Below, in pieces: positions 1 to 64,000 of a stretch of 64,000 nt of DNA. Position 1 is the first letter of the stretch, and every line of letters begins with the position of its first letter. A program made the position numbers and the translations under genes. The notes beneath the pieces were generated by a model. That model was given only the letters and a program-made list of their open reading frames with translations. It did not search any database and was not told the DNA's origin. Origin of the DNA: Actinomycetes bacterium (GTDB taxonomy: Bacteria > Actinomycetota > Acidimicrobiia > Acidimicrobiales > RAAP-2); contig JAJZUS010000001.1 in NCBI GenBank assembly GCA_021848365.1, positions 186,001 to 250,000 on the forward strand, written 5' to 3'.

Positions 1-801
1 TACTACCGCGCGTCCATCGAGGAGTCGCCCGCCGAGCCCGTCGACGTCGCCCAGGTGCTCCGTGACACGCGAGCCGACGTGCTCGTCTCCTACCTCCCGG
101 TGGGATCGGAGGAGGCCCAGCGCTTCTACGCCCAGGCCGCCATCGACGCGGGCGTCGCCTTCGTGAACGCGATCCCCGTCTTCATCGCCTCGGACCCCGA
201 GTGGGCGGCCAAGTTCACCGAGGCCGGCGTGCCGATCATCGGTGACGACATCAAGAGCCAGGTCGGCGCCACCATCGTGCACCGCGTCCTCTCGCGCCTC
301 TTCGAGGACCGGGGGCTATCGCTCGACCGCACCTACCAGCTCAACGTCGGCGGCAACATGGACTTCAAGAACATGCTCGACCGCGAGCGACTCGAGTCGA
401 AGAAGGTCTCGAAGACCCAGGCCGTCACCTCGCAGCTCGAGCTCAGCCACCTCGGCCCCGACGACGTCCACATCGGGCCGAGCGACCACGTGCCGTGGCT
501 CCTCGACCGCAAGTGGGCCTACATCCGCCTCGAGGGCCGTAACTTCGGCGACGTCCCCCTCAACGTGGAGCTCAAGCTCGAGGTGTGGGACTCCCCCAAC
601 TCGGCCGGCGTCATCATCGACGCGGTGCGCTGCGCGAAGGTCGCCCTCGACCGTGGCATCGGCGGCCCGATCATCGGACCCTCCGCCTACTTCATGAAGT
701 CCCCGCCGGTCCAGTTCCACGACGACGTCGCCCGGGACATGGTCGAGTCGTTCGCCAACGACGGGGCCGACAACCCGGTCTGGCCCTCACCGCGCGCCTA
801 G
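1..801 (+). CDS. ino1: Myo-inositol-1-phosphate synthase (5' end missing)
   Basis: Converts glucose-6-phosphate to myo-inositol-1-phosphate with NAD, feeding phosphatidylinositol lipids and, in many actinobacteria, mycothiol. The frame is open from base 1, so the N-terminal NAD-binding part lies outside the window; about 266 C-terminal residues are visible. Family hallmarks include [12 protein letters not shown] (starting near base 241) and the [11 protein letters not shown] block. The reading frame enters well before the first in-window GTG at 55. Its TAG stop shares the palindrome CTAG (798-801) with the convergent pcnA stop, so the genes overlap by 4 nt. Identification is firm; only the 5' end is unknown. 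Confidence 0.95.
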
Positions 802-2306
802 GGTCGCGCGGCCCGTCGCTCGTCCTCGCCGAGGCCGTCCCACCAGGCGCGTAGCCGGGTGGCGGCCTCGGCGGGGTCGATCTCCCCCTCGTCGAGTCGG
901 ATCTCCATCAAGACGTCGAGCGCTCGCCCCACGATCGGTCCCGGGCGCAGGCCGAGCAGCTCCATCACGGCCACGCCGTCCAGCGCGGGTCGCAGCCGGC
1001 TGAGGTCCTCCTCGGCCCGCAGCTCCTCGACGCGCCGCTCCAGCTCGTCCATCCGCTGCTGGAAGGTGGCGACCTTGCGCTGGTTCCGCGTCGTCGCGTC
1101 GCAGCGAGTCAGCTCGTTGAGCTCCTCGAGGAGCGGCCCGGCGTCACGCACGTAGCGGCGAACCGCCCGGTCGCTCCAACCCATCTTGTAGGTGTGGAAT
1201 CGCAGATGCAGTTCGACGAGGGTGCTCACGTCGTCGATCACGCTCTGGGGGTACTTGAGCGCCGCCATTCGCTTGCGGGTCATCTTCGCCCCCACCACCT
1301 CGTGGAAGCGGAACGTCACGCCCTCGTCCGTGATCGCCCGCGTGCGGGGCTTGCCGATGTCGTGGAAGAGCGCCGCCAGCCGGACCAGCAGGGACGGTGA
1401 AGTCTTGTCGACGACCGCGTAGGTGTGACGCAGCACGTCCTTGTGCTGGTGAATGGGGTCCTGTTCGAGTCGCAGCGCCCCGAGTTCGGGCATGAAGCGG
1501 TCGGCGACTCCCGTGCGCACGAGGAAGTCGAGCCCTACCGAGGGGCGCTCGGTCACGAGCAGGAGGTCGAGCTCACCCCGGATCCTCTCGGCCGAGACCT
1601 TGCCGAGGGCGGGAGCGACCGCGGTCGCGGCCGCCTCCACCGCGGGGTCGATCGTCAGCCCGAATCGCGCGGCGAAGCGAGCCGCCCGCATCATCCGCAA
1701 CGGGTCGTCGCGGAAGAGCCCCTCCGGCTCAGTCGGGGTGCGCAGGACCCGCTCGTGAAGGTCGCGGAATCCCTGGAAGTAGTCGAAGAGCGTCCGGACG
1801 CCGGGCGTCTCGAGGTCGAGCGCGATGACGTCAAGGGCGATCGCGTTGATCGTGAAGTCGCGTCGGCTCAGGTCGATCTCGAGCGAGTCGCCCCACTCGA
1901 CGGCCGGCTTGCGAGAGTGGTCGACGTAGGCCTCGGAGCGGAAGGTGGTGATCTCCGCCTTGAGTCCGTTCTCCCTCAGGTTCCCGCCGATCGTCCCGAA
2001 GGCCCGACCTTGCTCCCAGGTCGCGCGACACAGCGGGGCCATCAGGCTCGCGATGACGTCGGGTCGAGCGTCGGTAGTGAAGTCGATCTCGCGCTCCTCG
2101 GCCGCTGGCTCGCCGAGCAGGGCGTCGCGGACGGCGCCGCCGACGGCGTAGAGCGAGTACCCGGCCGCGGCGAAGGCACGGGCCAGGGGACGAGCGAGGT
2201 GGGCGAGCTCGAGGAGCCGGTCTTGGGGAGAGTCGACGGCCGACACGCGGACCAAGGGTAGCGGCACCGGTCGCGCCACGTCGTCGGCGGTAGCCTGACT
2301 CAACAT
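798..2306 (-). CDS. pcnA: CCA tRNA nucleotidyltransferase with HD domain
   Basis: Adds or repairs the 3' CCA of tRNAs; in actinobacteria it is annotated as PcnA/Cca. From the ATG at 2304-2306 it is 502 aa. The poly-A-polymerase-type head has GGAVRD (residues 56-61), the metal-site segment EIDFTTDA (73-80) and RRDFTINA (148-155), followed by an HD domain with LFHDIGKP. The first carboxylate of the usual DxD is Glu here (EID). The open frame extends upstream to 2729 but that part lies antisense to the next gene, so I use 2306. The start codons of pcnA and the divergent DUF6049 gene share CATG. The order pcnA/DUF6049/murJ matches mycobacteria (Rv3907c-Rv3910). Confidence 0.93.
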
Positions 2307-4248
2307 GGTCCACCGTCTGACGACCGGTCGGCGTCGGCTCGCCGTGGCCTCCCTCCTCGCGCTCGCCGCGCTGGCCCCCGCCGTCCCCGCCGCCGCCGCC
2401 GGGCCGTCGCTGACGCTGTTGCACCAAGGACCCGTCGCCGTGCTGAGTCCTCGGGGACGCTCCACCGTCACCGTCACCGTGGCGACGCCGAAGGGAGCGG
2501 AGACCCTGCGGTTCTCGCTCTTTCCCCGACTGATCACCCGTGGCGCGATCGACACCCTGGTCGCGGGGACGAGACCGACCGGCAGTCCGATCAGCACGGG
2601 CGTCGCCTCCGTCGGCTGCCACGCCACCACCACGATGCGCCTCAGCGTCGCCGTGGGCCCGGTCGGGCCGACGACCGGTCCGTGCGGGGGACTCCAACCG
2701 CGTCTGCGCCTCACGTGCGCCCGACTCACGTGCGACGGGGTCTACCCACTCGGATTGACCCTGGTTCGCGGAGGGACCTCGACGACGGAGTGGTCACTCC
2801 TCGCGGTCCAGGCGACCCCCGTCACCCACCCCCTACGGCTCTCGTGGATCGAGGAACTGAACGGGGGGACCTGGCGCGAGGCCACGCGATCGATCGCGGT
2901 GCTCGACGCGATCGGACGGCTGAACAACCTCCCCCTGACCCTCGGGGCGGACTACCGCAGTCTCGAGTCGGCATCCGCGAGCACCGGCCCCGTCGGGGCG
3001 GCCTGGCGCACCGCCCTGGGACACGCGCTCGCGAGTCCCCTGCACCGGGCGATCAACAGCCCACCCGCCACCATCGACTTCACCGGCCTCGCCCGGGCCG
3101 GACTCACCACCGAGGTGGCGCGCCAGCTCTCCCTCGGACCGAACCTCCTGCGCCAGATCACGGGTCGCTACAGCGACGGGCCGGTGCTGCTCTCGGGGGT
3201 GGTCACGCCGGCCGGCCTCGCCGCGGTCGCTCACGCCGGGGGCACCAACGTCGTCCTCCCCGAGTCCGACCTCGCGAGCCCCCCGTCACGCACGCTCGCG
3301 TGGGGCGCCCCCTTCGGGGTCACGGGAGCCCCGGGGGTCGTCGCCCTGGCGACCGACGACCCCCTCGCCAGCCTGGCGACAGACGGGGCGATCGATCCAG
3401 GCCGCCGAGCGGCCCTCGTCCTCGGCACCCTCGCGTTCTTGCACTTCGAGGAGCCGAACGCCCCGGCGGCCCGCGGCGTGGTGGTGGTCGTGCCCGTCCA
3501 GCAGACCGTCATCCCCTTCCTCGACGACCTCGCCTCGGGACTCGCGAACAATCCCTTCGTCAGCCCCGGGGGCCTGGTCCCCTCCTTCGCGGCCGATCTC
3601 GTGGCCACGAACGGGGCCCCCGCAACGCGCGCCCTGGCTCCGGTGACCATCCGACCCTGGAGCTCGAGCAACGTCGCGACACTCGGCGCGCTGATCGGTC
3701 AGGTCAACTCGTTCGCGGGCAGCATCACGTCCGGCCGCGTGGCGACCGCCCTACGCGTCGAGGCGGCTCTCACCGAGCAGGTGGGCTCGTCCTCCTCGCG
3801 AACGCAGGCCCTGTCATCCCTCGCCGCCGACCTCGACGGCCAGCTGGCCCAGTTCTCGGTCGACCCGAGCGCCATCACCCTCACCGGCCCGGGCACGCAG
3901 CTGCCCATCACCCTGCACAGTCGAGCGACGTACCCGGTGACGGCGGTGGTGCACCTCGCCTCGAACCAGCTCTCGTTCCCTAAGGGCGCGACCAGCGCCA
4001 TCACCCTGACCTCCCCCACGACGTCGCTGCGCGTCCCCATCGCCAACGCTCGGGGATCGAGCCTGACCCTCCAGGTGGTCGTCACGACCGCGGACCAGCA
4101 GCTCGTGCTCGCGCGGGCCGCGATCCAGGTACGGGTCGCCGGGACCTCCGTCGTCGGCTACCTGCTCACGATCGCCTCGCTGGTCGTGCTGGCCGCCTGG
4201 TGGTGGCGGACCACCCGGCGTCGGCGAACCGGGAAGCACGCGCGATGA
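2305..4248 (+). CDS. DUF6049-like secreted, membrane-anchored protein
   Basis: A 647-aa exported protein of unknown function. Residues 1-31 form a signal peptide (Arg-rich start, hydrophobic core, Ala-rich cleavage zone). The body is Ser/Thr/Val-rich and probably beta-structured. One C-terminal membrane helix (about 615-636) is followed by an Arg/Lys tail, so most of the protein is outside the cell. Its place between pcnA and murJ matches the actinobacterial DUF6049 family (Rv3909 in M. tuberculosis), hence a likely cell-envelope link to MurJ. It ends in an ATGA overlap with murJ, implying translational coupling. The family call rests on synteny and architecture rather than a catalytic motif. 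Confidence 0.75.
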   Translation: MVHRLTTGRRRLAVASLLALAALAPAVPAAAAGPSLTLLHQGPVAVLSPRGRSTVTVTVATPKGAETLRFSLFPRLITRGAIDTLVAGTRPTGSPISTGVASVGCHATTTMRLSVAVGPVGPTTGPCGGLQPRLRLTCARLTCDGVYPLGLTLVRGGTSTTEWSLLAVQATPVTHPLRLSWIEELNGGTWREATRSIAVLDAIGRLNNLPLTLGADYRSLESASASTGPVGAAWRTALGHALASPLHRAINSPPATIDFTGLARAGLTTEVARQLSLGPNLLRQITGRYSDGPVLLSGVVTPAGLAAVAHAGGTNVVLPESDLASPPSRTLAWGAPFGVTGAPGVVALATDDPLASLATDGAIDPGRRAALVLGTLAFLHFEEPNAPAARGVVVVVPVQQTVIPFLDDLASGLANNPFVSPGGLVPSFAADLVATNGAPATRALAPVTIRPWSSSNVATLGALIGQVNSFAGSITSGRVATALRVEAALTEQVGSSSSRTQALSSLAADLDGQLAQFSVDPSAITLTGPGTQLPITLHSRATYPVTAVVHLASNQLSFPKGATSAITLTSPTTSLRVPIANARGSSLTLQVVVTTADQQLVLARAAIQVRVAGTSVVGYLLTIASLVVLAAWWWRTTRRRRTGKHAR

Positions 4249-5822
4249 GCCAGACCCACGGTCGCCGCGTCCTCTCGATGGCGGGCGGCACGCTCGTCTC
4301 CCGACTCACGGGCCTGCTACGCGTCCTCGTGCTCGCCTGGGTCCTCGGCTTCTCCCCGCTCGCCGACGCCTTCAACCTGGCGAACACCGTGCCCAACATG
4401 CTCTTCGACCTCGTGCTGGGAGGCGTCGCGACGGCGACCTTCATCCCGGTCTTCGTCGAGCGCCTCGCGCGCGACGGCGAGCGCCGGGCCTGGCGCTCGA
4501 TCTCGGTCGTCGTCACCGCCGCCTCCCTGGTCCTGGTGGGGGCGTCGCTGGTGGCCTGGTTCGCCGCTCCCTGGATCATCGACGCCTTCACGATCCTCAA
4601 CCACGCCGGCGGGCACGCGGCGGCGGCCGTGGCCGACCAGCGCGCCGTCGCCACGTCGCTCCTGCGCTGGTTCGTCCCCCAGGTCTTCTTCTACGGGCTC
4701 ATCGGCCTCGCCACGGCGCTGCTCAACGTCCGCCACCGCTTCGGGTCCCCGGCCTGGGTCCCGGTGGCCAACAACGTGGTCGCCATCGTCGTGCTCGTCT
4801 GGTTCCATCTCGTCGATCCGGCGCCGACGGTCGCGTCGGTCGCCGGGAGCTCCCACCTCGCCCTGCTCGGCCTGGGCACGACGGCCGGGGTCGCCGTACA
4901 GTTCGCGCTCCTGCTGCCCTCCCTCGCGCGGGCCGACCTGTGGCGGCTACGCGTGCGCCTCGACCTACGCGACCCGGCGCTGCGCGCCGTGGCGCGTCTC
5001 GGGAGCTGGACCCTCGGCGTCGTGGCGGCGAACCAGGCATCCCTCTACGTCGTCCTCGCCCTGGCGTTCGCCGCGGGAGGGAGCGGTCCGGTGAGCGCCT
5101 ACACCTACGGCTGGTCGTTCATGCAGATGCCCTACGCCGTCGTCGTCGTCTCGGTGCTGGCGGCCCTCACACCCCAGTTGGCCCGCCTCGCAACCGACGA
5201 GGACCACGACGCCCTCGCGGAGCGCCTGCGCTTCGGGTTACGCCAGTCACTCGTGATCATCGTGCCGGCGACGGTCACCCTGATCATCCTCTCCCAGCCG
5301 ACGGTGGCGATCCTGCTCAACCACGTCGACGCGCGTCGCACCCTCGCCGCCGGCACGGTGCTCGCGGTCCTCAGCGCGGGACTGCCGGGCTTCACGGTCT
5401 TCCAGCTCTGCGTCCGGGGTCTGCAGGCGATGCAGCGCGCCCGCGACGTCTTCGTGCTGTACCTCTTCCAGAACGTCGCCACGGTGGTGCTCGCCTTCGT
5501 GCTCGGCCGCCACTCGCTCGCCGGCCTGACGGCCAGCGTGTCGCTCGCCTACGCGGCGGCGGCGCTGTTGTCCCTCGTCCACCTGGGCCGGGTCCGCACA
5601 CCGATCGCGGCGGCGCTGTGGTCCGTCCACGTCCGGCGCAGCGTCGGAGCGTCCATCGTCGCCGGCGTGGCCATGGCCAGCCTCTACGCCCTCGGCAGCT
5701 CGATGACGGGCGTCGGCCTCGTCGCCCGCTTCGTCGCCGCCCTCGCCGGCGGCGGCGTCGGCTATCTCCTGGTGGTGGTGATCGGCGCGCGACGCGTTGC
5801 CCAGCGGCCACCGACCGTGTAA
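4245..5822 (+). CDS. murJ: Lipid II flippase MurJ
   Basis: Multi-span membrane protein of the MATE-like MurJ/MviN family that flips lipid II across the cytoplasmic membrane for peptidoglycan synthesis. From the ATG at 4245 it is 525 aa, about the usual size, and hydrophobic throughout (around 14 helices). The N-terminal segment GGTLVSRLTGLLRVLVLAWV carries the conserved Gly/Ser-Arg pattern of the first helix. I prefer 4245 to an earlier in-frame GTG at 4200 because it gives the ATGA overlap with the preceding stop and a normal MurJ N-terminus. There is no kinase-like C-terminal extension as in mycobacterial MviN. Confidence 0.92.
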   Translation: MSQTHGRRVLSMAGGTLVSRLTGLLRVLVLAWVLGFSPLADAFNLANTVPNMLFDLVLGGVATATFIPVFVERLARDGERRAWRSISVVVTAASLVLVGASLVAWFAAPWIIDAFTILNHAGGHAAAAVADQRAVATSLLRWFVPQVFFYGLIGLATALLNVRHRFGSPAWVPVANNVVAIVVLVWFHLVDPAPTVASVAGSSHLALLGLGTTAGVAVQFALLLPSLARADLWRLRVRLDLRDPALRAVARLGSWTLGVVAANQASLYVVLALAFAAGGSGPVSAYTYGWSFMQMPYAVVVVSVLAALTPQLARLATDEDHDALAERLRFGLRQSLVIIVPATVTLIILSQPTVAILLNHVDARRTLAAGTVLAVLSAGLPGFTVFQLCVRGLQAMQRARDVFVLYLFQNVATVVLAFVLGRHSLAGLTASVSLAYAAAALLSLVHLGRVRTPIAAALWSVHVRRSVGASIVAGVAMASLYALGSSMTGVGLVARFVAALAGGGVGYLLVVVIGARRVAQRPPTV

Positions 5823-5847
5823 GGCTGAGGCGACCCAAGGGGGGACC

Positions 5848-6702
5848 ATGGCCCGTATCCGCGTCGTCACCGACAGCGCCTGTGACGTACCCGCGTCGAT
5901 TGCGGACGCCCTCCCGCTCGACGTCGTCTCGCTGACCATTCGCTTCGGTGCCGACGAGTTCGTCGACCGCGTCGACCTCTCCCCCGCCGCGTTCTGGAGT
6001 CGGTGCCGCACCTCACGGGAGCTCCCCGAGACGGCGGCCCCATCGGTCGGGGCCTTCCAGGAGGTCTACGAGGCGGCCGCCCGCGAGGGCTGCGACGGCG
6101 TCATCGTCCTGACGATCTCCGCGGCCCTCTCAGCGACTCACCAGTCCGCGACGGTCGCCGCCCAGGCCGTCGCCGAGCGGATTCCCGTCGTCGTCGTCGA
6201 CACTCAAGCCGTGTCGATGGCCGAGGGCCTCGTGGTGATCGACGTCGCGGAGCGTGCTCGCGACGGGGCCGACCTCGACGCCTTGGTCGCTCGGGCCGCC
6301 GAGCTCGTCCCCCGTGCGGGCGTCTGCGGGACCCTCGCCACCCTCGAGCACCTGAAGAAGGGGGGGCGCGTGGGCGGTGCCCAGGCTCTCTTCGGCCAGG
6401 TCCTCGCCATCAAGCCCCTCCTCGCCCTGCGTGACGGCGTGGTCGCCGAGGCGGGACGGCAGCGAACGCGGGCCCGAGCCCTCACGGCGGTCGCCGAGGT
6501 CGCCCGGACCCACGCGCCACTCGACCGGATCGCCGTCGTCCACGGGGACGCGGCCGACGTGAGCGATCTCGTCGCCCTCCTCGAGGGGGTCGACGTCGCC
6601 CACCCCATGATCGTGACCGACATCGGTCCCGTGGTGGGGACCCACGGCGGTCCGGGGATCATCGCCGTGTGCTGGGTGGAGGCCCCCCGGACCGGCAAGT
6701 AA
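5848..6702 (+). CDS. DegV family fatty-acid-binding protein
   Basis: 284-aa DegV/FakB-type protein. These bind a fatty acid in the cleft between two domains and, where a DhaK-like FakA kinase exists, present it for phosphorylation. Visible hallmarks are the N-terminal TDSACDVP, a Ser-rich loop at LSATHQSA and the KGGRVGG motif in the second domain. The ATG at 5848 is preceded by a strong AAGGGGGG ribosome binding site. It follows murJ by 25 nt, so co-transcription is possible. No fakA partner is visible here. Confidence 0.88.
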   Translation: MARIRVVTDSACDVPASIADALPLDVVSLTIRFGADEFVDRVDLSPAAFWSRCRTSRELPETAAPSVGAFQEVYEAAAREGCDGVIVLTISAALSATHQSATVAAQAVAERIPVVVVDTQAVSMAEGLVVIDVAERARDGADLDALVARAAELVPRAGVCGTLATLEHLKKGGRVGGAQALFGQVLAIKPLLALRDGVVAEAGRQRTRARALTAVAEVARTHAPLDRIAVVHGDAADVSDLVALLEGVDVAHPMIVTDIGPVVGTHGGPGIIAVCWVEAPRTGK

Positions 6703-6705
6703 GTT
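6700..6705 (+). promoter_or_regulatory. Probable -10 element of a leaderless transcript
   Basis: TAAGTT, 6 nt before the GTG start at 6712. A TANNNT hexamer this close to a start codon is the actinobacterial pattern for transcripts that begin at or next to the start codon. No Shine-Dalgarno sequence is present. Confidence 0.45.
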
Positions 6706-6711
6706 CGGGGT

Positions 6712-7050
6712 GTGACTGACGACCGGACCCCCACCGACGGGTCGCGCGAGCCGGACCTGGTCGATCGGCTCCTCGGCCTGCTCGACCACGGGCTCGACGT
6801 GGTCCACGACCGAGTGCTGCGGCCCATCCTGCTCGCCGGACGGACCATCGCGTACCTCTTCGTTCTGCTGCTCGTGGCGCTCGTGCTGGTCACGGTCGCC
6901 ATCATCGGGGCCATCCGGTTCCTCGACGTCTACGCCTTCGGCGCGCACCAGTGGCTGAGCTACGTGCTCGTGGGCGTGCTGTCGATCGTGGGTGGCCTGC
7001 TCGTGTGGCGTCGTCGTCGTCCCCCCATCCGAAAGGCCCCCCGTGAGTGA
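6712..7050 (+). CDS. Small two-helix membrane protein
   Basis: 112-aa protein of unknown function. A polar N-terminus of about 40 residues is followed by two hydrophobic helices (about 46-69 and 82-98) and a basic cytoplasmic tail ([13 protein letters not shown]). The GTG start lacks a Shine-Dalgarno site but sits 6 nt after a TAAGTT -10 hexamer. It overlaps the trxB start by 8 nt, so translation of the two is probably coupled. No family recognised. Confidence 0.75.
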
Positions 7051-7999
7051 CCACACCCGCGTCCTGATCATCGGATCGGGACCTGCCGGTCTGACCGCTG
7101 CCATCTACTGCGCCCGAGCGCAGCTCTCCCCCATCGTGATCGAGGGAGAGCCCTCGTCCACCTCGGACCAGCCCGGCGGTCAGTTGATGCTGACCACCGA
7201 GATCGAGAACTTCCCCGGATTCCCCGAGGGGATCGACGGCCCGGAGCTGATGGGGAACATGCGCGCACAGGCCGAGCGCTTCGGCGCCGATTTGCGCGTC
7301 ACGAAGGTGCAGCGCCTGGACGTGGGGACTCGACCCTTCCGCGCGTGGCTCTCCGAGGACGACGACGAGCCGAGCGTCACCGCCGACGCGGTCGTCCTGG
7401 CCACGGGCGCTCGCTCCCTGATGCTGGACGTCCCGGGCGAGGCCCGGCTGCTGAGCCACGGCCTCTCGACTTGCGCCACGTGCGACGGCTTCTTCTTCCG
7501 CGGCCAGGACATCGCGGTGGTGGGCGGCGGGGACTCGGCACTCGAAGAGGCCCTGTTCCTGACGCGATTCGCCTCCAGCGTCACCCTCGTCCACCGTCGC
7601 GACCGCCTCCGCGCCTCGAAGATCATGCAGGAACGCGCCTTCGCCAACGAGAAGATTCGCTTCGCGTGGAACACCCAGGTCCTCGAGGTCCTCGGCGAGG
7701 AGAAGGTCTCCGGCCTGCGGGTGCGCGACACCCAGACGAGCGAGGAGCACATCCTCGGCGTCACCGGCGTCTTCATCGCGATCGGCCACGTCCCCAACAC
7801 GGCGCTGGTCGACGGTACCGCCGACCTCACCGAGTCCGGCTACGTGCGAACCGGGCCGGGCTCCTACACGAACATCGAGGGCCTCTTCGCGGCCGGCGAC
7901 GTCCAGGACGACCACTACCGCCAGGCGGTGACCTCGGCGGGTTCGGGGTGCATGGCGGCGATCGACGTGGAGCGCTGGCTCGAGGCACGAGGCGCCTAG
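7043..7999 (+). CDS. trxB: Thioredoxin reductase
   Basis: FAD/NADPH flavoenzyme that reduces thioredoxin; 318 aa from the GTG at 7043. It has the FAD-binding GSGPAGL (residues 11-17), redox pair C144-A-T-C147, the NADPH-binding [10 protein letters not shown] and the C-terminal FAD contact [14 protein letters not shown]. The start was chosen because the FAD-binding strand begins four residues later and because it gives the 8-nt overlap with the upstream membrane protein gene. The longer open frame to 6992 would add residues with no counterpart in the family. Thioredoxin follows 45 nt downstream. Confidence 0.96.
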
Positions 8000-8008
8000 G
8001 TCGCTCGC

Positions 8009-8014
8009 TAAGGT
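8009..8014 (+). promoter_or_regulatory. Probable -10 element for trxA
   Basis: TAAGGT within the 45-nt trxB-trxA gap, about 30 nt before the trxA start. It suggests trxA can be transcribed on its own as well as from upstream. I see no clear -35. Confidence 0.35.
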
Positions 8015-8044
8015 GGGGGCCACCTTTCTCCCCTGGAGGACGTC

Positions 8045-8371
8045 ATGAGCAGCCCGATCCAGATCCTGACCGACGCCACGTTCGACGAGATCGTCGGCTC
8101 GGCTGACAAGCCCATCCTCGTGGACTTCTGGGCCGAGTGGTGCGGGCCGTGCCGCATGATCGCCCCGATCCTGGAGGACTTCTCGCGGGAGCAGTCCGAC
8201 CGCTTCACGATCGGGAAACTCGACGTGGACCACAACGTGGCGACCGCGACGAAGTTCTCGGTGATGAGCATTCCCACGCTCCTCCTGTTCAAGGATGGCA
8301 AGGTGGCGGCCCGGATCGTCGGCGCGAAGCCCAAGGCTGCGCTCCTGCGCGAAGTCTCCGCCGCGCTCTAG
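8045..8371 (+). CDS. trxA: Thioredoxin
   Basis: 108-aa classical thioredoxin with the active site W32-C33-G-P-C36 and the cis-proline segment MSIPTLLLF. It reduces cytoplasmic protein disulfides using electrons from TrxB encoded just upstream. The ATG is preceded by CTGGAGGA, a good ribosome binding site. Its TAG stop (8369-8371) is in the same frame as the following cell-wall gene, which shows no ATG, GTG or TTG start in the stretch after it. Confidence 0.97.
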
Positions 8372-8401
8372 GGACGACCGACGGCCCGCCTCCCCCTCAC
8401 G

Positions 8402-9322
8402 CTGGGCGACCGCGGTGAGGACGTCCGCGAACTCCACGCCCGACTTCGCGCCCTGGGCTACTCGACCCCGGTCGAGGGCGACGACGCCTTCTCCGACCGC
8501 ACGGTGTCCGTGGTCGAGGCGTTCCAGCGCGCTCGGGGTCTCGCCATCTCCGGCGTGGTCGACGATACCACCTGGTCACGGCTGGTCGAAGCCGGATGGC
8601 ACCTGGGTCAGCGCCTGCTCTTCCTCGCGCGCCCCAACCTGCGTGGTGACGACGTCGCCGAGCTCCAGGTCCGGCTGGCGCAACTCGGATTCAACCCCGG
8701 TCGCATCGACGGCATCTTCGGTCCCCTCCTCGGACACGCGCTGAGCGACTTCCAGAAGAATCGGGGGCTCGATCCCGACGGGGTGCTGACGCGAGCCACG
8801 CTGCTCGAGGTTCTGCGGATGACCTCGGTCGCCCGTGACCGGCGTCTCGTGACCGAGGCGCGCGACGTCGCCGGATTCGATCGCCCCCCGTCGGACCTCA
8901 TCGTGGTGGCGGGCGTGAGCGACTTGGCCACCGCCATTGCGCGCACCTGGGAACACCACGGGACCATGACGCTCTTGGTCGATCGGGATCCGGTTGCGGT
9001 CGCCGCCCTCGCCAACGAGTCCAACGCGGCCATCGTCCTCGACGTCGAGGAGGTGAACGACGGTCTCGGTATCCACCTCAACTACTGGGCGAGCTACCGG
9101 TCGCACTCGCGCCGCGGGGCCGAGCTCGCCGCCGCCCTGGCGGGAGAGCTCGCCCACGACGGAACTCAGTCCCGAGTAGAGATCTCCGGCATGGCGCTAC
9201 CCGTCTTGCGTGAGACCAAGATGACCACCCTGCACGTGGCTCACGGTCCACTCCCCCACGACCAGATCGATGTTCTGGCCTCCGCCTTCTGCCGTGTCCT
9301 CGAAGAGGCAATCCGAAGCTGA
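8402..9322 (+). CDS. cwlM: CwlM-like peptidoglycan-binding pseudo-amidase (start uncertain)
   Basis: Two peptidoglycan-binding repeats (about residues 2-60, starting GDRGEDVRELHARL; and 79-140, starting NLRGDDVAELQVRL) precede an amidase_3-like domain. trxB-trxA-cwlM is the mycobacterial order, where CwlM is a cytoplasmic MurA activator rather than a working amidase. Here the zinc-binding DPGH-type motif reads IVVAGVSD, so catalysis is very unlikely. The frame is open right back to the trxA stop, but the first GTG (8504) falls inside repeat 1. CTG at 8402 just before the repeat is the best start I see. A sequencing error, another rare start or read-through of the trxA stop are alternatives. 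Family call firm, start weak. Confidence 0.75.
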   Translation: MGDRGEDVRELHARLRALGYSTPVEGDDAFSDRTVSVVEAFQRARGLAISGVVDDTTWSRLVEAGWHLGQRLLFLARPNLRGDDVAELQVRLAQLGFNPGRIDGIFGPLLGHALSDFQKNRGLDPDGVLTRATLLEVLRMTSVARDRRLVTEARDVAGFDRPPSDLIVVAGVSDLATAIARTWEHHGTMTLLVDRDPVAVAALANESNAAIVLDVEEVNDGLGIHLNYWASYRSHSRRGAELAAALAGELAHDGTQSRVEISGMALPVLRETKMTTLHVAHGPLPHDQIDVLASAFCRVLEEAIRS

Positions 9323-9451
9323 TTCGGGTGCCTGTGGTTTCCGATAGCCCTTGTGCCACAAGGGATTACCAGACCTTCGGCAGCGATACCCACAACTTCA
9401 TCCACAACTTGGGGAAAACCTCAACGAGAAGGTGAGGTTGAAGGTTGAGGG
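9323..9451. other. cwlM-parB convergent gap with palindrome and DnaA-box-like repeats
   Basis: Between the convergent stops lies CCCTTGTGCCACAAGGG (9348-9364), two 8-bp arms with a 1-nt centre. Further on are two copies of CCACAACTT, one inside ATCCACAACTT, where TCATCCACA (9398-9406) differs from the DnaA box TTATCCACA by one base. No U-tract follows, so this is not a clear terminator. A protein-binding role near the origin is possible. Confidence 0.35.
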
Positions 9452-10393
9452 TCAGTGGGCCTGGGAGATCGCCAGGTAGATTCGCTCGAGGTCGTCGAGA
9501 TCCGCGAAGTCGATGACGATGCGACCGTTACGACCACGCAAGTCGACGTGGACCCGGGTGTCGAGGTAGTCCTCGAGCAGGTGCTCCAGTTCCGCCACAC
9601 TCGCGTCGGGAACGGGACGCAGTCGCGGGGCACCCGCGACCTGCGGAGCTCCCCCGTCCGGGACCGGAGTGGGCTTGGGCTCGAGGAAGGTCCGAACCGC
9701 CTCCTCGGTCGCTCGAACCGACATCTCGTTCTTGATGACCCGAGCCACCATCAGGGACTGGGCATTGGGGTCGGAAATGGCCAGGAGCGACCGCGCGTGG
9801 CCCGCGGTGATCTCCCCGCTCACTAGGGCCGCCTGGGCCGCCTCCCCCAACTGGAGGAGTCGTAACGTATTCGTAATATTTGCTCGACTCTTGCCCACTC
9901 GCTGGGCCACCTGCTCGTGGGTCAAGTCGAACTCGTCGATCAGCTGCTGGTATGCGGCGGCCTCTTCGAGGGGATGGAGATCGACGCGGTGGAGATTCTC
10001 GACCACGGCCTGCTCGAGGGAGAGCCGATCGTTCACGTCGTCTTGGACGAGGACCGGGACCGAGTCGAGTCCAGCGAGGGTGGCCGCCCGCCACCGGCGC
10101 TCTCCGGCGATGAGCTCGAAGGCACCATCCTCCCCTTCCGCGGGACGCACGATGAGCGGCTGAAGGACACCAAGCTCGCGTACCGATGAGGCCAGAGCCT
10201 GGAGGCTGTCGTCATTGAACGACTTGCGGGGCTGGAAGGGGTTGGGACGGATCGCGGTGACGGGGATTCGTCGAAGGGGTCCACCGGTCTCGACCACGTC
10301 CTCGACGACGGCGGCGTCGTCCTCCGAGGAGGTGGGGGACCCGTTGGGGATGAGGGCGCCGAGGCCCTTTCCGAGTCCGGGCTTTCTAGCCAT
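9452..10393 (-). CDS. parB: Chromosome partitioning protein ParB
   Basis: 313-aa ParB CTPase clamp that loads on parS and spreads to organise the origin region for segregation. It has the N-terminal ParA-contact peptide GLGKGLGALIP, a conserved strand at PNPFQPRK, the GERRWRA box of the CTP-binding domain, a helix-turn-helix around EQVAQRVGKSRANITN and a C-terminal dimerisation domain (LEHLLEDYL to the end). Its ATG lies 8 nt inside the end of parA, so the two are one translational unit. Four parS sites lie just upstream of parA. Confidence 0.97.
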   Translation of the reverse strand: MARKPGLGKGLGALIPNGSPTSSEDDAAVVEDVVETGGPLRRIPVTAIRPNPFQPRKSFNDDSLQALASSVRELGVLQPLIVRPAEGEDGAFELIAGERRWRAATLAGLDSVPVLVQDDVNDRLSLEQAVVENLHRVDLHPLEEAAAYQQLIDEFDLTHEQVAQRVGKSRANITNTLRLLQLGEAAQAALVSGEITAGHARSLLAISDPNAQSLMVARVIKNEMSVRATEEAVRTFLEPKPTPVPDGGAPQVAGAPRLRPVPDASVAELEHLLEDYLDTRVHVDLRGRNGRIVIDFADLDDLERIYLAISQAH

Positions 10394-11159
10394 TCATGAT
10401 CTCCTCCGCTAGCAGGCGGTACGCCCGAGCCCCTCGGGAGTTCGGGTCAAAGTAGGTGATGGGCTGGCCGAAGGACGGGGCTTCGGCCAGTCGGACGGTT
10501 CGGGGGATGACGGTGTCACAGAGCTGGGTGGGGAAGTGTCGCCGAACCTCGTTCGCCACGTCGATCGAGAGGGTGTTGCGTGAGTCGTACATCGTCAGGA
10601 CAACCTTCGTGATGTTCAGGCTCGGGTTGAGGTTCCGCTGCACCAGTTCGACGATGCGGCGCAACTGGGTCAGGCCTTCGAGGGCGTAGAACTCCGTCTG
10701 GACGGGGACCATGATCTCGGTCGCTGCCGCAAAGGCGTTGATCGTGATCAGGCCGAGCGACGGGGGACAGTCAATGAAGACGTAGTCGAAGTCGCCATCC
10801 ACCGACTCCAGGGATCGCTTCAAGCGCAACTCACGGCTGATGACGGAGGTCAACTCCTGCTCGACACCGGCCAGATCGAGGGTTGCCGGGGCCACGAAGA
10901 GGTTCGCGAATCCCGTGGGCTCAACGACATCGACCATGGGGACATCGTTGAGGAGGACGTCGTAGACGGATCGCTCAAACTTCCGACCGTCAACCCCCAA
11001 TCCCGTGGTGGCGTTTCCCTGAGGATCGAGATCCACGACGAGGACTCGCTTGCCCGCCTGGGCAATCGCGGCCCCCAGCGCGGTAGTGGTCGTGGTCTTC
11101 CCCACTCCACCCTTCTGATTGGCCACCGCGAAGATCCTCATAGCTCCGTCATCCGTCAT
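10386..11159 (-). CDS. parA: Chromosome partitioning ATPase ParA/Soj
   Basis: Deviant Walker-A ATPase that moves ParB-parS complexes. From the ATG at 11159 it is 257 aa, with KGGVGKT at residues 16-22, VDLDPQGNATTGLG for switch I and DYVFIDCPPSLG for the Walker B region. In-frame starts also exist at 11192 and 11168 and at the internal MRIF (11141). I chose 11159 because AGG lies a few bases upstream and the extra residues of longer forms are not family-like. Overlaps parB by 8 nt. Confidence 0.95.
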   Translation of the reverse strand: MTDDGAMRIFAVANQKGGVGKTTTTTALGAAIAQAGKRVLVVDLDPQGNATTGLGVDGRKFERSVYDVLLNDVPMVDVVEPTGFANLFVAPATLDLAGVEQELTSVISRELRLKRSLESVDGDFDYVFIDCPPSLGLITINAFAAATEIMVPVQTEFYALEGLTQLRRIVELVQRNLNPSLNITKVVLTMYDSRNTLSIDVANEVRRHFPTQLCDTVIPRTVRLAEAPSFGQPITYFDPNSRGARAYRLLAEEIMNG

Positions 11160-11245
11160 GGACCTCATTCCCGCGCTAGCCGAGCCCGACACTGCGATGC
11201 GCCCCTGACATTCAACACCGGACGGACCCCAGGGTCAAGTACCGA

Positions 11246-11261
11246 TGTTTCACGTGAAACA
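11246..11261. other. parS: parS site 1
   Basis: Exact TGTTTCACGTGAAACA, the canonical 16-bp ParB-binding palindrome. Confidence 0.95.
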
Positions 11262-11379
11262 CTTGGGTGGACGAGCTCCGTAGCAGCGTAGCCCCACGGG
11301 TCGACGCGCGGTGGATTTCCTTATGACAACAGGGGTTATCCATCACCGAGACCACGTGGGGACGCAGTCGACCCACCGA

Positions 11380-11395
11380 TGTTTCACGTGAAACA
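11380..11395. other. parS: parS site 2
   Basis: Second exact TGTTTCACGTGAAACA, 134 bp from site 1. Confidence 0.95.
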
Positions 11396-11433
11396 CATCG
11401 GCCGACAACCCCCTCGACAACACTGGTGCTGAG

Positions 11434-11449
11434 TGTTTCACGTGAAACA
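11434..11449. other. parS: parS site 3
   Basis: Third exact TGTTTCACGTGAAACA, 54 bp from site 2. Confidence 0.95.
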
Positions 11450-11487
11450 CCGACGACCACAGACCTCAAGGAGTCAACGTGATGGAA

Positions 11488-11503
11488 CGTTTCACGTGAA
11501 ACA
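11488..11503. other. parS: parS site 4 (one mismatch)
   Basis: CGTTTCACGTGAAACA differs from the consensus only at its outermost base. It lies 54 bp from site 3, the same spacing as between sites 2 and 3. Confidence 0.88.
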
Positions 11504-11517
11504 CTCCTCCGCCGAAT

Positions 11518-12138
11518 CTAGAACAGTGGGGACTTCCCTGGTCGGCCGACGGCGCGAGGATAGCGATCCGGGGTTGGCTGGATCTTCTGGATCACCTGGA
11601 AACCGAATCCGCCGGCCACCTGGTGGCCGATGGGGGAGAGTCCCACTACCGCCAGACCCTCTTCGGGCCAGCGATCCCTCTTGTCCGGCGGCTCGGACAC
11701 GATCAGCAGCCCCCCGACGACCAGGAAACGAGCAGCGCACTCGGCCGTCACCCCGGGGGCTGCGAAAGAACGCGAGGTGACCAGGTCGAAAACACTATCA
11801 GCGCGATCCTCGCGAGCGATTGTCTCGGCCCTCCCCCGCCAGACCTCTCCCGTTCCTGGTGAACCGGGAAGGAGGAGGGTCTCAGTGAGGAACTCAGTCC
11901 GTCGCTCCATGGCGTCGAGCAAGACGCCTCGACATCCCCACCTCTCTAGGAGGACGAGTCCAGGTAGCCCCCCTCCACTTCCGAGATCCACGAATGCCCG
12001 CGGGGGAGAGGGGTTCCTACATTCCCAAACGTCAGCGAATGCCTCCGCGTGACGAATGTGATTCTCGATGGGTCCAGGCCCTAAAAAGCCTCGCGCCCTC
12101 GATTCCTCGAGGGCGCGAGACAACCACAGTGTTGGCAC
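11518..12138 (-). CDS. rsmG: 16S rRNA (guanine527-N7)-methyltransferase RsmG
   Basis: 206-aa SAM-dependent methyltransferase modifying G527 of 16S rRNA; its loss gives low-level streptomycin resistance in several bacteria. It shows the SAM-binding DLGSGGGLPGL, the acidic-loop region LLDAMERRTEFL and a conserved DLVTSRSFAAP segment. The GTG start at 12138 is 7 nt after the khpB stop, consistent with the rnpA-yidD-yidC-khpB-rsmG operon order. Confidence 0.94.
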   Translation of the reverse strand: MPTLWLSRALEESRARGFLGPGPIENHIRHAEAFADVWECRNPSPPRAFVDLGSGGGLPGLVLLERWGCRGVLLDAMERRTEFLTETLLLPGSPGTGEVWRGRAETIAREDRADSVFDLVTSRSFAAPGVTAECAARFLVVGGLLIVSEPPDKRDRWPEEGLAVVGLSPIGHQVAGGFGFQVIQKIQPTPDRYPRAVGRPGKSPLF

Positions 12139-12145
12139 GAGTCGA

Positions 12146-13117
12146 TTATGCCGGAGAGATCACCACGAATCGACGAGGCTCCTCACCCTCCGAACGGGTG
12201 ACCACGTCCGCTGCTCCCGACAGGGCGTCGTGGACGGCCTTCCGGTCGGCGGGGGACATCGGCTCCAGAGCTCGCTCCTCGCCCGTCTCGATGACCTCGG
12301 CAGCCACCTTCTGGGCGAAACGTCCTAGTGCGGCGACGCGACGCTCCCGGTATTGGGCGACGTCAACGATCACTCGATCGGCCCGCCCTCCACTCTTCGC
12401 CTGGACGACGGTTCGTGTGATCTCCTGCACCGCCTGCAGCGTCACGCCACGCGGTCCCACGAGAATGCCCAGTTCGGTGGGCGGATCGGCGTTCACGGCG
12501 ACCTCGACGGTCTCCTCGTCCACCTCGCGCACCGTCACTGTCGCACTGACTTCCAGCGAGTCGAGAAGTCCCACAAGAAACTCCTTGGCGAACTCGCCCT
12601 GCTCTGCCAAAGAGACTCCCTCAGCCATCCTGTCCTCCTCTTTCGAACTCTTCTTCGACTCTGTCGTCGCTCGCGCCACCGTGGCGCCACCGCCAACCCC
12701 GTCGACCTTCTTCGCCTTGGGCCTCTCCGTCGACTTCGCCTTCTCGGCCTTCGTCCCGTCGCCCTTGGCTGAACTGCCCTTCTCACTCGAAGCTTTAGGC
12801 TTCTTCGTTCCACCCTTCGGCCCGTTGGCCGCGCCATCGTTGGACGACTCCGACCGGGGACGGTCGCTCTTCGGGCGGCTCTCGCCCCGATCCGCACCGC
12901 CGCGGGTCCTGCGCGATCGCTTGGGTCGCGGACCCGACGGGACGACCCGCGCCCGAACGCGCGCCTCGCCCTTCACCCGACCGAACAGGCCGGTGCGCGG
13001 TTCTTCGAGCACCTCGATCTCTGCGTCGTCGCGGTGCACTCCCAGGTGCGCTAGCGCCCGGGTGGTGGCCTCCTCGACTGACTTTCCGGTTGTCTCTACC
13101 CAATCCACGGGTATCAC
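12146..13117 (-). CDS. khpB: KH/R3H RNA-binding protein KhpB (Jag)
   Basis: 323-aa RNA-binding protein. The Jag_N domain occupies residues 1-52 (VETTGKSVEEATTRALAHLG). A very long Lys/Arg/Ser/Gly-rich linker spans about 65-170, then a KH domain with GPRG as the GxxG loop (LGILVGPRGVTLQAVQ) and a C-terminal R3H domain ending RRFVVISPA. Family members work with KhpA in post-transcriptional control of cell-wall growth. The linker is longer than in typical Firmicutes Jag. Its GTG start overlaps the yidC stop (GTGA), placing it in the YidC operon. Confidence 0.93.
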   Translation of the reverse strand: MIPVDWVETTGKSVEEATTRALAHLGVHRDDAEIEVLEEPRTGLFGRVKGEARVRARVVPSGPRPKRSRRTRGGADRGESRPKSDRPRSESSNDGAANGPKGGTKKPKASSEKGSSAKGDGTKAEKAKSTERPKAKKVDGVGGGATVARATTESKKSSKEEDRMAEGVSLAEQGEFAKEFLVGLLDSLEVSATVTVREVDEETVEVAVNADPPTELGILVGPRGVTLQAVQEITRTVVQAKSGGRADRVIVDVAQYRERRVAALGRFAQKVAAEVIETGEERALEPMSPADRKAVHDALSGAADVVTRSEGEEPRRFVVISPA

Positions 13118-14040
13118 CGTGCCTTTCTCTTGCGCTTGGATCGAGACCGCGCCTGCTGCTGGGGTTTCGGCGGTGTCGCCGCCGGGGTGGTGGTTGAAGG
13201 TCCCGATTCCTTCGGAGCCGAGCTAGCCGGAAGGGCGCGCTCACCCTTCGAATGCTTGTTCGGATTGGAGATCCCGGTGCGGAACATGATGTCCTGGGTG
13301 ATGATCCGGATGATCGTGGACACCACCATGTAGACGACGACCGCGGCCGGGATGACGATGTAGAAGTAGGCGAAGAAGATGGGGAGCAGGCGCTGGAGCG
13401 TCTGCTGCTGCGAGGGCATCGCCTGGCCCGCCTTGCGGTTCCGATTGTTCATCTGGGCCATCTGGAAGTACTGCAGGCCCACGGCAGCGGCGACGAGGAC
13501 GAAGAACGGTATCGCGGCGGCGGTCGAGGAGTGGTGGCTGAAGGGCTTGAGTGCCAGGTTCACGCCGAAGGCGTTGATCTGTCCGTGCGACGCGATCAGG
13601 TTGTGGTACATCTTCGAGGTAGTCGGGATGTAGCGGGGCTCAACCACACCAGCCGACGTCACGTTCGTCAGGCCTCGAATAACACTATACAAAATGAATA
13701 GAAAAGGCGCTTGGAGGAGCACGGGCAGACAGCCCCCGACCGGGTTGGCTCCCTCCTCGCGGTAGAGCCGCATCAACTCCTCGTTGAGGATCTGGCGGTT
13801 CTCGGGCCCCTTGTACTTCTGTTGGAGCTTCTTGATCTCGGGCTGCAGCTTCTGCATCGCCAGCATCGACTTCGTGCTCTTGACGGTGAAGGGGGTCAGC
13901 GCGCCCATGATCACGATCGTGAGCAGGGTGATCGCGATCGCGTAGTTAGGGATGAACGTGTAGAAGAACGCGATGATCCACCCGAACAGGTGGAAGATCG
14001 GCTGGAAGATCGAGCCGATCGAGTGGGTGATGGATCCCAT
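13114..14040 (-). CDS. yidC: Membrane protein insertase YidC
   Basis: 308-aa Oxa1/YidC insertase that puts membrane proteins, with or without SecYEG, into the cytoplasmic membrane. It has the Gram-positive short form: an N-terminal helix, the cytoplasmic hairpin KKLQQKYKGPENRQILNEEL, NPVGGCLPVLLQAPFLF, and later helices ending near IIRIITQD. A basic tail (residues 265-308, ending SRSKRKRKAR) may contact ribosomes. Its ATG shares one base with the yidD stop (TGATG). Confidence 0.95.
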   Translation of the reverse strand: MGSITHSIGSIFQPIFHLFGWIIAFFYTFIPNYAIAITLLTIVIMGALTPFTVKSTKSMLAMQKLQPEIKKLQQKYKGPENRQILNEELMRLYREEGANPVGGCLPVLLQAPFLFILYSVIRGLTNVTSAGVVEPRYIPTTSKMYHNLIASHGQINAFGVNLALKPFSHHSSTAAAIPFFVLVAAAVGLQYFQMAQMNNRNRKAGQAMPSQQQTLQRLLPIFFAYFYIVIPAAVVVYMVVSTIIRIITQDIMFRTGISNPNKHSKGERALPASSAPKESGPSTTTPAATPPKPQQQARSRSKRKRKAR

Positions 14041-14264
14041 CAGTCCTTACCTTTCCGACGAGGGGGGCGGGCCGCCGGCACCAGGTCGATGCCGTGGGGA
14101 CCGAGTGGGTGGCACTTGCTCAGGCGCCGGGCCGCCAGGACGGTGCCCCGCAGCGCACCGTGCACCTCAACCGCCTCCAGCGCGTAGTTCGAGCACGAGG
14201 GGTAGAACCGACACGGCGAGGGACGACCCGAGGTCATCCTCTGGTAGCCCTTGATGAGGGCCAT
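14040..14264 (-). CDS. yidD: Membrane protein insertion efficiency factor YidD
   Basis: Small amphipathic protein that assists YidC. From the ATG at 14264 it is 74 aa, normal for the family. It carries [29 protein letters not shown] with the conserved CRFxPxCSxYA motif, then the [12 protein letters not shown] end. The frame is open to 14369, but starts there would overlap rnpA by up to 80 nt. 14264 has AGGGG about 5 nt upstream and a typical YidD N-terminus. It ends TGATG into yidC. Confidence 0.9.
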
Positions 14265-14289
14265 CGCACCCCTGGTGAGGAGAGACCGC

Positions 14290-14625
14290 CTAGAGGAGGA
14301 CGCCAGCTCGCTCGACGGCCCGCTCAAGGTGCCTTCGGAGTTCGTCATAAGTGAGACTCCCTGTCTCAATACTGCATTTGATCAGGTAATATCCGGGCAT
14401 CATCCGGTCATCACTCGCGTCGAGGATGGCCCGCAGGCGCCGGCGGATGCGGTTGCGAACGACGGCGTTGCCGACCTTCTTGCCGATCGCGTACGCCCCG
14501 TGGATCCCTGACGCCTCGTCGGCGTCCGGTGGGGCGTAGACGACCCGCACTGGCCCACTCGATCCCCGAATTCGGGATTGGGCCAATCGGTCGAACTCCC
14601 GTCGGGTCCGCACCCGATCGGGCAC
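14290..14625 (-). CDS. rnpA: Ribonuclease P protein component
   Basis: 111-aa basic protein that binds RNase P RNA and helps recognise the pre-tRNA leader. The N-terminal RTRREFDRL and the RNR signature [17 protein letters not shown] are diagnostic. GTG start, one base after the rpmH stop, so the rpmH-rnpA pair is nearly fused. The usual long overlap of yidD with rnpA is not needed if yidD starts at 14264. Confidence 0.95.
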
Positions 14626-14626
14626 G

Positions 14627-14761
14627 TCACACCGTCAGCTGGTGACGGCCCTTGTCCCTGCGAGCCTTGAGCACCGCCCGACCGGCTCGCGTGCGCATGC
14701 GCGCACGGAAACCGTGGACCTTGGCTCTCTTGCGCTTGTTCGGCTGGTACGTCCGCTTCAC
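14627..14761 (-). CDS. rpmH: 50S ribosomal protein L34
   Basis: 44-aa ribosomal protein read directly from the minus strand: it starts [18 protein letters not shown] and ends KGRHQLTV, with the [15 protein letters not shown] core typical of L34. GTG start at 14761 preceded by GAGG. First gene of the rpmH-rnpA-yidD-yidC-khpB-rsmG unit, divergent from dnaA. Confidence 0.96.
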
Positions 14762-14939
14762 GGAAACCTCATTCTTCGGAGTCGGCGCGTAGCGCCTCCT
14801 GGAGGCCTCCGCGCAGATGTGGGGGCAATCTTACCCCAGGGACGCGGACCGACTGACCTAAGTCCCGCGTGTCGCCGACCACTCACGGGTGTACAGTGGA
14901 CGCCCTTCGCCGGCGACTCGTTTGCGGGGGGAATGCGGC

Positions 14940-14948
14940 TGTGGATAA
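14940..14948 (-). other. DnaA box in the rpmH-dnaA gap
   Basis: TGTGGATAA is the exact reverse complement of the strong DnaA box TTATCCACA. It lies 28 nt before the dnaA start, in the 215-nt divergent rpmH-dnaA promoter region, where it could mediate dnaA autorepression or belong to the origin. A GC-rich inverted repeat (GGAGGCCTCC) lies near 14800. Confidence 0.7.
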
Positions 14949-14976
14949 TCTCGGCCACGAGCTGTGGAGGGAGAGC

Positions 14977-16344
14977 GTGGACGGCACGGACGAGATCTGG
15001 GTGCAGTTGCGAGAGTCCTTGCGGGGCAACGCATCTGATGCTGCCTGGGCGGCTGGGCTCAGCACGTTACGACTTGTGGATTATCGCGACAACACGTTGG
15101 TGATTGCTGCGCCCAACCACATCCAACTCCAACGAGTCCAACAGCGCTACCTCCCCTTCATCACCGACCAGGCGCGACAGCTCGTCGGTGGGGACGTGAC
15201 CGTTTCTCTCACAGTGAGTGACGTCTCTGTGACGTCGACGACACTCGTGTCCGCGGCACCGGAGACGCCTGAGGCGTCGGCGCCCTCGTACGCCCCCAGT
15301 GTTGATCGACCAGCGCGACTCGATCCTCGCATGACGTTCGACTCCTTCGTCCCCGGTCCCTCGAATCGACTGGCCTTCGCCGCAGCCCAGTCCGTCGCCG
15401 AGACGCCGGGGCGCGCGTACAACCCCCTTCTCATCTACGGGAACTCAGGGCTCGGCAAGACCCATTTGCTCCACGCGATCGGGAACTACGTCCACGAGAA
15501 CTACCCGGGACGCAAGGTCTTGTACGTCTCCACCGAGACGTTCCTCAATGACTTCATCCGCGCGATCCAGACCCGCACGCAGTTGGCCCTTCACGAGCGC
15601 TACCGCGAGAACGACGTCCTGCTCATCGACGACATCCAATTCATGGAGACCCGTGGAGAGACCTTCCACGAGGAGATCTTCCACACGTACAACGCACTGC
15701 ACGGCGAGGGCAAGCAGATCGTCCTGACCTCGGACCGATCGCCGCGCGACCTCGCCGGTCTCCAGGAGCGTTTCCGTTCCCGGCTCCTCCAGGGCCTCGT
15801 CACCGAGATCGATCAACCCGACCTCGAGACGAGGATCGCCATTCTGCACTCGAAGGCCGACACCGAAGGGGTCGACCTACCGCGCGACGTCGCCGAGTGG
15901 ATCGCGCACCGCGTGCGCGACAACATCCGTGAGCTCGAGGGGTCGGTCACGATGCTGCGAGCGTTCGCGAACCTTCGCCAGGAGCCCGTCACGCTCGATC
16001 TCGCGAAGACCCACCTGACGAACCTCGGGCACGAGCAGACGACCCTCAAGCCCGAGGACGTCCTCGCGGCCGTCTCGGACTTCTACGGACTCCCCGTGAG
16101 CGACATCTGTGGCTCCAAAAGGCTCCGGCCCCTGGTCCACGCTCGACACGTCGCGATGTACCTCATCCGGGACCTGCTCGACAACTACTCCTACCCGATG
16201 ATCGCGCGGATCTTCGACGGACGGAACCACACCACGGTGATCAGCGGGGTTGAGAAGATCAAGGAGCAGCTGCCCGTGAACAGCGACCTGCTCGCCCAGG
16301 TGAACCTGCTGCGCCGCCGGATCCAGGGTGAGAGCCACGACTGA
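14977..16344 (+). CDS. dnaA: Chromosomal replication initiator DnaA
   Basis: AAA+ initiator that binds DnaA boxes and melts oriC. From the GTG at 14977, preceded by GGAGGGAGA, it is 455 aa. Domain I starts EIWVQLRESLRGN. The Walker A motif GNSGLGKTHLLHA lies near residue 154 and Walker B is VLLIDDIQF. Domain IV has CGSKRLRPLVHARHVAMYL and the signature DGRNHTTVISGVEK. The frame is open to 14869, but those residues are not DnaA-like and lack a ribosome binding site. The linker domain II is short. Confidence 0.96.
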   Translation: MDGTDEIWVQLRESLRGNASDAAWAAGLSTLRLVDYRDNTLVIAAPNHIQLQRVQQRYLPFITDQARQLVGGDVTVSLTVSDVSVTSTTLVSAAPETPEASAPSYAPSVDRPARLDPRMTFDSFVPGPSNRLAFAAAQSVAETPGRAYNPLLIYGNSGLGKTHLLHAIGNYVHENYPGRKVLYVSTETFLNDFIRAIQTRTQLALHERYRENDVLLIDDIQFMETRGETFHEEIFHTYNALHGEGKQIVLTSDRSPRDLAGLQERFRSRLLQGLVTEIDQPDLETRIAILHSKADTEGVDLPRDVAEWIAHRVRDNIRELEGSVTMLRAFANLRQEPVTLDLAKTHLTNLGHEQTTLKPEDVLAAVSDFYGLPVSDICGSKRLRPLVHARHVAMYLIRDLLDNYSYPMIARIFDGRNHTTVISGVEKIKEQLPVNSDLLAQVNLLRRRIQGESHD

Positions 16345-16593
16345 TTCTGTGCACAAGATGGGTGTCGCCCTGTCATTCACCCGTGGATCCGGGGGTGGCT
16401 ATCCACAGAGGGTCAGGGTTGAACTCTGAGGGTTGAGACAGTTACCCACACGGGTGTGGACCGAGGGGATCCACGAACAGCCACGACGACCAGGCTGGAT
16501 GGTCGCCACTCCACAAACCCACAGGCCTACTACTGCTAATCATCCTGCTATCACTCAATCCACGTAACCTCAGTGGACGAAGAAAGGTGACCG
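16345..16593. other. oriC: dnaA-dnaN intergenic region, probable oriC
   Basis: Holds several near-consensus DnaA boxes on both strands: TGTGCACAA (16348-16356), CTATCCACA (16399-16407) and TTACCCACA (16442-16450), each one mismatch from a consensus box. Weaker copies lie near 16455, 16468, 16508 and 16557. An A+T-richer stretch (about 16527-16560) next to dnaN could be the unwinding element. Position and content fit an actinobacterial origin, but no box here is perfect. Confidence 0.65.
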
Positions 16594-17694
16594 ATGCGAT
16601 TCAAGTCTGAGCGCGACCTCCTCGTCGAGGCCCTCGGCAGCGCGAGCCGGGTGGTGGCCTCCCGTCTCGTCGGCGCGACGTCGGGTGTCCTGCTGCACCT
16701 GACCGGCAACCACCTCGTCGTGACGGGAACCGACCTTGACATCACCGTCCGTACGTCCATCGACGTCATTGGGATGGAGGACGGCTCCGCCGTCGTCCCC
16801 GCACGCCTTCTGGTCGACGCCGTGCGATCCCTCGAGCCAGGAGCCGTTACGGTCCAGTCGGCCGAGGAGAGCATCGAGGTCACCCTCGGGCGAGCCCGCT
16901 TCTCGTTGCGCACCTTCGCGGTGTCCGACTACCCGAACCTGCCCCCCGTCACCGGCCAACTCGTGTCGGTGGCGGCCGGTGACCTCGTCCAGGGGTTGAG
17001 CCAGGTGGTGCGGGCGGCGGCGACCGACGACGCCCGACCGCTCCTCACTGGGGTGCTCTTCACCACCGAGGGCAACGATCTGCGCCTGATCGCGACGGAC
17101 TCCTATCGACTGGCCGTCCGCGACGTCCCGGGGGTTCAGGGGATCGGCGGGTCGCACGACGTCCTCGTGCCCGCCCGCGCCCTTCAGGAGTTACAGCGCG
17201 CCACCGGCTCGGCGGCCGAGGACGCCGAAATCGGGGTGACCCTCACCGACGCCGAGATCTCCTTCGTCGTGGGCCCCACCAGCATCTCGTCTCGCCTGAT
17301 CGACGGTAACTACCCTTCCGTCCTTCAACTCATCCCCGCCGCCTACCCGAATCGGCTGCGAGTCGCGAAGGACACCTTCCTCACCTCGTTGCGGCGGGCG
17401 AAGCTCCTGGCCAAGGACTCGACGTCCTCGGTCCGCCTCACCATGCACGAGCGGGGCGTCGACATCCGTACGCAGAGCCACGACGCCGGCGACGTGGAGG
17501 ACAACGTCGACGCCGACTACGCCGGCGACGAGTTGACCATTGCCTTCAATCCGAACTTCCTGATCGAGGGGGTTGACGCGGTGCCCGGAGACGAGGTCGT
17601 GCTCGAGATGTCGGACGCGGTGCGTCCCGCGATGGTCCACGGCGTGGACGACGAGAGGTTCCGCTACCTCCTCATGCCCGTGCGGGTGCAGTAG
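16594..17694 (+). CDS. dnaN: DNA polymerase III beta sliding clamp
   Basis: 366-aa ring clamp with three repeated domains that tethers Pol III and partner proteins to DNA. It begins MRFKSERDLLVEALGSASRVV and ends with the conserved YLLMPVRVQ. ATG start with GAAAGGTG upstream. dnaA-dnaN-recF order is standard. Only 7 nt separate it from recF. Confidence 0.97.
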   Translation: MRFKSERDLLVEALGSASRVVASRLVGATSGVLLHLTGNHLVVTGTDLDITVRTSIDVIGMEDGSAVVPARLLVDAVRSLEPGAVTVQSAEESIEVTLGRARFSLRTFAVSDYPNLPPVTGQLVSVAAGDLVQGLSQVVRAAATDDARPLLTGVLFTTEGNDLRLIATDSYRLAVRDVPGVQGIGGSHDVLVPARALQELQRATGSAAEDAEIGVTLTDAEISFVVGPTSISSRLIDGNYPSVLQLIPAAYPNRLRVAKDTFLTSLRRAKLLAKDSTSSVRLTMHERGVDIRTQSHDAGDVEDNVDADYAGDELTIAFNPNFLIEGVDAVPGDEVVLEMSDAVRPAMVHGVDDERFRYLLMPVRVQ

Positions 17695-17701
17695 TCGATC
17701 A

Positions 17702-18784
17702 GTGGGTCTGCGCGAGCTCCACCTGCGCGACTTCCGTCTCTTTCGCGCCCTCGACCTCACTCCGGATCCGGACGCGATCACCGTCCTGATATCCCCGAAC
17801 GGAACGGGGAAGAGTTCGGTGTTGGAGGCGGTCTACTGCCTGGCCACGGGCGGGTCCTTCCGCACGGCGAGCGCTGCCGACATGATCCGCACCCGCGCCC
17901 CTCTGGCGGAGGTCCACGGCGTGATCCACCAGCGTGAGCGACGGGTGGCCGTCGATCTCACCGTGTCACGGACGGCCCGTGGCGCGGTTAAGCGCATGCG
18001 AGTGAACGGTCAACGTCCCGCCTCGCGCGCCGAGTTGGCCGACGCCCTCCCTCTCACCATCTTCACTCCCGAAGGGGTGGACATCGTCCGCCAGGGGCCG
18101 GAGCCGCGCCGAGAGTTCCTGACCCACCTCCTGACCGACCTCCACCCGACCACGGGTCCGCTCGTCGAGCGCGTGGCACGACTCCTGACCCAACGCAACG
18201 CTCTCCTTCGACGGGCTCAGAGTGAGGGCTATCGCGAGGTCGATCTCGGAGAGCTCGACGTGTGGGATCACGACCTCGCCACCTCGGGCGAGGAGTTGGC
18301 TCGGGCGCGCGAGCAACTCGTGAGTTCCCTCATACCCACTGTGACCAGGTACTATTCCGCACTTGCCCAGGATGACCAAGCGGTCGAGCTCGTCTACGAG
18401 CGCTCCTGGAGCGGCTCTCTCCACGACGCCCTGCGTCAGAGTCGACGCGACGACCTCGCCCGCGGTCACACCACGCGTGGGCCCCACCGCGACGACCTCG
18501 CGGTTCGACTCGCGGGGCGGGACGCCCGCCGGCAAGCCTCCCAGGGCGAGCAGCGATCGCTCGCTCTCGCGTTGCGTCTCGCGGGACACGACCTCGTGCG
18601 CGTGGGACGAGGGGTCGAGCCCCTGCTCCTGCTCGACGACGTCTTCAGCGAGCTCGACCCCGGCCGAGCGGATCGACTCCTGTCGCTCCTTCCCGGGGGT
18701 CAGACGCTCGTCACGACCGCGTCCCCCATCCCCGAGCGCATGACGCCGGCGGCTGTGGTCGACGTGGCCACAATGGGATCGTGA
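17702..18784 (+). CDS. recF: DNA replication and repair protein RecF
   Basis: SMC-like ATPase that helps load RecA at gaps. 360 aa from the GTG at 17702. N-terminal LRELHLRDFRLF, Walker A SPNGTGKSS (residues 31-39), ABC signature region ASQGEQRSLALALR and Walker B LLLLDDVFSELDPGR. The longer open frame to 17573 lies inside dnaN. Its stop overlaps the next gene as GTGA. Confidence 0.95.
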   Translation: MGLRELHLRDFRLFRALDLTPDPDAITVLISPNGTGKSSVLEAVYCLATGGSFRTASAADMIRTRAPLAEVHGVIHQRERRVAVDLTVSRTARGAVKRMRVNGQRPASRAELADALPLTIFTPEGVDIVRQGPEPRREFLTHLLTDLHPTTGPLVERVARLLTQRNALLRRAQSEGYREVDLGELDVWDHDLATSGEELARAREQLVSSLIPTVTRYYSALAQDDQAVELVYERSWSGSLHDALRQSRRDDLARGHTTRGPHRDDLAVRLAGRDARRQASQGEQRSLALALRLAGHDLVRVGRGVEPLLLLDDVFSELDPGRADRLLSLLPGGQTLVTTASPIPERMTPAAVVDVATMGS

Positions 18785-19128
18785 CGCGTTTCGACGGCCC
18801 CCTCCCCCTCTCGGAGAGTCTCGACGCCGTGGCTCGGCGCATCCAGAGAGTCGATTTACGCGAGATCGACCGCGTTCGCGCCATCTGGCGCGACCACGCC
18901 GACCCCGTCCTCGCGGGTCGGTGCCGCCCCGAGGTGGTGAAAGATCGCGTCCTCATCGTCACGGTTCCGTCGAACGCCTTCGCCGCGCGGATCACGGCCG
19001 ACCGGGTCGCGATCCTGGCGCTCTTCGACGAGCTCGGTCCCGGTGCGCCCACGGCGATCCGGACCGTCATCGCCCCACCGGACGATCCCTTGCGGGCACC
19101 GTCCAACCCCGTCACCGGGGCTGGCTGA
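18781..19128 (+). CDS. DciA/DUF721-family protein
   Basis: 115-aa protein in the recF-gyrB interval, the usual actinobacterial position for a DUF721 gene. DUF721 includes DciA, the ancestral loader of the replicative helicase DnaB. The C-terminal segment VVKDRVLIVTVPSNAFAARITADRVAIL is the recognisable KH-like core, and the N-terminal half is polar. GTG start overlapping the recF stop by 4 nt. Helicase loading is inferred from the family, since this copy is short. Confidence 0.75.
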   Translation: MTRFDGPLPLSESLDAVARRIQRVDLREIDRVRAIWRDHADPVLAGRCRPEVVKDRVLIVTVPSNAFAARITADRVAILALFDELGPGAPTAIRTVIAPPDDPLRAPSNPVTGAG

Positions 19129-19142
19129 CACACCTCGTCGGG

Positions 19143-21149
<2,007 letters not shown>

Positions 21150-21157
21150 GGAAGCCC

Positions 21158-23629
21158 ATGGCACGCAAGAAGAACGACGGGACCCCACCCCCCGAGGGCG
21201 ACGGCGTCCTCGGCTACATCGAGCCGATCGAGATCAACCTCGAGATGGAGCGATCCTTCCTCGAGTACTCGATGTCGGTGATCGTCAGCCGCGCCCTCCC
21301 GGACGTGCGTGACGGTCTCAAGCCGGTCCACCGACGCATCCTCTACTCAATGTTCGACCAGGGACTGCGTCCCGACCGCCCCTACACGAAGTGCGCCAAG
21401 GTCGTCGGCGAGGTGATGGGCACCTATCACCCCCACGGCGATAGCGCGATCTACGACGCCCTCGTGCGCATGGTCCAGGACTTCTCGATGCGCCACCCGC
21501 TGGTGAGCGGTCACGGCAACTTCGGTGGCACCGGCCCCGACGAGGGGGCCGCGGCGATGCGCTACACGGAGTGCCGACTCGCCCCGATCGCTCTCGAGAT
21601 GCTCGACTCCATCGACGAGGAGACCGTCGACTTCGAGCCCAACTACGACAACACCGCCCAGCAGCCCACCGTGCTGCCCGCTCGATTCCCCAACCTTCTG
21701 GTCAACGGTTCCCAGGGCATCGCGGTCGGAATGGCGACGAAGATCCCCCCGCACAATCTCGGTGAGATCATCGACGCGACGCTGCACCTGCTGCGTCACC
21801 CGGAGTCCACGCCCGACGACCTCATGCGGTTCGTGAAGGGACCGGACTTCCCGACGGGAGCCCAGATCCTGGGTCGTCAGGGGATCCTCGACGCCTACCG
21901 GACCGGCCGCGGGTCGGTGAAGATGCGGGCGGTCGCCGAGATCGAGGAGAACCGCGGCGACCAGCGCATCGTGGTTACCGAGTTCCCCTACGAGGTGTCG
22001 GTGGAGTCGATCGAGGAGAAGATCCACGACCTCGTGAAGTCGGGAGATCTCGACGGCATCTCCGGACTGCAGAACGACTCGGCCGGCCGCCAGGCGCGCC
22101 TGATCGTTCGCCTGAAGCGCGACGCCAACGCGAACGTGGTGCTCAACAAGCTCTTCAAGAACACCTCGCTGCAGACCACGTTCGCCGTCAACATGCTGGC
22201 GCTCGTGGACGGCGTCCCCCGCACGCTCAACCTGGCTCAGGTGCTCGGTCACTACATCGATCACCAGGTCGAGGTGGTGACGCGTCGCACGCAGTTCCGC
22301 CTACGCAAGGCCGAGGCGCGCGCCCACATCGTCGAGGGTCTGCTCAAGGCGATCGACATGCTGGACGCCGTCATCGCGACCATTCGCAACTCCGACGATC
22401 GCCCGGCGGCGCGCGCGGCCCTCATGGCCGCCCCGTTCGAGTTCTCCGAGGAGCAGGCGAACCACATCCTCGACATGACGCTCGGTCGCCTCACGCGACT
22501 CGGCCGTAGCGAGCTCGAAGAGGAGATGACTCGCCTCCGCGAGACGATCGCCGAGCTGCGCTCAATCCTCGCCGACGACGCCAAGCTGCGCGACGTGATC
22601 GCGTCGGAGCTGGGCGCGACCCGCACCAAGTACGCCGACGAGCGCCGCACGCAGATCGTGAACGACCCGGGTGAGCTCGGCGTCGAGGACCTCATCGACG
22701 ACGAGGAGATCGTCATCACGATGACCCGCGCGGGCTACGTGAAGTCGGTCTCGGCCGACGCCTTCCGGACCCAGGGTCGCGGCGGCCGTGGTGTCCAGGG
22801 GGCGAAGCTCCGCGACGAGGATCTCGTCGAGCAGATCGTCCACACGACGACCCACGCCTACCTGTTGCTCTTCTCCAACCTCGGGCGGGTCTTCCGTCTG
22901 CGGGGGCACGAGATCCCGATGAAGGAGCGCACGGCCAAGGGCACCGCGATCGTCAACCTGCTCAACCTCGCCCCGAACGAGTCCATCCAAGCCATCGTGG
23001 CGACTCGCGACTTCCCGAGCGACGAGTTCCTCGTCTTCCTCACCGCGCAGGGCACGGTCAAGAAGACCTCGTTCCAGGAGTACGACAAGAGCCGCCGCGA
23101 GGGGTGGATCGCGATCCGTCTGCGCGAGGGCGACGAGGTCGTTCGCGTCGTGCGCACCACCGGGGACGACGACCTCATGATCGTCACCTATCGCGGCATG
23201 GCCATCCGATTCTCGGAGGGCGAGGTCCGCGAGATGGGTCGCGACGCGACCGGGGTCCGGGGCATTCGCCTGAAGGACGACGATCGAGCGATCTCCCTCG
23301 ACGTGGTGCGCGAGGCGGCCGACCTCTTCCTCGTCACCGACACGGGATTCGGGAAGCGGGTGAAGACGGAGCGGTTCAACGCCCAGGGCCGTGGTGGCCA
23401 GGGGGTCCGAGCCATCCGACTCACCGCCGCACGCGGGTTCGTGGTGGCGGCCTTCATGGTCGAGCTCGCCGACGAGGTGGTGCTGGCCTCGAGCGGGGGA
23501 GTGGTCATTCGGACCCCGGTACGAGAGGTCTCCTCCCAGGGTCGCGACGCGACCGGCGTTCGGGTGATGAACCTCGACGAGGGTCACTCGGTGGCCGCCG
23601 CTGCGCCCCTCACTGCGGACTCGGAGTAG
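21158..23629 (+). CDS. gyrA: DNA gyrase subunit A
   Basis: 823-aa breakage-reunion subunit. Catalytic Tyr136 sits in MRYTE. The quinolone-determining region reads [12 protein letters not shown] with Ser96 and Asp100, the residues found in sensitive enzymes. The C-terminal pinwheel has a GyrA box at [10 protein letters not shown] (about residues 542-551), needed for negative supercoiling, which marks it as gyrase rather than Topo IV. It ends 20 nt inside the convergent DsbA-family gene. Confidence 0.97.
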
Positions 23630-24275
23630 TCCCCTCCGTCCGGCGCGTCCAGGCGCGATCGAGCACGTTGGCGAAGTGGGCCTCACCCTGCGCGCCTACT
23701 ACCAGGTAGGCGCCGTCGATCACGACGCTGGGGACGCCGCTCAGTCCAAGCTCTTGGGCCATCGACTCGTCCTCGCGGACCTGGTCGGCGTAGTGGTCAC
23801 TCGCGAGCGCCTCGGCGGCGCCCTCGACGCCGACCTCGCCGGCGAGGGCTACGAGGGTGTCGTGATCGCTGACCAGGCGTCCCTCGGCGAAGTAGGCCTC
23901 GTGCAATCGCTCGGCCATCGCGACGTCGCGTCCCTGGTGTTGCGCCAGGGCGATCACGCGGTGGGCGTCGAAGGTGTTGGTGGAACGGGCCCGCTCGATG
24001 TCCCAGGGCAGGCCGTAGGTGGCGGCCTGGGAGCCGAGGCGCGCGTGGGTGGCGCGTGCGTGCTCCACGGGCATCCCGTACTTATCGGCGAGCAGCTCGT
24101 CGAGTGGCAGTTCGGTGGTCGTCGCGTGCGGGTTCAGCTCGAAGGCGTGGAAGCGGACGAGGACCTGGTCGCGGTGGGGAAAATCCTCGAGCGCCCGTTC
24201 GAGTTGGCGCTCGCCGATATAGCAGAAGGGGCAGACGACGTCGCTCCAGATGTCGATGGTGAAAGGTCGGTCCAC
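23610..24275 (-). CDS. DsbA-family (FrnE-like) oxidoreductase
   Basis: 221-aa thioredoxin-fold protein with helical insert. Redox motif C15-P-F-C18 follows SDVV, and the cis-proline loop is LSGVPSVVIDG near residue 180. The FrnE subgroup acts in the cytoplasm as a disulfide isomerase-like enzyme, and no signal peptide is present here. GTG start has no Shine-Dalgarno but lies 6 nt after a TACTCT -10, so the mRNA is probably leaderless. Convergent 20-nt overlap with gyrA. Confidence 0.9.
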   Translation of the reverse strand: MDRPFTIDIWSDVVCPFCYIGERQLERALEDFPHRDQVLVRFHAFELNPHATTTELPLDELLADKYGMPVEHARATHARLGSQAATYGLPWDIERARSTNTFDAHRVIALAQHQGRDVAMAERLHEAYFAEGRLVSDHDTLVALAGEVGVEGAAEALASDHYADQVREDESMAQELGLSGVPSVVIDGAYLVVGAQGEAHFANVLDRAWTRRTEGTTPSPQ

Positions 24276-24281
24276 GGGGCG

Positions 24282-24287
24282 AGAGTA
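24282..24287 (-). promoter_or_regulatory. Probable -10 of a leaderless transcript (DsbA-family gene)
   Basis: Minus-strand TACTCT with 6 nt to the GTG start at 24275, the same geometry as at 6700, 40121 and 48710. Confidence 0.5.
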
Positions 24288-24379
24288 CCCGGTGGGCGGG
24301 GCCGGTGCGTCGGGCAGAATGTATCGGTGCTGGTGCGTCCGATTCCCCCGTCGTCGAGCTCGGGCGTGTCGGGCCCGAC

Positions 24380-25978
24380 GTGCTGATCGTTCGCGACCTG
24401 ACGATCGAGATCGGCGGTCGCGAGCTCCTGCGCCCCTCCTCGTTCACCGTCGGCGACGGCGAGAAGGTTGGTCTGGTCGGTCGCAACGGGGCCGGCAAGT
24501 CGACCCTCCTCGGCGTGCTCCGCGGCGAGCGAGCGGCCCACCTGCGGGTGTCCGGGTCGGTTCAGTTCCAGGGTCGATTGGGCTACCTCCCCCAGGAGCC
24601 GGTTCCCGGCGGCCTCGGGGTCGAGCCCATCGGGCTCGCGCACGTGCTGAGCGCGCGGGGCCTCGATCGCCTGGACGCCGAGATGCAGAGTGCGCGCCAC
24701 GCCCTCGCCGACGATCCCTCGACCGAGGCGATTGAAGCCTTCACCTCGCGCGAGGCCGAGTTCGCCGCCCTCGGCGGCTACGAGGCCGAGTCGGACGTGG
24801 CGCGCCTCGCCGCCGGCCTCGGCCTCGACGAGAGCCTCCTGCTCGAGGACCTCGGCAGCCTGTCGGGGGGACAGCGCCGCCGAGTCGACCTCATGCGAGT
24901 TCTCTACGAGCAGCCCGACGTGATGGTGCTCGACGAGCCGACGAACCACCTCGACATGGCGGCGAAGCGCTGGCTCTTCGCCGAGCTCGCGCGCTTCCCG
25001 GGGACCGTCATCGTCATCAGTCACGACCTACCCCTGCTCGACCAGGCGATCGATCGCGTCCTCGCCCTGCGCGACGGGCTCCTGCGCGACTACCCGGGCA
25101 ACTACAGCCACTTCCTCGAGCAGGACGAGGCGCGGCAGGTCGCCGAAGAGAAGTCCGCCGCCGCGGAGGGCGCCGAGATCCACCGCCTGAAGACCCTGGC
25201 GGACTCGATGCGCGGTCAGACGGAGGCTCGGGCTCGCAAGGCCAAGGTGCTCGACCGACGCGTCGCTCGTCTTCAGGCCTCACGAACCGAGGTGTCGCGA
25301 CGCGAGCGCTCGGTCACGTTCAACCTGCCGGATCCACCGCGCAGTGGCGACGTCGCCCTGACGGTCGAGGGGATCTCCGTGCGCTACGGAGCGCTCGAGG
25401 TCCTGCGGTCGAGCTCGTTCATCGTCCGACGAGGCGACCGCATCCTGGTCGTCGGTCGCAACGGGGCCGGGAAGTCGTCGCTGCTGCGCTGCCTCGCCGG
25501 CGTCCAGTCGGCGCACGCGGGCACCGTCCGACTCGGTGCCAACGTGACCCTCGGGTACTTCGCCCAGGAGCACGAGCAACTGGACTTCGACAAGAGCGTC
25601 CTGGCCCACCTCGACGGCTCGACGCTGCCCACCGATCTCGAGCGACGCAAGCTACTGGGGGCCTTCGGGCTCTCGGGCGGCGCCGCCGACCAGCTGCCGG
25701 GAACCCTCTCGGGCGGCGAGCGAGCGAAGCTGGCCCTCGCGATGCTGGCGGCGTCGAAGGCGAACCTGCTCCTGCTCGACGAGCCGACGAACAACCTCGA
25801 CCCCGCGAGCGTCGACGCCCTCGGGAACCTCCTCAACCACTGGAAGGGGACGATCCTCGCCGTCAGCCACGAGCGTGCCTTCGTCGAGGCGCTCGAGCCG
25901 ACCCACGCGGTCCTCCTGCCCGAGGAGTACTTCGACCTCTGGCGTCCCGACTACCTGGACCTCGTCGAGCGTCGGTGA
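24380..25978 (+). CDS. ABC-F family ATPase
   Basis: Soluble protein with two ABC ATPase domains and no membrane segment. ABC-F proteins act at the ribosome (translation factors or antibiotic protection). Domain 1: GRNGAGKST, LSGGQRRR, VLDEPTNHLD. An interdomain linker with charged helices (about residues 240-310) follows. Domain 2: GRNGAGKSS, LSGGERAK, LLDEPTNNLD. Both catalytic Glu residues are present. Start chosen at GTG 24380, two residues before the first beta strand; an earlier in-frame GTG exists at 24305. Neither has a good ribosome binding site. Its stop TGA and the convergent gene's stop abut in TGATCA. Confidence 0.9.
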   Translation: MLIVRDLTIEIGGRELLRPSSFTVGDGEKVGLVGRNGAGKSTLLGVLRGERAAHLRVSGSVQFQGRLGYLPQEPVPGGLGVEPIGLAHVLSARGLDRLDAEMQSARHALADDPSTEAIEAFTSREAEFAALGGYEAESDVARLAAGLGLDESLLLEDLGSLSGGQRRRVDLMRVLYEQPDVMVLDEPTNHLDMAAKRWLFAELARFPGTVIVISHDLPLLDQAIDRVLALRDGLLRDYPGNYSHFLEQDEARQVAEEKSAAAEGAEIHRLKTLADSMRGQTEARARKAKVLDRRVARLQASRTEVSRRERSVTFNLPDPPRSGDVALTVEGISVRYGALEVLRSSSFIVRRGDRILVVGRNGAGKSSLLRCLAGVQSAHAGTVRLGANVTLGYFAQEHEQLDFDKSVLAHLDGSTLPTDLERRKLLGAFGLSGGAADQLPGTLSGGERAKLALAMLAASKANLLLLDEPTNNLDPASVDALGNLLNHWKGTILAVSHERAFVEALEPTHAVLLPEEYFDLWRPDYLDLVERR

Positions 25979-26965
25979 TCAGCCCAAGCGCACGAGGTAG
26001 CGCGGGGCGACGGCGACCGCGGTTCCGCGCCACGTGGTCCCGTTCGCGGTGAGTCCCCGGTACCGGTAGGCGGGAAGGAGCCAACCCGCGCCCGACGCCG
26101 TGTAGGGCGCGAGCGTGACGTCGGCCCCGCGCACGGCGACGCTCGTCGGTGGCGTCGGCGAGGGATCGGAGAGCGCGCCGCGGAGGGCGCGCGCGGGCGA
26201 GGAGAGCGGGTAGTCGCGCGTCGCGACGACGAGGAAGGCGGGGCCACTCGCCGCACTCACGCGTCCGTCGTGCACGGTGAGCTCGACGCGCAGTTGAGAC
26301 GTCTGGCCCTCGACGAGGACCGGAGCCGATCCGCTGGTCGTCGGGAGGTCGACGGCGTAGCCCCAGTGACGTGCCCCGATCAGGCGGGCGAGGTCGGCGA
26401 CGGAGAGGTGGGCCGCCGTCCCGGCGGAGTAGCTCCAGGTCGCCACCGGGAGCGACGCGTCGTAGGTGAGTCGTGATCCCCCGATCCCCGTCTCGACGAA
26501 GCTCGTCCCGTTGTAGCCGCCGATCGACCCCACCACCCCGAAGGCGGTGCCGAGGGCGATGGTGGTCGCCAGGTTCGGTCCGGGGACCGCGACCTCGTAG
26601 GCCGTGGCGAGGGAGGGACCGGGGCCGAGCCCGTCGGCGCGCAGACGCCAGCGAGCGGTGGTCGTCAGCGGGGACGGGACCGACCGCGCCACACCCGCGG
26701 CGGCGACGACGGGGGCCTCGACGACGCCCCCGCCCAGCGCGAGCGCGGGGAGCGAGGGAGCGGTCCCGATCACGGCGGCGCCCGCCGCCGTGAGGAGGGC
26801 GGCGAGACCCGCCGCCCCCGCGAGGCCCGCGCGGAAGAGGCCGGACAGTCGCGGCCGCGGGGTCGTCGTGGCGACGACGCGGGCGACGAGGGTCGCCGAA
26901 TCCACCCGATAGGGCTGACCGGCGACGGGATCGGCGGCGCGCAGTTCGTGGAGGTGCTCACTCAT
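25979..26965 (-). CDS. Single-pass membrane protein, putative anti-sigma factor
   Basis: 328 aa. A short N-terminal cytoplasmic part of about 50 residues is followed by one hydrophobic helix (about 46-68) and a large extracytoplasmic Ala/Gly/Thr-rich domain of about 250 residues. It is translationally coupled to the ECF sigma gene: its ATG lies in ATGAGTGA, overlapping the sigma stop by 8 nt. Position and topology suggest an anti-sigma factor, although I see no zinc-binding HxxxCxxC motif or other known anti-sigma signature. Function is therefore inferred from context. Confidence 0.6.
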   Translation of the reverse strand: MSEHLHELRAADPVAGQPYRVDSATLVARVVATTTPRPRLSGLFRAGLAGAAGLAALLTAAGAAVIGTAPSLPALALGGGVVEAPVVAAAGVARSVPSPLTTTARWRLRADGLGPGPSLATAYEVAVPGPNLATTIALGTAFGVVGSIGGYNGTSFVETGIGGSRLTYDASLPVATWSYSAGTAAHLSVADLARLIGARHWGYAVDLPTTSGSAPVLVEGQTSQLRVELTVHDGRVSAASGPAFLVVATRDYPLSSPARALRGALSDPSPTPPTSVAVRGADVTLAPYTASGAGWLLPAYRYRGLTANGTTWRGTAVAVAPRYLVRLG

Positions 26966-27500
26966 CGCTCTCACCTCCTCCTGTCCGGTTCACGCTGATC
27001 GTGTCGGGATCCTCGAGGGCGGCTCGAAATCGGCCGGTCGCCCGGGAGAGCCGGACCGCGGCGGCGTTGGTGGTGATGTCGAGGACGGCCGCGATCGCCG
27101 TCGCGTCGAGGCCGTCCCAGGCCGACAGCTGGAGGATCTCCCGGTCCGCCGGCGAGAGGCGGGCGAGCGCGGAGCGAACGCGATCGCGGGCGACGACACC
27201 CTCCTCGGCCGAGGCGGCGGTCATCCGGGAACGGACGCGATCCTCGTAGGAGCGTCGGCGCCGCGTCGATCGCTGGGCGTTCTGCAGGACGTGACGCGCG
27301 ACACCGATGATCCACGGGCGCTCACCCTCACCATCAGGAACGACGGTGATCCGACGCCACACGATGACGAAGGTCTCGGCGACCAGCAGATCGAGATCGC
27401 TTCCGTCGAGGGGGAAGAGGCGACGGCGCAGGTAGTCGCCGACCGCTCCCGCGTGCTGCTCCACCAGCCGGGTGAGGCGGTCGTCGCCGCGCGAATCCAT
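26958..27500 (-). CDS. ECF-type RNA polymerase sigma factor
   Basis: 180 aa from the ATG at 27500, preceded by AGAGAGGACTC. Region 2 is visible at LDLLVAETFVIVWRRI and ERPWIIGVARHVLQNAQRS. Region 4 spans ALARLSPADREILQLSAWDGLDATAIAAVLDITTN (a helix-turn-helix) followed by AAVRLSRATGRF. It has only sigma2 and sigma4, as expected for ECF factors. It is coupled to a downstream membrane protein and faces the MurE-GT gene across an 89-nt, A+T-rich divergent gap, which could be a shared regulated promoter. Confidence 0.88.
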   Translation of the reverse strand: MDSRGDDRLTRLVEQHAGAVGDYLRRRLFPLDGSDLDLLVAETFVIVWRRITVVPDGEGERPWIIGVARHVLQNAQRSTRRRRSYEDRVRSRMTAASAEEGVVARDRVRSALARLSPADREILQLSAWDGLDATAIAAVLDITTNAAAVRLSRATGRFRAALEDPDTISVNRTGGGESDE

Positions 27501-27589
27501 GAGTCCTCTCTGTCCGGAGGAGAGCAATATTTACTTTCTCCCCCACACGATTTAGCACTCTCTTATCTCGAGCGAGTAGACCGGGTGGA

Positions 27590-29620
27590 ATGGCCAACCA
27601 CGAGGCGACTGCGTCCGACGTCGCCGTGGGGCACCCCCGGGTCTCCTCCCTCCTCCGCGACCTGGTCGTGATCGAGCGGATCGGCGACGCGACCGTCACC
27701 TCGGTCGTGAGCGACAGCCGACTGGCCATTCCCGGCTCCTTGTTCCTCGCGATGCCGGGCCTGCACGTCGACGGCCACGACTTCATCCTCGACGCCGTGT
27801 CGCGCGGCGCGAGCGCCGTCGTGGTCGAGCGACGGGTCGACGTCGCGGTGGCCCAGGTCGTCGTCCCGTCGGTCGCCGCGGCCGCGGGACCCCTCGCCGC
27901 CGCCTTCTACGGCCTCCCGTCCCACGAGTTGGACCTCGTCGGCGTGACGGGGACCAACGGCAAGACCACGACGTGCCAGCTGCTGCGCGCCTGCCTCGGC
28001 GTCGACGGCCGACCCGTCGGCCAGGTCGGCACGACCGGCGTGTTCTGCGGCCCCGACACCCTGGCCGACGCCAACCTCTCCACCCCCGCCGCCATCGACC
28101 TGCAGCGCTACTTCGCCGAGTTTCGTCGCCGGGGAGCTCGACGGGTGGCCATGGAGGTCACCTCCCACGGCCTCCACCAGCACCGTGTCGACGGCGTGCA
28201 CTTCCGGGTCGGCATCTTCCTCAACCTGACGCCGGAACACCTCGACTACCACGGCACCATGGACCGCTACTTCGACGCGAAGGCGACACTCTTCGATACG
28301 ACGCGTTGCGAGGCTGCGATCGTGTGCGTCGACGACGAGTGGGGCCGCCGCCTCGCCCAGCGCAGCCCGCTGGCCGTCACGACCTTCGGGACGACGCCCG
28401 ACGCCGACGTCGTCGTGGAGACCCGCTCGCGCGGCCTCTCGGGGATCACCGTGCGCCTCCGCGGACTGGAGGAGGCGGAGATTCGATCGCCGTTGGTCGG
28501 GGTGGTGAACGGCTCCAACGTGGCCGCCGCCTTCCTCGCGGCGCGAGCCCTCGGCGTCGACACCGACGAGATCATCGCCGCCATCGAGGCGGCGCAGGCT
28601 CCACCCGGTCGCTTCGAGGTCGTCTCGCGTGACGAGCCCTACCTGGTGGTCGCCGACTACGCCCACACCCCTGACGCCCTCGCCCGACTGATCGAGGCGG
28701 CCCGCGAGGTGACTCGTGGTCGCGTCCACGTCCTCTTCGGGGCTCGGGGAGGGCGCTACGTCGACAAGCGCCCCCTCATGACCAGCGAGGCCATGTCGGC
28801 CGACGCCGTGTGGCTGACCTCGGACAGTCCGGGCGACGAGGACCCCCACGGGATCGTCGATCACCTCGTGCGGGGCGTAGCCCCCGGTCGCGACGACGAC
28901 GTCACGATCGAGATCGACCGGGCGACGGCGATCCGCCGGGCGGTGCAGAGCCTTGAGCCCGGCGACACCCTCCTCATGACCGGTCGCGGGCCCGAGACGC
29001 GCCAGCGATTCTCGGATCGGTTCGTCACCCTCGACGACCGGGTCGAGGCCCGACTCGCGCTCGACGGGCGTCGTCCGGCCGGGGCGCCCGCCCCGGAGAT
29101 CGCGGTCGTGGTCGCCGCACACGACGCCGCCCACGATCTGGCCGACACCCTGCGCGCCGTCCTCTCCCAGACGACACCCGTCGACGAGGTCGTCGTCGTG
29201 GACGACGGATCGGACGACGACACCCTCGCGGTGGCCCAGCGCTTCGGCGCGCGCGTGCGGGTGGTGCACCAGCCGCGGCTGGGGTCCCTCGCCGCCGCCA
29301 ATCTCGGAGCCGCCACGACGCGGGCGCGCTGGGTCGCCTTCGCGGTCGCGGGAGAGATGTGGTTCCCGCGCCGTCTCGAGTGGCAACTCGACGCGTGCGC
29401 GCGCTCGGGGGCTCAGGTCTGCGTGGGCGTCCCCACCCCGGGGACCGCGTCGGTGCAGCCGAGTACCCAGCGAGTCGCCTGGTCCTCGCTCCTGATCCGA
29501 CGCGACGCGTTCGGACGGATCGGGGGCTTCGACGTCGATCGCGATGCCCGCGACTTCTGGGACCGTGCCGAACGGGCCGGCGTCGCCGTGACCGGAGCCC
29601 GCGACCTCCTGGCTGGCTAG
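27590..29620 (+). CDS. MurE-like Mur ligase fused to a GT2-like domain
   Basis: 676-aa fusion. Residues 1-490 are a Mur ligase closest to MurE (UDP-MurNAc-dipeptide plus amino acid): P-loop GTNGKTT (121-127), MEVTSHGL, EHLDYHG and the carbamylated-Lys site DAK231ATLF. The diaminopimelate-binding DNPR reads DSPG (412-415), GGDRD reads RGGRYVD, and the late GKGHE reads GRGPE (465-469). Residues about 502-676 are GT-A/GT2-like with VVVVDDGSDD (534-543), but the second Asp motif expected as FLDADD is FAVAGE (584-589). This looks like a specialised or regulatory ligase, not the housekeeping MurE of a dcw cluster. The fold call is firm and the substrate unknown. Confidence 0.85.
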   Translation: MANHEATASDVAVGHPRVSSLLRDLVVIERIGDATVTSVVSDSRLAIPGSLFLAMPGLHVDGHDFILDAVSRGASAVVVERRVDVAVAQVVVPSVAAAAGPLAAAFYGLPSHELDLVGVTGTNGKTTTCQLLRACLGVDGRPVGQVGTTGVFCGPDTLADANLSTPAAIDLQRYFAEFRRRGARRVAMEVTSHGLHQHRVDGVHFRVGIFLNLTPEHLDYHGTMDRYFDAKATLFDTTRCEAAIVCVDDEWGRRLAQRSPLAVTTFGTTPDADVVVETRSRGLSGITVRLRGLEEAEIRSPLVGVVNGSNVAAAFLAARALGVDTDEIIAAIEAAQAPPGRFEVVSRDEPYLVVADYAHTPDALARLIEAAREVTRGRVHVLFGARGGRYVDKRPLMTSEAMSADAVWLTSDSPGDEDPHGIVDHLVRGVAPGRDDDVTIEIDRATAIRRAVQSLEPGDTLLMTGRGPETRQRFSDRFVTLDDRVEARLALDGRRPAGAPAPEIAVVVAAHDAAHDLADTLRAVLSQTTPVDEVVVVDDGSDDDTLAVAQRFGARVRVVHQPRLGSLAAANLGAATTRARWVAFAVAGEMWFPRRLEWQLDACARSGAQVCVGVPTPGTASVQPSTQRVAWSSLLIRRDAFGRIGGFDVDRDARDFWDRAERAGVAVTGARDLLAG

Positions 29621-29630
29621 CCGACTCGCG

Positions 29631-30620
29631 TCACTGGTCCGCGGTCGGATCCCCGCCCGCGGCGAGCAGCCGCGTCTCGTCCTCGGCGGAGAGCCACGCG
29701 TGCGACCACCCGTCGAAGGGCCACCACGCCGCGGTGTCGTCGATGGTCTCGGCGAGGGGTCGGGGGCGCAGACCGCGTGCCCGGGCTGCGGTGGTGTCGA
29801 GCGTGAGGATCGCGGCACCCCGTCGACCGGCCCACAGCGGGAACCGGGCGGTGAGCCCCGCGGCGTCGACTCGTCCGCCGTCGACGACGTGCGGGGTGGC
29901 GTCGGGAGCACCGCAGCGCGCGATCACCTCCCGCGCCACCGCGGCGTAGGTGGTCGCCGGGTCGGGGGCCGCGACGTGGACGCTCACCGGTCGTCCGTCG
30001 CGAGCCAGGTCGAGCGAGAAGATCGCGAGGTCGCGGGCGTCGATGTACTGGAGGGGGACGTCCGTGGGCCCGGGAATGGCGATCACGCCACCGCGCCGGG
30101 CCCGCGCGATCCAGTAGGGGAAGCGCGTCGTGGCGTCGTGCGATCCGAGGATGTACGTGGGGCGCACGACGGCGACGCCCCCGAAGGCCGCGACGGCGCG
30201 TCGCTCGGCCATGGCCTTCAGGGGGCCGTAGGTGGCGGAGGTCACCGGGGCCTCGGCGAGGGCGGGGTCGTCGGGGTGCAGCTCGAGGTCGCCCTCACCG
30301 AGGTGGGGGAGGGCCGGCTCGCGGTAGGCGGAGATGGTCGAGACGTGCACCACGAATCCGGCGCGCTCCCCGAGGTCGCGGGCGAGGACGTCCACGTCCC
30401 GGGGTCGGTAGGCGGTGCAGTCGATGGTCGCGTCGAAGCGTCGTCCGCGCAGTGACGTGAAGTCGAGGGACCGGTCCCCGCGAAGCCGCTCGACGGTCGG
30501 CGGGAGGTCGGTCGCCGTCTGGCCCCGGTTGATGACGCTGACCTCGTGACCCCGCGACAGGGCCTCGTAGGCCATGGCGCGTCCCACGAACGACGTTCCT
30601 CCCACGACCAGAACCCTCAC
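29631..30620 (-). CDS. NAD-dependent epimerase/dehydratase family protein
   Basis: 329-aa extended short-chain dehydrogenase. Rossmann motif GGTSFVGRA (residues 7-15) and catalytic YGPLK (YxxxK) are present. The substrate, probably a nucleotide sugar, is not predictable. GTG start at 30620 with AAGGGGG about 5 nt upstream; the frame is open far beyond this, but that part is antisense to a secreted-protein gene and SPFH gene. Its position beside the MurE-GT fusion suggests, but does not show, a shared cell-envelope glycan role. Confidence 0.88.
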   Translation of the reverse strand: MRVLVVGGTSFVGRAMAYEALSRGHEVSVINRGQTATDLPPTVERLRGDRSLDFTSLRGRRFDATIDCTAYRPRDVDVLARDLGERAGFVVHVSTISAYREPALPHLGEGDLELHPDDPALAEAPVTSATYGPLKAMAERRAVAAFGGVAVVRPTYILGSHDATTRFPYWIARARRGGVIAIPGPTDVPLQYIDARDLAIFSLDLARDGRPVSVHVAAPDPATTYAAVAREVIARCGAPDATPHVVDGGRVDAAGLTARFPLWAGRRGAAILTLDTTAARARGLRPRPLAETIDDTAAWWPFDGWSHAWLSAEDETRLLAAGGDPTADQ

Positions 30621-30689
30621 GCGGCCCCCTTTCGGCGCCGCCACCCTACCGGGGTGGCCCGGCGGGCCTCCGAGCGGCCAGACTGGGGC

Positions 30690-31208
30690 ATGCGCATCGC
30701 CCGTCGGACGACCCTGCTCGTCCTCACCGTCCTCCTCGCGAGCCTGCCCGCGGCCGGGTCGTCTCTCTATCACCGGTACTCGGGCAAGTACTTCACGATG
30801 CCCCTCCTCAAGGGGTGGACCGCCAGCGACGGGCCGGGCGGCGTCAACGCGTGGTCGCACGGTCGCTCGATGGGGGTGAGCTACGCGCGCACCGGGACGG
30901 CGAAGCCGGTGACCCTGCCGAACCTCGAGTCGGCGGCCCTCACGCAGACGGGTCTCGGGTTCAGCAACATCAAAGTGATCCAGGAGACGTCCGTGATCCC
31001 GGTGACGTCCGGCGTGAAGCAGCAGAACCTGATCTTCACCGCGACGGTGAAGGGAGTGGCCTGGGAGGGCCAGCTCGACGCGGGCACGGTGACGGCGAAG
31101 AAGCAGTACGGCGTGTACGCCTACCTCGCGGCGGCCCGCAAGAGCCTCTGGAGCCAGTACCGAGCCAACCTCGAGTACATGATGACCCACGTGAGCGCGA
31201 AGGGCTAG
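30690..31208 (+). CDS. Small secreted protein
   Basis: 172 aa with a clear signal peptide (residues 1-26: RIARRTT, then a Leu/Val core, then AAGSS). The mature part starts SLYHRYSGKYFTMPLLKGW, a pattern like PsbP/Mog1-type lipid- or protein-binding folds, but I cannot assign a family. The stop codon shares CTAG with the convergent SPFH gene (31205-31208). An inverted repeat CCACCC-TACCG-GGGTGG (30641-30657) lies in the divergent gap upstream. Confidence 0.75.
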   Translation: MRIARRTTLLVLTVLLASLPAAGSSLYHRYSGKYFTMPLLKGWTASDGPGGVNAWSHGRSMGVSYARTGTAKPVTLPNLESAALTQTGLGFSNIKVIQETSVIPVTSGVKQQNLIFTATVKGVAWEGQLDAGTVTAKKQYGVYAYLAAARKSLWSQYRANLEYMMTHVSAKG

Positions 31209-32200
31209 CTCCCGGGGCTCCCACCGAAGAGGTCGGGCGACGACCCGACACCCGGGATCGGGCTGCCCGGCGGCGCGTCGGCGCGCACGATGCCCTGGAG
31301 ACGGCGCAGCGTGTCCTCCATCGTGGCGATGTTGCCGTCGAGGAAGATCGTGTTGCCCGTCGACCCCTTCGCCGTGTCGAGGAGGGTCTCGGTCCACATC
31401 GTGAAGGCAAGGAGCGCGGGGCTGATGCCGTGCTGTTCGAGGATCTCCGCCGAGTCGCTGAGCCCTTCGCTGAGGGCCGTGCGAAAGGCGGCCAGGCCCT
31501 GGCCCCGCAGCTTCGCGGCCGTGGCCTCGTTCTCGGCGGTGATGCGGATCACGGCCCCCTCGGCCTCGGCCTGCTTGGTCCGGGTGATGAGCAGGGCCTG
31601 GCCCTCGAACTCCGCGGCGCGCTGGGCGTTGGTGGCGGCGACGACGCGGCTCATCGACTCCATCACCTGGGCGTCGAAGGTGATGTCGTTGATCGCGAGG
31701 TCGACCAGGCTGAAGCCCCAGCTCGCCAACTGATCGTTCAGGCTCTCCTTGGCGTGGCTCGCGATCTCGGTCCGCAGGCCGAGGACCTCGGCCTGCTTCT
31801 TCATCGCGACGAACTCCCTCACCGAGGCCTCCACGGCCGACGTCATGGCGGTGGTGAAGGCCTGGGGGCTGATGAACTTGAAGGCCACCAGTTGGATGGT
31901 CTCGGGTCGGTGGTCGCTCACGGCGAAGATGATCGTCGCGGTGAAGTGGACGGCCGCCTGGTCGTTGGTGATGGCCGAGAACTCGAGCTTCGAGGTCTGG
32001 TTCTGGACGGGGACCCGACTGTGGACGTGCTCGATGAACGGGATGATGAAGTTGAGGCCCGGGTTGATCGTGCGGTGGTACTTGCCAAAGCGCACGACGA
32101 CTCCGACGGAGGCCTGTTCGACGGTTTGCGCGGCCACCACCCCCGCGAAGAGGATCAGGAGCACTACGACGACGAGGACTACGAGAACGGCGACCCCCAT
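31205..32200 (-). CDS. SPFH/stomatin-family membrane protein
   Basis: 331 aa. One N-terminal membrane helix (about residues 3-23) is followed by an SPFH domain (VGVVVRFGKYHRTINPGLNFIIPF) and an Ala/Glu-rich coiled-coil stretch around QAEAEGAVIRITAENEATAAK. Stomatin-like proteins oligomerise at membrane microdomains and regulate proteases or channels. No NfeD partner gene is adjacent, which is usual only for part of the family. Ends in a 4-nt convergent overlap with the secreted-protein gene. Confidence 0.88.
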   Translation of the reverse strand: MGVAVLVVLVVVVLLILFAGVVAAQTVEQASVGVVVRFGKYHRTINPGLNFIIPFIEHVHSRVPVQNQTSKLEFSAITNDQAAVHFTATIIFAVSDHRPETIQLVAFKFISPQAFTTAMTSAVEASVREFVAMKKQAEVLGLRTEIASHAKESLNDQLASWGFSLVDLAINDITFDAQVMESMSRVVAATNAQRAAEFEGQALLITRTKQAEAEGAVIRITAENEATAAKLRGQGLAAFRTALSEGLSDSAEILEQHGISPALLAFTMWTETLLDTAKGSTGNTIFLDGNIATMEDTLRRLQGIVRADAPPGSPIPGVGSSPDLFGGSPGS

Positions 32201-32249
32201 GGTGACCTCCCCTCGTTCGAAGAGTAGACGCCCGACGGCCGACGCGAGC

Positions 32250-32921
32250 CTAGATCTCGAGTCGGTAGCCGACGCCGGGCTCCGTGATCAGGTGGCGTGG
32301 TGCGGACGGGTCGTCCTCGAGTTTGCGTCGCAACCGGGCGAAGAGGGTGCGCAGGTACTCGGTCTCGGTCCCGTATCCCTCCCCCCAGACGCGCTCGAGG
32401 ATCACACGGTGCGTGACGAGCCGCCCGGGATGGCGCGCCAGTTCGGCGAGGGCGGCCCACTCCTTGGGCGTGAGGTGGACGAGCTCGCCGCGACATTCGA
32501 CTCGCCGCTGGGCGAGGTCGATGACCAGGTCGCCGGCGCGCACCACCGGCTCGCCCTCGGGGCGACGCCGACGACTGACCGCCCGGACGCGCGCGAGGAG
32601 CTCATCGATGCCGAAGGGCTTCGTCAGGTAGTCGTCGGCCCCGGCGTCGAGTGCCGCCACCTTGACGGCCTCCTGGGGTCGGGCCGAGAGGACGATGATC
32701 GCGACCTCGCTCCATCCGCGCAGGGCCGTGATGACCTCGAGTCCGCTGAGGCCGGGCAGGCCCAGATCGACCAGCACGACGTCCGGGTGGACCTTCGCCG
32801 CGGCCGCGATCGCACTCGGGCCGTCCCCCGCCGCGTGGACGGTGTAGCCGTGCACGCGCAGCCCGATGGTCAGCGCCCGTACGAGGGAGTGATCGTCGTC
32901 GACGACGAGGACCGTGCTCAC
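32250..32921 (-). CDS. kdpE: KdpE response regulator
   Basis: 223-aa OmpR/PhoB-type regulator: receiver domain with DDD acidic pocket, phospho-acceptor Asp in VVLVDLGLPG and Lys in LTKPFG, then a winged-helix DNA-binding domain ending EPGVGYRLEI. It activates kdpFABC when phosphorylated by KdpD. The GTG start overlaps the kdpD stop (GTGA). Upstream in-frame starts would lie inside kdpD. Confidence 0.95.
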   Translation of the reverse strand: MSTVLVVDDDHSLVRALTIGLRVHGYTVHAAGDGPSAIAAAAKVHPDVVLVDLGLPGLSGLEVITALRGWSEVAIIVLSARPQEAVKVAALDAGADDYLTKPFGIDELLARVRAVSRRRRPEGEPVVRAGDLVIDLAQRRVECRGELVHLTPKEWAALAELARHPGRLVTHRVILERVWGEGYGTETEYLRTLFARLRRKLEDDPSAPRHLITEPGVGYRLEI

Positions 32922-35389
32922 CGCGACTCCGGCAGTGTCAGGATCATCGTGCATCCCCCTCCGGGCGTGTCCTCGCACTCCAGCGTGCCACCGACCGTCG
33001 TGGCGAAGCCCCGAGCGATCGCGAGGCCGAGGCCGAGGCCCCGATCGTGCCGCGAGTCACCCCGGTGCTGGAAGGGCTCGAAGATCGTCGCGCGCCGCTC
33101 CGCCCCGATCCCGGGCCCGTGATCGATGACGCGCACCACGACCCCCGAGCCCGCTCGTCCCGCGTCGACCAGGACGTCGGAACTGGCGCCGTGGTCGAGG
33201 GCGTTGCGCACGAGGGTGGCGACGACCCGCTCGACGAGGACGGGATCGGTCTCGACGAGCAGGGGCTCGGGACCTCGTCGGGTCACCGCACTCGAGGACG
33301 GGGCGACGCGACGTGCCTCGGCGATGGCTCGCGCCACGATCTCGTTCACGTCGACGCGACGCGCCACGATCTCGACGCTGCCCTCGTGGATGCGACTCAT
33401 GTCCAAGAGGTCGCCGACCAGTCCGTTGAGTCGGTCGACCTCGACGTCGATGCCGTGCAGGAGCTCGTCGACGTCGGCGTCATCCAACCGCGCCCACGAT
33501 CCCACGAGGGTGCTCGCCGCGGCCTTGATCGACGCGAGGGGGGAGCGCAGGTCGTGGCTGACCGCGGCGAGCAGGGACGTTCGGAGGTCGTCGGCCGCTC
33601 GTAGGGCCCTTCGCTCCGCCGCCTCGGCCTCGAGTCGTCGGCGGTCGAGAGCGACGACCAGCTGGGCGGCGACCGCCGCCAGGAGCTCGCGATCCGCCGG
33701 CTCGAGATCGCCCGTGACCCGCAACTCGTATCCGGTGCCGAGGGGCAGGGTGGTCTCGACGTCACCGACGCTGCCCACGGTGACGTCGGGGCGTCCCGCG
33801 TCCAGGGAGTGGATGCTCGCACCGTCGAGGTCGAAGATGCGCACCACCTCGCTCACGAGCGAGGGGAGGTCGTGCTCCCCACTCGCGACGCGCTGGGCCA
33901 GGCGCGCGAGCGCGCGAGCGTCCCGTTCGGCGCGACGCGCGGCCCCGGTGCGTCGCGCGGCGAGGTCGACGAGGGTGCTCACCGTGAGGGCCGCCGCGAG
34001 GAAGGCCGTCAGCGCGGCGACGTCGCGGGCGTTCGCGATGGTGAAGGTGTGGACTGGTGGGGCGTACTCGTAGTTGATGACGAGGAAGCCGACGATCGCC
34101 GCCCCGAGCCCGGTGATGACCCCTCCGATCCCGGCGACCGCCAGCACGACGAGGAGGTAGGCGCTGATCGCGAGGGGCAGGACGCGGGGTCCCTGGGGAC
34201 CGAGGGCGGCCGTCAGGGCGCCGAAGCCCACGACGCCGAGGGTGGCGGCGGCCACCACCCGGCGCGCCCCGACGGGGCTCGACCACCGACGTCGTCGGGA
34301 GGGGAGGGCGTCACGACGGTCGACCTCGGCGCTGATGACGTGGACGTCGAGCTCTCCGCGAGCGAGGGCGACGCTGCGGGCGACCACCGAGCCCCGGACG
34401 AAGCTCGCCCACCGAGACTTCGGCGCGGCGCCCAGCAGCAACTGGGTGGCCCCTTCGGCACGGGCCACCGACACGAGGGAGGCTGCGACGTCCGTGCCGA
34501 CCACCTCGACGTAGCGGCCGCCGAGCTCGTCGAGGAGGCTCACGCCGTGCTCGAGATCGGCCCCCGCCGTCGCGAGGCCGTCCCCTCGGGTGACGTGGAT
34601 CCCGACGAGCTCGGCGTGTGAGCGTGCGGCCATTCGCGCTCCCCGGCGGATCAGCCGGTCCGTGACCGCGTCGCCGTTCACCGCCACGGCGATGCGTTCC
34701 CGCGTCTCCCACGGTCGCTCGATCCCGTGTCGGTCCCGGTAGCTCTGGATCTCGTCGTCCACTCGATCGGCGAGCCACAGGAGGGCGAGCTCGCGCAGCG
34801 CGGCGAGGTTCCCGGGTCGGAAGAAGTTCGACAGCGCAGCGTCGACTTGCTCGGCGGGATAGATGTTGCCGTGCGCGAGTCGCCGTCGGAGGGCCTCGGG
34901 TGTCTGGTCCACCAGCTGGATCTGGTCGGCGTCGCGCACCACGCGGTCGGGCACGGTCTCGCGCTGGGCGACCCCGGTGATCGCCTCGACCACGTCGTTG
35001 ACGCTCTCGAGGTGCTGGAGGTTCACGGTCGAGATGACGTCGATGCCGGCGTCCAGGATTGACTCGACGTCCTGCCAGCGCTTCTCGTGCTCGGTCCCGG
35101 GCACGTTGGAGTGCGCCAGCTCGTCGACGAGGACCACGGTGGGTCGGCGGGCCAGGACCGCGGGCAGGTCCATCTCCTCGAAGTCCTGCCCCCGGTAGGC
35201 GACGACGCGTCGGGGGATCACCTCGAGCGACCCGAGCCGTTCGATCGTCTGCGGTCGGCCGTGGGTCTCCACCAGTCCGACGACGACGTCGGTCCCTCGT
35301 GACGCCCGGCGAACTCCCTCGTCGAGCATCGCGTAGGTCTTGCCCACTCCCGGGGCAGCTCCCAGATAGATGCGCAAGTGGCCCCGCAT
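32918..35389 (-). CDS. kdpD: KdpD osmosensitive potassium sensor kinase
   Basis: 823-aa sensor kinase. N-terminal KdpD domain (GAAPGVGKTYAML, a Walker A) and a universal-stress-protein domain (about 230-350) are cytoplasmic. Four membrane helices lie at about 375-475, then a GAF-like segment, a HisKA domain with phospho-acceptor H612 in VSHDLRSPL and an ATPase domain with NALDHG and GLGLGLAIA. Start at ATG 35389 with AGGAGG five bases upstream, which overlaps the kdpC stop. It senses low potassium or, in some bacteria, c-di-AMP through the stress-protein domain. Confidence 0.95.
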   Translation of the reverse strand: MRGHLRIYLGAAPGVGKTYAMLDEGVRRASRGTDVVVGLVETHGRPQTIERLGSLEVIPRRVVAYRGQDFEEMDLPAVLARRPTVVLVDELAHSNVPGTEHEKRWQDVESILDAGIDVISTVNLQHLESVNDVVEAITGVAQRETVPDRVVRDADQIQLVDQTPEALRRRLAHGNIYPAEQVDAALSNFFRPGNLAALRELALLWLADRVDDEIQSYRDRHGIERPWETRERIAVAVNGDAVTDRLIRRGARMAARSHAELVGIHVTRGDGLATAGADLEHGVSLLDELGGRYVEVVGTDVAASLVSVARAEGATQLLLGAAPKSRWASFVRGSVVARSVALARGELDVHVISAEVDRRDALPSRRRRWSSPVGARRVVAAATLGVVGFGALTAALGPQGPRVLPLAISAYLLVVLAVAGIGGVITGLGAAIVGFLVINYEYAPPVHTFTIANARDVAALTAFLAAALTVSTLVDLAARRTGAARRAERDARALARLAQRVASGEHDLPSLVSEVVRIFDLDGASIHSLDAGRPDVTVGSVGDVETTLPLGTGYELRVTGDLEPADRELLAAVAAQLVVALDRRRLEAEAAERRALRAADDLRTSLLAAVSHDLRSPLASIKAAASTLVGSWARLDDADVDELLHGIDVEVDRLNGLVGDLLDMSRIHEGSVEIVARRVDVNEIVARAIAEARRVAPSSSAVTRRGPEPLLVETDPVLVERVVATLVRNALDHGASSDVLVDAGRAGSGVVVRVIDHGPGIGAERRATIFEPFQHRGDSRHDRGLGLGLAIARGFATTVGGTLECEDTPGGGCTMILTLPESR

Positions 35390-35397
35390 CCGGCCTC

Positions 35398-35988
35398 CTA
35401 GCGGCGCGTCAGGCGGTCCAGCGAGACGTTGAGCTCGAGGACGTTGACCACCGGCTCGCCCAGGATACCGAGCCACCGGGGCTGGGTCGCCCGGGCGATC
35501 AGCCCCCGCACGGTGGCGAGGGGGAGGTGGCGCGCCCGGGCGACCCGAGCGGCTTGGAGATCGGCGTTCGCGATCGAGATGTCGGGATCGAGACCCGATC
35601 CCGAGGTCGTCACCGCGTCCGAGGGGACCGGTGTCCCGGGGGCGAGCCCGTTGAGCGCTCGGTAGGCCGCCACCCGTCGCCGCGTCGCGGCGAGGAGGGC
35701 GGGGTTAGAGGGCCCGAGGTTCGATCCGCCCGACGCCATGGCGTCGTAGTGGACCGCCGAGGGACGGGGCTGGAAGTACTGGGGGAGGGGTCGCCCCGCG
35801 GAGTCGAGGAACGGCTGGGCGATGAGGGCCGAACCGACCACGCGGCCGTCGGCGCGCACGAGGGATCCGTGGGCTCGACCCGGGAGGGCGGCGTCGATGA
35901 CTCCGGTGAGGACCAGGGGGTAGGCGAGTCCCGTGAGGACCGACATCGAGAGCAGCATGAGGACGGCGGTGCGGAGGACTCGTCGCAT
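35398..35988 (-). CDS. kdpC: KdpC subunit of the potassium-transporting ATPase
   Basis: 196 aa with one N-terminal membrane helix (about residues 8-29) and a periplasmic-side domain. Conserved features are FQPRPSA, SGGSNLGPSNPAL, the SGSGLDPDIS motif and the end GILGEPVVNVLELNVSLD. KdpC stabilises the KdpFABC complex. Its start overlaps kdpB by one base (TGATG). Confidence 0.96.
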   Translation of the reverse strand: MRRVLRTAVLMLLSMSVLTGLAYPLVLTGVIDAALPGRAHGSLVRADGRVVGSALIAQPFLDSAGRPLPQYFQPRPSAVHYDAMASGGSNLGPSNPALLAATRRRVAAYRALNGLAPGTPVPSDAVTTSGSGLDPDISIANADLQAARVARARHLPLATVRGLIARATQPRWLGILGEPVVNVLELNVSLDRLTRR

Positions 35989-38033
35989 CAGTGGACCCCC
36001 AGTGCCGTGACCACGACGTCGATGAGCTTGATGCCGAGGAACGGCACCACCGCACCCCCGACTCCGTAGACGAGGAGGTTGCGGCGCAGGATGGACGACG
36101 CCCCCGTCGCCCGGAAGCGGACGCCGCGCAGCGCGAGGGGGATGAGCGCCACGATGACCAGGGCGTTGAAGATGACCGCCGACAGGATCGCCGAGTGCGG
36201 GCTGGCCAGTCGCATGACGTTCAGTGTTCGCAGCTGCGGGTAGGTCGTCGCGAACATGGCCGGGACGATGGCGAAGAACTTCGCGATGTCGTTGGTGATC
36301 GAGAAGGTGGTGAGCGATCCCCGGGTGATCAGGAGCTGCTTGCCGATCTCGACGATGTCGATCAACTTCGTCGGGTCCGAGTCGAGGTCCACCATGTTCC
36401 CCGCCTCCTTGGCCGCCTGCGTGCCGGAGTTCATCGCGACCCCGACGTCGGCCTGGGCCAGGGCCGGGGCGTCGTTCGTGCCGTCACCGGTCATGGCCAC
36501 GAGGTGACCACCGGCCTGCTCCGACTTGATCAGGTTCATCTTGTCCTCGGGGGTGGCCTCCGCGAGGAAGTCGTCGACCCCCGCCTCGCCGGCGATCGCG
36601 GCCGCGGTGAGGGGGTTGTCCCCCGTGATCATCACCGTGCGGATTCCCATCGCCCGGAGCTGGGCGAACCGCTCGGCCATCCCGGGCTTGACGACGTCCT
36701 TCAGGTGCACGACGCCGAGCACGGCGGTGGCGTCCGCGACCACCAGGGGAGTTCCTCCCTCCGAGCCGATCCGGTTGGTGACCGCGGTCAGATCAGGGGG
36801 GATGACGGCTCCGATGGATCCGGCCCAGCTCGCGATGGCGGAGCCCGCCCCCTTCCTGATCTGGCGATCCGCGACGTCGACCCCGCTCATGCGGGTCTGG
36901 GCGCTGAAGGGGATGAGCGTCGCGTCCCGCGGCATCGCCTCGTCGATGACGTAGATGGCCCGCACGAGCTCGACGATGGATCGGCCCTCCGGCGTCTCGT
37001 CCGCCAGGCTCGACCACAGCGCGGCCTCGGCGAGGGCCTCGACGGTGGCGGTACCGAGGGGAATGAGGTCGACCGCCCGCCGGTTGCCGAAGGTGATGGT
37101 CCCCGTCTTGTCGAGGAGGAGCGTCGAGCAGTCGCCGGCCGCCTCCACGGCCCGGCCCGACATGGCGAGCACGTTGCGTTGCACGAGTCGGTCCATGCCG
37201 GCGATCCCGATGGCGCTGAGGAGGGCGCCGATGGTCGTGGGGATTAGGCAGACGAAGAGGGCGACGAGGACGACGATGGACTGGGGGGCTCGGGCGTAAC
37301 CGGCGATCGGCTGGAGCGTGACGATCACGACGACGAAGACGAGTGCGAGGCCGGCGAGGAGGATATCGAGGGCGATCTCGTTGGGGGTCTTCTGGCGGCT
37401 GGCTCCCTCGACGAGCGAGATCATCCGATCGAGGAAGGTCTCACCCGGGTTCGCCGTGACGCGGATCACGATGCGATCGGAGAGGACCCGGGTCCCTCCG
37501 GTCACTGCCGATCGGTCGCCTCCCGACTCGCGGATCACCGGGGCCGACTCACCGGTGATCGCCGACTCGTCGACGGTGGCGATCCCCTCGACGATCTCTC
37601 CGTCACCCGGGATGACCTCACCGGCCACGACCTCGCACAGGTCACCGACTCGTAGGTCGGACGACGAGAGGGAGAGCACCACGCCGTCGCGGCGGACCCG
37701 GGCGACGGTGTCGGCGCGAGTGCGCCGCAGGGCGTCGGCCTGCGCCTTCCCGCGCCCCTCGGCGATGGCCTCGGCGAAGTTGGCGAAGAGGACGGTCACC
37801 ACCAACCAGCCCACGATCGCCCCGGCGAAGACGTTGGTGGTGGCCGAACTGGTAGCGGCGTCCTTGATCCAGAAGACGCCGGCGAGGACGCTGGTCACCT
37901 CGACGATGAACATGATCGGGTTCGCGACGAGCGTGAGCGGGTTGAGCTTGACCACGGCGTCGCGCAGGGCGCGCCGCACCTGATCGCTGTCGACCGAGAG
38001 CCCGGCGACCCGGGGTGTGGCGAGTGGGGACAC
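35988..38033 (-). CDS. kdpB: KdpB ATPase subunit
   Basis: 681-aa P-type ATPase that powers KdpFABC potassium uptake. Phosphorylated D308 in [17 protein letters not shown] actuator loop (ITGESAPV), [19 protein letters not shown] and the KdpB-typical [25 protein letters not shown] start with GGAGG upstream, 8 nt after the kdpA stop. Confidence 0.97.
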
Positions 38034-38041
38034 GACTCCTC

Positions 38042-39754
38042 CTAGGCGTGCGTGACGAGGTGCTCGACCAGGGGGCCGAGCGTGAGGACGGGGAAGTACG
38101 TCAATCCGACGACGATGACGGTGACGCCCACGAGGAGCGTCGCGAAGAGCGGGGTGTCAGTCGGAAGGGTGCCCGCACTGTCGGGGACCCTTCCCTTGCG
38201 ACCGAGGGAGCCCGCGATCGCGAGCGTCGGGACGATCAGACCGAAGCGGCCCAGGAGCATGCAGATGCCGAGGAGCGTGTTGAGAAGCGTGGTGTTGCCG
38301 CTGAGTCCCGCGAAGGCCGAGCCGTTGTTGTTGCTGGTGGACACGAACGCGTAGAGCATCTCGGTCAGACCGTGAGCGCCGTGGTTGGTCAGTGCGGCCC
38401 GAGCCGAGGGCACGGAGAGTGCGATCGCCGTGGCCACCAGGGCCACGAAGGGCACTAGCAGGATGTAGACGGTCACCAACTTCATCTCGGCGGCCTGCAC
38501 CTTCTTACCGAGGTACTCCGGCGTGCGGCCGACCATCAGGCCGGCGATGAACACGGAGAGCATCGCGAGGATGAGCATCCCGTAGAGTCCCGAGCCGACG
38601 CCACCCGGGCTGACCTCGCCGAGCATCATGTTGACGAGGAGGACGCCACCTCCGAGGGACGTGTAGCTGTCGCTGGTCGAGTCGGTCGAGCCCGTCGAGG
38701 TCGCGGTCGCCGACGCGTTGAAGAGGGCCGACGGCGCTGCACCGAAGCGCAGCTCCTTGCCGGTGAGGTTCCCTCCGACCACGGTGGCCGAGGCACGCTG
38801 GGTGACGCCGGGACCGAGCAGCGGGTTCCCGTGCGCCTCCAGGGTCATCGCGGTGAGGGCGGAGCCGGCCCAGAGGATGGTCATGGCCGCGAGGATCGCG
38901 AGGCCCTGGCGGCGACGGCGGACCATCACGCCGAACGTCCAGGCGAGCGCGAAGGGGATCACGAGGAGCAGCCAGGTCTCGAAGAGGTTCGTGAACGCGG
39001 TCGGATTCTCGAAGGGGTGAGCCGAGTTGGCGTTGAAGGGTCCCCCACCGTTCGTCCCCAGCTCCTTGATGGCCTCCTGCGTGGCGACGGCGCCGCTCGG
39101 CAGGGTTTGGTGGGCGCCGGACAGGGTGTGGATCACGGTGGGTGCGCCGAGATTCTGGATGACGCCGCTGAGGGCGAGGATGACGGCGGCTACCGCGGCG
39201 ATGGGCAGCAGGACCCGCGTGACCGTACGGGTCAGGTCGACCCAGAAGTTGCCGAGAGTGCGGGTGCGCGAGCGGGCGAGTCCGCGGATCAGGGCCACGG
39301 CCACCGAAATGCCTACCGCGGCGGAGACGAAGTTCTGGACGGTCAGTCCGACCATCTGGGTCAGGAGCGACATGGTCGTCTCGCCGCTGTAGTTCTGCCA
39401 GTTCGTGTTGGTGACGAACGACACGGCCGTGTTCCAGCTGAGGGGAGCGAGGACGCCCGGCACGTGGCCCGGGTTGAGGGGTAGGTGGCCCTGAAGTCGC
39501 TCGATCCCGTAGAGGACGAGGATCGAGATCCCGGAGAAGGTGAGCACCCCGGTCGCGTAGCCGCGCCAGGTCTGCTCGGCGGACTCGTCTACCCCCGTGA
39601 CTCGATAGACGGCCCGTTCGAGCGGGAGGGTGAAGCGGTCGATCCACTGGGGCCTGCCCTCGTAGACGCGGGCCATGTACCGACCGAGCAGCGGGACGGT
39701 GAGCGCCAGTGCGGCGACGAGCACGAGGAAGTGGACGAGGTCGTTGGTCGTCAT
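38042..39754 (-). CDS. kdpA: KdpA potassium-binding and translocating subunit
   Basis: 570-aa member of the superfamily of K+ transporters with four selectivity-filter-like loops. Visible ones include [30 protein letters not shown] and [14 protein letters not shown]. About ten membrane helices. ATG start overlaps the kdpF stop (TGATG). Confidence 0.97.
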
Positions 39755-39843
39755 CAGAACCTCTCGGGGAAGAGCAGCGCGACCACGAGGAAGGCCGCGA
39801 TGCCCAGCGCGACGACCAGCGCGATGACGTTGTCAAGGCTCAT
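39754..39843 (-). CDS. kdpF: KdpF small subunit
   Basis: 29-aa single-helix peptide (MSLDNVIALVVALG, then AAFLVVALLFPERF), read directly from the minus strand. KdpF stabilises the Kdp complex. It overlaps kdpA by one base at its stop and the preceding small gene by 4 nt at its start (ATGA). Confidence 0.92.
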   Translation of the reverse strand: MSLDNVIALVVALGIAAFLVVALLFPERF

Positions 39844-39962
39844 CGAGATCTCCCGTCGTCCGGGGTGTCCGCGGAGTCGATCACTCGCTCGCAGCCGCGG
39901 GCGAAGAGCTCCATCAACCCGATGAACGCCAGGGTTCCCACCAGGTACCAGATGTCGAGCAC
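39840..39962 (-). CDS. 40-aa membrane peptide leading the kdp operon
   Basis: GTG start with a perfect AAGGAGG six bases upstream; translates as VLDIWYLVGTLAFIGLMELF followed by a polar tail (ARGCERVIDS, then DTPDDGRSR). One membrane helix is followed by charged residues. Its stop overlaps the kdpF start (ATGA), so it is the first gene of kdp. I recall similar short ORFs before kdpF in other actinobacteria, but no function is known to me. Candidate extra subunit or translational coupler. Confidence 0.75.
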   Translation of the reverse strand: MLDIWYLVGTLAFIGLMELFARGCERVIDSADTPDDGRSR

Positions 39963-39981
39963 GGATCCTCCTTCGAGGTCG

Positions 39982-39987
39982 ACGCTA
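39982..39987 (-). promoter_or_regulatory. Probable -10 element of the kdp operon
   Basis: Minus-strand TAGCGT, which would place the transcript start a few bases before the AAGGAGG ribosome binding site (39967-39973). Most of the 170-nt divergent gap to 40132 is upstream of it and is where KdpE should bind. I see no recognisable KdpE motif. Confidence 0.4.
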
Positions 39988-40120
39988 GGAACGACGGACG
40001 CTCTGGTGAGGCGGCTGTTGCGTTCTCGTCACGCCCGTGGGCCGAAACTCCACGCGTCCGTCACGGCCGACAATTATTCGCGGCTTAGGGTTCGCCGACA
40101 CCCCGCTCGGGGACGGGCCG

Positions 40121-40126
40121 TAGCGT
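40121..40126 (+). promoter_or_regulatory. Probable -10 of a leaderless transcript
   Basis: TAGCGT with exactly 6 nt to the GTG start at 40133 and no ribosome binding site. Confidence 0.5.
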
Positions 40127-40132
40127 GGTGCG

Positions 40133-41068
40133 GTGCCCCTCCGCCGTACCGTCGCGGCCGCCGTCGCGGCCGCCACCCTGCTGCCCGCCTCGATCGTCGG
40201 GGCGGCGAGCCGTCCCGTCACGCCTCTCGCCCGCCCCGTGAGCCTCACACCCTTCGGTGGCGCCCCCCGCTACGGGGGTGAGGGGGTGTGGCGCCCCGCG
40301 GGACGACTCGTGCGGGGCGTGCCGGCCGTCTACACGACGACGTTGCACCCGCCGGACCAGCCGACGGTCGTCGCGGGCGTCGCCTGGATGGACACTCGAC
40401 TGCTGAACGCCCGTCTCTACTCGGGCAGCCTCAGCCCGGGCGGTGTCGGGTGGCGCTTCACGGCCCCGATCTCGTCGTCGGCCGCGCGCACCCTGGTCGC
40501 GGCCTTCGCGGGCGGCTTCCTCCTGCCCGTCTCCCACGGGGGCTACCTCAGCGAGGGTCGCCTGGTCGCCCCGCTCGTCGCGGGCGCCGCCTCGCTCGTC
40601 ATCTATCGGGACGGGTCGGCCACGGTGGGCCAGTGGGGGCGCGACGTGGGGATGGGGCCCAACGTCGTCGCGGTCCGCCAGAACCTGCGGCTGCTCGTCG
40701 ACGGTGGACACCCCGTCCCCGGGCTGCACCCGAACGACGTGCTGTCGTGGGGCCTCGCCCTCAACGGGGTCGTGGACACGCCCCGCTCCGGTCTCGGGAT
40801 CACCCGCAGCGGGGCCCTCGTCTACGTGTCGGGTCCGATGAACATCGTCGACCTCGCCGACCTCCTGGTGCGTGCCGGGGCCGTGCGCGCCATGGTGCTC
40901 GACATGAACCCCCTGTGGCCGGTCTTCGCTACCTACCGTCCGGCCTCCCCGACCGGTCTCGCCGCCCCGTCGAACGGCACCGACCTCCTGTCCACCATGG
41001 TCCAGACCCCGGCGCGCTTCTTCCAGCCGACCTACTCACGGGACTTCGTCACGATGTCGGCCCGTTGA
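40133..41068 (+). CDS. Secreted phosphodiester-glycosidase-like protein (DUF2233)
   Basis: 311 aa with an N-terminal signal peptide (residues 1-24, cleavage near VGAASR). The body matches the NAGPA/phosphodiester glycosidase pattern: AFAGGFLLPVSHGGYL, a DGSATVGQWGRDV strand, RQNLRLLVDGG, the GLGITRSGALVYV core and RAMVLDMNPLWP. Family members hydrolyse sugar-phosphodiester bonds, but activity and substrate are unproven here. The family is diverse and this copy begins with an unusually plain N-terminal domain. The GTG start is probably leaderless. Confidence 0.7.
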   Translation: MPLRRTVAAAVAAATLLPASIVGAASRPVTPLARPVSLTPFGGAPRYGGEGVWRPAGRLVRGVPAVYTTTLHPPDQPTVVAGVAWMDTRLLNARLYSGSLSPGGVGWRFTAPISSSAARTLVAAFAGGFLLPVSHGGYLSEGRLVAPLVAGAASLVIYRDGSATVGQWGRDVGMGPNVVAVRQNLRLLVDGGHPVPGLHPNDVLSWGLALNGVVDTPRSGLGITRSGALVYVSGPMNIVDLADLLVRAGAVRAMVLDMNPLWPVFATYRPASPTGLAAPSNGTDLLSTMVQTPARFFQPTYSRDFVTMSAR

Positions 41069-41085
41069 GGTCGACGACCCGCCGC

Positions 41086-41091
41086 TACGCT
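41086..41091 (+). promoter_or_regulatory. Probable -10 element for osmC
   Basis: TACGCT with TTGAGG (41065-41070) 15 bp upstream as a possible -35. The following leader ends in GAGGAGG before the ATG at 41135. Confidence 0.45.
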
Positions 41092-41134
41092 CGCACTGGA
41101 TGACGTCCGGACCGGGCGATCGCGAGGAGGAACC

Positions 41135-41554
41135 ATGGCCACGACCCGTAACGCAGTCGCTCACTGGGAGGGCTCCCTGCTCGAGGGGGCGGGACACGTC
41201 AGCCTGGCCTCGAGCGGCGTGGGCACCTTCGACGTCACCTGGGCGAGCCGGGCCGAGGCGCCCGAGGGTCGCACGAGTCCCGAGGAGCTGATCGCCGCGG
41301 CTCACGCCGCCTGCTTCTCGATGGCCCTGTCGAGCGCTCTGGCGAAGGGTGGCACGCCGGCGGCGGCTCTCGACACCTCCGTGGAGGTCGACTTCCAGCC
41401 CGGTCAGGGTATCACCGGGATTCGGATCACGGTCGCGGGCGACGTGCCGGGCCTCGACGCGGCGGGATTCGCCGCGGCCGCGGAGGGGGCGAAGGAGAAC
41501 TGCCCCGTCTCGCAGGCCCTGCGCGCGGTGCCCATCACGCTCCACCTGGCCTAG
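41135..41554 (+). CDS. osmC: OsmC-type organic hydroperoxide peroxidase
   Basis: 139-aa OsmC/Ohr-family thiol peroxidase. The two reactive cysteines are C60 (AAAHAACFSMAL) and C123 (KENCPVSQAL), with EELIAAAHAACF typical of the OsmC branch. It removes organic hydroperoxides in the cytoplasm. ATG start with GAGGAGG upstream; it has its own promoter. The methyltransferase gene begins two bases after its stop. Confidence 0.93.
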   Translation: MATTRNAVAHWEGSLLEGAGHVSLASSGVGTFDVTWASRAEAPEGRTSPEELIAAAHAACFSMALSSALAKGGTPAAALDTSVEVDFQPGQGITGIRITVAGDVPGLDAAGFAAAAEGAKENCPVSQALRAVPITLHLA

Positions 41555-41556
41555 GG

Positions 41557-43359
41557 GTGGACCCGAACTGGGTCCACTGGGAACGTCTCGCCGACCGTCA
41601 CGGGCGGGGCGGCGACCACTACTACGACCTCGACGCCATCGTCGCGGGCACCGATCCGCGTGGCGGCGAGGAGCGTCGGGCGATCGAGATCGCGACGCAG
41701 GGCCGGGGGGTCCGCGGACGCGACGTCGTGCACCTCCAGTGTCACCTCGGCGGCGACGCCGTGGCCCTGGCGCGCGACGGCGCGCGCGTCACGGCCGTCG
41801 ACTTCTCGCCGACCGCGCTGGCGAGGGTTCGGGAGCTAGCGGAGCGCTGCGGGGTATCGGTGGCGACCGTCCTCGCCGACGCCCGCGACCTGCCCCCCTT
41901 CCTCGACGCCACGGCGGACCTCGTCTACGCGACGATCGGGGTGCTCGCCTGGATCGACGACCTCGACGCCTGGATGGGTGGCGTCGCGCGAGTGCTGCGT
42001 CCCGGGGGCGCACTCGCGCTGGTCGAGATCCATCCGCTCCTCACGATGTTCGCGTCCGTCGAGGCGCCCGTCCTCGACTTCCCCTACGCCTTCGATGGTC
42101 CGCACCGGTTCTCCGAGTCGGGCTCGTACGCCGGGGCGTCCGACGGCGAGGGCGACGAGACCGTTCAGTTCGCACACTCCCTCGGCGAGGTGGTGACGAG
42201 CGCCGTCCGTGCCGGTCTGGTCGTCGAGCACCTGGAGGAGCACCTCTCGGCGCCCTACAACCCCCTCGAGGTCGGGGGCGCGAGGGACGAGGACGGGCGC
42301 TTCCGACTGCGACTCGGTGGTCCCGACGCCCCGCCCCTGCCGGTCCTCGTCACGGTGGTCGCTCGCCGACCGGCGGCCGGACTACGGGACGAGGATCCGG
42401 CGGAAGCGACGGGCCGCGATCGTGAGCCCGACGGCGCCGAGGGCGACGAGGTAGGCGAGTCGGGGGATCATCACCCAGGAGAACTGGCCGAGGCCGAGGC
42501 CCCGCATGAGGGTCGCCGCCTGGTAGAGGGGCGAGGCGGCGACCAGGGCGCCGAGCCAGCGGGGGTAGACGCTGATGGGGAAGAACGTCGCCGAGAAGAG
42601 GAAGATCGGCAACTGGACGAGCGAGACGAGGTCGAAGTCCTGCCAGGACCGGATGTAGGTGGTCGCGGCCAGTCCCAGCGAGCTGAAGGCCAGGCTCACG
42701 ACGAGGGCGGCGGGCCAGCAGAGGATCACCCACGCGCTCACGGTGTCGCCGAGCAGGGTCATGCAGACGAGGAACGACGCCGAGTAGACGGCCGCGCGGG
42801 CCAGGGCCCACCACACCTCGCCGAGGGCCACGTCCGTGACGTCGAGGGGTGTCGAGAGGACCGCGTCGTAGGCGTGGGAGATCCGCAGTCGGAAGAAGGT
42901 GTTGAAGATCGAGTCGATGACCGCCCCGTTCATCATCGAGGTGGCCAGCATGCCCGGGGCGACGAAGGCCGCGTACGAGATCGGTCGACCACCCACGTCG
43001 ATCGTGCCGACGAGGCGATTGAGCCCGATGCCGATGGAGAGGAGGTAGAAGAGCGGCTCGAAGAAGCCGGACACCAGCATGAGCCACTGGGTCCGGTAGA
43101 CCATGAAGTTGCGCTCGAAGACCCGCCACGAGCGGCGCGATCCGAACGAGGGCAGGACGCGCGTCAGCATCAGTCCACCAGTCGCCGGCGGATGGTGCGC
43201 CGGCCGACGAGGACGCCCGCCACCGTGAGCGCGACGAGGACGAGCAGGTGCGCGGCGAGGGCGGCCGGCGCCCCCGCGCCCACGGCGGCCGCGCGGCCGA
43301 GGGCGACGGCGTGGTACAGGGGGACGAGCTGCACGAGCGGTCGGAGGTATCCCGGGTAG
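41557..43359 (+). CDS. SAM-dependent methyltransferase with C-terminal run-on
   Basis: Residues 1 to about 275 are a class I methyltransferase: motif I at VVHLQCHLGGDAVALA, post-I Asp in VTAVDFSP, ADARDLPPFLDATADLV, and family-like closing strand PVLVTVVARRP (ending near base 42380). The substrate is unknown. There is no in-frame stop there. The frame continues for about 325 more residues to TAG at 43357, entirely antisense to two ABC permease genes and rich in Glu/Asp/Arg/Gly, which looks like antisense translation rather than a domain. Either the stop was lost, the sequence has an error, or a long overlap is real. GTG start two bases after osmC. Confidence 0.65.
   Translation: MDPNWVHWERLADRHGRGGDHYYDLDAIVAGTDPRGGEERRAIEIATQGRGVRGRDVVHLQCHLGGDAVALARDGARVTAVDFSPTALARVRELAERCGVSVATVLADARDLPPFLDATADLVYATIGVLAWIDDLDAWMGGVARVLRPGGALALVEIHPLLTMFASVEAPVLDFPYAFDGPHRFSESGSYAGASDGEGDETVQFAHSLGEVVTSAVRAGLVVEHLEEHLSAPYNPLEVGGARDEDGRFRLRLGGPDAPPLPVLVTVVARRPAAGLRDEDPAEATGRDREPDGAEGDEVGESGDHHPGELAEAEAPHEGRRLVEGRGGDQGAEPAGVDADGEERRREEEDRQLDERDEVEVLPGPDVGGRGQSQRAEGQAHDEGGGPAEDHPRAHGVAEQGHADEERRRVDGRAGQGPPHLAEGHVRDVEGCREDRVVGVGDPQSEEGVEDRVDDRPVHHRGGQHARGDEGRVRDRSTTHVDRADEAIEPDADGEEVEERLEEAGHQHEPLGPVDHEVALEDPPRAARSERGQDARQHQSTSRRRMVRRPTRTPATVSATRTSRCAARAAGAPAPTAAARPRATAWYRGTSCTSGRRYPG
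42382..43170 (-). CDS. ABC-2 type transporter permease (second subunit)
   Basis: 262-aa, six-helix permease of the DrrB/NodJ ABC-2 type (FERNFMVYRTQWLMLVSGF, then FVAPGMLATSMMNGA, then FLFSATFFPISVYP). Together with the next two genes it forms an exporter for lipid, polysaccharide or drug-like substrates. Starts with TGATG overlap on the previous permease. Its whole length is covered on the other strand by the methyltransferase run-on frame. Confidence 0.88.
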   Translation of the reverse strand: MLTRVLPSFGSRRSWRVFERNFMVYRTQWLMLVSGFFEPLFYLLSIGIGLNRLVGTIDVGGRPISYAAFVAPGMLATSMMNGAVIDSIFNTFFRLRISHAYDAVLSTPLDVTDVALGEVWWALARAAVYSASFLVCMTLLGDTVSAWVILCWPAALVVSLAFSSLGLAATTYIRSWQDFDLVSLVQLPIFLFSATFFPISVYPRWLGALVAASPLYQAATLMRGLGLGQFSWVMIPRLAYLVALGAVGLTIAARRFRRILVP

Positions 43360-43967
43360 GAGGCGACGGGGAAGAAGGTCGCCGAGAAGAGGAACATCGG
43401 GACGAACGCGAAGCGGTAGAGGGTGGGGAAGGAGGCGTCGGACTCGGCCGTCGTGGCGTAGGCGACGAGGGGGGCGGCGAAGGCGAGCGTGGTGAGGACC
43501 GAGAGCAGGGGGAGCGTCAGGGCCCACCACGAGTGCAGGGCCCCGAAGGCCCCGATGACGATGGTGTAGACGATCCCGCCGGCGAGGGAGCGCGTGGCGA
43601 CCCAGGTCAGCTTGCCGGCGAGGACGTCCTCGGGCTCGAGGGGGGTCGAGACGGCCGCGTGGTAGGTCCGGACCCACTTCACCGCGGCGAGCACGGGCCA
43701 TAGCGACTCGCCCTCGCCGAGTTGCATCGCCGTCGTGACGAGCAGGCTCGGGGCGATGAAGTGCAGGTACGTCTGTCCCTGGACGAGTCCGGTGTGGGCG
43801 GAGACCAGGTGGCCCACGCCCACGCCCATGGCCGCGAGGTAGAAGATCGGGAAGAGCACCGAGCCGGCGACCGATCCGCGCCACGTCTGTCCGTACTGCA
43901 TGGCGTGGTACCACCAGGCGCGCTGCCAGCGCGCCCAGCCGGCTCGGTTCTCGAGGGGCGTCTCCAT
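43170..43967 (-). CDS. ABC-2 type transporter permease (first subunit)
   Basis: 265-aa paralogue of the neighbouring permease, with shared landmarks FIAPSLLVTTAMQ, VSTPLEPEDVLAGKL and FLFSATFFPVASYPG. The two probably pair as a heterodimer under one ATPase. Overlaps both neighbours as TGATG, so the three-gene unit is translationally coupled. Confidence 0.88.
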   Translation of the reverse strand: METPLENRAGWARWQRAWWYHAMQYGQTWRGSVAGSVLFPIFYLAAMGVGVGHLVSAHTGLVQGQTYLHFIAPSLLVTTAMQLGEGESLWPVLAAVKWVRTYHAAVSTPLEPEDVLAGKLTWVATRSLAGGIVYTIVIGAFGALHSWWALTLPLLSVLTTLAFAAPLVAYATTAESDASFPTLYRFAFVPMFLFSATFFPVASYPGYLRPLVQLVPLYHAVALGRAAAVGAGAPAALAAHLLVLVALTVAGVLVGRRTIRRRLVD

Positions 43968-44893
43968 CAGTCGACCAGGGTGCGACCCGTGAGGCGTAGG
44001 AAGACGTCCTCGAGCGAACTGCGTCGCACGAGCGCGCTCGCGGGGGTGAGGCCGGAGGCGTGGATGTCGTGCAGCGTCGCGTCACCGTCCTCGACGTAGA
44101 GCAGGGCGCGGTCGGGCAGGGCCTCGACGCGCGGGGCGAACGGGGCCAGCACGTCGAGGTACTCCTCGTGCGAGTCGGCGGCGAAGCGGAGCTCGACGAC
44201 CTCGCGTGAGGAGTGCTGCTCGATCAGCGCCCGGGGTGCGCCCTCGGCGACGATCCGGCCGTGATCCATGACGACGAGTCGATCGCACAGCTGTTCCGCC
44301 TCGTCCATGTAGTGAGTCGTGACGATGAGGGTCACGCCGTCGCGCTTCAGTCGGTAGAGGCGATCCCACAGAAGGTGGCGGGCCTGGGGGTCGAGTCCCG
44401 TCGTGGGCTCGTCCAGGATGAGCAGCTCGGGCTGGTTGATGAGTGCTCGGGCGATGGTCAGGCGCCGCTTCATGCCACCCGACAGGTCGTCGACGCGGTC
44501 CTCGGCCCGCTCGCTGAGTTGGGCGAAGGCTAGGAGCTCACGGGTGCGCTCGCGGATCACGCGACGGGGCAGGTCGAAGTAGCGGCCGAACATCTCGAGG
44601 TTGAGCCGCACCGAGAGCTCGAGTTCGAGGTTGTCCTCCTGGGGAACGACGCCGAGGCGCGCCCGGACCGCGGGACCGTCGGTGGTGGGGTCGAGGCCGA
44701 AGATGCGGATCGAGCCCGACGAGGGTGCCGAGACGGCGGAGATCATCCTCATCGTGCTGGTCTTGCCGGCTCCGTTGGGTCCGAGGAAGCCGAAGCTCTC
44801 ACCCCGCGCGATGCTCACGTCGATGCCGCGGACTGCCTCGAAGTCGCCGAAGCGCTTCACGAGGCCGTGGGCCTCGAGGATCGTCTCGCTCAT
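43967..44893 (-). CDS. ABC transporter ATPase, DrrA/NodI type
   Basis: 308 aa. Walker A GPNGAGKTS, Q-loop VVPQEDNLE, signature LSGGMKRRL, Walker B LLILDEPTTGLD and H-switch VTTHYMDEAEQL, plus the C-terminal domain of about 80 residues that DrrA/NodI proteins carry. It drives the two following permeases. Substrate not predictable. Confidence 0.92.
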   Translation of the reverse strand: MSETILEAHGLVKRFGDFEAVRGIDVSIARGESFGFLGPNGAGKTSTMRMISAVSAPSSGSIRIFGLDPTTDGPAVRARLGVVPQEDNLELELSVRLNLEMFGRYFDLPRRVIRERTRELLAFAQLSERAEDRVDDLSGGMKRRLTIARALINQPELLILDEPTTGLDPQARHLLWDRLYRLKRDGVTLIVTTHYMDEAEQLCDRLVVMDHGRIVAEGAPRALIEQHSSREVVELRFAADSHEEYLDVLAPFAPRVEALPDRALLYVEDGDATLHDIHASGLTPASALVRRSSLEDVFLRLTGRTLVD

Positions 44894-44960
44894 CGCCCCT
44901 CCCTCGGTCGAGCCGCCGTCGCCGACCCGGACGTCGTGGGGCCCCGGTCGAGGCTACCCG

Positions 44961-46946
44961 TCACCAGAGGTGATCGAGATCGAGCGAGGCCCGGCCGACG
45001 GGCGTCACGGGCTCCTCGCGCGCCGGTAGCTGCTCCTCTACGACGAGCCGGGCTCGCACGACGTCGTCGACGAAGCGACTGATCGGGGCGAACGAGTGTC
45101 GGTCGTCGGCGGCGTGTCGGTGGTGGGGGAGGCGCAGGGGGGCGTAGAGGCGTAGCGTGTCGCGCGCTCGGGTCACCGCGACGTAGAAGAGTCGTCGCTC
45201 CTCGAGCAGTCCGTCGTCGGATCCGAGGGCCATGTCGATCGGGATGACGCCGTCGATCACGTGAGGGACGTGGACCGCGGACCACTCGAGCCCCTTGGCC
45301 GAATGGATCGTCGAGATGATGACGAAGTCCTCGTCCAGATGGGGCGGCCCCGCGAGGTCGCTCGTCGAGTGGGGAGGGTCAAGCGTCACCTCGGCCAGCC
45401 AGGCCCGCAGGCTGCGCGCGTCGCCGGCCGCGCCGGCCAGGCGCTCCAGGTCGCCGAGACGAGTTACGGCGTCGGGGTAGCGGCCCGTGATGAGGGGCCG
45501 GATCGCCTCGATCACGGCGTCGGCGCGGTCCGCCGCGCGGGCGTGGTCGCGGGCCGCGAGCAGTGTCGCGAGGGTGGTCGAGAGCCCGTCCCGGGCGGTG
45601 GGGGTCACCTGGGCGACGAGGTCGGGCCACTGCTCGAGAGGATCGACCCTCAGTTCACGCACGGCGTCAATGAGGTCCCGCGCCCTCGCGGTGCCGATCG
45701 CCTCGTGCAGTCGCAGGAGGCGATACCAGGCGACCTCGTCGCGAGGGCTGTCGAGGAGCCGCACGGCGGCGACGAAGTCCCGCACGTGAGCCGCCTCGAG
45801 GAAGCGCAGTCCCCCGTACTTGCGGTACGGGACCCGCCGGGCGGTGAGTTCGACCTCGACGAGGTCGCTGTGGTGGGCGGCGCGGACGAGGACTGCCTGC
45901 TCTCGCAGGGGCAGGCCCTCCTCGTGGGCCTCGAGGATGGCGGTCACGATCGCCCGCGCCTCGCCGGCGGCGTCGTGGCAGTGCACCAGGCGGGGCGTCG
46001 GTCCGTCCCCGCGCGTCGAGCGCAGCGACAATCCCTCGTCGTCCTCGCGGGGCCGCACCTCGTTCGCGACGTCGAGGATCGGCTGGCGCGACCGGAAGTT
46101 CTCCTCCAGTCGGATCACCGTGGCGTCGGGTAGGGAGGCGATCGTCTCGCGCAGGAGTCGGGAGTCGGCACCCCGGAAGCCGTAGATCGACTGGGCCTCG
46201 TCCCCCACGATCGTGAGGCCCCGTCCGTCGGGGGCGAGGAGGCGGACGATGTCGACCTGGAGGGCGTTGACGTCCTGGTACTCGTCGACGAGGACGTGGT
46301 CGAACGATCGAGTCGTCCCCTCGGCGGCGAGGAGGGCGCGCCAGAAGAGGAGCAGGTCGTCGAAGTCCACGACGTTGGACTCGCGCTTACGCGCGGTGTA
46401 GGCGCGGAAGAGGGGACCGATCGACTCGAGGTGGGGGGCGCACCACGGGAACTCCGCGGGGACGACCTCACGTAGCGGCTCGCCGCGGTTCACGCACCGC
46501 GAGTAGATGTCGACGAGGGTGCTCGCACGCGGGAATCGTTCGGAGCTGCCCGCGAGGCCGTGCTCGGCTCGCATGAGGTCCATGAGGTCGGTGGCCTCGG
46601 ACGGGTCGAGCACGCCGAAGTCGGGGGATAGCCCGACGCCCTCGGGGTGAGAGGACAGAACCCGGTGGGCGAGGGCGTGGAAGGTCCCACCCACGGGGAC
46701 GGCCGAGCCCCGGCCGACGAGGTCGCGGGCGCGGGCCAGCATGTCGTCGGCCGCGCGGCGGGTGAAGGTGAGCAAGAGGATGCGTTCGGCCGGGACGTCA
46801 CGGTCGAGGAGATCCGCAACGCGAGCGACCAGGGTGCGGGTCTTGCCCGTCCCGGCCCCGGCCACTACGACGAGGGGGGCGTCACCGTGCGCGGCGGCTC
46901 GGAGCTGTGCGTCGGTCAGGCCGTCCCGCCAGGTTGAGGCGAACAC
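44961..46946 (-). CDS. UvrD/Rep-family ATP-dependent DNA helicase
   Basis: 661-aa superfamily 1A helicase. Motif I AGAGTGKTRTL, motif II VDEYQDVNAL, motif III VGDEAQSIYGFRGAD, motif IV EENFRSRQPILD, motif V ISTIHSAKGLEW and motif VI RRLFYVAVTRARD. It is shorter than PcrA/UvrD and closest in architecture to the actinobacterial UvrD-like group. The GTG start has no ribosome binding site: TATAAT lies 7 nt upstream and a LexA-type box covers both, so this is probably a leaderless, DNA-damage-inducible gene. Confidence 0.9.
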   Translation of the reverse strand: MFASTWRDGLTDAQLRAAAHGDAPLVVVAGAGTGKTRTLVARVADLLDRDVPAERILLLTFTRRAADDMLARARDLVGRGSAVPVGGTFHALAHRVLSSHPEGVGLSPDFGVLDPSEATDLMDLMRAEHGLAGSSERFPRASTLVDIYSRCVNRGEPLREVVPAEFPWCAPHLESIGPLFRAYTARKRESNVVDFDDLLLFWRALLAAEGTTRSFDHVLVDEYQDVNALQVDIVRLLAPDGRGLTIVGDEAQSIYGFRGADSRLLRETIASLPDATVIRLEENFRSRQPILDVANEVRPREDDEGLSLRSTRGDGPTPRLVHCHDAAGEARAIVTAILEAHEEGLPLREQAVLVRAAHHSDLVEVELTARRVPYRKYGGLRFLEAAHVRDFVAAVRLLDSPRDEVAWYRLLRLHEAIGTARARDLIDAVRELRVDPLEQWPDLVAQVTPTARDGLSTTLATLLAARDHARAADRADAVIEAIRPLITGRYPDAVTRLGDLERLAGAAGDARSLRAWLAEVTLDPPHSTSDLAGPPHLDEDFVIISTIHSAKGLEWSAVHVPHVIDGVIPIDMALGSDDGLLEERRLFYVAVTRARDTLRLYAPLRLPHHRHAADDRHSFAPISRFVDDVVRARLVVEEQLPAREEPVTPVGRASLDLDHLW

Positions 46947-46954
46947 CTGTTCGA
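46939..46954. promoter_or_regulatory. Probable LexA/SOS box
   Basis: GCGAACACCTGTTCGA; on the minus strand TCGAACAGGTGTTCGC. It fits the actinobacterial LexA consensus TCGAAC-N4-GTTCGA with one mismatch. It covers the helicase start codon (46944-46946) and touches the -10, an ideal place for repression. Confidence 0.7.
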
Positions 46955-46959
46955 TTATA
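46954..46959 (-). promoter_or_regulatory. -10 element TATAAT of the UvrD-like helicase
   Basis: Perfect TATAAT on the minus strand, 7 nt before the GTG start, predicting a leaderless transcript. Immediately upstream is the 16-bp palindrome GGACCCTCGAGGGTCC (46961-46976), which could be a second operator or the terminator of the preceding DEAD-box gene. Confidence 0.6.
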
Positions 46960-46960
46960 C

Positions 46961-46976
46961 GGACCCTCGAGGGTCC
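46961..46976. repeat. 16-bp perfect palindrome
   Basis: GGACCCTCGAGGGTCC between the DEAD-box gene stop (46994) and the helicase promoter. With no loop it is a poor terminator stem, and its position next to TATAAT favours a protein-binding site. Confidence 0.55.
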
Positions 46977-46993
46977 GGGGATGGTCTCCGGGG

Positions 46994-48553
46994 TTAGCGG
47001 TCGCGGGGTCCGCGCCGGTCGCGGGGGCGACCCGGGCCACCCGGGCCACCCGGGCGCCGCGCCGCGTGGGCGACTCGAACGTTGTGGGCCTCGCGCCCGC
47101 GGGGTCCGCGGACCTCGTCGAAGGTGATGCGCAAGCCGTCTCGCAGAGGGGTCCGTCCCTCGTCGACGATCTTCGACGCGTGGATGAAGAGATCTTCGCC
47201 CGAGCCGTCGGAGGCGAATCCGAATCCGCGATCGTCGTTAAAGAAGGTCACGACGGCCTCGCGGCTCCGGTGCGCTCGGTGCTCGGGCGCCGGACGACGC
47301 CGCTCGTAGGGAGCCGGACCGCGACGCGGGCGGTCGTCGGACTCGACGGGTCCCCGGGGTGCGCGAGGCTTCCTCGGGGAGGACTCGGGCTCGGTGGCGA
47401 CGGTGGGGGTCGGAGCCGGCGCGGGACGGGCTCCGGGTCGCGCGGGGGCGTTGCCCGGCTCGTCCACGGTCGTCGGCAGTCCGAGGGTCCGCTGGAGCCG
47501 CTTCACGGCACCCGCCACGTCGGGCGTGACGAGGGTGATCACCGTGCCGGCGGCGCCGGCACGTCCCGTGCGGCCCGAGCGGTGGACGTAGTCCTCCGAC
47601 TGGGTCGGCGGGTCGAAGTGGATGACGACCGGCAGGTCGTCGATGTGGATGCCTCGAGCCGCCACGTCGGTGGCGACGAGCACGCGCACGCGGCCGTCCG
47701 ACATCATCGCCAGGGCGCGGTCGCGCTGGGCCTGCGAGCGGTCGCCGTGGAGCGCGACCGCGCTGACGGAGCGAGCCGTGAGCTGCTTCGCGAGTCGGTC
47801 GGCCCCGTGCTTGGTGCGCGTGAAGACGATGACTCGACCGTGCTCGGCGACCACGTCCGCGATGACGTCGACGCGGGCGTCGCGCTCGACGCGCCAGAAG
47901 TAGTGGTCGACGTCGAGCGGCGTCGAGCGGTCGATCACGTCGTGGACCACGGCGTCATCGGTGAAGCGCTTGACGAGGCGTGCCACGTCACTGCCCATGG
48001 TCGCGGAGAAGAGCATCGTCTGGCGCTCCGGCGAGGTCTGCTCGACGATACGGGTGACGGCCGGGAGGAATCCCATGTCCGCCATGCGGTCCGCCTCGTC
48101 GACGACGACGGTCGAGACGTTCTCCAACGAGAGGGTTCCCTGCTCGAGCAGGTCCTCGAGTCGGCCGGGGCAGGCGACCACGACGTCGACGCCGGCGGCC
48201 AGAGCCCGCCGGGCGCGACTGTAGGGGACCCCGCCGTAGATGCTGAGGACGCGTCGCCCGTCGCTGCTGAGGGCGATGATCTCCTTCTCGATCTGACCGG
48301 CGAGCTCGCGCGTCGGGGTGAGCACGAGGGCGGTCGGTCGGGCCGCGGAGCCCCGACGGAGTCGGGCGACCAACGGCAGGCCGAAGGCCAGCGTCTTACC
48401 GGAACCGGTTGAGGCCTGGCCGACGATGTCGCGCCCGGCGAGCGCGTCGGGGATCGCCGCCACCTGGATGGGGAAGGCGTCCACGATGCCGCGCGCCTCG
48501 AGGCGATCGGTTAGGTGGGCGGGCACGCCGAGGTCGGCAAAGGTGGGGGGCAT
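46994..48553 (-). CDS. DEAD-box RNA helicase fused to a cold-shock domain
   Basis: 519 aa. RecA domains 1 and 2 carry Q motif FPIQ, STGSGKT, DEAD (152-155), SAT and HRSGRTGRAG. A Pro/Arg linker (about 370-430) leads to a cold-shock domain at about 431-496 with RNP1 DRGFGFA and RNP2 DLFIHAS, then a Gly/Pro/Arg tail. The helicase unwinds RNA duplexes while the cold-shock domain should bind single-stranded RNA. The fusion puts both into one chain. The start ATG has AGAGGAG upstream, and a structured leader precedes it. Confidence 0.9.
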   Translation of the reverse strand: MPPTFADLGVPAHLTDRLEARGIVDAFPIQVAAIPDALAGRDIVGQASTGSGKTLAFGLPLVARLRRGSAARPTALVLTPTRELAGQIEKEIIALSSDGRRVLSIYGGVPYSRARRALAAGVDVVVACPGRLEDLLEQGTLSLENVSTVVVDEADRMADMGFLPAVTRIVEQTSPERQTMLFSATMGSDVARLVKRFTDDAVVHDVIDRSTPLDVDHYFWRVERDARVDVIADVVAEHGRVIVFTRTKHGADRLAKQLTARSVSAVALHGDRSQAQRDRALAMMSDGRVRVLVATDVAARGIHIDDLPVVIHFDPPTQSEDYVHRSGRTGRAGAAGTVITLVTPDVAGAVKRLQRTLGLPTTVDEPGNAPARPGARPAPAPTPTVATEPESSPRKPRAPRGPVESDDRPRRGPAPYERRRPAPEHRAHRSREAVVTFFNDDRGFGFASDGSGEDLFIHASKIVDEGRTPLRDGLRITFDEVRGPRGREAHNVRVAHAARRPGGPGGPGRPRDRRGPRDR

Positions 48554-48600
48554 CGTGACTCCTCTAGTCGGGCGAAACCAACTCGAGGTTCAAACGAATC

Positions 48601-48635
48601 GGTCTCCGTCGCGGTTGCGACGAAACGGTGAGACC
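48601..48635 (-). promoter_or_regulatory. Stem-loop in the 5' leader of the DEAD-box gene
   Basis: On the minus strand GGTCTC-ACCGTTT-CGTCGC-AACC-GCGACG-GAGACC: a 12-bp stem with a 7-nt bulge and an AACC loop. A TAACGT -10 (48636-48641) places the transcript start close to its 5' edge, giving a leader of about 75 nt. Long structured leaders are common on cold-induced genes. Confidence 0.5.
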
Positions 48636-48709
48636 ACGTTAGCAGATCGGTGGTGGTCCGTGCCGGTCGGGCCGCCGCGTCGTCGCCGGAACACCTCGGG
48701 AGAGCGTCG

Positions 48710-48715
48710 TACGGT
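48710..48715 (+). promoter_or_regulatory. Probable -10 of a leaderless transcript
   Basis: TACGGT with exactly 6 nt to the GTG at 48722, the start I chose for the metal ATPase. No good ribosome binding site is present. Confidence 0.45.
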
Positions 48716-48721
48716 GGGGAC

Positions 48722-51022
48722 GTGGTCGGTGATCGACGCACCTCGTCCGCGGCACTGGTGGGTCGTGGGTTCCTGCTCGTGGTCGCCCTCGCCCTCGCCC
48801 TCGGCATCGCGGCCCACCTCGTCGGACTGGGCCGTGTCGGGGATCTGCTGTGGATCGGGGCCGGTGCCGTCGGGATCGCCCAGTCGACCGTGACGATCGT
48901 GCGCGGCCTGCGGGCGGGCCACGTCGGTGTCGACGTCATTGCGCTGATGGCCCTCGTGGGAGCGATCGCCGTCGGGGAGTACCTGGCGGCGAGCGTGATC
49001 GCGGTGATGCTCGCCACGGGCCAGGCCCTCGAGGACTGGGCCACCGCTCGCGCTCGTCACGACCTCTCGGCGCTCATCGACCGCACCCCCTCGGTCGCCC
49101 ACCGCTACCGCGACGGGGCGCTCGAGAACGTGGCCCTGGCCGAGGTCCGTCCGGGCGAGACGGTGATGGTCGCGTCGGGCGAGGTCGTCCCCGTCGACGG
49201 CGTGGTGAGAACCGAGGGCGCGATCCTCGACGAGTCCGCCCTGACGGGCGAGCCGCTTCCCGTCTCGCGGGCGCCGGGCGAGCGGGTCGCGAGCGGCGTG
49301 GTGAACGCCGGGGCGCCCTTCGACCTGCTCGTGGTGTCCTCCGCCGCGGAGAGCACCTACAGCGGGATCATCCGCCTCGTGGCCGAGGCGGAGGCGACGC
49401 CGGCGCCCTTCGTCCGGATGGCCGATCGATTCGCCCTCGGATTCCTCGGCGTCACCCTGGCGGTGGCGGGCGTCGCGTGGTGGATCGGCGGCGCCGGGCG
49501 GGCGGTGGCGGTGCTGGTGGTGGCCACCCCCTGTCCCATGATCCTGGCGGCGCCGGCGGCCTTCGTCGCGGGCCTCTCGCGCGCCGCGCGACGCGGCATC
49601 ATCGTGAAGAGCGGCGCCGTCCTCGAGCGATTGGCGGGCGTGCGCACCCTGCTCCTCGACAAGACCGGCACCGTGACTCAGGGTCGTCCCGAGCTCGTCG
49701 AGATCGTGGTGGCGCCCGGGGCCCGGGTAGAGGAGGTCGTCTGGCTCGCGGCGTCGGTGGATCAGATGTCGCCGCACGTCGTCGCCGACTCGGTGGTGCG
49801 GGCCGCTCAGGGGAGTGAGCCCCTCACGGTGCCCACCGACGTCGAGGAGGTGGCGGGCCGTGGGATTCGGGGCCGGGTGGGCGCGCGACGGGTAGCCGTG
49901 GGCAACGAGGGGTGGGTCGGGATCACGACGTCGCCGGAGTGGGCTCGCCGGGCGCGTCGCCGGGCCCGGCGTGAGGGTTCGCTCACCGTGTACGTGGCCG
50001 TGGACGACGAGGCGCAGGGACTCCTCGTCTTCTCCGACCCTCTACGGCCCGACGCGGCGCGCACGATACGGAACCTTCGTCGAGCGGGCGTCGAGCGGGT
50101 CGTGATGATCACTGGCGATCGGCCCGAGGTCGCGACCTCGCTCGGCGCGATACTCGGCGCCGACGAGGTGTGGGCCGAGCAGTCGCCCGCCGACAAGCTC
50201 GCGGTGGTGCAGCGCGAGGCGCAACGCTCGTCGACCGCGATGGTCGGGGACGGGGTCAACGACGCGCCGGCTCTGGCCCTCGCGACGGTCGGAGTGGCCA
50301 TGGGAGCTCGAGGGTCGACGGCCGCGTCCGAAGCGGCCGACGTGGTCCTGGCAGTCGATCGCCTGGACCGTCTGAACGAGGCGATGATGCTGGCGCGTCG
50401 GACGCGGCGCATCGCCACTCAGAGCGTGGTCGCGGGTATGGCCCTATCGGGGGGCGCCATGGTCGCCGCCACCATCGGGTGGCTGCCGGCCGTCGTGGGC
50501 GCGATCCTGCAGGAGGGCATCGATGCCGCAGTGATCGTGAACGCCCTGCGCGCGCGTCACCCCGGCCGTCAGACGGTGACCTGGACCGACGGTGACACCC
50601 GCGTGAGCGAGCGGTTCCGGAACGAGCACCGGGCGGTCCGTCACGTCCTCGACGAGGTGCGTCGTGCCGCCGACACCCTGGACACGGCGGATCCCTCGGG
50701 CGCGTGGCGCACCGGGCGGACGATCTACGAGCGTCTGGCGACCGAGGTCCTGCCCCACGAGGAGGCGGAGCAGGCGGAGCTCTACCCCACCCTCGAACGG
50801 GTCCTCGGCGGGAGTGATCCCCTGGGCACCATGAGCCGCGCCCACGCCGAGATCGCCCATCAGATTCGACGACTCGGCCTCCTCCTCGACGAGATGGGCA
50901 CCGACGAGCCGGACGCCGATGGCGTCCTCGAGCTACGCAGCTCGCTCTACGGCCTGTACGCCATCCTCGAATTGCACACGGCCCAGGAGGAGGAGAACCT
51001 CCTCTCGCTCGCCGACGGGTGA
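48722..51022 (+). CDS. P1B-type heavy-metal ATPase fused to a hemerythrin domain
   Basis: 766 aa. Residues 1 to about 615 form a metal-transporting P-type ATPase: TGEPLPV actuator loop, membrane metal motif TPCPM (about 270), phosphorylated D313 in DKTGT, TGD and GDGVNDAPALA. There is no N-terminal metal-binding domain. Residues about 630-765 are a hemerythrin/HHE bundle with iron-ligand pattern NEHRAVRH, LPHEEAEQAELYP, MSRAHAEIAHQI and LHTAQEEENLL. The TPCPM motif does not fix the metal. The hemerythrin domain could sense oxygen, NO or iron and gate transport, or protect the pump. An upstream in-frame GTG (48650) is less likely. Confidence 0.85.
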   Translation: MVGDRRTSSAALVGRGFLLVVALALALGIAAHLVGLGRVGDLLWIGAGAVGIAQSTVTIVRGLRAGHVGVDVIALMALVGAIAVGEYLAASVIAVMLATGQALEDWATARARHDLSALIDRTPSVAHRYRDGALENVALAEVRPGETVMVASGEVVPVDGVVRTEGAILDESALTGEPLPVSRAPGERVASGVVNAGAPFDLLVVSSAAESTYSGIIRLVAEAEATPAPFVRMADRFALGFLGVTLAVAGVAWWIGGAGRAVAVLVVATPCPMILAAPAAFVAGLSRAARRGIIVKSGAVLERLAGVRTLLLDKTGTVTQGRPELVEIVVAPGARVEEVVWLAASVDQMSPHVVADSVVRAAQGSEPLTVPTDVEEVAGRGIRGRVGARRVAVGNEGWVGITTSPEWARRARRRARREGSLTVYVAVDDEAQGLLVFSDPLRPDAARTIRNLRRAGVERVVMITGDRPEVATSLGAILGADEVWAEQSPADKLAVVQREAQRSSTAMVGDGVNDAPALALATVGVAMGARGSTAASEAADVVLAVDRLDRLNEAMMLARRTRRIATQSVVAGMALSGGAMVAATIGWLPAVVGAILQEGIDAAVIVNALRARHPGRQTVTWTDGDTRVSERFRNEHRAVRHVLDEVRRAADTLDTADPSGAWRTGRTIYERLATEVLPHEEAEQAELYPTLERVLGGSDPLGTMSRAHAEIAHQIRRLGLLLDEMGTDEPDADGVLELRSSLYGLYAILELHTAQEEENLLSLADG

Positions 51023-51070
51023 GGGCGACGGCCGGGTCTTAAGTCCCGGGACCTCGATCAGCGTCCCACG

Positions 51071-51076
51071 TAGGGT
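51071..51076 (+). promoter_or_regulatory. Possible -10 for the ABC exporter pair
   Basis: TAGGGT, 8 nt before the ATG at 51085, again with little or no room for a leader. Confidence 0.4.
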
Positions 51077-51084
51077 GGCGGTGG

Positions 51085-52812
51085 ATGTTGCTACGCCTCC
51101 TCCGCCCGTACCTGCGGCCCCGCGCGGGCTCGATCGGGCTCGTTGTCGTCCTGCTCGTGGCCCAGACCCTCGGCAACCTCTACCTCCCCAACCTCAACGC
51201 GGACCTCATCAACGGGGGCGTCGTCACCGGCAACCTCCACTACATCTGGGTGACGGGGGCGTGGATGCTCGGCATCACCCTGATGATCAGCGCCGTGGCC
51301 GTCACGGGTATCTACTGGGCCTCGCGCATCGCGATGGCCGTCGGCGCGGACCTACGCGGCGCGGTCTTTCGCGCCGTGCAGGAGTTCTCGTTGGGCGACA
51401 TGAACGAGTTCGGCACCCCCTCGCTCATCACGCGCAACACGAACGACATCCAGCAGATCCAGATCTTCCTGCAGGTGGCCCTCACGATGATGGTGATCGC
51501 GCCGATCATGATGGTCGGCGGCATGGTCTTCGCGATCCACGAGGACGCACGCCTCCTGCCACTGCTCGCGGTGGCGGTTCCCCTGATGGTCGGCTTCCTC
51601 GCGTTGATGATGTCCCGCGTCGTCCCGCGCTTTCGCATGATGCAGACGAGGATCGACCGGATCACCCAGGTCCTGCGTGAGCAGATCACCGGGGTTCGCG
51701 TGATCCGGGCCTTCGTGCGCGGCGGCGACGAGGCCACCCGATTCGACGGGGCGAACGCCGACCTCACGGCTACCACGCTCTCGGTGAACCGGCTCTTCGC
51801 GTTGATGATGCCCGTGATGATGGTGATCCTCAACCTGAGCAGCGTGGCCGTGATGTGGTTCGGCGGACGGCTCGCGGCGGGGGGGTCCCTCTCGATCGGG
51901 AATCTGACGGCCTTCCTCTCCTACATCCTCCAGATCCTGATCTCCGTGATGATGGCGACGATGCTCGCCATCCTCGTCCCCCGGGCGATGGCGAGCGCGG
52001 AGCGCATCGGACAGGTCCTCGCAACTCGTCCCTCGATCGTCGATCCGCCGACGCCGCGTCGCCCGACGCGCCTCGACGGCGCGGTCGCGTTCGAGGGCGT
52101 CTCCTTCTCCTATCCCGGTAGCGAGCGACCGGTCCTCGAGGATCTCGACTTCCGCTTCGAGCCGGGACGCACCAGCGCGGTCATCGGGGGAACGGGATCC
52201 GGTAAGTCGACTCTGCTGAACCTCATCCCACGGTTCCTCGACGTGAGCGACGGCGTGGTTCGCGTCAGCGGGCTCGACGTTCGCGAGTGGGCGCGCGAAG
52301 ACCTGTGGTCGGGCATCGGGCTCGTACCCCAGGCCGCCTTCCTGTTCCGGGGCACCGTGGCGAGCAATCTCCGGGTCGGTCGGCCCGAGGCGACGGACGA
52401 CGAGCTCTGGCGAGCACTCACCATCGCCCAAGCCCACGACTTCGTCGCCGCGATGTCGGGTGGCCTTGACGCCCCCATCGACCAAGGCGGGACCAACGTC
52501 TCCGGTGGTCAGCGCCAGCGGCTGGCGATCGCCCGGGCCCTCGTGAAGCGGCCCGCCCTCTACCTGTTCGACGACTGCTTCTCCGCTCTCGACGCGGAAA
52601 CCGACGCCCGGCTGCGTGCCGCCCTCGCCGAGGCCACCGCCGAGGCGACGGTCGTCATCGTCGCCCAGCGCGTCTCGACGATCATGCACGCCGACGAGAT
52701 CGTCGTCCTCGACGAGGGTCGGGTCGTCGGGGTGGGGGGCCACGCCGACCTTCTGGACTCGTGTCCGGAGTACCGGGAGATCGTCACCTCACAGTTGGGG
52801 GCCGTCGCGTGA
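51085..52812 (+). CDS. Heterodimeric ABC exporter, subunit with degenerate ATPase site
   Basis: 575-aa half transporter: six helices (1 to about 310) then an ATPase domain. Walker A GGTGSGKST (about 367), signature NVSGGQRQR (canonical), but Walker B is LFDDC with Asp instead of the catalytic Glu (about residue 497). This matches the TM287-type half of heterodimeric exporters. Its partner is the next gene, which starts in the GTGA overlap. Substrates of such pairs include drugs, lipids and peptides. Confidence 0.92.
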   Translation: MLLRLLRPYLRPRAGSIGLVVVLLVAQTLGNLYLPNLNADLINGGVVTGNLHYIWVTGAWMLGITLMISAVAVTGIYWASRIAMAVGADLRGAVFRAVQEFSLGDMNEFGTPSLITRNTNDIQQIQIFLQVALTMMVIAPIMMVGGMVFAIHEDARLLPLLAVAVPLMVGFLALMMSRVVPRFRMMQTRIDRITQVLREQITGVRVIRAFVRGGDEATRFDGANADLTATTLSVNRLFALMMPVMMVILNLSSVAVMWFGGRLAAGGSLSIGNLTAFLSYILQILISVMMATMLAILVPRAMASAERIGQVLATRPSIVDPPTPRRPTRLDGAVAFEGVSFSYPGSERPVLEDLDFRFEPGRTSAVIGGTGSGKSTLLNLIPRFLDVSDGVVRVSGLDVREWAREDLWSGIGLVPQAAFLFRGTVASNLRVGRPEATDDELWRALTIAQAHDFVAAMSGGLDAPIDQGGTNVSGGQRQRLAIARALVKRPALYLFDDCFSALDAETDARLRAALAEATAEATVVIVAQRVSTIMHADEIVVLDEGRVVGVGGHADLLDSCPEYREIVTSQLGAVA

Positions 52813-54749
52813 GCATGGGCGGCGGACCGGGTGGTGCCCTGCGGGCCGGCGTGGGACCGGGCGTCGCGCCGGGTGGGCCGGACGTCAACCTCCGCGCGGC
52901 GCTCTCGCGACTCCTGCGCCGGCTCGCCCCCGAGCGGGCGGCGATGGTGGCGGCCGTTCTCTTCGGGGCCGCCGCGGTCGCGGCGAACGTGAGCGGCCCT
53001 TGGATTCTCGGGCGCGCGACCAACGTGCTCTTCAACGGGATCGTGAGCCAGCACCTGCCCGCGGGATTCACGAAGGCCCAGGCCATCGCGGCCCTGCGCG
53101 CCCAGGGCAAGAGACAGATCGCCCAGATGCTCTCGACCCTCTCGCTCACGCCCGGGCACGGCGTGGACCTCACGCGTCTCGGCCAGATCCTGGGGCTCGC
53201 GGCTCTCGCCTACCTCGCCGGGTCGGCGCTCACGTACGCCCAGGGCTACCTCATGGCGGGGGTGGCGCAGCGCTCGATGTACCGACTGCGTCGGGAGGTC
53301 GAGGAGAAGCTCGCGCGACTCCCGCTGCGCTACTTCGACTCGCATCCTCACGGGGACGTGCTGAGCCGAGTTACCAACGACATCGACAACCTCACGACCA
53401 CGCTGCAACAGGGCCTCAGCCAGCTCCTGACGTCGGTGCTCACCGTGATCGGCGTCCTCGCGATGATGCTCTGGATCTCGCCCCTGCTGGCCGCGATCGC
53501 GGTCATCACGATCCCGATCGCGATCGCGCTCACCCTCCTCATCGCCCGTCGCAGCCAGCGACACTTCGCCAACCAGTGGCGCGAGACCGGAGGTCTCAAC
53601 TCGATCGTCGAGGAGACCCACACCGGTCACTCTCTGGTCCAGGTCTTCGGCCGTCGTCGCGCCGCGACGGCCGAGTTCGACGAGGTGAACGACCGGCTGT
53701 ACCAGGCGAGCTTCCGCGCCCAGTTCCTCTCGGGGGTCATCCAGCCCACGATGCAGTTCGTCTCCAACCTCAACTACGTGGCGATCGCCGTGATCGGCGG
53801 CTACCGCGTCGCGTCGGGACTTTTGTCGCTCGGCGACGTGACCGCCTTCATCCAGTACACGCGACAGTTCACGATGCCCCTCACGCAGATCGCCGGGCAG
53901 ATGAACATGCTCCAGTCGGGTTTGGCCTCCGCCGAACGTGTCTTCGAGTTTCTCGACGCCGCGGAGGAGACCGTCGACCGACCGTCGACCCCGCCGGTCG
54001 CGGGTCGGGGTGCGATCTCCCTCGAGCACGTGAGCTTCCGCTACGACCCCGCCATCCCCCTGATCGAGGACTTCACGCTGGACGTCGCCCCGGGCGAGAC
54101 CGTCGCCATCGTCGGCCCGACGGGCGCGGGCAAGACCACCATGGTCAACCTGCTGATCCGCTTCTACGAGATCGATGGGGGGCACATCGTCCTCGACGGC
54201 GAGGACTATCGCGACCTCACCCGCGACGAGGTGCGCCGGCACTTCGCGATGGTCCTCCAGGACACGTGGCTCTTCGCCGGGACGGTGCGCGAGAACATCG
54301 CCTACGGTCGGCCGGGCGCCACGGCCGACGAGGTCGTGGCGGCCGCGCGAGCGGCTCACGCGGACGGGTTCATCCGTACCATGCCCCACGGCTACGACAC
54401 GGTCCTCGGTGACGACAGCGCCAACGTCTCGGCGGGTCAGCGACAGCTGCTCACCATCGCCCGTGCCTTCCTCGCCGATCCCGACATCCTCATCCTCGAC
54501 GAGGCGACCAGCAGCGTCGACACCCGTACCGAGGTCCTCATCCAACGCGCCATGGGCGACCTTCGACGAGAGCGGACGAGTTTCGTCATCGCCCACCGGC
54601 TGTCGACGATTCGCGACGCCGACGTGATCCTCGTGATGGAGCACGGTCGGGTCGTCGAGCACGGTCGTCACGCGGAGCTGCTGGCCGCGGGCGGCGCCTA
54701 CCACCGCCTCTACGCCAGCCAGTTCACGGAGGCTGATCCCGCCGCGTGA
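52809..54749 (+). CDS. Heterodimeric ABC exporter, catalytically competent subunit
   Basis: 646 aa from the GTG at 52809. A Gly/Pro/Arg-rich N-terminus and an insert between helices 1 and 2 (about 80-145) enlarge it. The ATPase domain has GPTGAGKTT and Walker B ILILDEATSS with catalytic Glu565, but its signature reads NVSAGQRQ instead of LSGGQ. This is complementary to the first subunit: one competent and one degenerate composite site. GTGA overlap with the previous gene couples their synthesis. A start at the ATG at 52815 is also possible. Confidence 0.92.
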   Translation: MSMGGGPGGALRAGVGPGVAPGGPDVNLRAALSRLLRRLAPERAAMVAAVLFGAAAVAANVSGPWILGRATNVLFNGIVSQHLPAGFTKAQAIAALRAQGKRQIAQMLSTLSLTPGHGVDLTRLGQILGLAALAYLAGSALTYAQGYLMAGVAQRSMYRLRREVEEKLARLPLRYFDSHPHGDVLSRVTNDIDNLTTTLQQGLSQLLTSVLTVIGVLAMMLWISPLLAAIAVITIPIAIALTLLIARRSQRHFANQWRETGGLNSIVEETHTGHSLVQVFGRRRAATAEFDEVNDRLYQASFRAQFLSGVIQPTMQFVSNLNYVAIAVIGGYRVASGLLSLGDVTAFIQYTRQFTMPLTQIAGQMNMLQSGLASAERVFEFLDAAEETVDRPSTPPVAGRGAISLEHVSFRYDPAIPLIEDFTLDVAPGETVAIVGPTGAGKTTMVNLLIRFYEIDGGHIVLDGEDYRDLTRDEVRRHFAMVLQDTWLFAGTVRENIAYGRPGATADEVVAAARAAHADGFIRTMPHGYDTVLGDDSANVSAGQRQLLTIARAFLADPDILILDEATSSVDTRTEVLIQRAMGDLRRERTSFVIAHRLSTIRDADVILVMEHGRVVEHGRHAELLAAGGAYHRLYASQFTEADPAA

Positions 54750-54843
54750 CGCGGCGGTGCGCTGTTCGCCCGGCGTCGCGTGGATAGGTGAGGACGATGT
54801 CCCGACTCGGAAAGTCCCATTGGACGCCCCGGGAACCCCGGGA

Positions 54844-54849
54844 TACCGT
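54844..54849 (+). promoter_or_regulatory. Probable -10 element for hsp20
   Basis: TACCGT, giving a transcript start near 54856 and a leader of about 57 nt. I see no HAIR or CIRCE operator. Confidence 0.4.
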
Positions 54850-54867
54850 GCGCGTGGGAGCGGCGAT

Positions 54868-54903
54868 CCGCCCCGCCGGGGCGGTCCTCTCCCGGAGTGG
54901 AGG
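54868..54903 (+). promoter_or_regulatory. Possible RNA thermometer in the hsp20 leader
   Basis: Two adjacent stems: CCGCCCC-GCC-GGGGCGG (54868-54884), then 54888-54903 where UCUCC pairs with the Shine-Dalgarno GGAGG around the 6-nt loop CGGAGU. The weak second stem would hide the ribosome binding site and melt on heating. This is inferred from sequence only. Confidence 0.35.
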
Positions 54904-54912
54904 TTGACAGAA

Positions 54913-55359
54913 ATGACCGACACCAAGATGGTGAAGCACCACGATGCGGCGTCCGGATCCACACTCTTCCCGTGGATGTCCCGGCAGTGGCTCGACGACA
55001 TCTTCCACGACGGGTTCAGTCGGCCGATGTTCGCGATCGAGGAGTTCCGCGAGGGGAACGAGATGGTCATCCGCGCGGAGTTGCCCGGGGTCGACCCGGA
55101 CCGGGACGTCGAGCTCGAGGTCATCGACGACACCCTCGTGATCTCGGCCGAGAAGACGCGGACGCACGAGCACGACGACGACGGGTGGCACCGCAGCGAG
55201 TTCCGGTACGGATCGCTGACGAGGGTGGTCTCCCTGCCGCGCGGGGCGAAGGAGAGCGACATCGTCGCCCGGTACACGGACGGCGTCTTGGAGGTTCGGG
55301 TTCCCGTGCCTCAAGTGAAGGGCGGCGGCCCGCACAAGATCGAGGTGCGCCGCTCCTGA
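54913..55359 (+). CDS. Hsp20/alpha-crystallin small heat shock protein
   Basis: 148 aa. The alpha-crystallin domain spans about 40-140 (IRAELPGVDPDRDVELEV, then GVLEVRVPVPQV), with a short N-terminal arm and a brief C-terminal tail. Family members are ATP-independent chaperones that hold unfolded proteins. ATG at 54913 is preceded by GGAGG at a 9-nt spacing. The longer open frame to 54757 would begin before the promoter. Confidence 0.93.
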   Translation: MTDTKMVKHHDAASGSTLFPWMSRQWLDDIFHDGFSRPMFAIEEFREGNEMVIRAELPGVDPDRDVELEVIDDTLVISAEKTRTHEHDDDGWHRSEFRYGSLTRVVSLPRGAKESDIVARYTDGVLEVRVPVPQVKGGGPHKIEVRRS

Positions 55360-55483
55360 GAGCGAGGATCCTGCTGTGCCGGTCCGCGCCGAGATCGTCG
55401 CGTGATCGGAGTTAGTTCGTCGTCGATGCCGTCGGGATTCGCCCCGGCGGCGTCGGCGTGCGGCGCGCCGGTGTCTCGAAGCG

Positions 55484-56068
55484 TCAGGTCGGGCGAGCGA
55501 GGGCCTCGAGGGTCGTCGGACCGGTGAAGACGTGCGCCTCGAGTCCGAGGGCCCGCGCCGCGTCGATGTTCTCGGCTCGGTCGTCGACGAAGATGACGTC
55601 ACCGGGGTCGGCGCCGAGGGCCGCGAGGGTGACGTGATAGATCGCCGACTCGGGCTTGAGGAGGCCGAGCCGCCCGCTGAAGATTCGCGTCTCGAACGGA
55701 GCGAGCCAGGCGAGCCGTTCGAGCCCGTCGGCGAGTGGCGCGGGGGCGTTCGAGAGGATCGCCAGTCGATGGCCGTCGTGGGCGAGACGGTGGACGGCCG
55801 CGAGCGAGGCCTCGTTGGGTCGGCTCCACATGGTGGCGTCGCACTCGAGCAGTCGTTCGATGGTCGTCGGCGGGATGCGGGTGCCGAGGACGCGCGACCA
55901 GTACTCGTCCGTGGTGACCGTCCCCCGGTCGTACTCCGGTCGGTGGGCCCAGTACTCGGACCAGAAGGCGTCGCCCGTGACGCCGGCCGCCACCTCGAGG
56001 GCGTCACGGTCGGCCGGTGAGGGGGCGAGGGAGAGGACCTCGCCGTAGTCGCAGAGGAGCCAGGTCAC
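55484..56068 (-). CDS. HAD-superfamily phosphatase-like hydrolase
   Basis: 194 aa. Motif I CDYGEVLS (D7 nucleophile, Gly-type second position), motif II ILSNAP, motif III Lys in GLLKPESAIY and motif IV VIFVDDRAENIDAA: a subfamily IA HAD protein. Substrate unknown. GTG start at 56068 with AAAGGA five bases upstream. A minus-strand TAGCGT (56121-56126) could be its own -10, so it need not depend on the heliorhodopsin gene. Confidence 0.88.
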   Translation of the reverse strand: MTWLLCDYGEVLSLAPSPADRDALEVAAGVTGDAFWSEYWAHRPEYDRGTVTTDEYWSRVLGTRIPPTTIERLLECDATMWSRPNEASLAAVHRLAHDGHRLAILSNAPAPLADGLERLAWLAPFETRIFSGRLGLLKPESAIYHVTLAALGADPGDVIFVDDRAENIDAARALGLEAHVFTGPTTLEALARPT

Positions 56069-56142
56069 GGGAGTCCTTTCGCGGAGTGGTCGACGCGGCG
56101 CGACGCGGCCGCCGCGTACGACGCTAGGCGTTCGTCGCGTAC

Positions 56143-56160
56143 CGCCGCCCGTGGGCGGCG
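56143..56160. terminator. GC-rich hairpin after the heliorhodopsin gene
   Basis: CGCCGCCC-GT-GGGCGGCG, 9 nt beyond the heliorhodopsin stop. It lacks a U-tract, so it is at best a weak terminator separating that gene from the HAD gene. Confidence 0.35.
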
Positions 56161-56169
56161 ACGGTCGGC

Positions 56170-56928
56170 TCAGTGGGGGGTCGGGGACGCCAGGGTCGAG
56201 GCGAAGACCTGCCACGCGAGGAGGGACTTCGCGACGAAGCTGAGGACGATGTAGGTGCGCTCGCCCACCAGGTAGTCCGCGAAGCGCCCGACCCGGCGGT
56301 ACTGGAGGTACTGGACGACGGCAAAGCAGCCGAAGAGGACGAAGATCGAGACGTAGATGCCGTAGACGAATCCGGGAGCGTGCTGGTGCGCGCCGGGGGC
56401 GAAGAGATAGATGCCGAGGGCGATCCACGGGACGGCCCCGGCGACGCTGCCGAGCCAGAACGGCTGCAGCGATCCGCCGGGGTGCTCGTAACGCTCCTGC
56501 ATCCAACCGAATCCGATCATGGCCGCGTTGGCGCCGGCCAGGGCGAGGAGCGCCGCGACGTCGGAGATTCCCGTCAATTGGGCGATGGCCACGATCATCA
56601 CCGTCGCCGAGAGCGAGTACTCGATCCACCGGTAGGGGTTGCGCTGCCTGTCGAGGTCGGCCAGGTAGCGCGACGCGAGGGGTCCGGCCACGGCGCCGTG
56701 GGCTAGGGCGGAGAGCCCGAAGAAGAGGGCGATCCACAGTGCCATCGGCACCGAGCCGTAGGTGACCACCTCGTAGCGACCCGATCCGGGAGCCCCCGCC
56801 ATGTAGCGCGCGGTGACCGGCAGCGAGAATCCGTTCGCGAGCGCGAGGACCGCGATGCCCGAGGCCAGGTGCAGCAGTCCCGCCGCCGCGTTGAGTCGGC
56901 GCAGGCGACGTCCCATCGTGTTCTCCAT
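56170..56928 (-). CDS. Heliorhodopsin
   Basis: 252-aa, seven-helix retinal protein. The last helix carries LSFVAKSLLAWQVF with the Schiff-base lysine K234, and helix C carries WIEYSLSATVMIV with counter-ion candidate E103. ALANGFSLPVTARY, GANAAMIGFGWMQERYEHP, PGFVYGIYVS and QYLQYRR match heliorhodopsin landmarks. Heliorhodopsins have inverted topology (N-terminus inside) and no confirmed pump activity in most cases; a signalling or enzyme-regulating role is proposed. ATG at 56928 has AAGGAGG six bases upstream. No retinal-forming dioxygenase is visible in the window. Confidence 0.93.
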   Translation of the reverse strand: MENTMGRRLRRLNAAAGLLHLASGIAVLALANGFSLPVTARYMAGAPGSGRYEVVTYGSVPMALWIALFFGLSALAHGAVAGPLASRYLADLDRQRNPYRWIEYSLSATVMIVAIAQLTGISDVAALLALAGANAAMIGFGWMQERYEHPGGSLQPFWLGSVAGAVPWIALGIYLFAPGAHQHAPGFVYGIYVSIFVLFGCFAVVQYLQYRRVGRFADYLVGERTYIVLSFVAKSLLAWQVFASTLASPTPH

Positions 56929-57036
56929 GGCGACCTCCTTCGGTGACCCCCCGTCCATCTTGCCGGGACCCGGTCCGACGGGGCGCCCGGCGCGGGGAGG
57001 GACGTCGGGCGCGTCGCGGCCTGATAGACCTCCGGG

Positions 57037-58692
57037 ATGTCCACTGAGCACCGCTCCCCCCTCTTTCGCCACGCCGCCGAGTACGTCGCCGAGGTGGCCC
57101 GGCTCGATCCGGTGGCGGCGACCTTCATGGGGATCGGAGGGTACGACGATCAGCTGGGCGACTACTCGCTGGAGGGGGCGGCGCATCGCACGGACGCCGC
57201 GCGTCGGGCCCTCGCACGCCTCGCCGATCTCGACGACGTCGACGAGGCCGACCGGATCGCCCGTGGGGTGATGGTGGATCGACTGAGTCTCCAGCTGGAG
57301 CTCGACGCGACGCACGAGTCGATGGTCCGCTGGGGGGCGATCGGCTCCGTCCCCCTCTCCATCCGTCAGGCCATTGAGATGATGCCGGGCGAGACGGAGG
57401 ACGAGATCGATCGTGTGACGTCGCGCCTCGCGGCCGTTCCCACCGCCTACGCGACGTGGAGGTCGGGGGTCGCGGAGCTCGCCGCTCAGGGCGTGACCAC
57501 CCCGCGCCGTCACGTCCTCGGCGTCGCGGCCCAGCTGGAGACCTTCGCCGAGGGCGCCTACGTCGAGCTGGCCGCCCGCCTCGACCCCCACGCGCGTCGT
57601 CCCGCCCTGCACGCGGCGGCGATGGTCGCCGACCGGGAGGCGGGCGCCCTCGCCGACTGGCTCCGTCGGGGGTGTCTCGCGAGCGCGAGCGTGAACGACG
57701 CGGTCGGCGAGGAGCGCTACGCGCTCTGGGCCGCCAGCTACACGGGCTCGTCGCTCGACCTGCGCGAGACCTACGAGTGGGGACTCCAGGATCTCCGCGA
57801 GATCACCGGACGCATGCGCCGGGTGGCCTCGAGCGCGGTGCCCGGCGCCGCGTCGCTCCGTGAGGTGGCGACCCGTCTCGACGAGGACCCGCGGTACCTC
57901 GTGCGCGGGACCGACGAGCTCCTGGCTCGGCTGCGGGCCTTCCTCGAGCGGGCGGTCGCCGCCCTCGACGGGACCCACTTCGACATCGACGCGCGCATCC
58001 GCCACTGTGACGTGCGGATCGCGCCCGCGGGCAGCGCCGCCGCCCCGTACTACACGGGGCCGAGCGACGACCTCTCGCGACCCGGGACGACGTGGTTCCC
58101 GACGTTGGGCCAGGACGTCTTTAGCTGGTGGTCGCTCCCGTCGACCTGGTACCACGAGGGCGTCCCCGGCCACCACCTCCAGATCGCGACGGCGGTCGCG
58201 GAGCGGAACCGACTCAGTGCCTTCCAGCGACTGGTGGAGTCGGCCGACGGCTACGTCGAGGGCTGGGCCCTCTACGCCGAGCGGTTGATGGACGACCTCG
58301 GGGCCTTCGACGACCCGGGCGAGGAGCTCGGCTTCCTCTCCGGGCAGGCCCTCCGCGCCGCGCGGGTCGTCGTCGACATCGGACTCCACCTCGGGCTGCG
58401 TGATCCGCGGGGAGAGGTGTGGACCGCGGCGTCGGCGGTGGACCTGCTCGTCGACGAGGCCCTACTCGACCTCGACTACGCGCGTAGCGAGGTGGATCGC
58501 TACCTCGCCATCCCGGGCCAGGCGATCTCGTACAAGGTCGGCGAGCGAGCCTGGCTCGCGACGCGGGAGGCGGCGCGCGGCCGCGTGGCGGGGGAGTTCT
58601 CGCTACGGCGATTCCACGCCCGGGCCCTCCTGCTCGGCCCGATGGGTCTCGACCGCTTCACGAGCGAGATGTCGACCTGGGACGGGCGCTGA
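57037..58692 (+). CDS. DUF885-family putative metallopeptidase
   Basis: 551 aa. The zinc-site-like motif HEGVPGHH lies near residues 373-380 (TWYHEGVPGHHLQI) and the second part GYVEGWALYAE near 404-414, both typical of DUF885 proteins, which resemble M32/M3-type peptidases. No signal peptide, so probably cytoplasmic. Proteolytic activity is inferred from the motif. Divergent from heliorhodopsin across a 108-nt GC-rich gap. Confidence 0.88.
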   Translation: MSTEHRSPLFRHAAEYVAEVARLDPVAATFMGIGGYDDQLGDYSLEGAAHRTDAARRALARLADLDDVDEADRIARGVMVDRLSLQLELDATHESMVRWGAIGSVPLSIRQAIEMMPGETEDEIDRVTSRLAAVPTAYATWRSGVAELAAQGVTTPRRHVLGVAAQLETFAEGAYVELAARLDPHARRPALHAAAMVADREAGALADWLRRGCLASASVNDAVGEERYALWAASYTGSSLDLRETYEWGLQDLREITGRMRRVASSAVPGAASLREVATRLDEDPRYLVRGTDELLARLRAFLERAVAALDGTHFDIDARIRHCDVRIAPAGSAAAPYYTGPSDDLSRPGTTWFPTLGQDVFSWWSLPSTWYHEGVPGHHLQIATAVAERNRLSAFQRLVESADGYVEGWALYAERLMDDLGAFDDPGEELGFLSGQALRAARVVVDIGLHLGLRDPRGEVWTAASAVDLLVDEALLDLDYARSEVDRYLAIPGQAISYKVGERAWLATREAARGRVAGEFSLRRFHARALLLGPMGLDRFTSEMSTWDGR

Positions 58693-58837
58693 CCGGCGCC
58701 GGCGACGTCATCACGGGGAGCCGTCGCGCGTGGCGCTGCCGGTGCTCGCACAGCGACCCCGGGCCAACGCGGGGAGGACGAACGCTGACCCGGGGTCGAT
58801 CCATCGACGCGTCGGTCGCGACGCGTCGCCTCAGCTC

Positions 58838-59791
58838 CTAGACCTGGCCGCTGAGGCCGGGGACCCAGCCCCGCACACTGAGACTCGCCACACGGGTGCA
58901 CACCTGGAACGAGACCGGCACGACGAGGCGCACACCGGAGACGGAGACCTGCAACGCTCGAGCGGTCGCCGGCGAGCAGCGCGTCGCCGGCCAGTTGCCC
59001 ACGTTGCCCACACCCAGGGCCACGCTGGCGCTCGCCCCGGGGGCGAGGCGCATCATCGCCCCGTAGCCGGGCAGGCTGAGCCGTCGGGCCACGGGTCCCA
59101 CGGGCGCCCCGGTGGGCGTGGCCCACGCGCGGACCAGCGGGATCCCCCAGATCGCGCACGCGACGGTCGCCGTGTTGCGGACGCGCAGCGGGTAGTAGGA
59201 GGTGCCCGCGGCACCGCTCGGCGCCCCGATCGAGAGCGCTAACTGGCCGGCGTCACAGTGCGGGACCGTCAGGCGGGTCTCGGTGACGCTCGTCCACGCC
59301 GTGGTGCCGCCCACGCAGACGCCGATCGTGGATGGCAAGGTGACGTCGAGAGGGGTCACTCGCCCGGGAACCGTGACGCGCACCTTGGACGCGATCTGCG
59401 TCGTGCAGTTGACGCCCGACATCGTGGTCACGCGGACGACGACCTGGAATCCGTAGTTGAGCGGAACCCACCGCGTCACGGCCGGGTGTGGTGTCGGGTA
59501 GACGACGGGACCGATCGCCGCGCCAGCCGAGTTGACGAATTGGTATCCGGTGGGCACGGCCCACCAGCAGTTGGGGAAGGCCTGCGACGTCATGACGAGC
59601 TGGGCGGTGGTCCCACCCGGCAGACTCGAGACCGTGGCGGTGGCGCCCACCTGACCGGGTAGGCACGCTCCGGTGACCGCCGCCGCCGGTGCGGACGTGG
59701 CGATCGTCATCAGTCCGCCCAGCAGGGCGAAGGCCGCGACCGCGCGACTCGCGCGGTGGGTGAGGTGCCGAGGCATCGTGTGAGTGCTCAT
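58838..59791 (-). CDS. Secreted protein with DUF4232-like domain
   Basis: 317 aa with a signal peptide (residues 1-38, AAFALLGGL core, cleavage near APAAAVTG). The C-terminal half is DUF4232-like: CDAGQLALSIGAPSGAAG, VRNTATVACAIWG, then a loop with an APGASASVALGV motif and Cys. The N-terminal half has a related Cys-containing beta-sandwich pattern. Function unknown; probably surface-exposed. ATG at 59791 with GGAGG eight bases upstream, preferred over two earlier in-frame ATGs that sit too close to it. Confidence 0.75.
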   Translation of the reverse strand: MSTHTMPRHLTHRASRAVAAFALLGGLMTIATSAPAAAVTGACLPGQVGATATVSSLPGGTTAQLVMTSQAFPNCWWAVPTGYQFVNSAGAAIGPVVYPTPHPAVTRWVPLNYGFQVVVRVTTMSGVNCTTQIASKVRVTVPGRVTPLDVTLPSTIGVCVGGTTAWTSVTETRLTVPHCDAGQLALSIGAPSGAAGTSYYPLRVRNTATVACAIWGIPLVRAWATPTGAPVGPVARRLSLPGYGAMMRLAPGASASVALGVGNVGNWPATRCSPATARALQVSVSGVRLVVPVSFQVCTRVASLSVRGWVPGLSGQV

Positions 59792-61051
59792 AGACATCAC
59801 CTCCAATCGGGAAGATAGCGATCAGAGTGGAGTCACACCAATGTCGATGACTGATGGGCAAAAACAGGTTTTCCTATAGACACACCTGGTTTTTAGCGTA
59901 AGTGCTGATAAATAGCCATAGGGTCTCATCTAATGCACAAGTTAACCGACGTCATCAATAGAAGTTGTCGGCCCAAAAAACGTTGTTGCGCCAGGTCGTC
60001 GATGAGCACCGGTTCGCGACGACGTACGTGCTGACGGTCCGGTGATCGCGCCGAACGCGGGCCTACCTCGGACGGGTCCGCCCCGCGACGGGTCCATGTT
60101 CGCCCCGTCACCCGACGCGCTCGGCGGCGGCCCCGGCGTGACCGTCCCGCGACGTCCGGCCGTCCGTGCGGGGCTGATCCTTGACCGAGGACGACCCCAC
60201 CGAGTCGCACCCTGACGCCGGGTTCCGGTGCCATGAGAGTTCCGACGGCGTGCGGGGTCGTGGGTTGTGGGGCGAGCACGTCGGTCGCGGCGGCGAGGAG
60301 GAACTGTCGGCGAGTTCGGTCGCAGGTTCGGGATGGTCGCGGTCCGTTGGGTCGCTCACGAGGGGCCGTCGTCGCGCCTTGATGGGAGCGGTCGGCCCGG
60401 GTGCCCACCGACGATACGGCGGCGACCCACGGCGCAATCTGCGGTGTCGGGCGGTCGCGGACGACCGGTGATGGTGGGCGAGGCGGGACTTGACGCCCCG
60501 CTGAGGTCCTTCTGGACCCCTCGCCCTCCTCGGCGGTGGCCCGCACCCGGGTGGGGTGCTGGGTCATGGGGTGAAGAGTACCGGGTGCTGACAGGCGAGA
60601 TGATGGTGGTCGGCCCTCGCGTCCGCCGGGCCTGCGCATGAGAATCAGTTGGGAGTCAATCGCCATCTGCGGGGCCACCGGTAGGGCCGCTGGCCGCACT
60701 CCCTCTCGCCCACGCACCACGACACCGTTCACCTTCTTCTCGAAGTCCGTGGAGATCAGTGAGACCGGTCGCGCGCCGGGGGATTCGAGGTTCTCACGGG
60801 CGAACGTTGGGGAGCGTTGGAGGCGGATGTCGATCGACAGCGCGGTGTCATCGAGGCCGAGCGGGCGACTTAGGTTTCGAGGTTCGTGGCCCGTCCCCCC
60901 GAGGTCGGCGAGGGGCTCCGAGCTCGGGGCGTGGCGCGACGTCTACGCCATCGGGGACCGTGCGGACGAGGGTGTAGCCCAGAGGCATCGATGCGGACAC
61001 GCCGGAGGTGCCTTCTCATTTGGTCGGGTTGGAGGTGGCCGCCGCGCCGCG
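59792..61051. other. 1.26-kb region without a supportable gene
   Basis: From 59792 to about 59990 the DNA is A+T-rich relative to the rest and holds a hairpin. From 60000 to 61051 it is GC-rich but codon structure is poor. A minus-strand frame is open from about 60942 to 59926. Its first part (near 60880-60730) looks coding, but it has no start there. An ATG at 60567 lies 7 nt after a TACTCT -10. Nothing matches a family I know, and I could not find rRNA, tRNA, tmRNA, SRP RNA or RNase P RNA signatures. It may be a decayed gene. Confidence 0.5.
59860..59893. terminator. Bidirectional terminator-like inverted repeat
   Basis: AAAAACAGGT and ACCTGGTTTT are inverted 10-base arms (one mismatch) around a 14-nt centre, with T-runs on both sides. 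It could stop transcription in either direction between the unassigned region and the DUF4232 gene, whose promoter would then lie downstream of it. Confidence 0.45.
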
Positions 61052-63550
61052 CTACTCCAGGCGCACCCGCCCGAGGGTCCCGCGCCCGGGGCCGGCCACG
61101 ATCCCGGCTCCGGCGGAGGCGAGCAGGGGCGTCGCCACGAGCAAGAACAGCAGGCTCGACGTTGGCGGTGCGCTGAGGGCCCCCAGACCGCCGTCGAGGA
61201 CGCTGCCCGAGAACCACGCGCCGATCCCCGCGTAGGCCCCGGCCAGGCCGACGACGACTCCCACCTCGGTCAGGGCCCCCGCAGTCACCGCGGCGCTCAC
61301 CCGCCGGGTCCGACCCGACTGGCCGGTCGCGGCCAGGAGCCACCGGTCTCCGCGCGTCTCGCTGCGCAAGAGGGCGAGAGTCATGGCGAGGATCGCCAGG
61401 GCGAGGGCCATCCCAACGACCGTCGCCCACTGGACCACGGTGGCGGTCGTCGGCTCGCTGGTCTTGGTCTCCATCGAGAGCCCGGCTGACGCCGCCACCA
61501 TCCGGGCGCTCGCCACGGCCGAGGCGCTCGGCGTCGCGCCGAGGTCGAGCCACCACCCGGCGAGGTTCGTCGGCAGGTGCAGGCGCGCCAGCGCGGCCTC
61601 GGTGAGGACGGTATTCGGGGCGGAGGTACCCGAGGGCAGCTGGGACCGCTCGACGATCACCGGGTGTGCCCGACAGTTCGCGCTCGGGCACGGGTGGGTC
61701 GACGATGCGGTCGGAGAGTGGCGCGCGGGCGGGCGCTGGGCGAAGTAGGAGCCGTAGACGAGGAGCAGGTGTCCGACCGACGAGAGACCGGACCTCGAGG
61801 TCAGCAGGTCGGCCCTCGCCGGTACCGTCGACGAATCGATGCCCACCGCGCGAAGCAGCGCCGGCGTGCCCACGTAGATCGGCCCGGACCAGGTGCGCCC
61901 GGGGGCGGTGCTCACGACGGTGACGCCCGCCTGGTCGAGCTCGACGGCCGATCGCGCACCGAGAAGCGCCGAAATGTGCGCGACGGCCGACGCCAACCTC
62001 TCGCGCTCGGCGGAACTCGTCGAGCCGATCGGTCCGGTGGCGGGCCCGTGGGGGCCGTAGGGGCCGTCGGGGGTATAGAGCGCGACCTGATTGGGTGCCA
62101 GGTTGACACCCGCGTAGTCCAGCGCGTTGTTGGATCCCCGGGCGGCGACGGCGAGCGCGACGCGACTCGCGATCAGCACACCGAGGGCGATCGCTCCGAC
62201 CGCGGGTCCCGACCGGGCTCGGTACCGGCGCAGATCTGTGAGAGCGAGGCGCGCGCCGATCGGCATTCGACGTCCGGCGCGGGTCACCAACGACAGTGCG
62301 GGCGGGGCGAGCAGCGTCACGGCGACGACGAGGGCGACCAGCCCCCCGACGAGCTCGAGCGCGCTCGCCGCGCCCCGCCCCTGCGAGCTGGCGTTGCCCG
62401 GAGCCAGGTGGAGCAGCACTAACGCCACGAGGACGCAGAGCCCACCGGCGACGACGGAACGACGAGCCCGGGGGGCTGGTGCGGGCCGGCTCGAGAGGGC
62501 CGACAGCACCGAGAGCTGCGCGATCGCCCGGGCCGGTCGCGACGCCGCAGCCACCATGGCGACGACTCCGAGCGCCACGGCACCCCCGACCACCGGCCAG
62601 GGCAGCTGCCAGGCCCCGATCCGATGGTGCGAACTCTGCTCGAGAAGGGGACGGTAGGCGAGCCACAGCCCGAGCCCGAGGGCCGTTCCGAGGACCGCCC
62701 CCAGCACCCCGACCAGCGCCCCGTCGGAGCGAACCAAGTAGCGGACGTGCCGAGGCGTCGCGCCGAGCGCCCCAAGCTGGCCGAGGGAGCGCAGTCGGCG
62801 CTGAGCGAGCACGCTGAAGCCGCCCGTCGCGAGCATGGCGATGAGGAGCATCCCCAGGGTCACGAGGGCCAGCTCCATCGTGGACGAGGCGAGCGGGCTC
62901 GAACTCGACGACTGGCCCCGCCAGGTGATCTCGTGGCGGAGCGACGCGGGCAACGAGCGGGCTCGATCGAAGAGCAACTCGACCTGGCTCGTCGACGCGA
63001 GCTCGCCCGGTGGCACCAGCGCGAACTCATCGAGCAGGCTCCCGGGGTTCTGCACCACGCCCACGACGCGCCGGCGCACCCCAGCGATCTGCTCCCACGA
63101 GCCCACGCTCGCCCCGACGGCGTTGAGCAGCCCCGCGGTCATGGCGGTCTCGTGCGAGCCTCGCGGCCAGCGCCCCGAGACGAGGGTGAGCATCGGACCA
63201 CTGAATGGGCCGCGAGGGTCCTCGGCGCGGACCGCGTAGGGAGTCGTCGTCCCCGGGACCGTCGTCAACTTCGACTCGATCACCTCGACGGCTCCGGCGA
63301 CTCGCTCGAGGGTGGCCACCGTTCCAGCGAGCGCGGGGTCACCGCCCCCCAGCACGATCATCGCCTGCGCCGACCCGAAGGTGGCCGACTCCGGCGGTGG
63401 CGTGTCCGCGGCGACCGCCGACCCGACCACGGTCGTGGCGATGGCCAGCGCGAGCAGGGCCAGGATCAGGCTCTGCTGGCGCCACTCACGCCGCAGCAGC
63501 CGCCATGACCAGCGGGTGAGGGCCCGACGTGCGCTGACCGAGATCCTCAC
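61052..63550 (-). CDS. FtsX/MacB-type ABC transporter permease
   Basis: 832 aa. Two FtsX-like blocks each have a helix-rich part (about 230-360 and 700-830) separated by large extracytoplasmic domains. The N-terminal segment has a helix near 25-47, and the first extracytoplasmic domain resembles MacB_PCD. The family exports lipoproteins, peptides or antibiotics, or signals to wall hydrolases. Four-base overlap with the ATPase gene. ATG start at 63550. Substrate not predictable. Confidence 0.88.
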   Translation of the reverse strand: MRISVSARRALTRWSWRLLRREWRQQSLILALLALAIATTVVGSAVAADTPPPESATFGSAQAMIVLGGGDPALAGTVATLERVAGAVEVIESKLTTVPGTTTPYAVRAEDPRGPFSGPMLTLVSGRWPRGSHETAMTAGLLNAVGASVGSWEQIAGVRRRVVGVVQNPGSLLDEFALVPPGELASTSQVELLFDRARSLPASLRHEITWRGQSSSSSPLASSTMELALVTLGMLLIAMLATGGFSVLAQRRLRSLGQLGALGATPRHVRYLVRSDGALVGVLGAVLGTALGLGLWLAYRPLLEQSSHHRIGAWQLPWPVVGGAVALGVVAMVAAASRPARAIAQLSVLSALSSRPAPAPRARRSVVAGGLCVLVALVLLHLAPGNASSQGRGAASALELVGGLVALVVAVTLLAPPALSLVTRAGRRMPIGARLALTDLRRYRARSGPAVGAIALGVLIASRVALAVAARGSNNALDYAGVNLAPNQVALYTPDGPYGPHGPATGPIGSTSSAERERLASAVAHISALLGARSAVELDQAGVTVVSTAPGRTWSGPIYVGTPALLRAVGIDSSTVPARADLLTSRSGLSSVGHLLLVYGSYFAQRPPARHSPTASSTHPCPSANCRAHPVIVERSQLPSGTSAPNTVLTEAALARLHLPTNLAGWWLDLGATPSASAVASARMVAASAGLSMETKTSEPTTATVVQWATVVGMALALAILAMTLALLRSETRGDRWLLAATGQSGRTRRVSAAVTAGALTEVGVVVGLAGAYAGIGAWFSGSVLDGGLGALSAPPTSSLLFLLVATPLLASAGAGIVAGPGRGTLGRVRLE

Positions 63551-64000
63551 GGGACCGTCTCGGAGCGCTCCCCACCCGGCTCGACGGCTGCCTCCTCGCC
63601 GACGACCAGCCCGTCGCGCAGGTGGATCACCCGATCCGCGCGCGACGCGAGTTGGGCGTCGTGGGTGACGACAACCGCGGCGACGCCGCGCTGGCAGGTG
63701 GCGCGGATCAACTCCATCACGGACTCGCCGTTCCTCGTGTCGAGGGCCCCCGACGGCTCGTCGGCTAGGAGCAGACGCCGATCGCCCACGACGGCTCGAG
63801 CTATCGCGACGCGTTGGCGCTCGCCGCCCGAGAGCTCATCGGGGAATCGGTAAGCCTGCTCGGTGAGTCCCAGCTCGCCGAGCAGACGAGCCCCCTCGCG
63901 CTCGGCGCGGCCCCGGGCGACGCCGTCGAGCTCCAGCGGCAACGTCACGTTCTCGATGGCCGTGAGGCCGGCGAGGAGGTTGAAGTCCTGGAAGACGAAA
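63547..64000 (-). CDS. MacB-type ABC transporter ATPase (5' end missing)
   Basis: The visible 150 C-terminal residues carry the Q-loop FVFQDFNLL, ENVTLPLEL, signature LSGGERQRVAIARA, Walker B LLLADEPSGALD and H-switch VVVTHDAQLA. The Walker A region lies beyond base 64000. It powers the FtsX-like permease, with the stop overlapping its start by 4 nt. The frame continues past the ATG at 63948, so that is not the true start. Confidence 0.93.
   Translation of the reverse strand, partial: FVFQDFNLLAGLTAIENVTLPLELDGVARGRAEREGARLLGELGLTEQAYRFPDELSGGERQRVAIARAVVGDRRLLLADEPSGALDTRNGESVMELIRATCQRGVAAVVVTHDAQLASRADRVIHLRDGLVVGEEAAVEPGGERSETVP

Follow-up and report, generated by a model that had tools for sequence, protein, structure and literature searches.

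How a heliorhodopsin (HeR) is charged and what it does in a cell whose genome gave no match to the retinal-source families searched is the question raised by the gene at positions 56170–56928 (minus strand) of the window, the 64,000-nucleotide stretch of actinobacterial contig JAJZUS010000001.1 analysed here. The reading that we favour, with a probability of roughly 0.7, is that this HeR is a retinal-dependent photosensor which scavenges retinal from its community and acts as a light switch on a partner encoded elsewhere.

Family assignment and predicted fold

The gene encodes a protein of 252 residues (ATG start, TGA stop), which scored 300.7 bits against PF18761 (cut-off 26.7) and 284.3 bits against the NCBIfam equivalog model NF038020 (cut-off 100). 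PF18761 matched once in the host assembly (E = 6.8e-90) and in none of 14 control genomes. All six distinct sequence matches in the PDB were heliorhodopsins, the best being 48C12 (2.5e-77). An AlphaFold2 model built from 29 sequences (pLDDT 89.1, pTM 0.86) has seven helices, a two-stranded β-structure in the A–B loop (residues 35–43 and 52–61), and a B–C helix (residues 85–93). The first ten Foldseek matches of the predicted model were heliorhodopsin structures, with a TM-score of 0.92 for 48C12 (6su3), and the other matches listed were other rhodopsins with query TM-scores of 0.52–0.65. The loops on the N-terminal side carry nine Lys or Arg in 44 residues versus two in 52 on the other side, a balance in line with the inverted HeR topology, in which the N-terminus would be inside. 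No sequence of the host genome, the HeR gene included, matched the type-1 rhodopsin profile PF01036 at E ≤ 0.001. With both family models matched far over their cut-offs and a predicted fold like that of 48C12, the protein is an ordinary, bona fide heliorhodopsin, as a preliminary description of this DNA had proposed.

Retinal source in the host, the genus and the order

The host genome, 96.7% complete and assembled into three contigs totalling 1.96 Mb, carries one HeR and gave no match to PF15461 (BCD/Blh), PF03055 (RPE65), PF00494 or PF01036. PF00494 covers squalene/phytoene synthases, the family of the carotenoid backbone synthase. The preliminary description had noted that the window holds no carotenoid dioxygenase; this extends to the whole assembly, in which the BCD, RPE65 and PF00494 searches were all empty, and the genome-wide check for dioxygenases and type-1 rhodopsins that it had suggested gave no match in the host genome. 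It had noted no lycopene cyclase in the window either; such a gene would be of little consequence without a PF00494 match.

A set of 148 genomes, comprising 90 of the genus (G000–G089, G000 being the window's genome) plus one representative each of 58 further families in the order, contained HeR (PF18761) in 37, that is, in 24 of the 90 and 13 of the 58. BCD/Blh was matched in a single genome (G146, HeR-bearing too), the RPE65 family in 30 (four of the genus, all without HeR), and PF00494 in 28 (six of the genus, none HeR-bearing). In all six, PF00494 matches occur as adjacent pairs, presumably a hopanoid-type arrangement. Type-1 rhodopsin exceeded its cut-off in four genomes, one of which (G055) belongs to the genus and also bears HeR; four genus matches to PF01036 below the cut-off fall within HeR coordinates and were left uncounted. 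The G055 gene (L041:1501-2166, minus strand) has a DVLAK lysine motif and sits in a genome without a BCD, RPE65 or PF00494 match. Among the 14 control genomes, RPE65 was matched in two, PF00494 in seven, and BCD and type-1 rhodopsin in none, so the sensitivity of the BCD search rests on matches elsewhere (1/148 here and 17/296 in the phylum sample below).

None of the 24 HeR-bearing genus genomes (65–97% complete each) matched PF15461, PF03055 or PF00494, and one incomplete assembly is therefore not the cause. Across the whole set, 28 of the 37 HeR-bearing genomes lack all three families, namely these 24 and G101, G128, G133 and G141. Within the genus, a test for mutual exclusion of HeR was not significant with either PF00494 (Fisher 0.19) or PF03055 (Fisher 0.57). 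As a separate observation, an RPE65-family oxygenase (11773–13173) lies 3 kb from HeR (7998–8717) in G132 (L088); its best NCBIfam match, 8'-apo-carotenoid 13,14-dioxygenase, is below that model's cut-off.

Because no gene was detected for the carotenoid backbone or its cleavage, the retinal would come from other community members, and the host is very probably dependent on outside retinal. The cell could instead make retinal by an undescribed route, as concluded in the available text of PMC7734400 for the actinobacterium Aurantimicrobium minutum, which has endogenous retinal without blh; four family searches do leave room for a pathway of another kind. However, the same text gives A. minutum C50 carotenoid genes, which places the gap there late in the pathway, whereas PF00494 is matched in none of the 24 HeR-bearing genus genomes. 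We consider in-house synthesis unlikely.

Retinal genes across the phylum

The phylum sample was drawn evenly and comprised 296 genomes, a few of them common to the 148-genome set. HeR gave matches in 79 genomes, of which one fell below the cut-off and several were fragments, and BCD gave matches in 17, six of which bear HeR. PF00494 was found in 17 of the 79 HeR-bearing genomes, and 62 of the 79 have neither PF00494 nor BCD. HeR-bearing and other genomes did not differ significantly (Fisher p = 0.41 and 0.11), indicating that HeR carriage is not predictive of owning a retinal pathway. These counts suggest that dependence on outside retinal is common among HeR hosts in the phylum and not a curiosity. 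Published work already describes HeR hosts that lack retinal genes; the genus-wide and phylum-wide counts are the addition made here, and we found no report of such a phylum count in the open-licence literature.

Conservation of the Schiff-base cavity

The motifs WIEYS and LSFVAKS, from which the preliminary description had read the counter-ion and the retinal lysine, set E103 and K234, and both are invariant in all 37 rows of an alignment that combines 23 HeRs of the host genus, that of the window among them, with 14 drawn from 13 further families of the order, made without the split G056 copy and a G075 fragment. The same holds for H20, H77, R100, E223 and W239, which together with E103 and K234 we take to be the Schiff-base cavity residues by mapping from 48C12/TaHeR numbering, and for the SxxxK of helix 7 (S230/K234). 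The key residues are also kept in 80 named loci, counted as 73 after removal of seven duplicates, although this set is biased because the patterns used to find the loci cover the surroundings of K234 and E103. The preliminary description would have doubted its reading if a retinal source were lacking and close relatives had lost K234 as well; no source was found in the families searched, and K234 is kept in 25 of 25 HeR loci of the genus.

A protein that works without retinal, either as an apo-protein or with another ligand, would explain why it is conserved in a genome without a known retinal source. Under such a function, though, the Schiff-base lysine would not be expected to persist, and the 23 aligned genus HeRs, the most distant of which is 52% identical to that of the window, all have K234, E103 and the cavity residues. 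This makes retinal-free function quite improbable and leaves the scavenging photosensor as our preferred reading.

Two positions set the host lineage apart at the sequence level. Ser23, which by our mapping occupies the position of the relay residue Gln-26 in 48C12/TaHeR, is present in 21 of the 24 genus loci covering the position, 3/14 loci of the order and 6/73 named loci. Position 114, which we take to be the third position of the TM3 motif, is Ala in 19 of the 23 genus loci covering it (Leu in three, Val in one), and Ala occurs there in 0/14 loci of the order and 3/73 named loci. The window HeR thus has E103 and S107 of the motif with Ala114, not Leu, as the third letter, and the curated family models still score it as HeR. 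In the passages available, a relay role is described for Gln-26 (PMC9385722) and the TM3 motif of HeR is printed as E-S-L (PMC9601134). Because the Gln-26 position is Ser and the third TM3 letter is Ala, the details of signalling may differ in this lineage.

Selection and distribution

The HeR of the sister genome G076 is 95% identical to that of the window, and dN/dS for this pair is 0.13 (NG86) or 0.05 (YN00), compared with 0.19/0.06 for the adjacent HAD gene and 0.33/0.17 for the DUF885 gene. Five other genus pairs at 82–95% identity gave 0.03–0.12 for HeR, the value coming for some pairs from only one of the two methods, and two pairs near 70% identity gave 0.23 (NG86). The low values indicate that the gene is kept by purifying selection.

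The distribution of HeR in the genus (24 of 90 genomes) is patchy. On an rpoB DNA tree (quick method) of 69 genus genomes and three outgroups, which includes 16 of the 24 HeR-bearing genus genomes and leaves out genomes without rpoB, G076 among them, HeR requires seven changes, or six when the outgroups are dropped, compared with a mean of 16 after shuffling. The window's genome falls in a clade of 52 (support 92) whose only other HeR is that of G038. In the HeR tree (quick method), the window and G076 copies group with those of G057, G019, G069 and G071 (SH-aLRT 95). HeR lies 1.5–4.2 kb upstream of fhaA in G019, G069 and G071 and 7.6 kb upstream in the window's genome, in the same relative orientation. 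In the HeR-less relatives G048 and G030, a DUF885 gene is directly upstream of fhaA, and none of 20 DUF885 regions fetched contained a HeR match. The pattern fits a HeR locus that is old and has been lost repeatedly; transfer between members of the genus may also have taken place.

The patchiness, the six to seven changes, the position of the window's genome within a clade mostly without HeR, and a HeR split over two frames in G056 would also be expected of a passing acquisition that is useless without retinal and heading for loss. The dN/dS values argue against this, as does the grouping of the window and G076 copies in the HeR tree, and the placement upstream of fhaA in G019, G069 and G071 too speaks for long residence. 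We therefore hold a transient gene to be highly improbable and retain the scavenging photosensor.

Several genomes show irregularities. The HeR copies of G006, G022, G035a and G038 group with other lineages, reflecting either horizontal acquisition or contigs of foreign origin in the metagenome bins. The two HeR copies in the G035 bin (L062, L063) fall on separate branches of the HeR tree. In G056, the split HeR (L069:6029-6716) is a pseudogene or an assembly error. The rpoB genes of G013, G016 and G052 (L187, L188, L218) are about 57–65% identical to that of the window's genome over the main piece and form a very long branch, so that their genus assignment or binning is odd.

Gene context and candidate partners

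An AAGGAGG ribosome binding site, read from the sequence at 56934–56940 (minus strand), lies 5 nt ahead of the ATG. Downstream on the same strand, after a gap of 101 bp, is a HAD-IA hydrolase gene (55484–56068, minus; PF00702, 2.4e-10; TIGR01509, 49.5 v 29.4 bits), and a DUF885 gene (57037–58692, plus; PF05960, 4.2e-131) is divergent from HeR. These profile matches bear out the neighbours named in the preliminary description, which had also credited the gene with its own ribosome binding site and a hairpin past the stop. A G+C-rich hairpin with a 9-bp stem is indeed predicted at 56141–56165 (minus strand), but its reading as a terminator finds no support: it is without a T run, and the 81-nt fold at the stop is at shuffle level (z = −0.12; 83 of 200 shuffles equally stable). 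The search for terminator-like sites ending in a T run was negative, as was the promoter scan. A monocistronic gene is plausible from this arrangement; since HAD is on the same strand and starts 101 bp downstream, read-through into it is possible. An ABC exporter pair occupies 51085–54749 on the strand opposite to HeR, at least 1.4 kb away. The window has no Rfam family at gathering thresholds and no tRNA. It also encodes, at 48650–51022, a P-type ATPase that carries a hemerythrin domain at its C-terminus, the two in a single reading frame.

Recurrence of HAD or DUF885 beside HeR, which the preliminary description had proposed to check, was limited to two of 39 HeR loci (some on short contigs). 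HAD, Hsp20, DUF885 and the ABC pair, the last as close copies, are shared by the window and G076 only; these genes were compared by tblastn, as the rough gene calls misplaced the HAD strand. HAD and DUF885 are thus ruled out as conserved partners. Among 74 genus genomes searched, a set without G076, DUF885 was found in 41, with 6/19 of the HeR-bearing ones versus 35/55 others, and in the five HeR-bearing ones besides the window's it is on a different contig from HeR. The ABC pair as an OmrDE-like partner is unsupported, with close copies beside HeR only in G076; distant matches (28–48%) in the fetched stretches of G057, G095, G104 and G141 would be given by a large family.

No gene cluster recurs beside HeR in more than a few of the 39 loci, according to a neighbour table that was built on rough gene calls and whose counts are therefore approximate. 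On the same strand, the gene that most often follows HeR is an SDR-DUF2867 fusion, located 9–45 bp after it in four genomes of the genus, G016 (L059:8645-10096), G052 (L067:8764-10203), G063 (L071:6508-7944) and G064 (L072:6538-7980), its family having been scanned in one genome and assigned in the other three by sequence clustering. It likely forms an operon with HeR, and the available text of PMC11109279 names SDR among ten HeR neighbour groups. In G140, HeR is followed on its own strand, after 43 bp, by an HTH and B12-binding protein (L090:8775-9551); this protein resembles the CarH repressor, at 69 v 400 bits for the equivalog cut-off. Because the neighbours are not conserved, they point to no partner for the HeR of the window.

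Co-occurrence with photolyase

Photolyase (PF03441) was matched in 24/24 HeR-bearing versus 36/66 other genus genomes (Fisher 9e-6), and in 12/13 versus 16/45 genomes of the other 58 families (Fisher 3e-4). Genome size explains part of this co-occurrence: the counts are 20/20 versus 22/28 in genomes of up to 2.0 Mb (p = 0.03) and 4/4 versus 14/38 above (p = 0.03), and two finer small-size bins gave p = 0.46 and 0.27. Independent pairs on the rpoB tree have the same direction in about two of six to seven, never the opposite, which is not significant. As the association weakens under control for genome size and tree, we rejected a role of HeR as a photolyase helper and kept the co-occurrence as evidence of habitat only.

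Proposed role

In the scheme that we propose, the apoprotein would be charged with retinal released by other community members, which probably enters via a membrane-facing opening, as described for other HeRs. The retinal would bind at K234, with E103 as the putative counter-ion. Light would then drive a slow photocycle, and the HeR may serve, in the membrane, as a light switch for a partner not encoded beside it. In the genus, HeR is almost always the sole rhodopsin found, which separates its function from light-driven pumping, and its carriers have no detected carotenoid backbone enzyme, which separates it from in-house retinal. The host genus makes dependence on outside retinal directly testable. 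A bolder generalization, rather unlikely at present, is that in this genus and in most HeR-bearing Actinomycetota the protein is a stand-alone receptor fed only by the retinal of other organisms, a social light sensor. If true, HeR would report both light and the presence of carotenoid-making neighbours.

Comparison with known systems

The literature is cited here for what the accessible parts of each paper state. Partners have been tested for other HeRs, namely glutamine synthetase (PMC9529153), photolyase (PMC9769723) and the OmrDE ABC transporter (PMC11109279). The role proposed there, a light-driven helper of another protein, is similar to ours, but those partner genes share an operon with HeR, whereas the window HeR is without an evident operon partner. 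Bulzu et al. (PMC8612252) treat HeR context and, in the accessible part, not the retinal source. Missing retinal genes are described elsewhere: essential ones in Bathyarchaeota with HeR (PMC7110647), and crt genes in freshwater Acidobacteriota with type-1 rhodopsin (PMC11561045).

Closer to the present case are Ca. Actinomarinales, with HeR and type-1 rhodopsin but without retinal genes (PMC7771536), and the HeR hosts of the Luna-1 cluster, mostly without blh and mostly with crt genes (PMC12422013). Both are actinobacterial HeR hosts lacking all or part of retinal synthesis, as is the host genus. In contrast to it, many of their genomes have type-1 pumps, compared with a type-1 rhodopsin over the cut-off in one of the 24 HeR-bearing genus genomes, and Luna-1 mostly has crt genes, compared with PF00494 matched in 0/24.

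Compared with 48C12 (6su3), the window HeR is 52% identical over the structural alignment with the TM-score given above, and has the same counter-ion, lysine and cavity residues; it differs in having Ser23 for the Gln-26 relay and Ala114 for Leu. TaHeR of Thermoplasmatales archaeon SG8-52-1 (6is6) has the same fold (TM-score 0.89) and likewise comes from a host described as without means of making retinal (PMC9385722), but it is archaeal and 40% identical, whereas here the searched source families are absent in 24 genomes of one bacterial genus. For TaHeR, an opening is proposed to admit external retinal (PMC9385722), and fast binding of external retinal is reported for Saccharibacterial type-1 rhodopsins and HeR, including the HeR apoprotein (PMC9296517).
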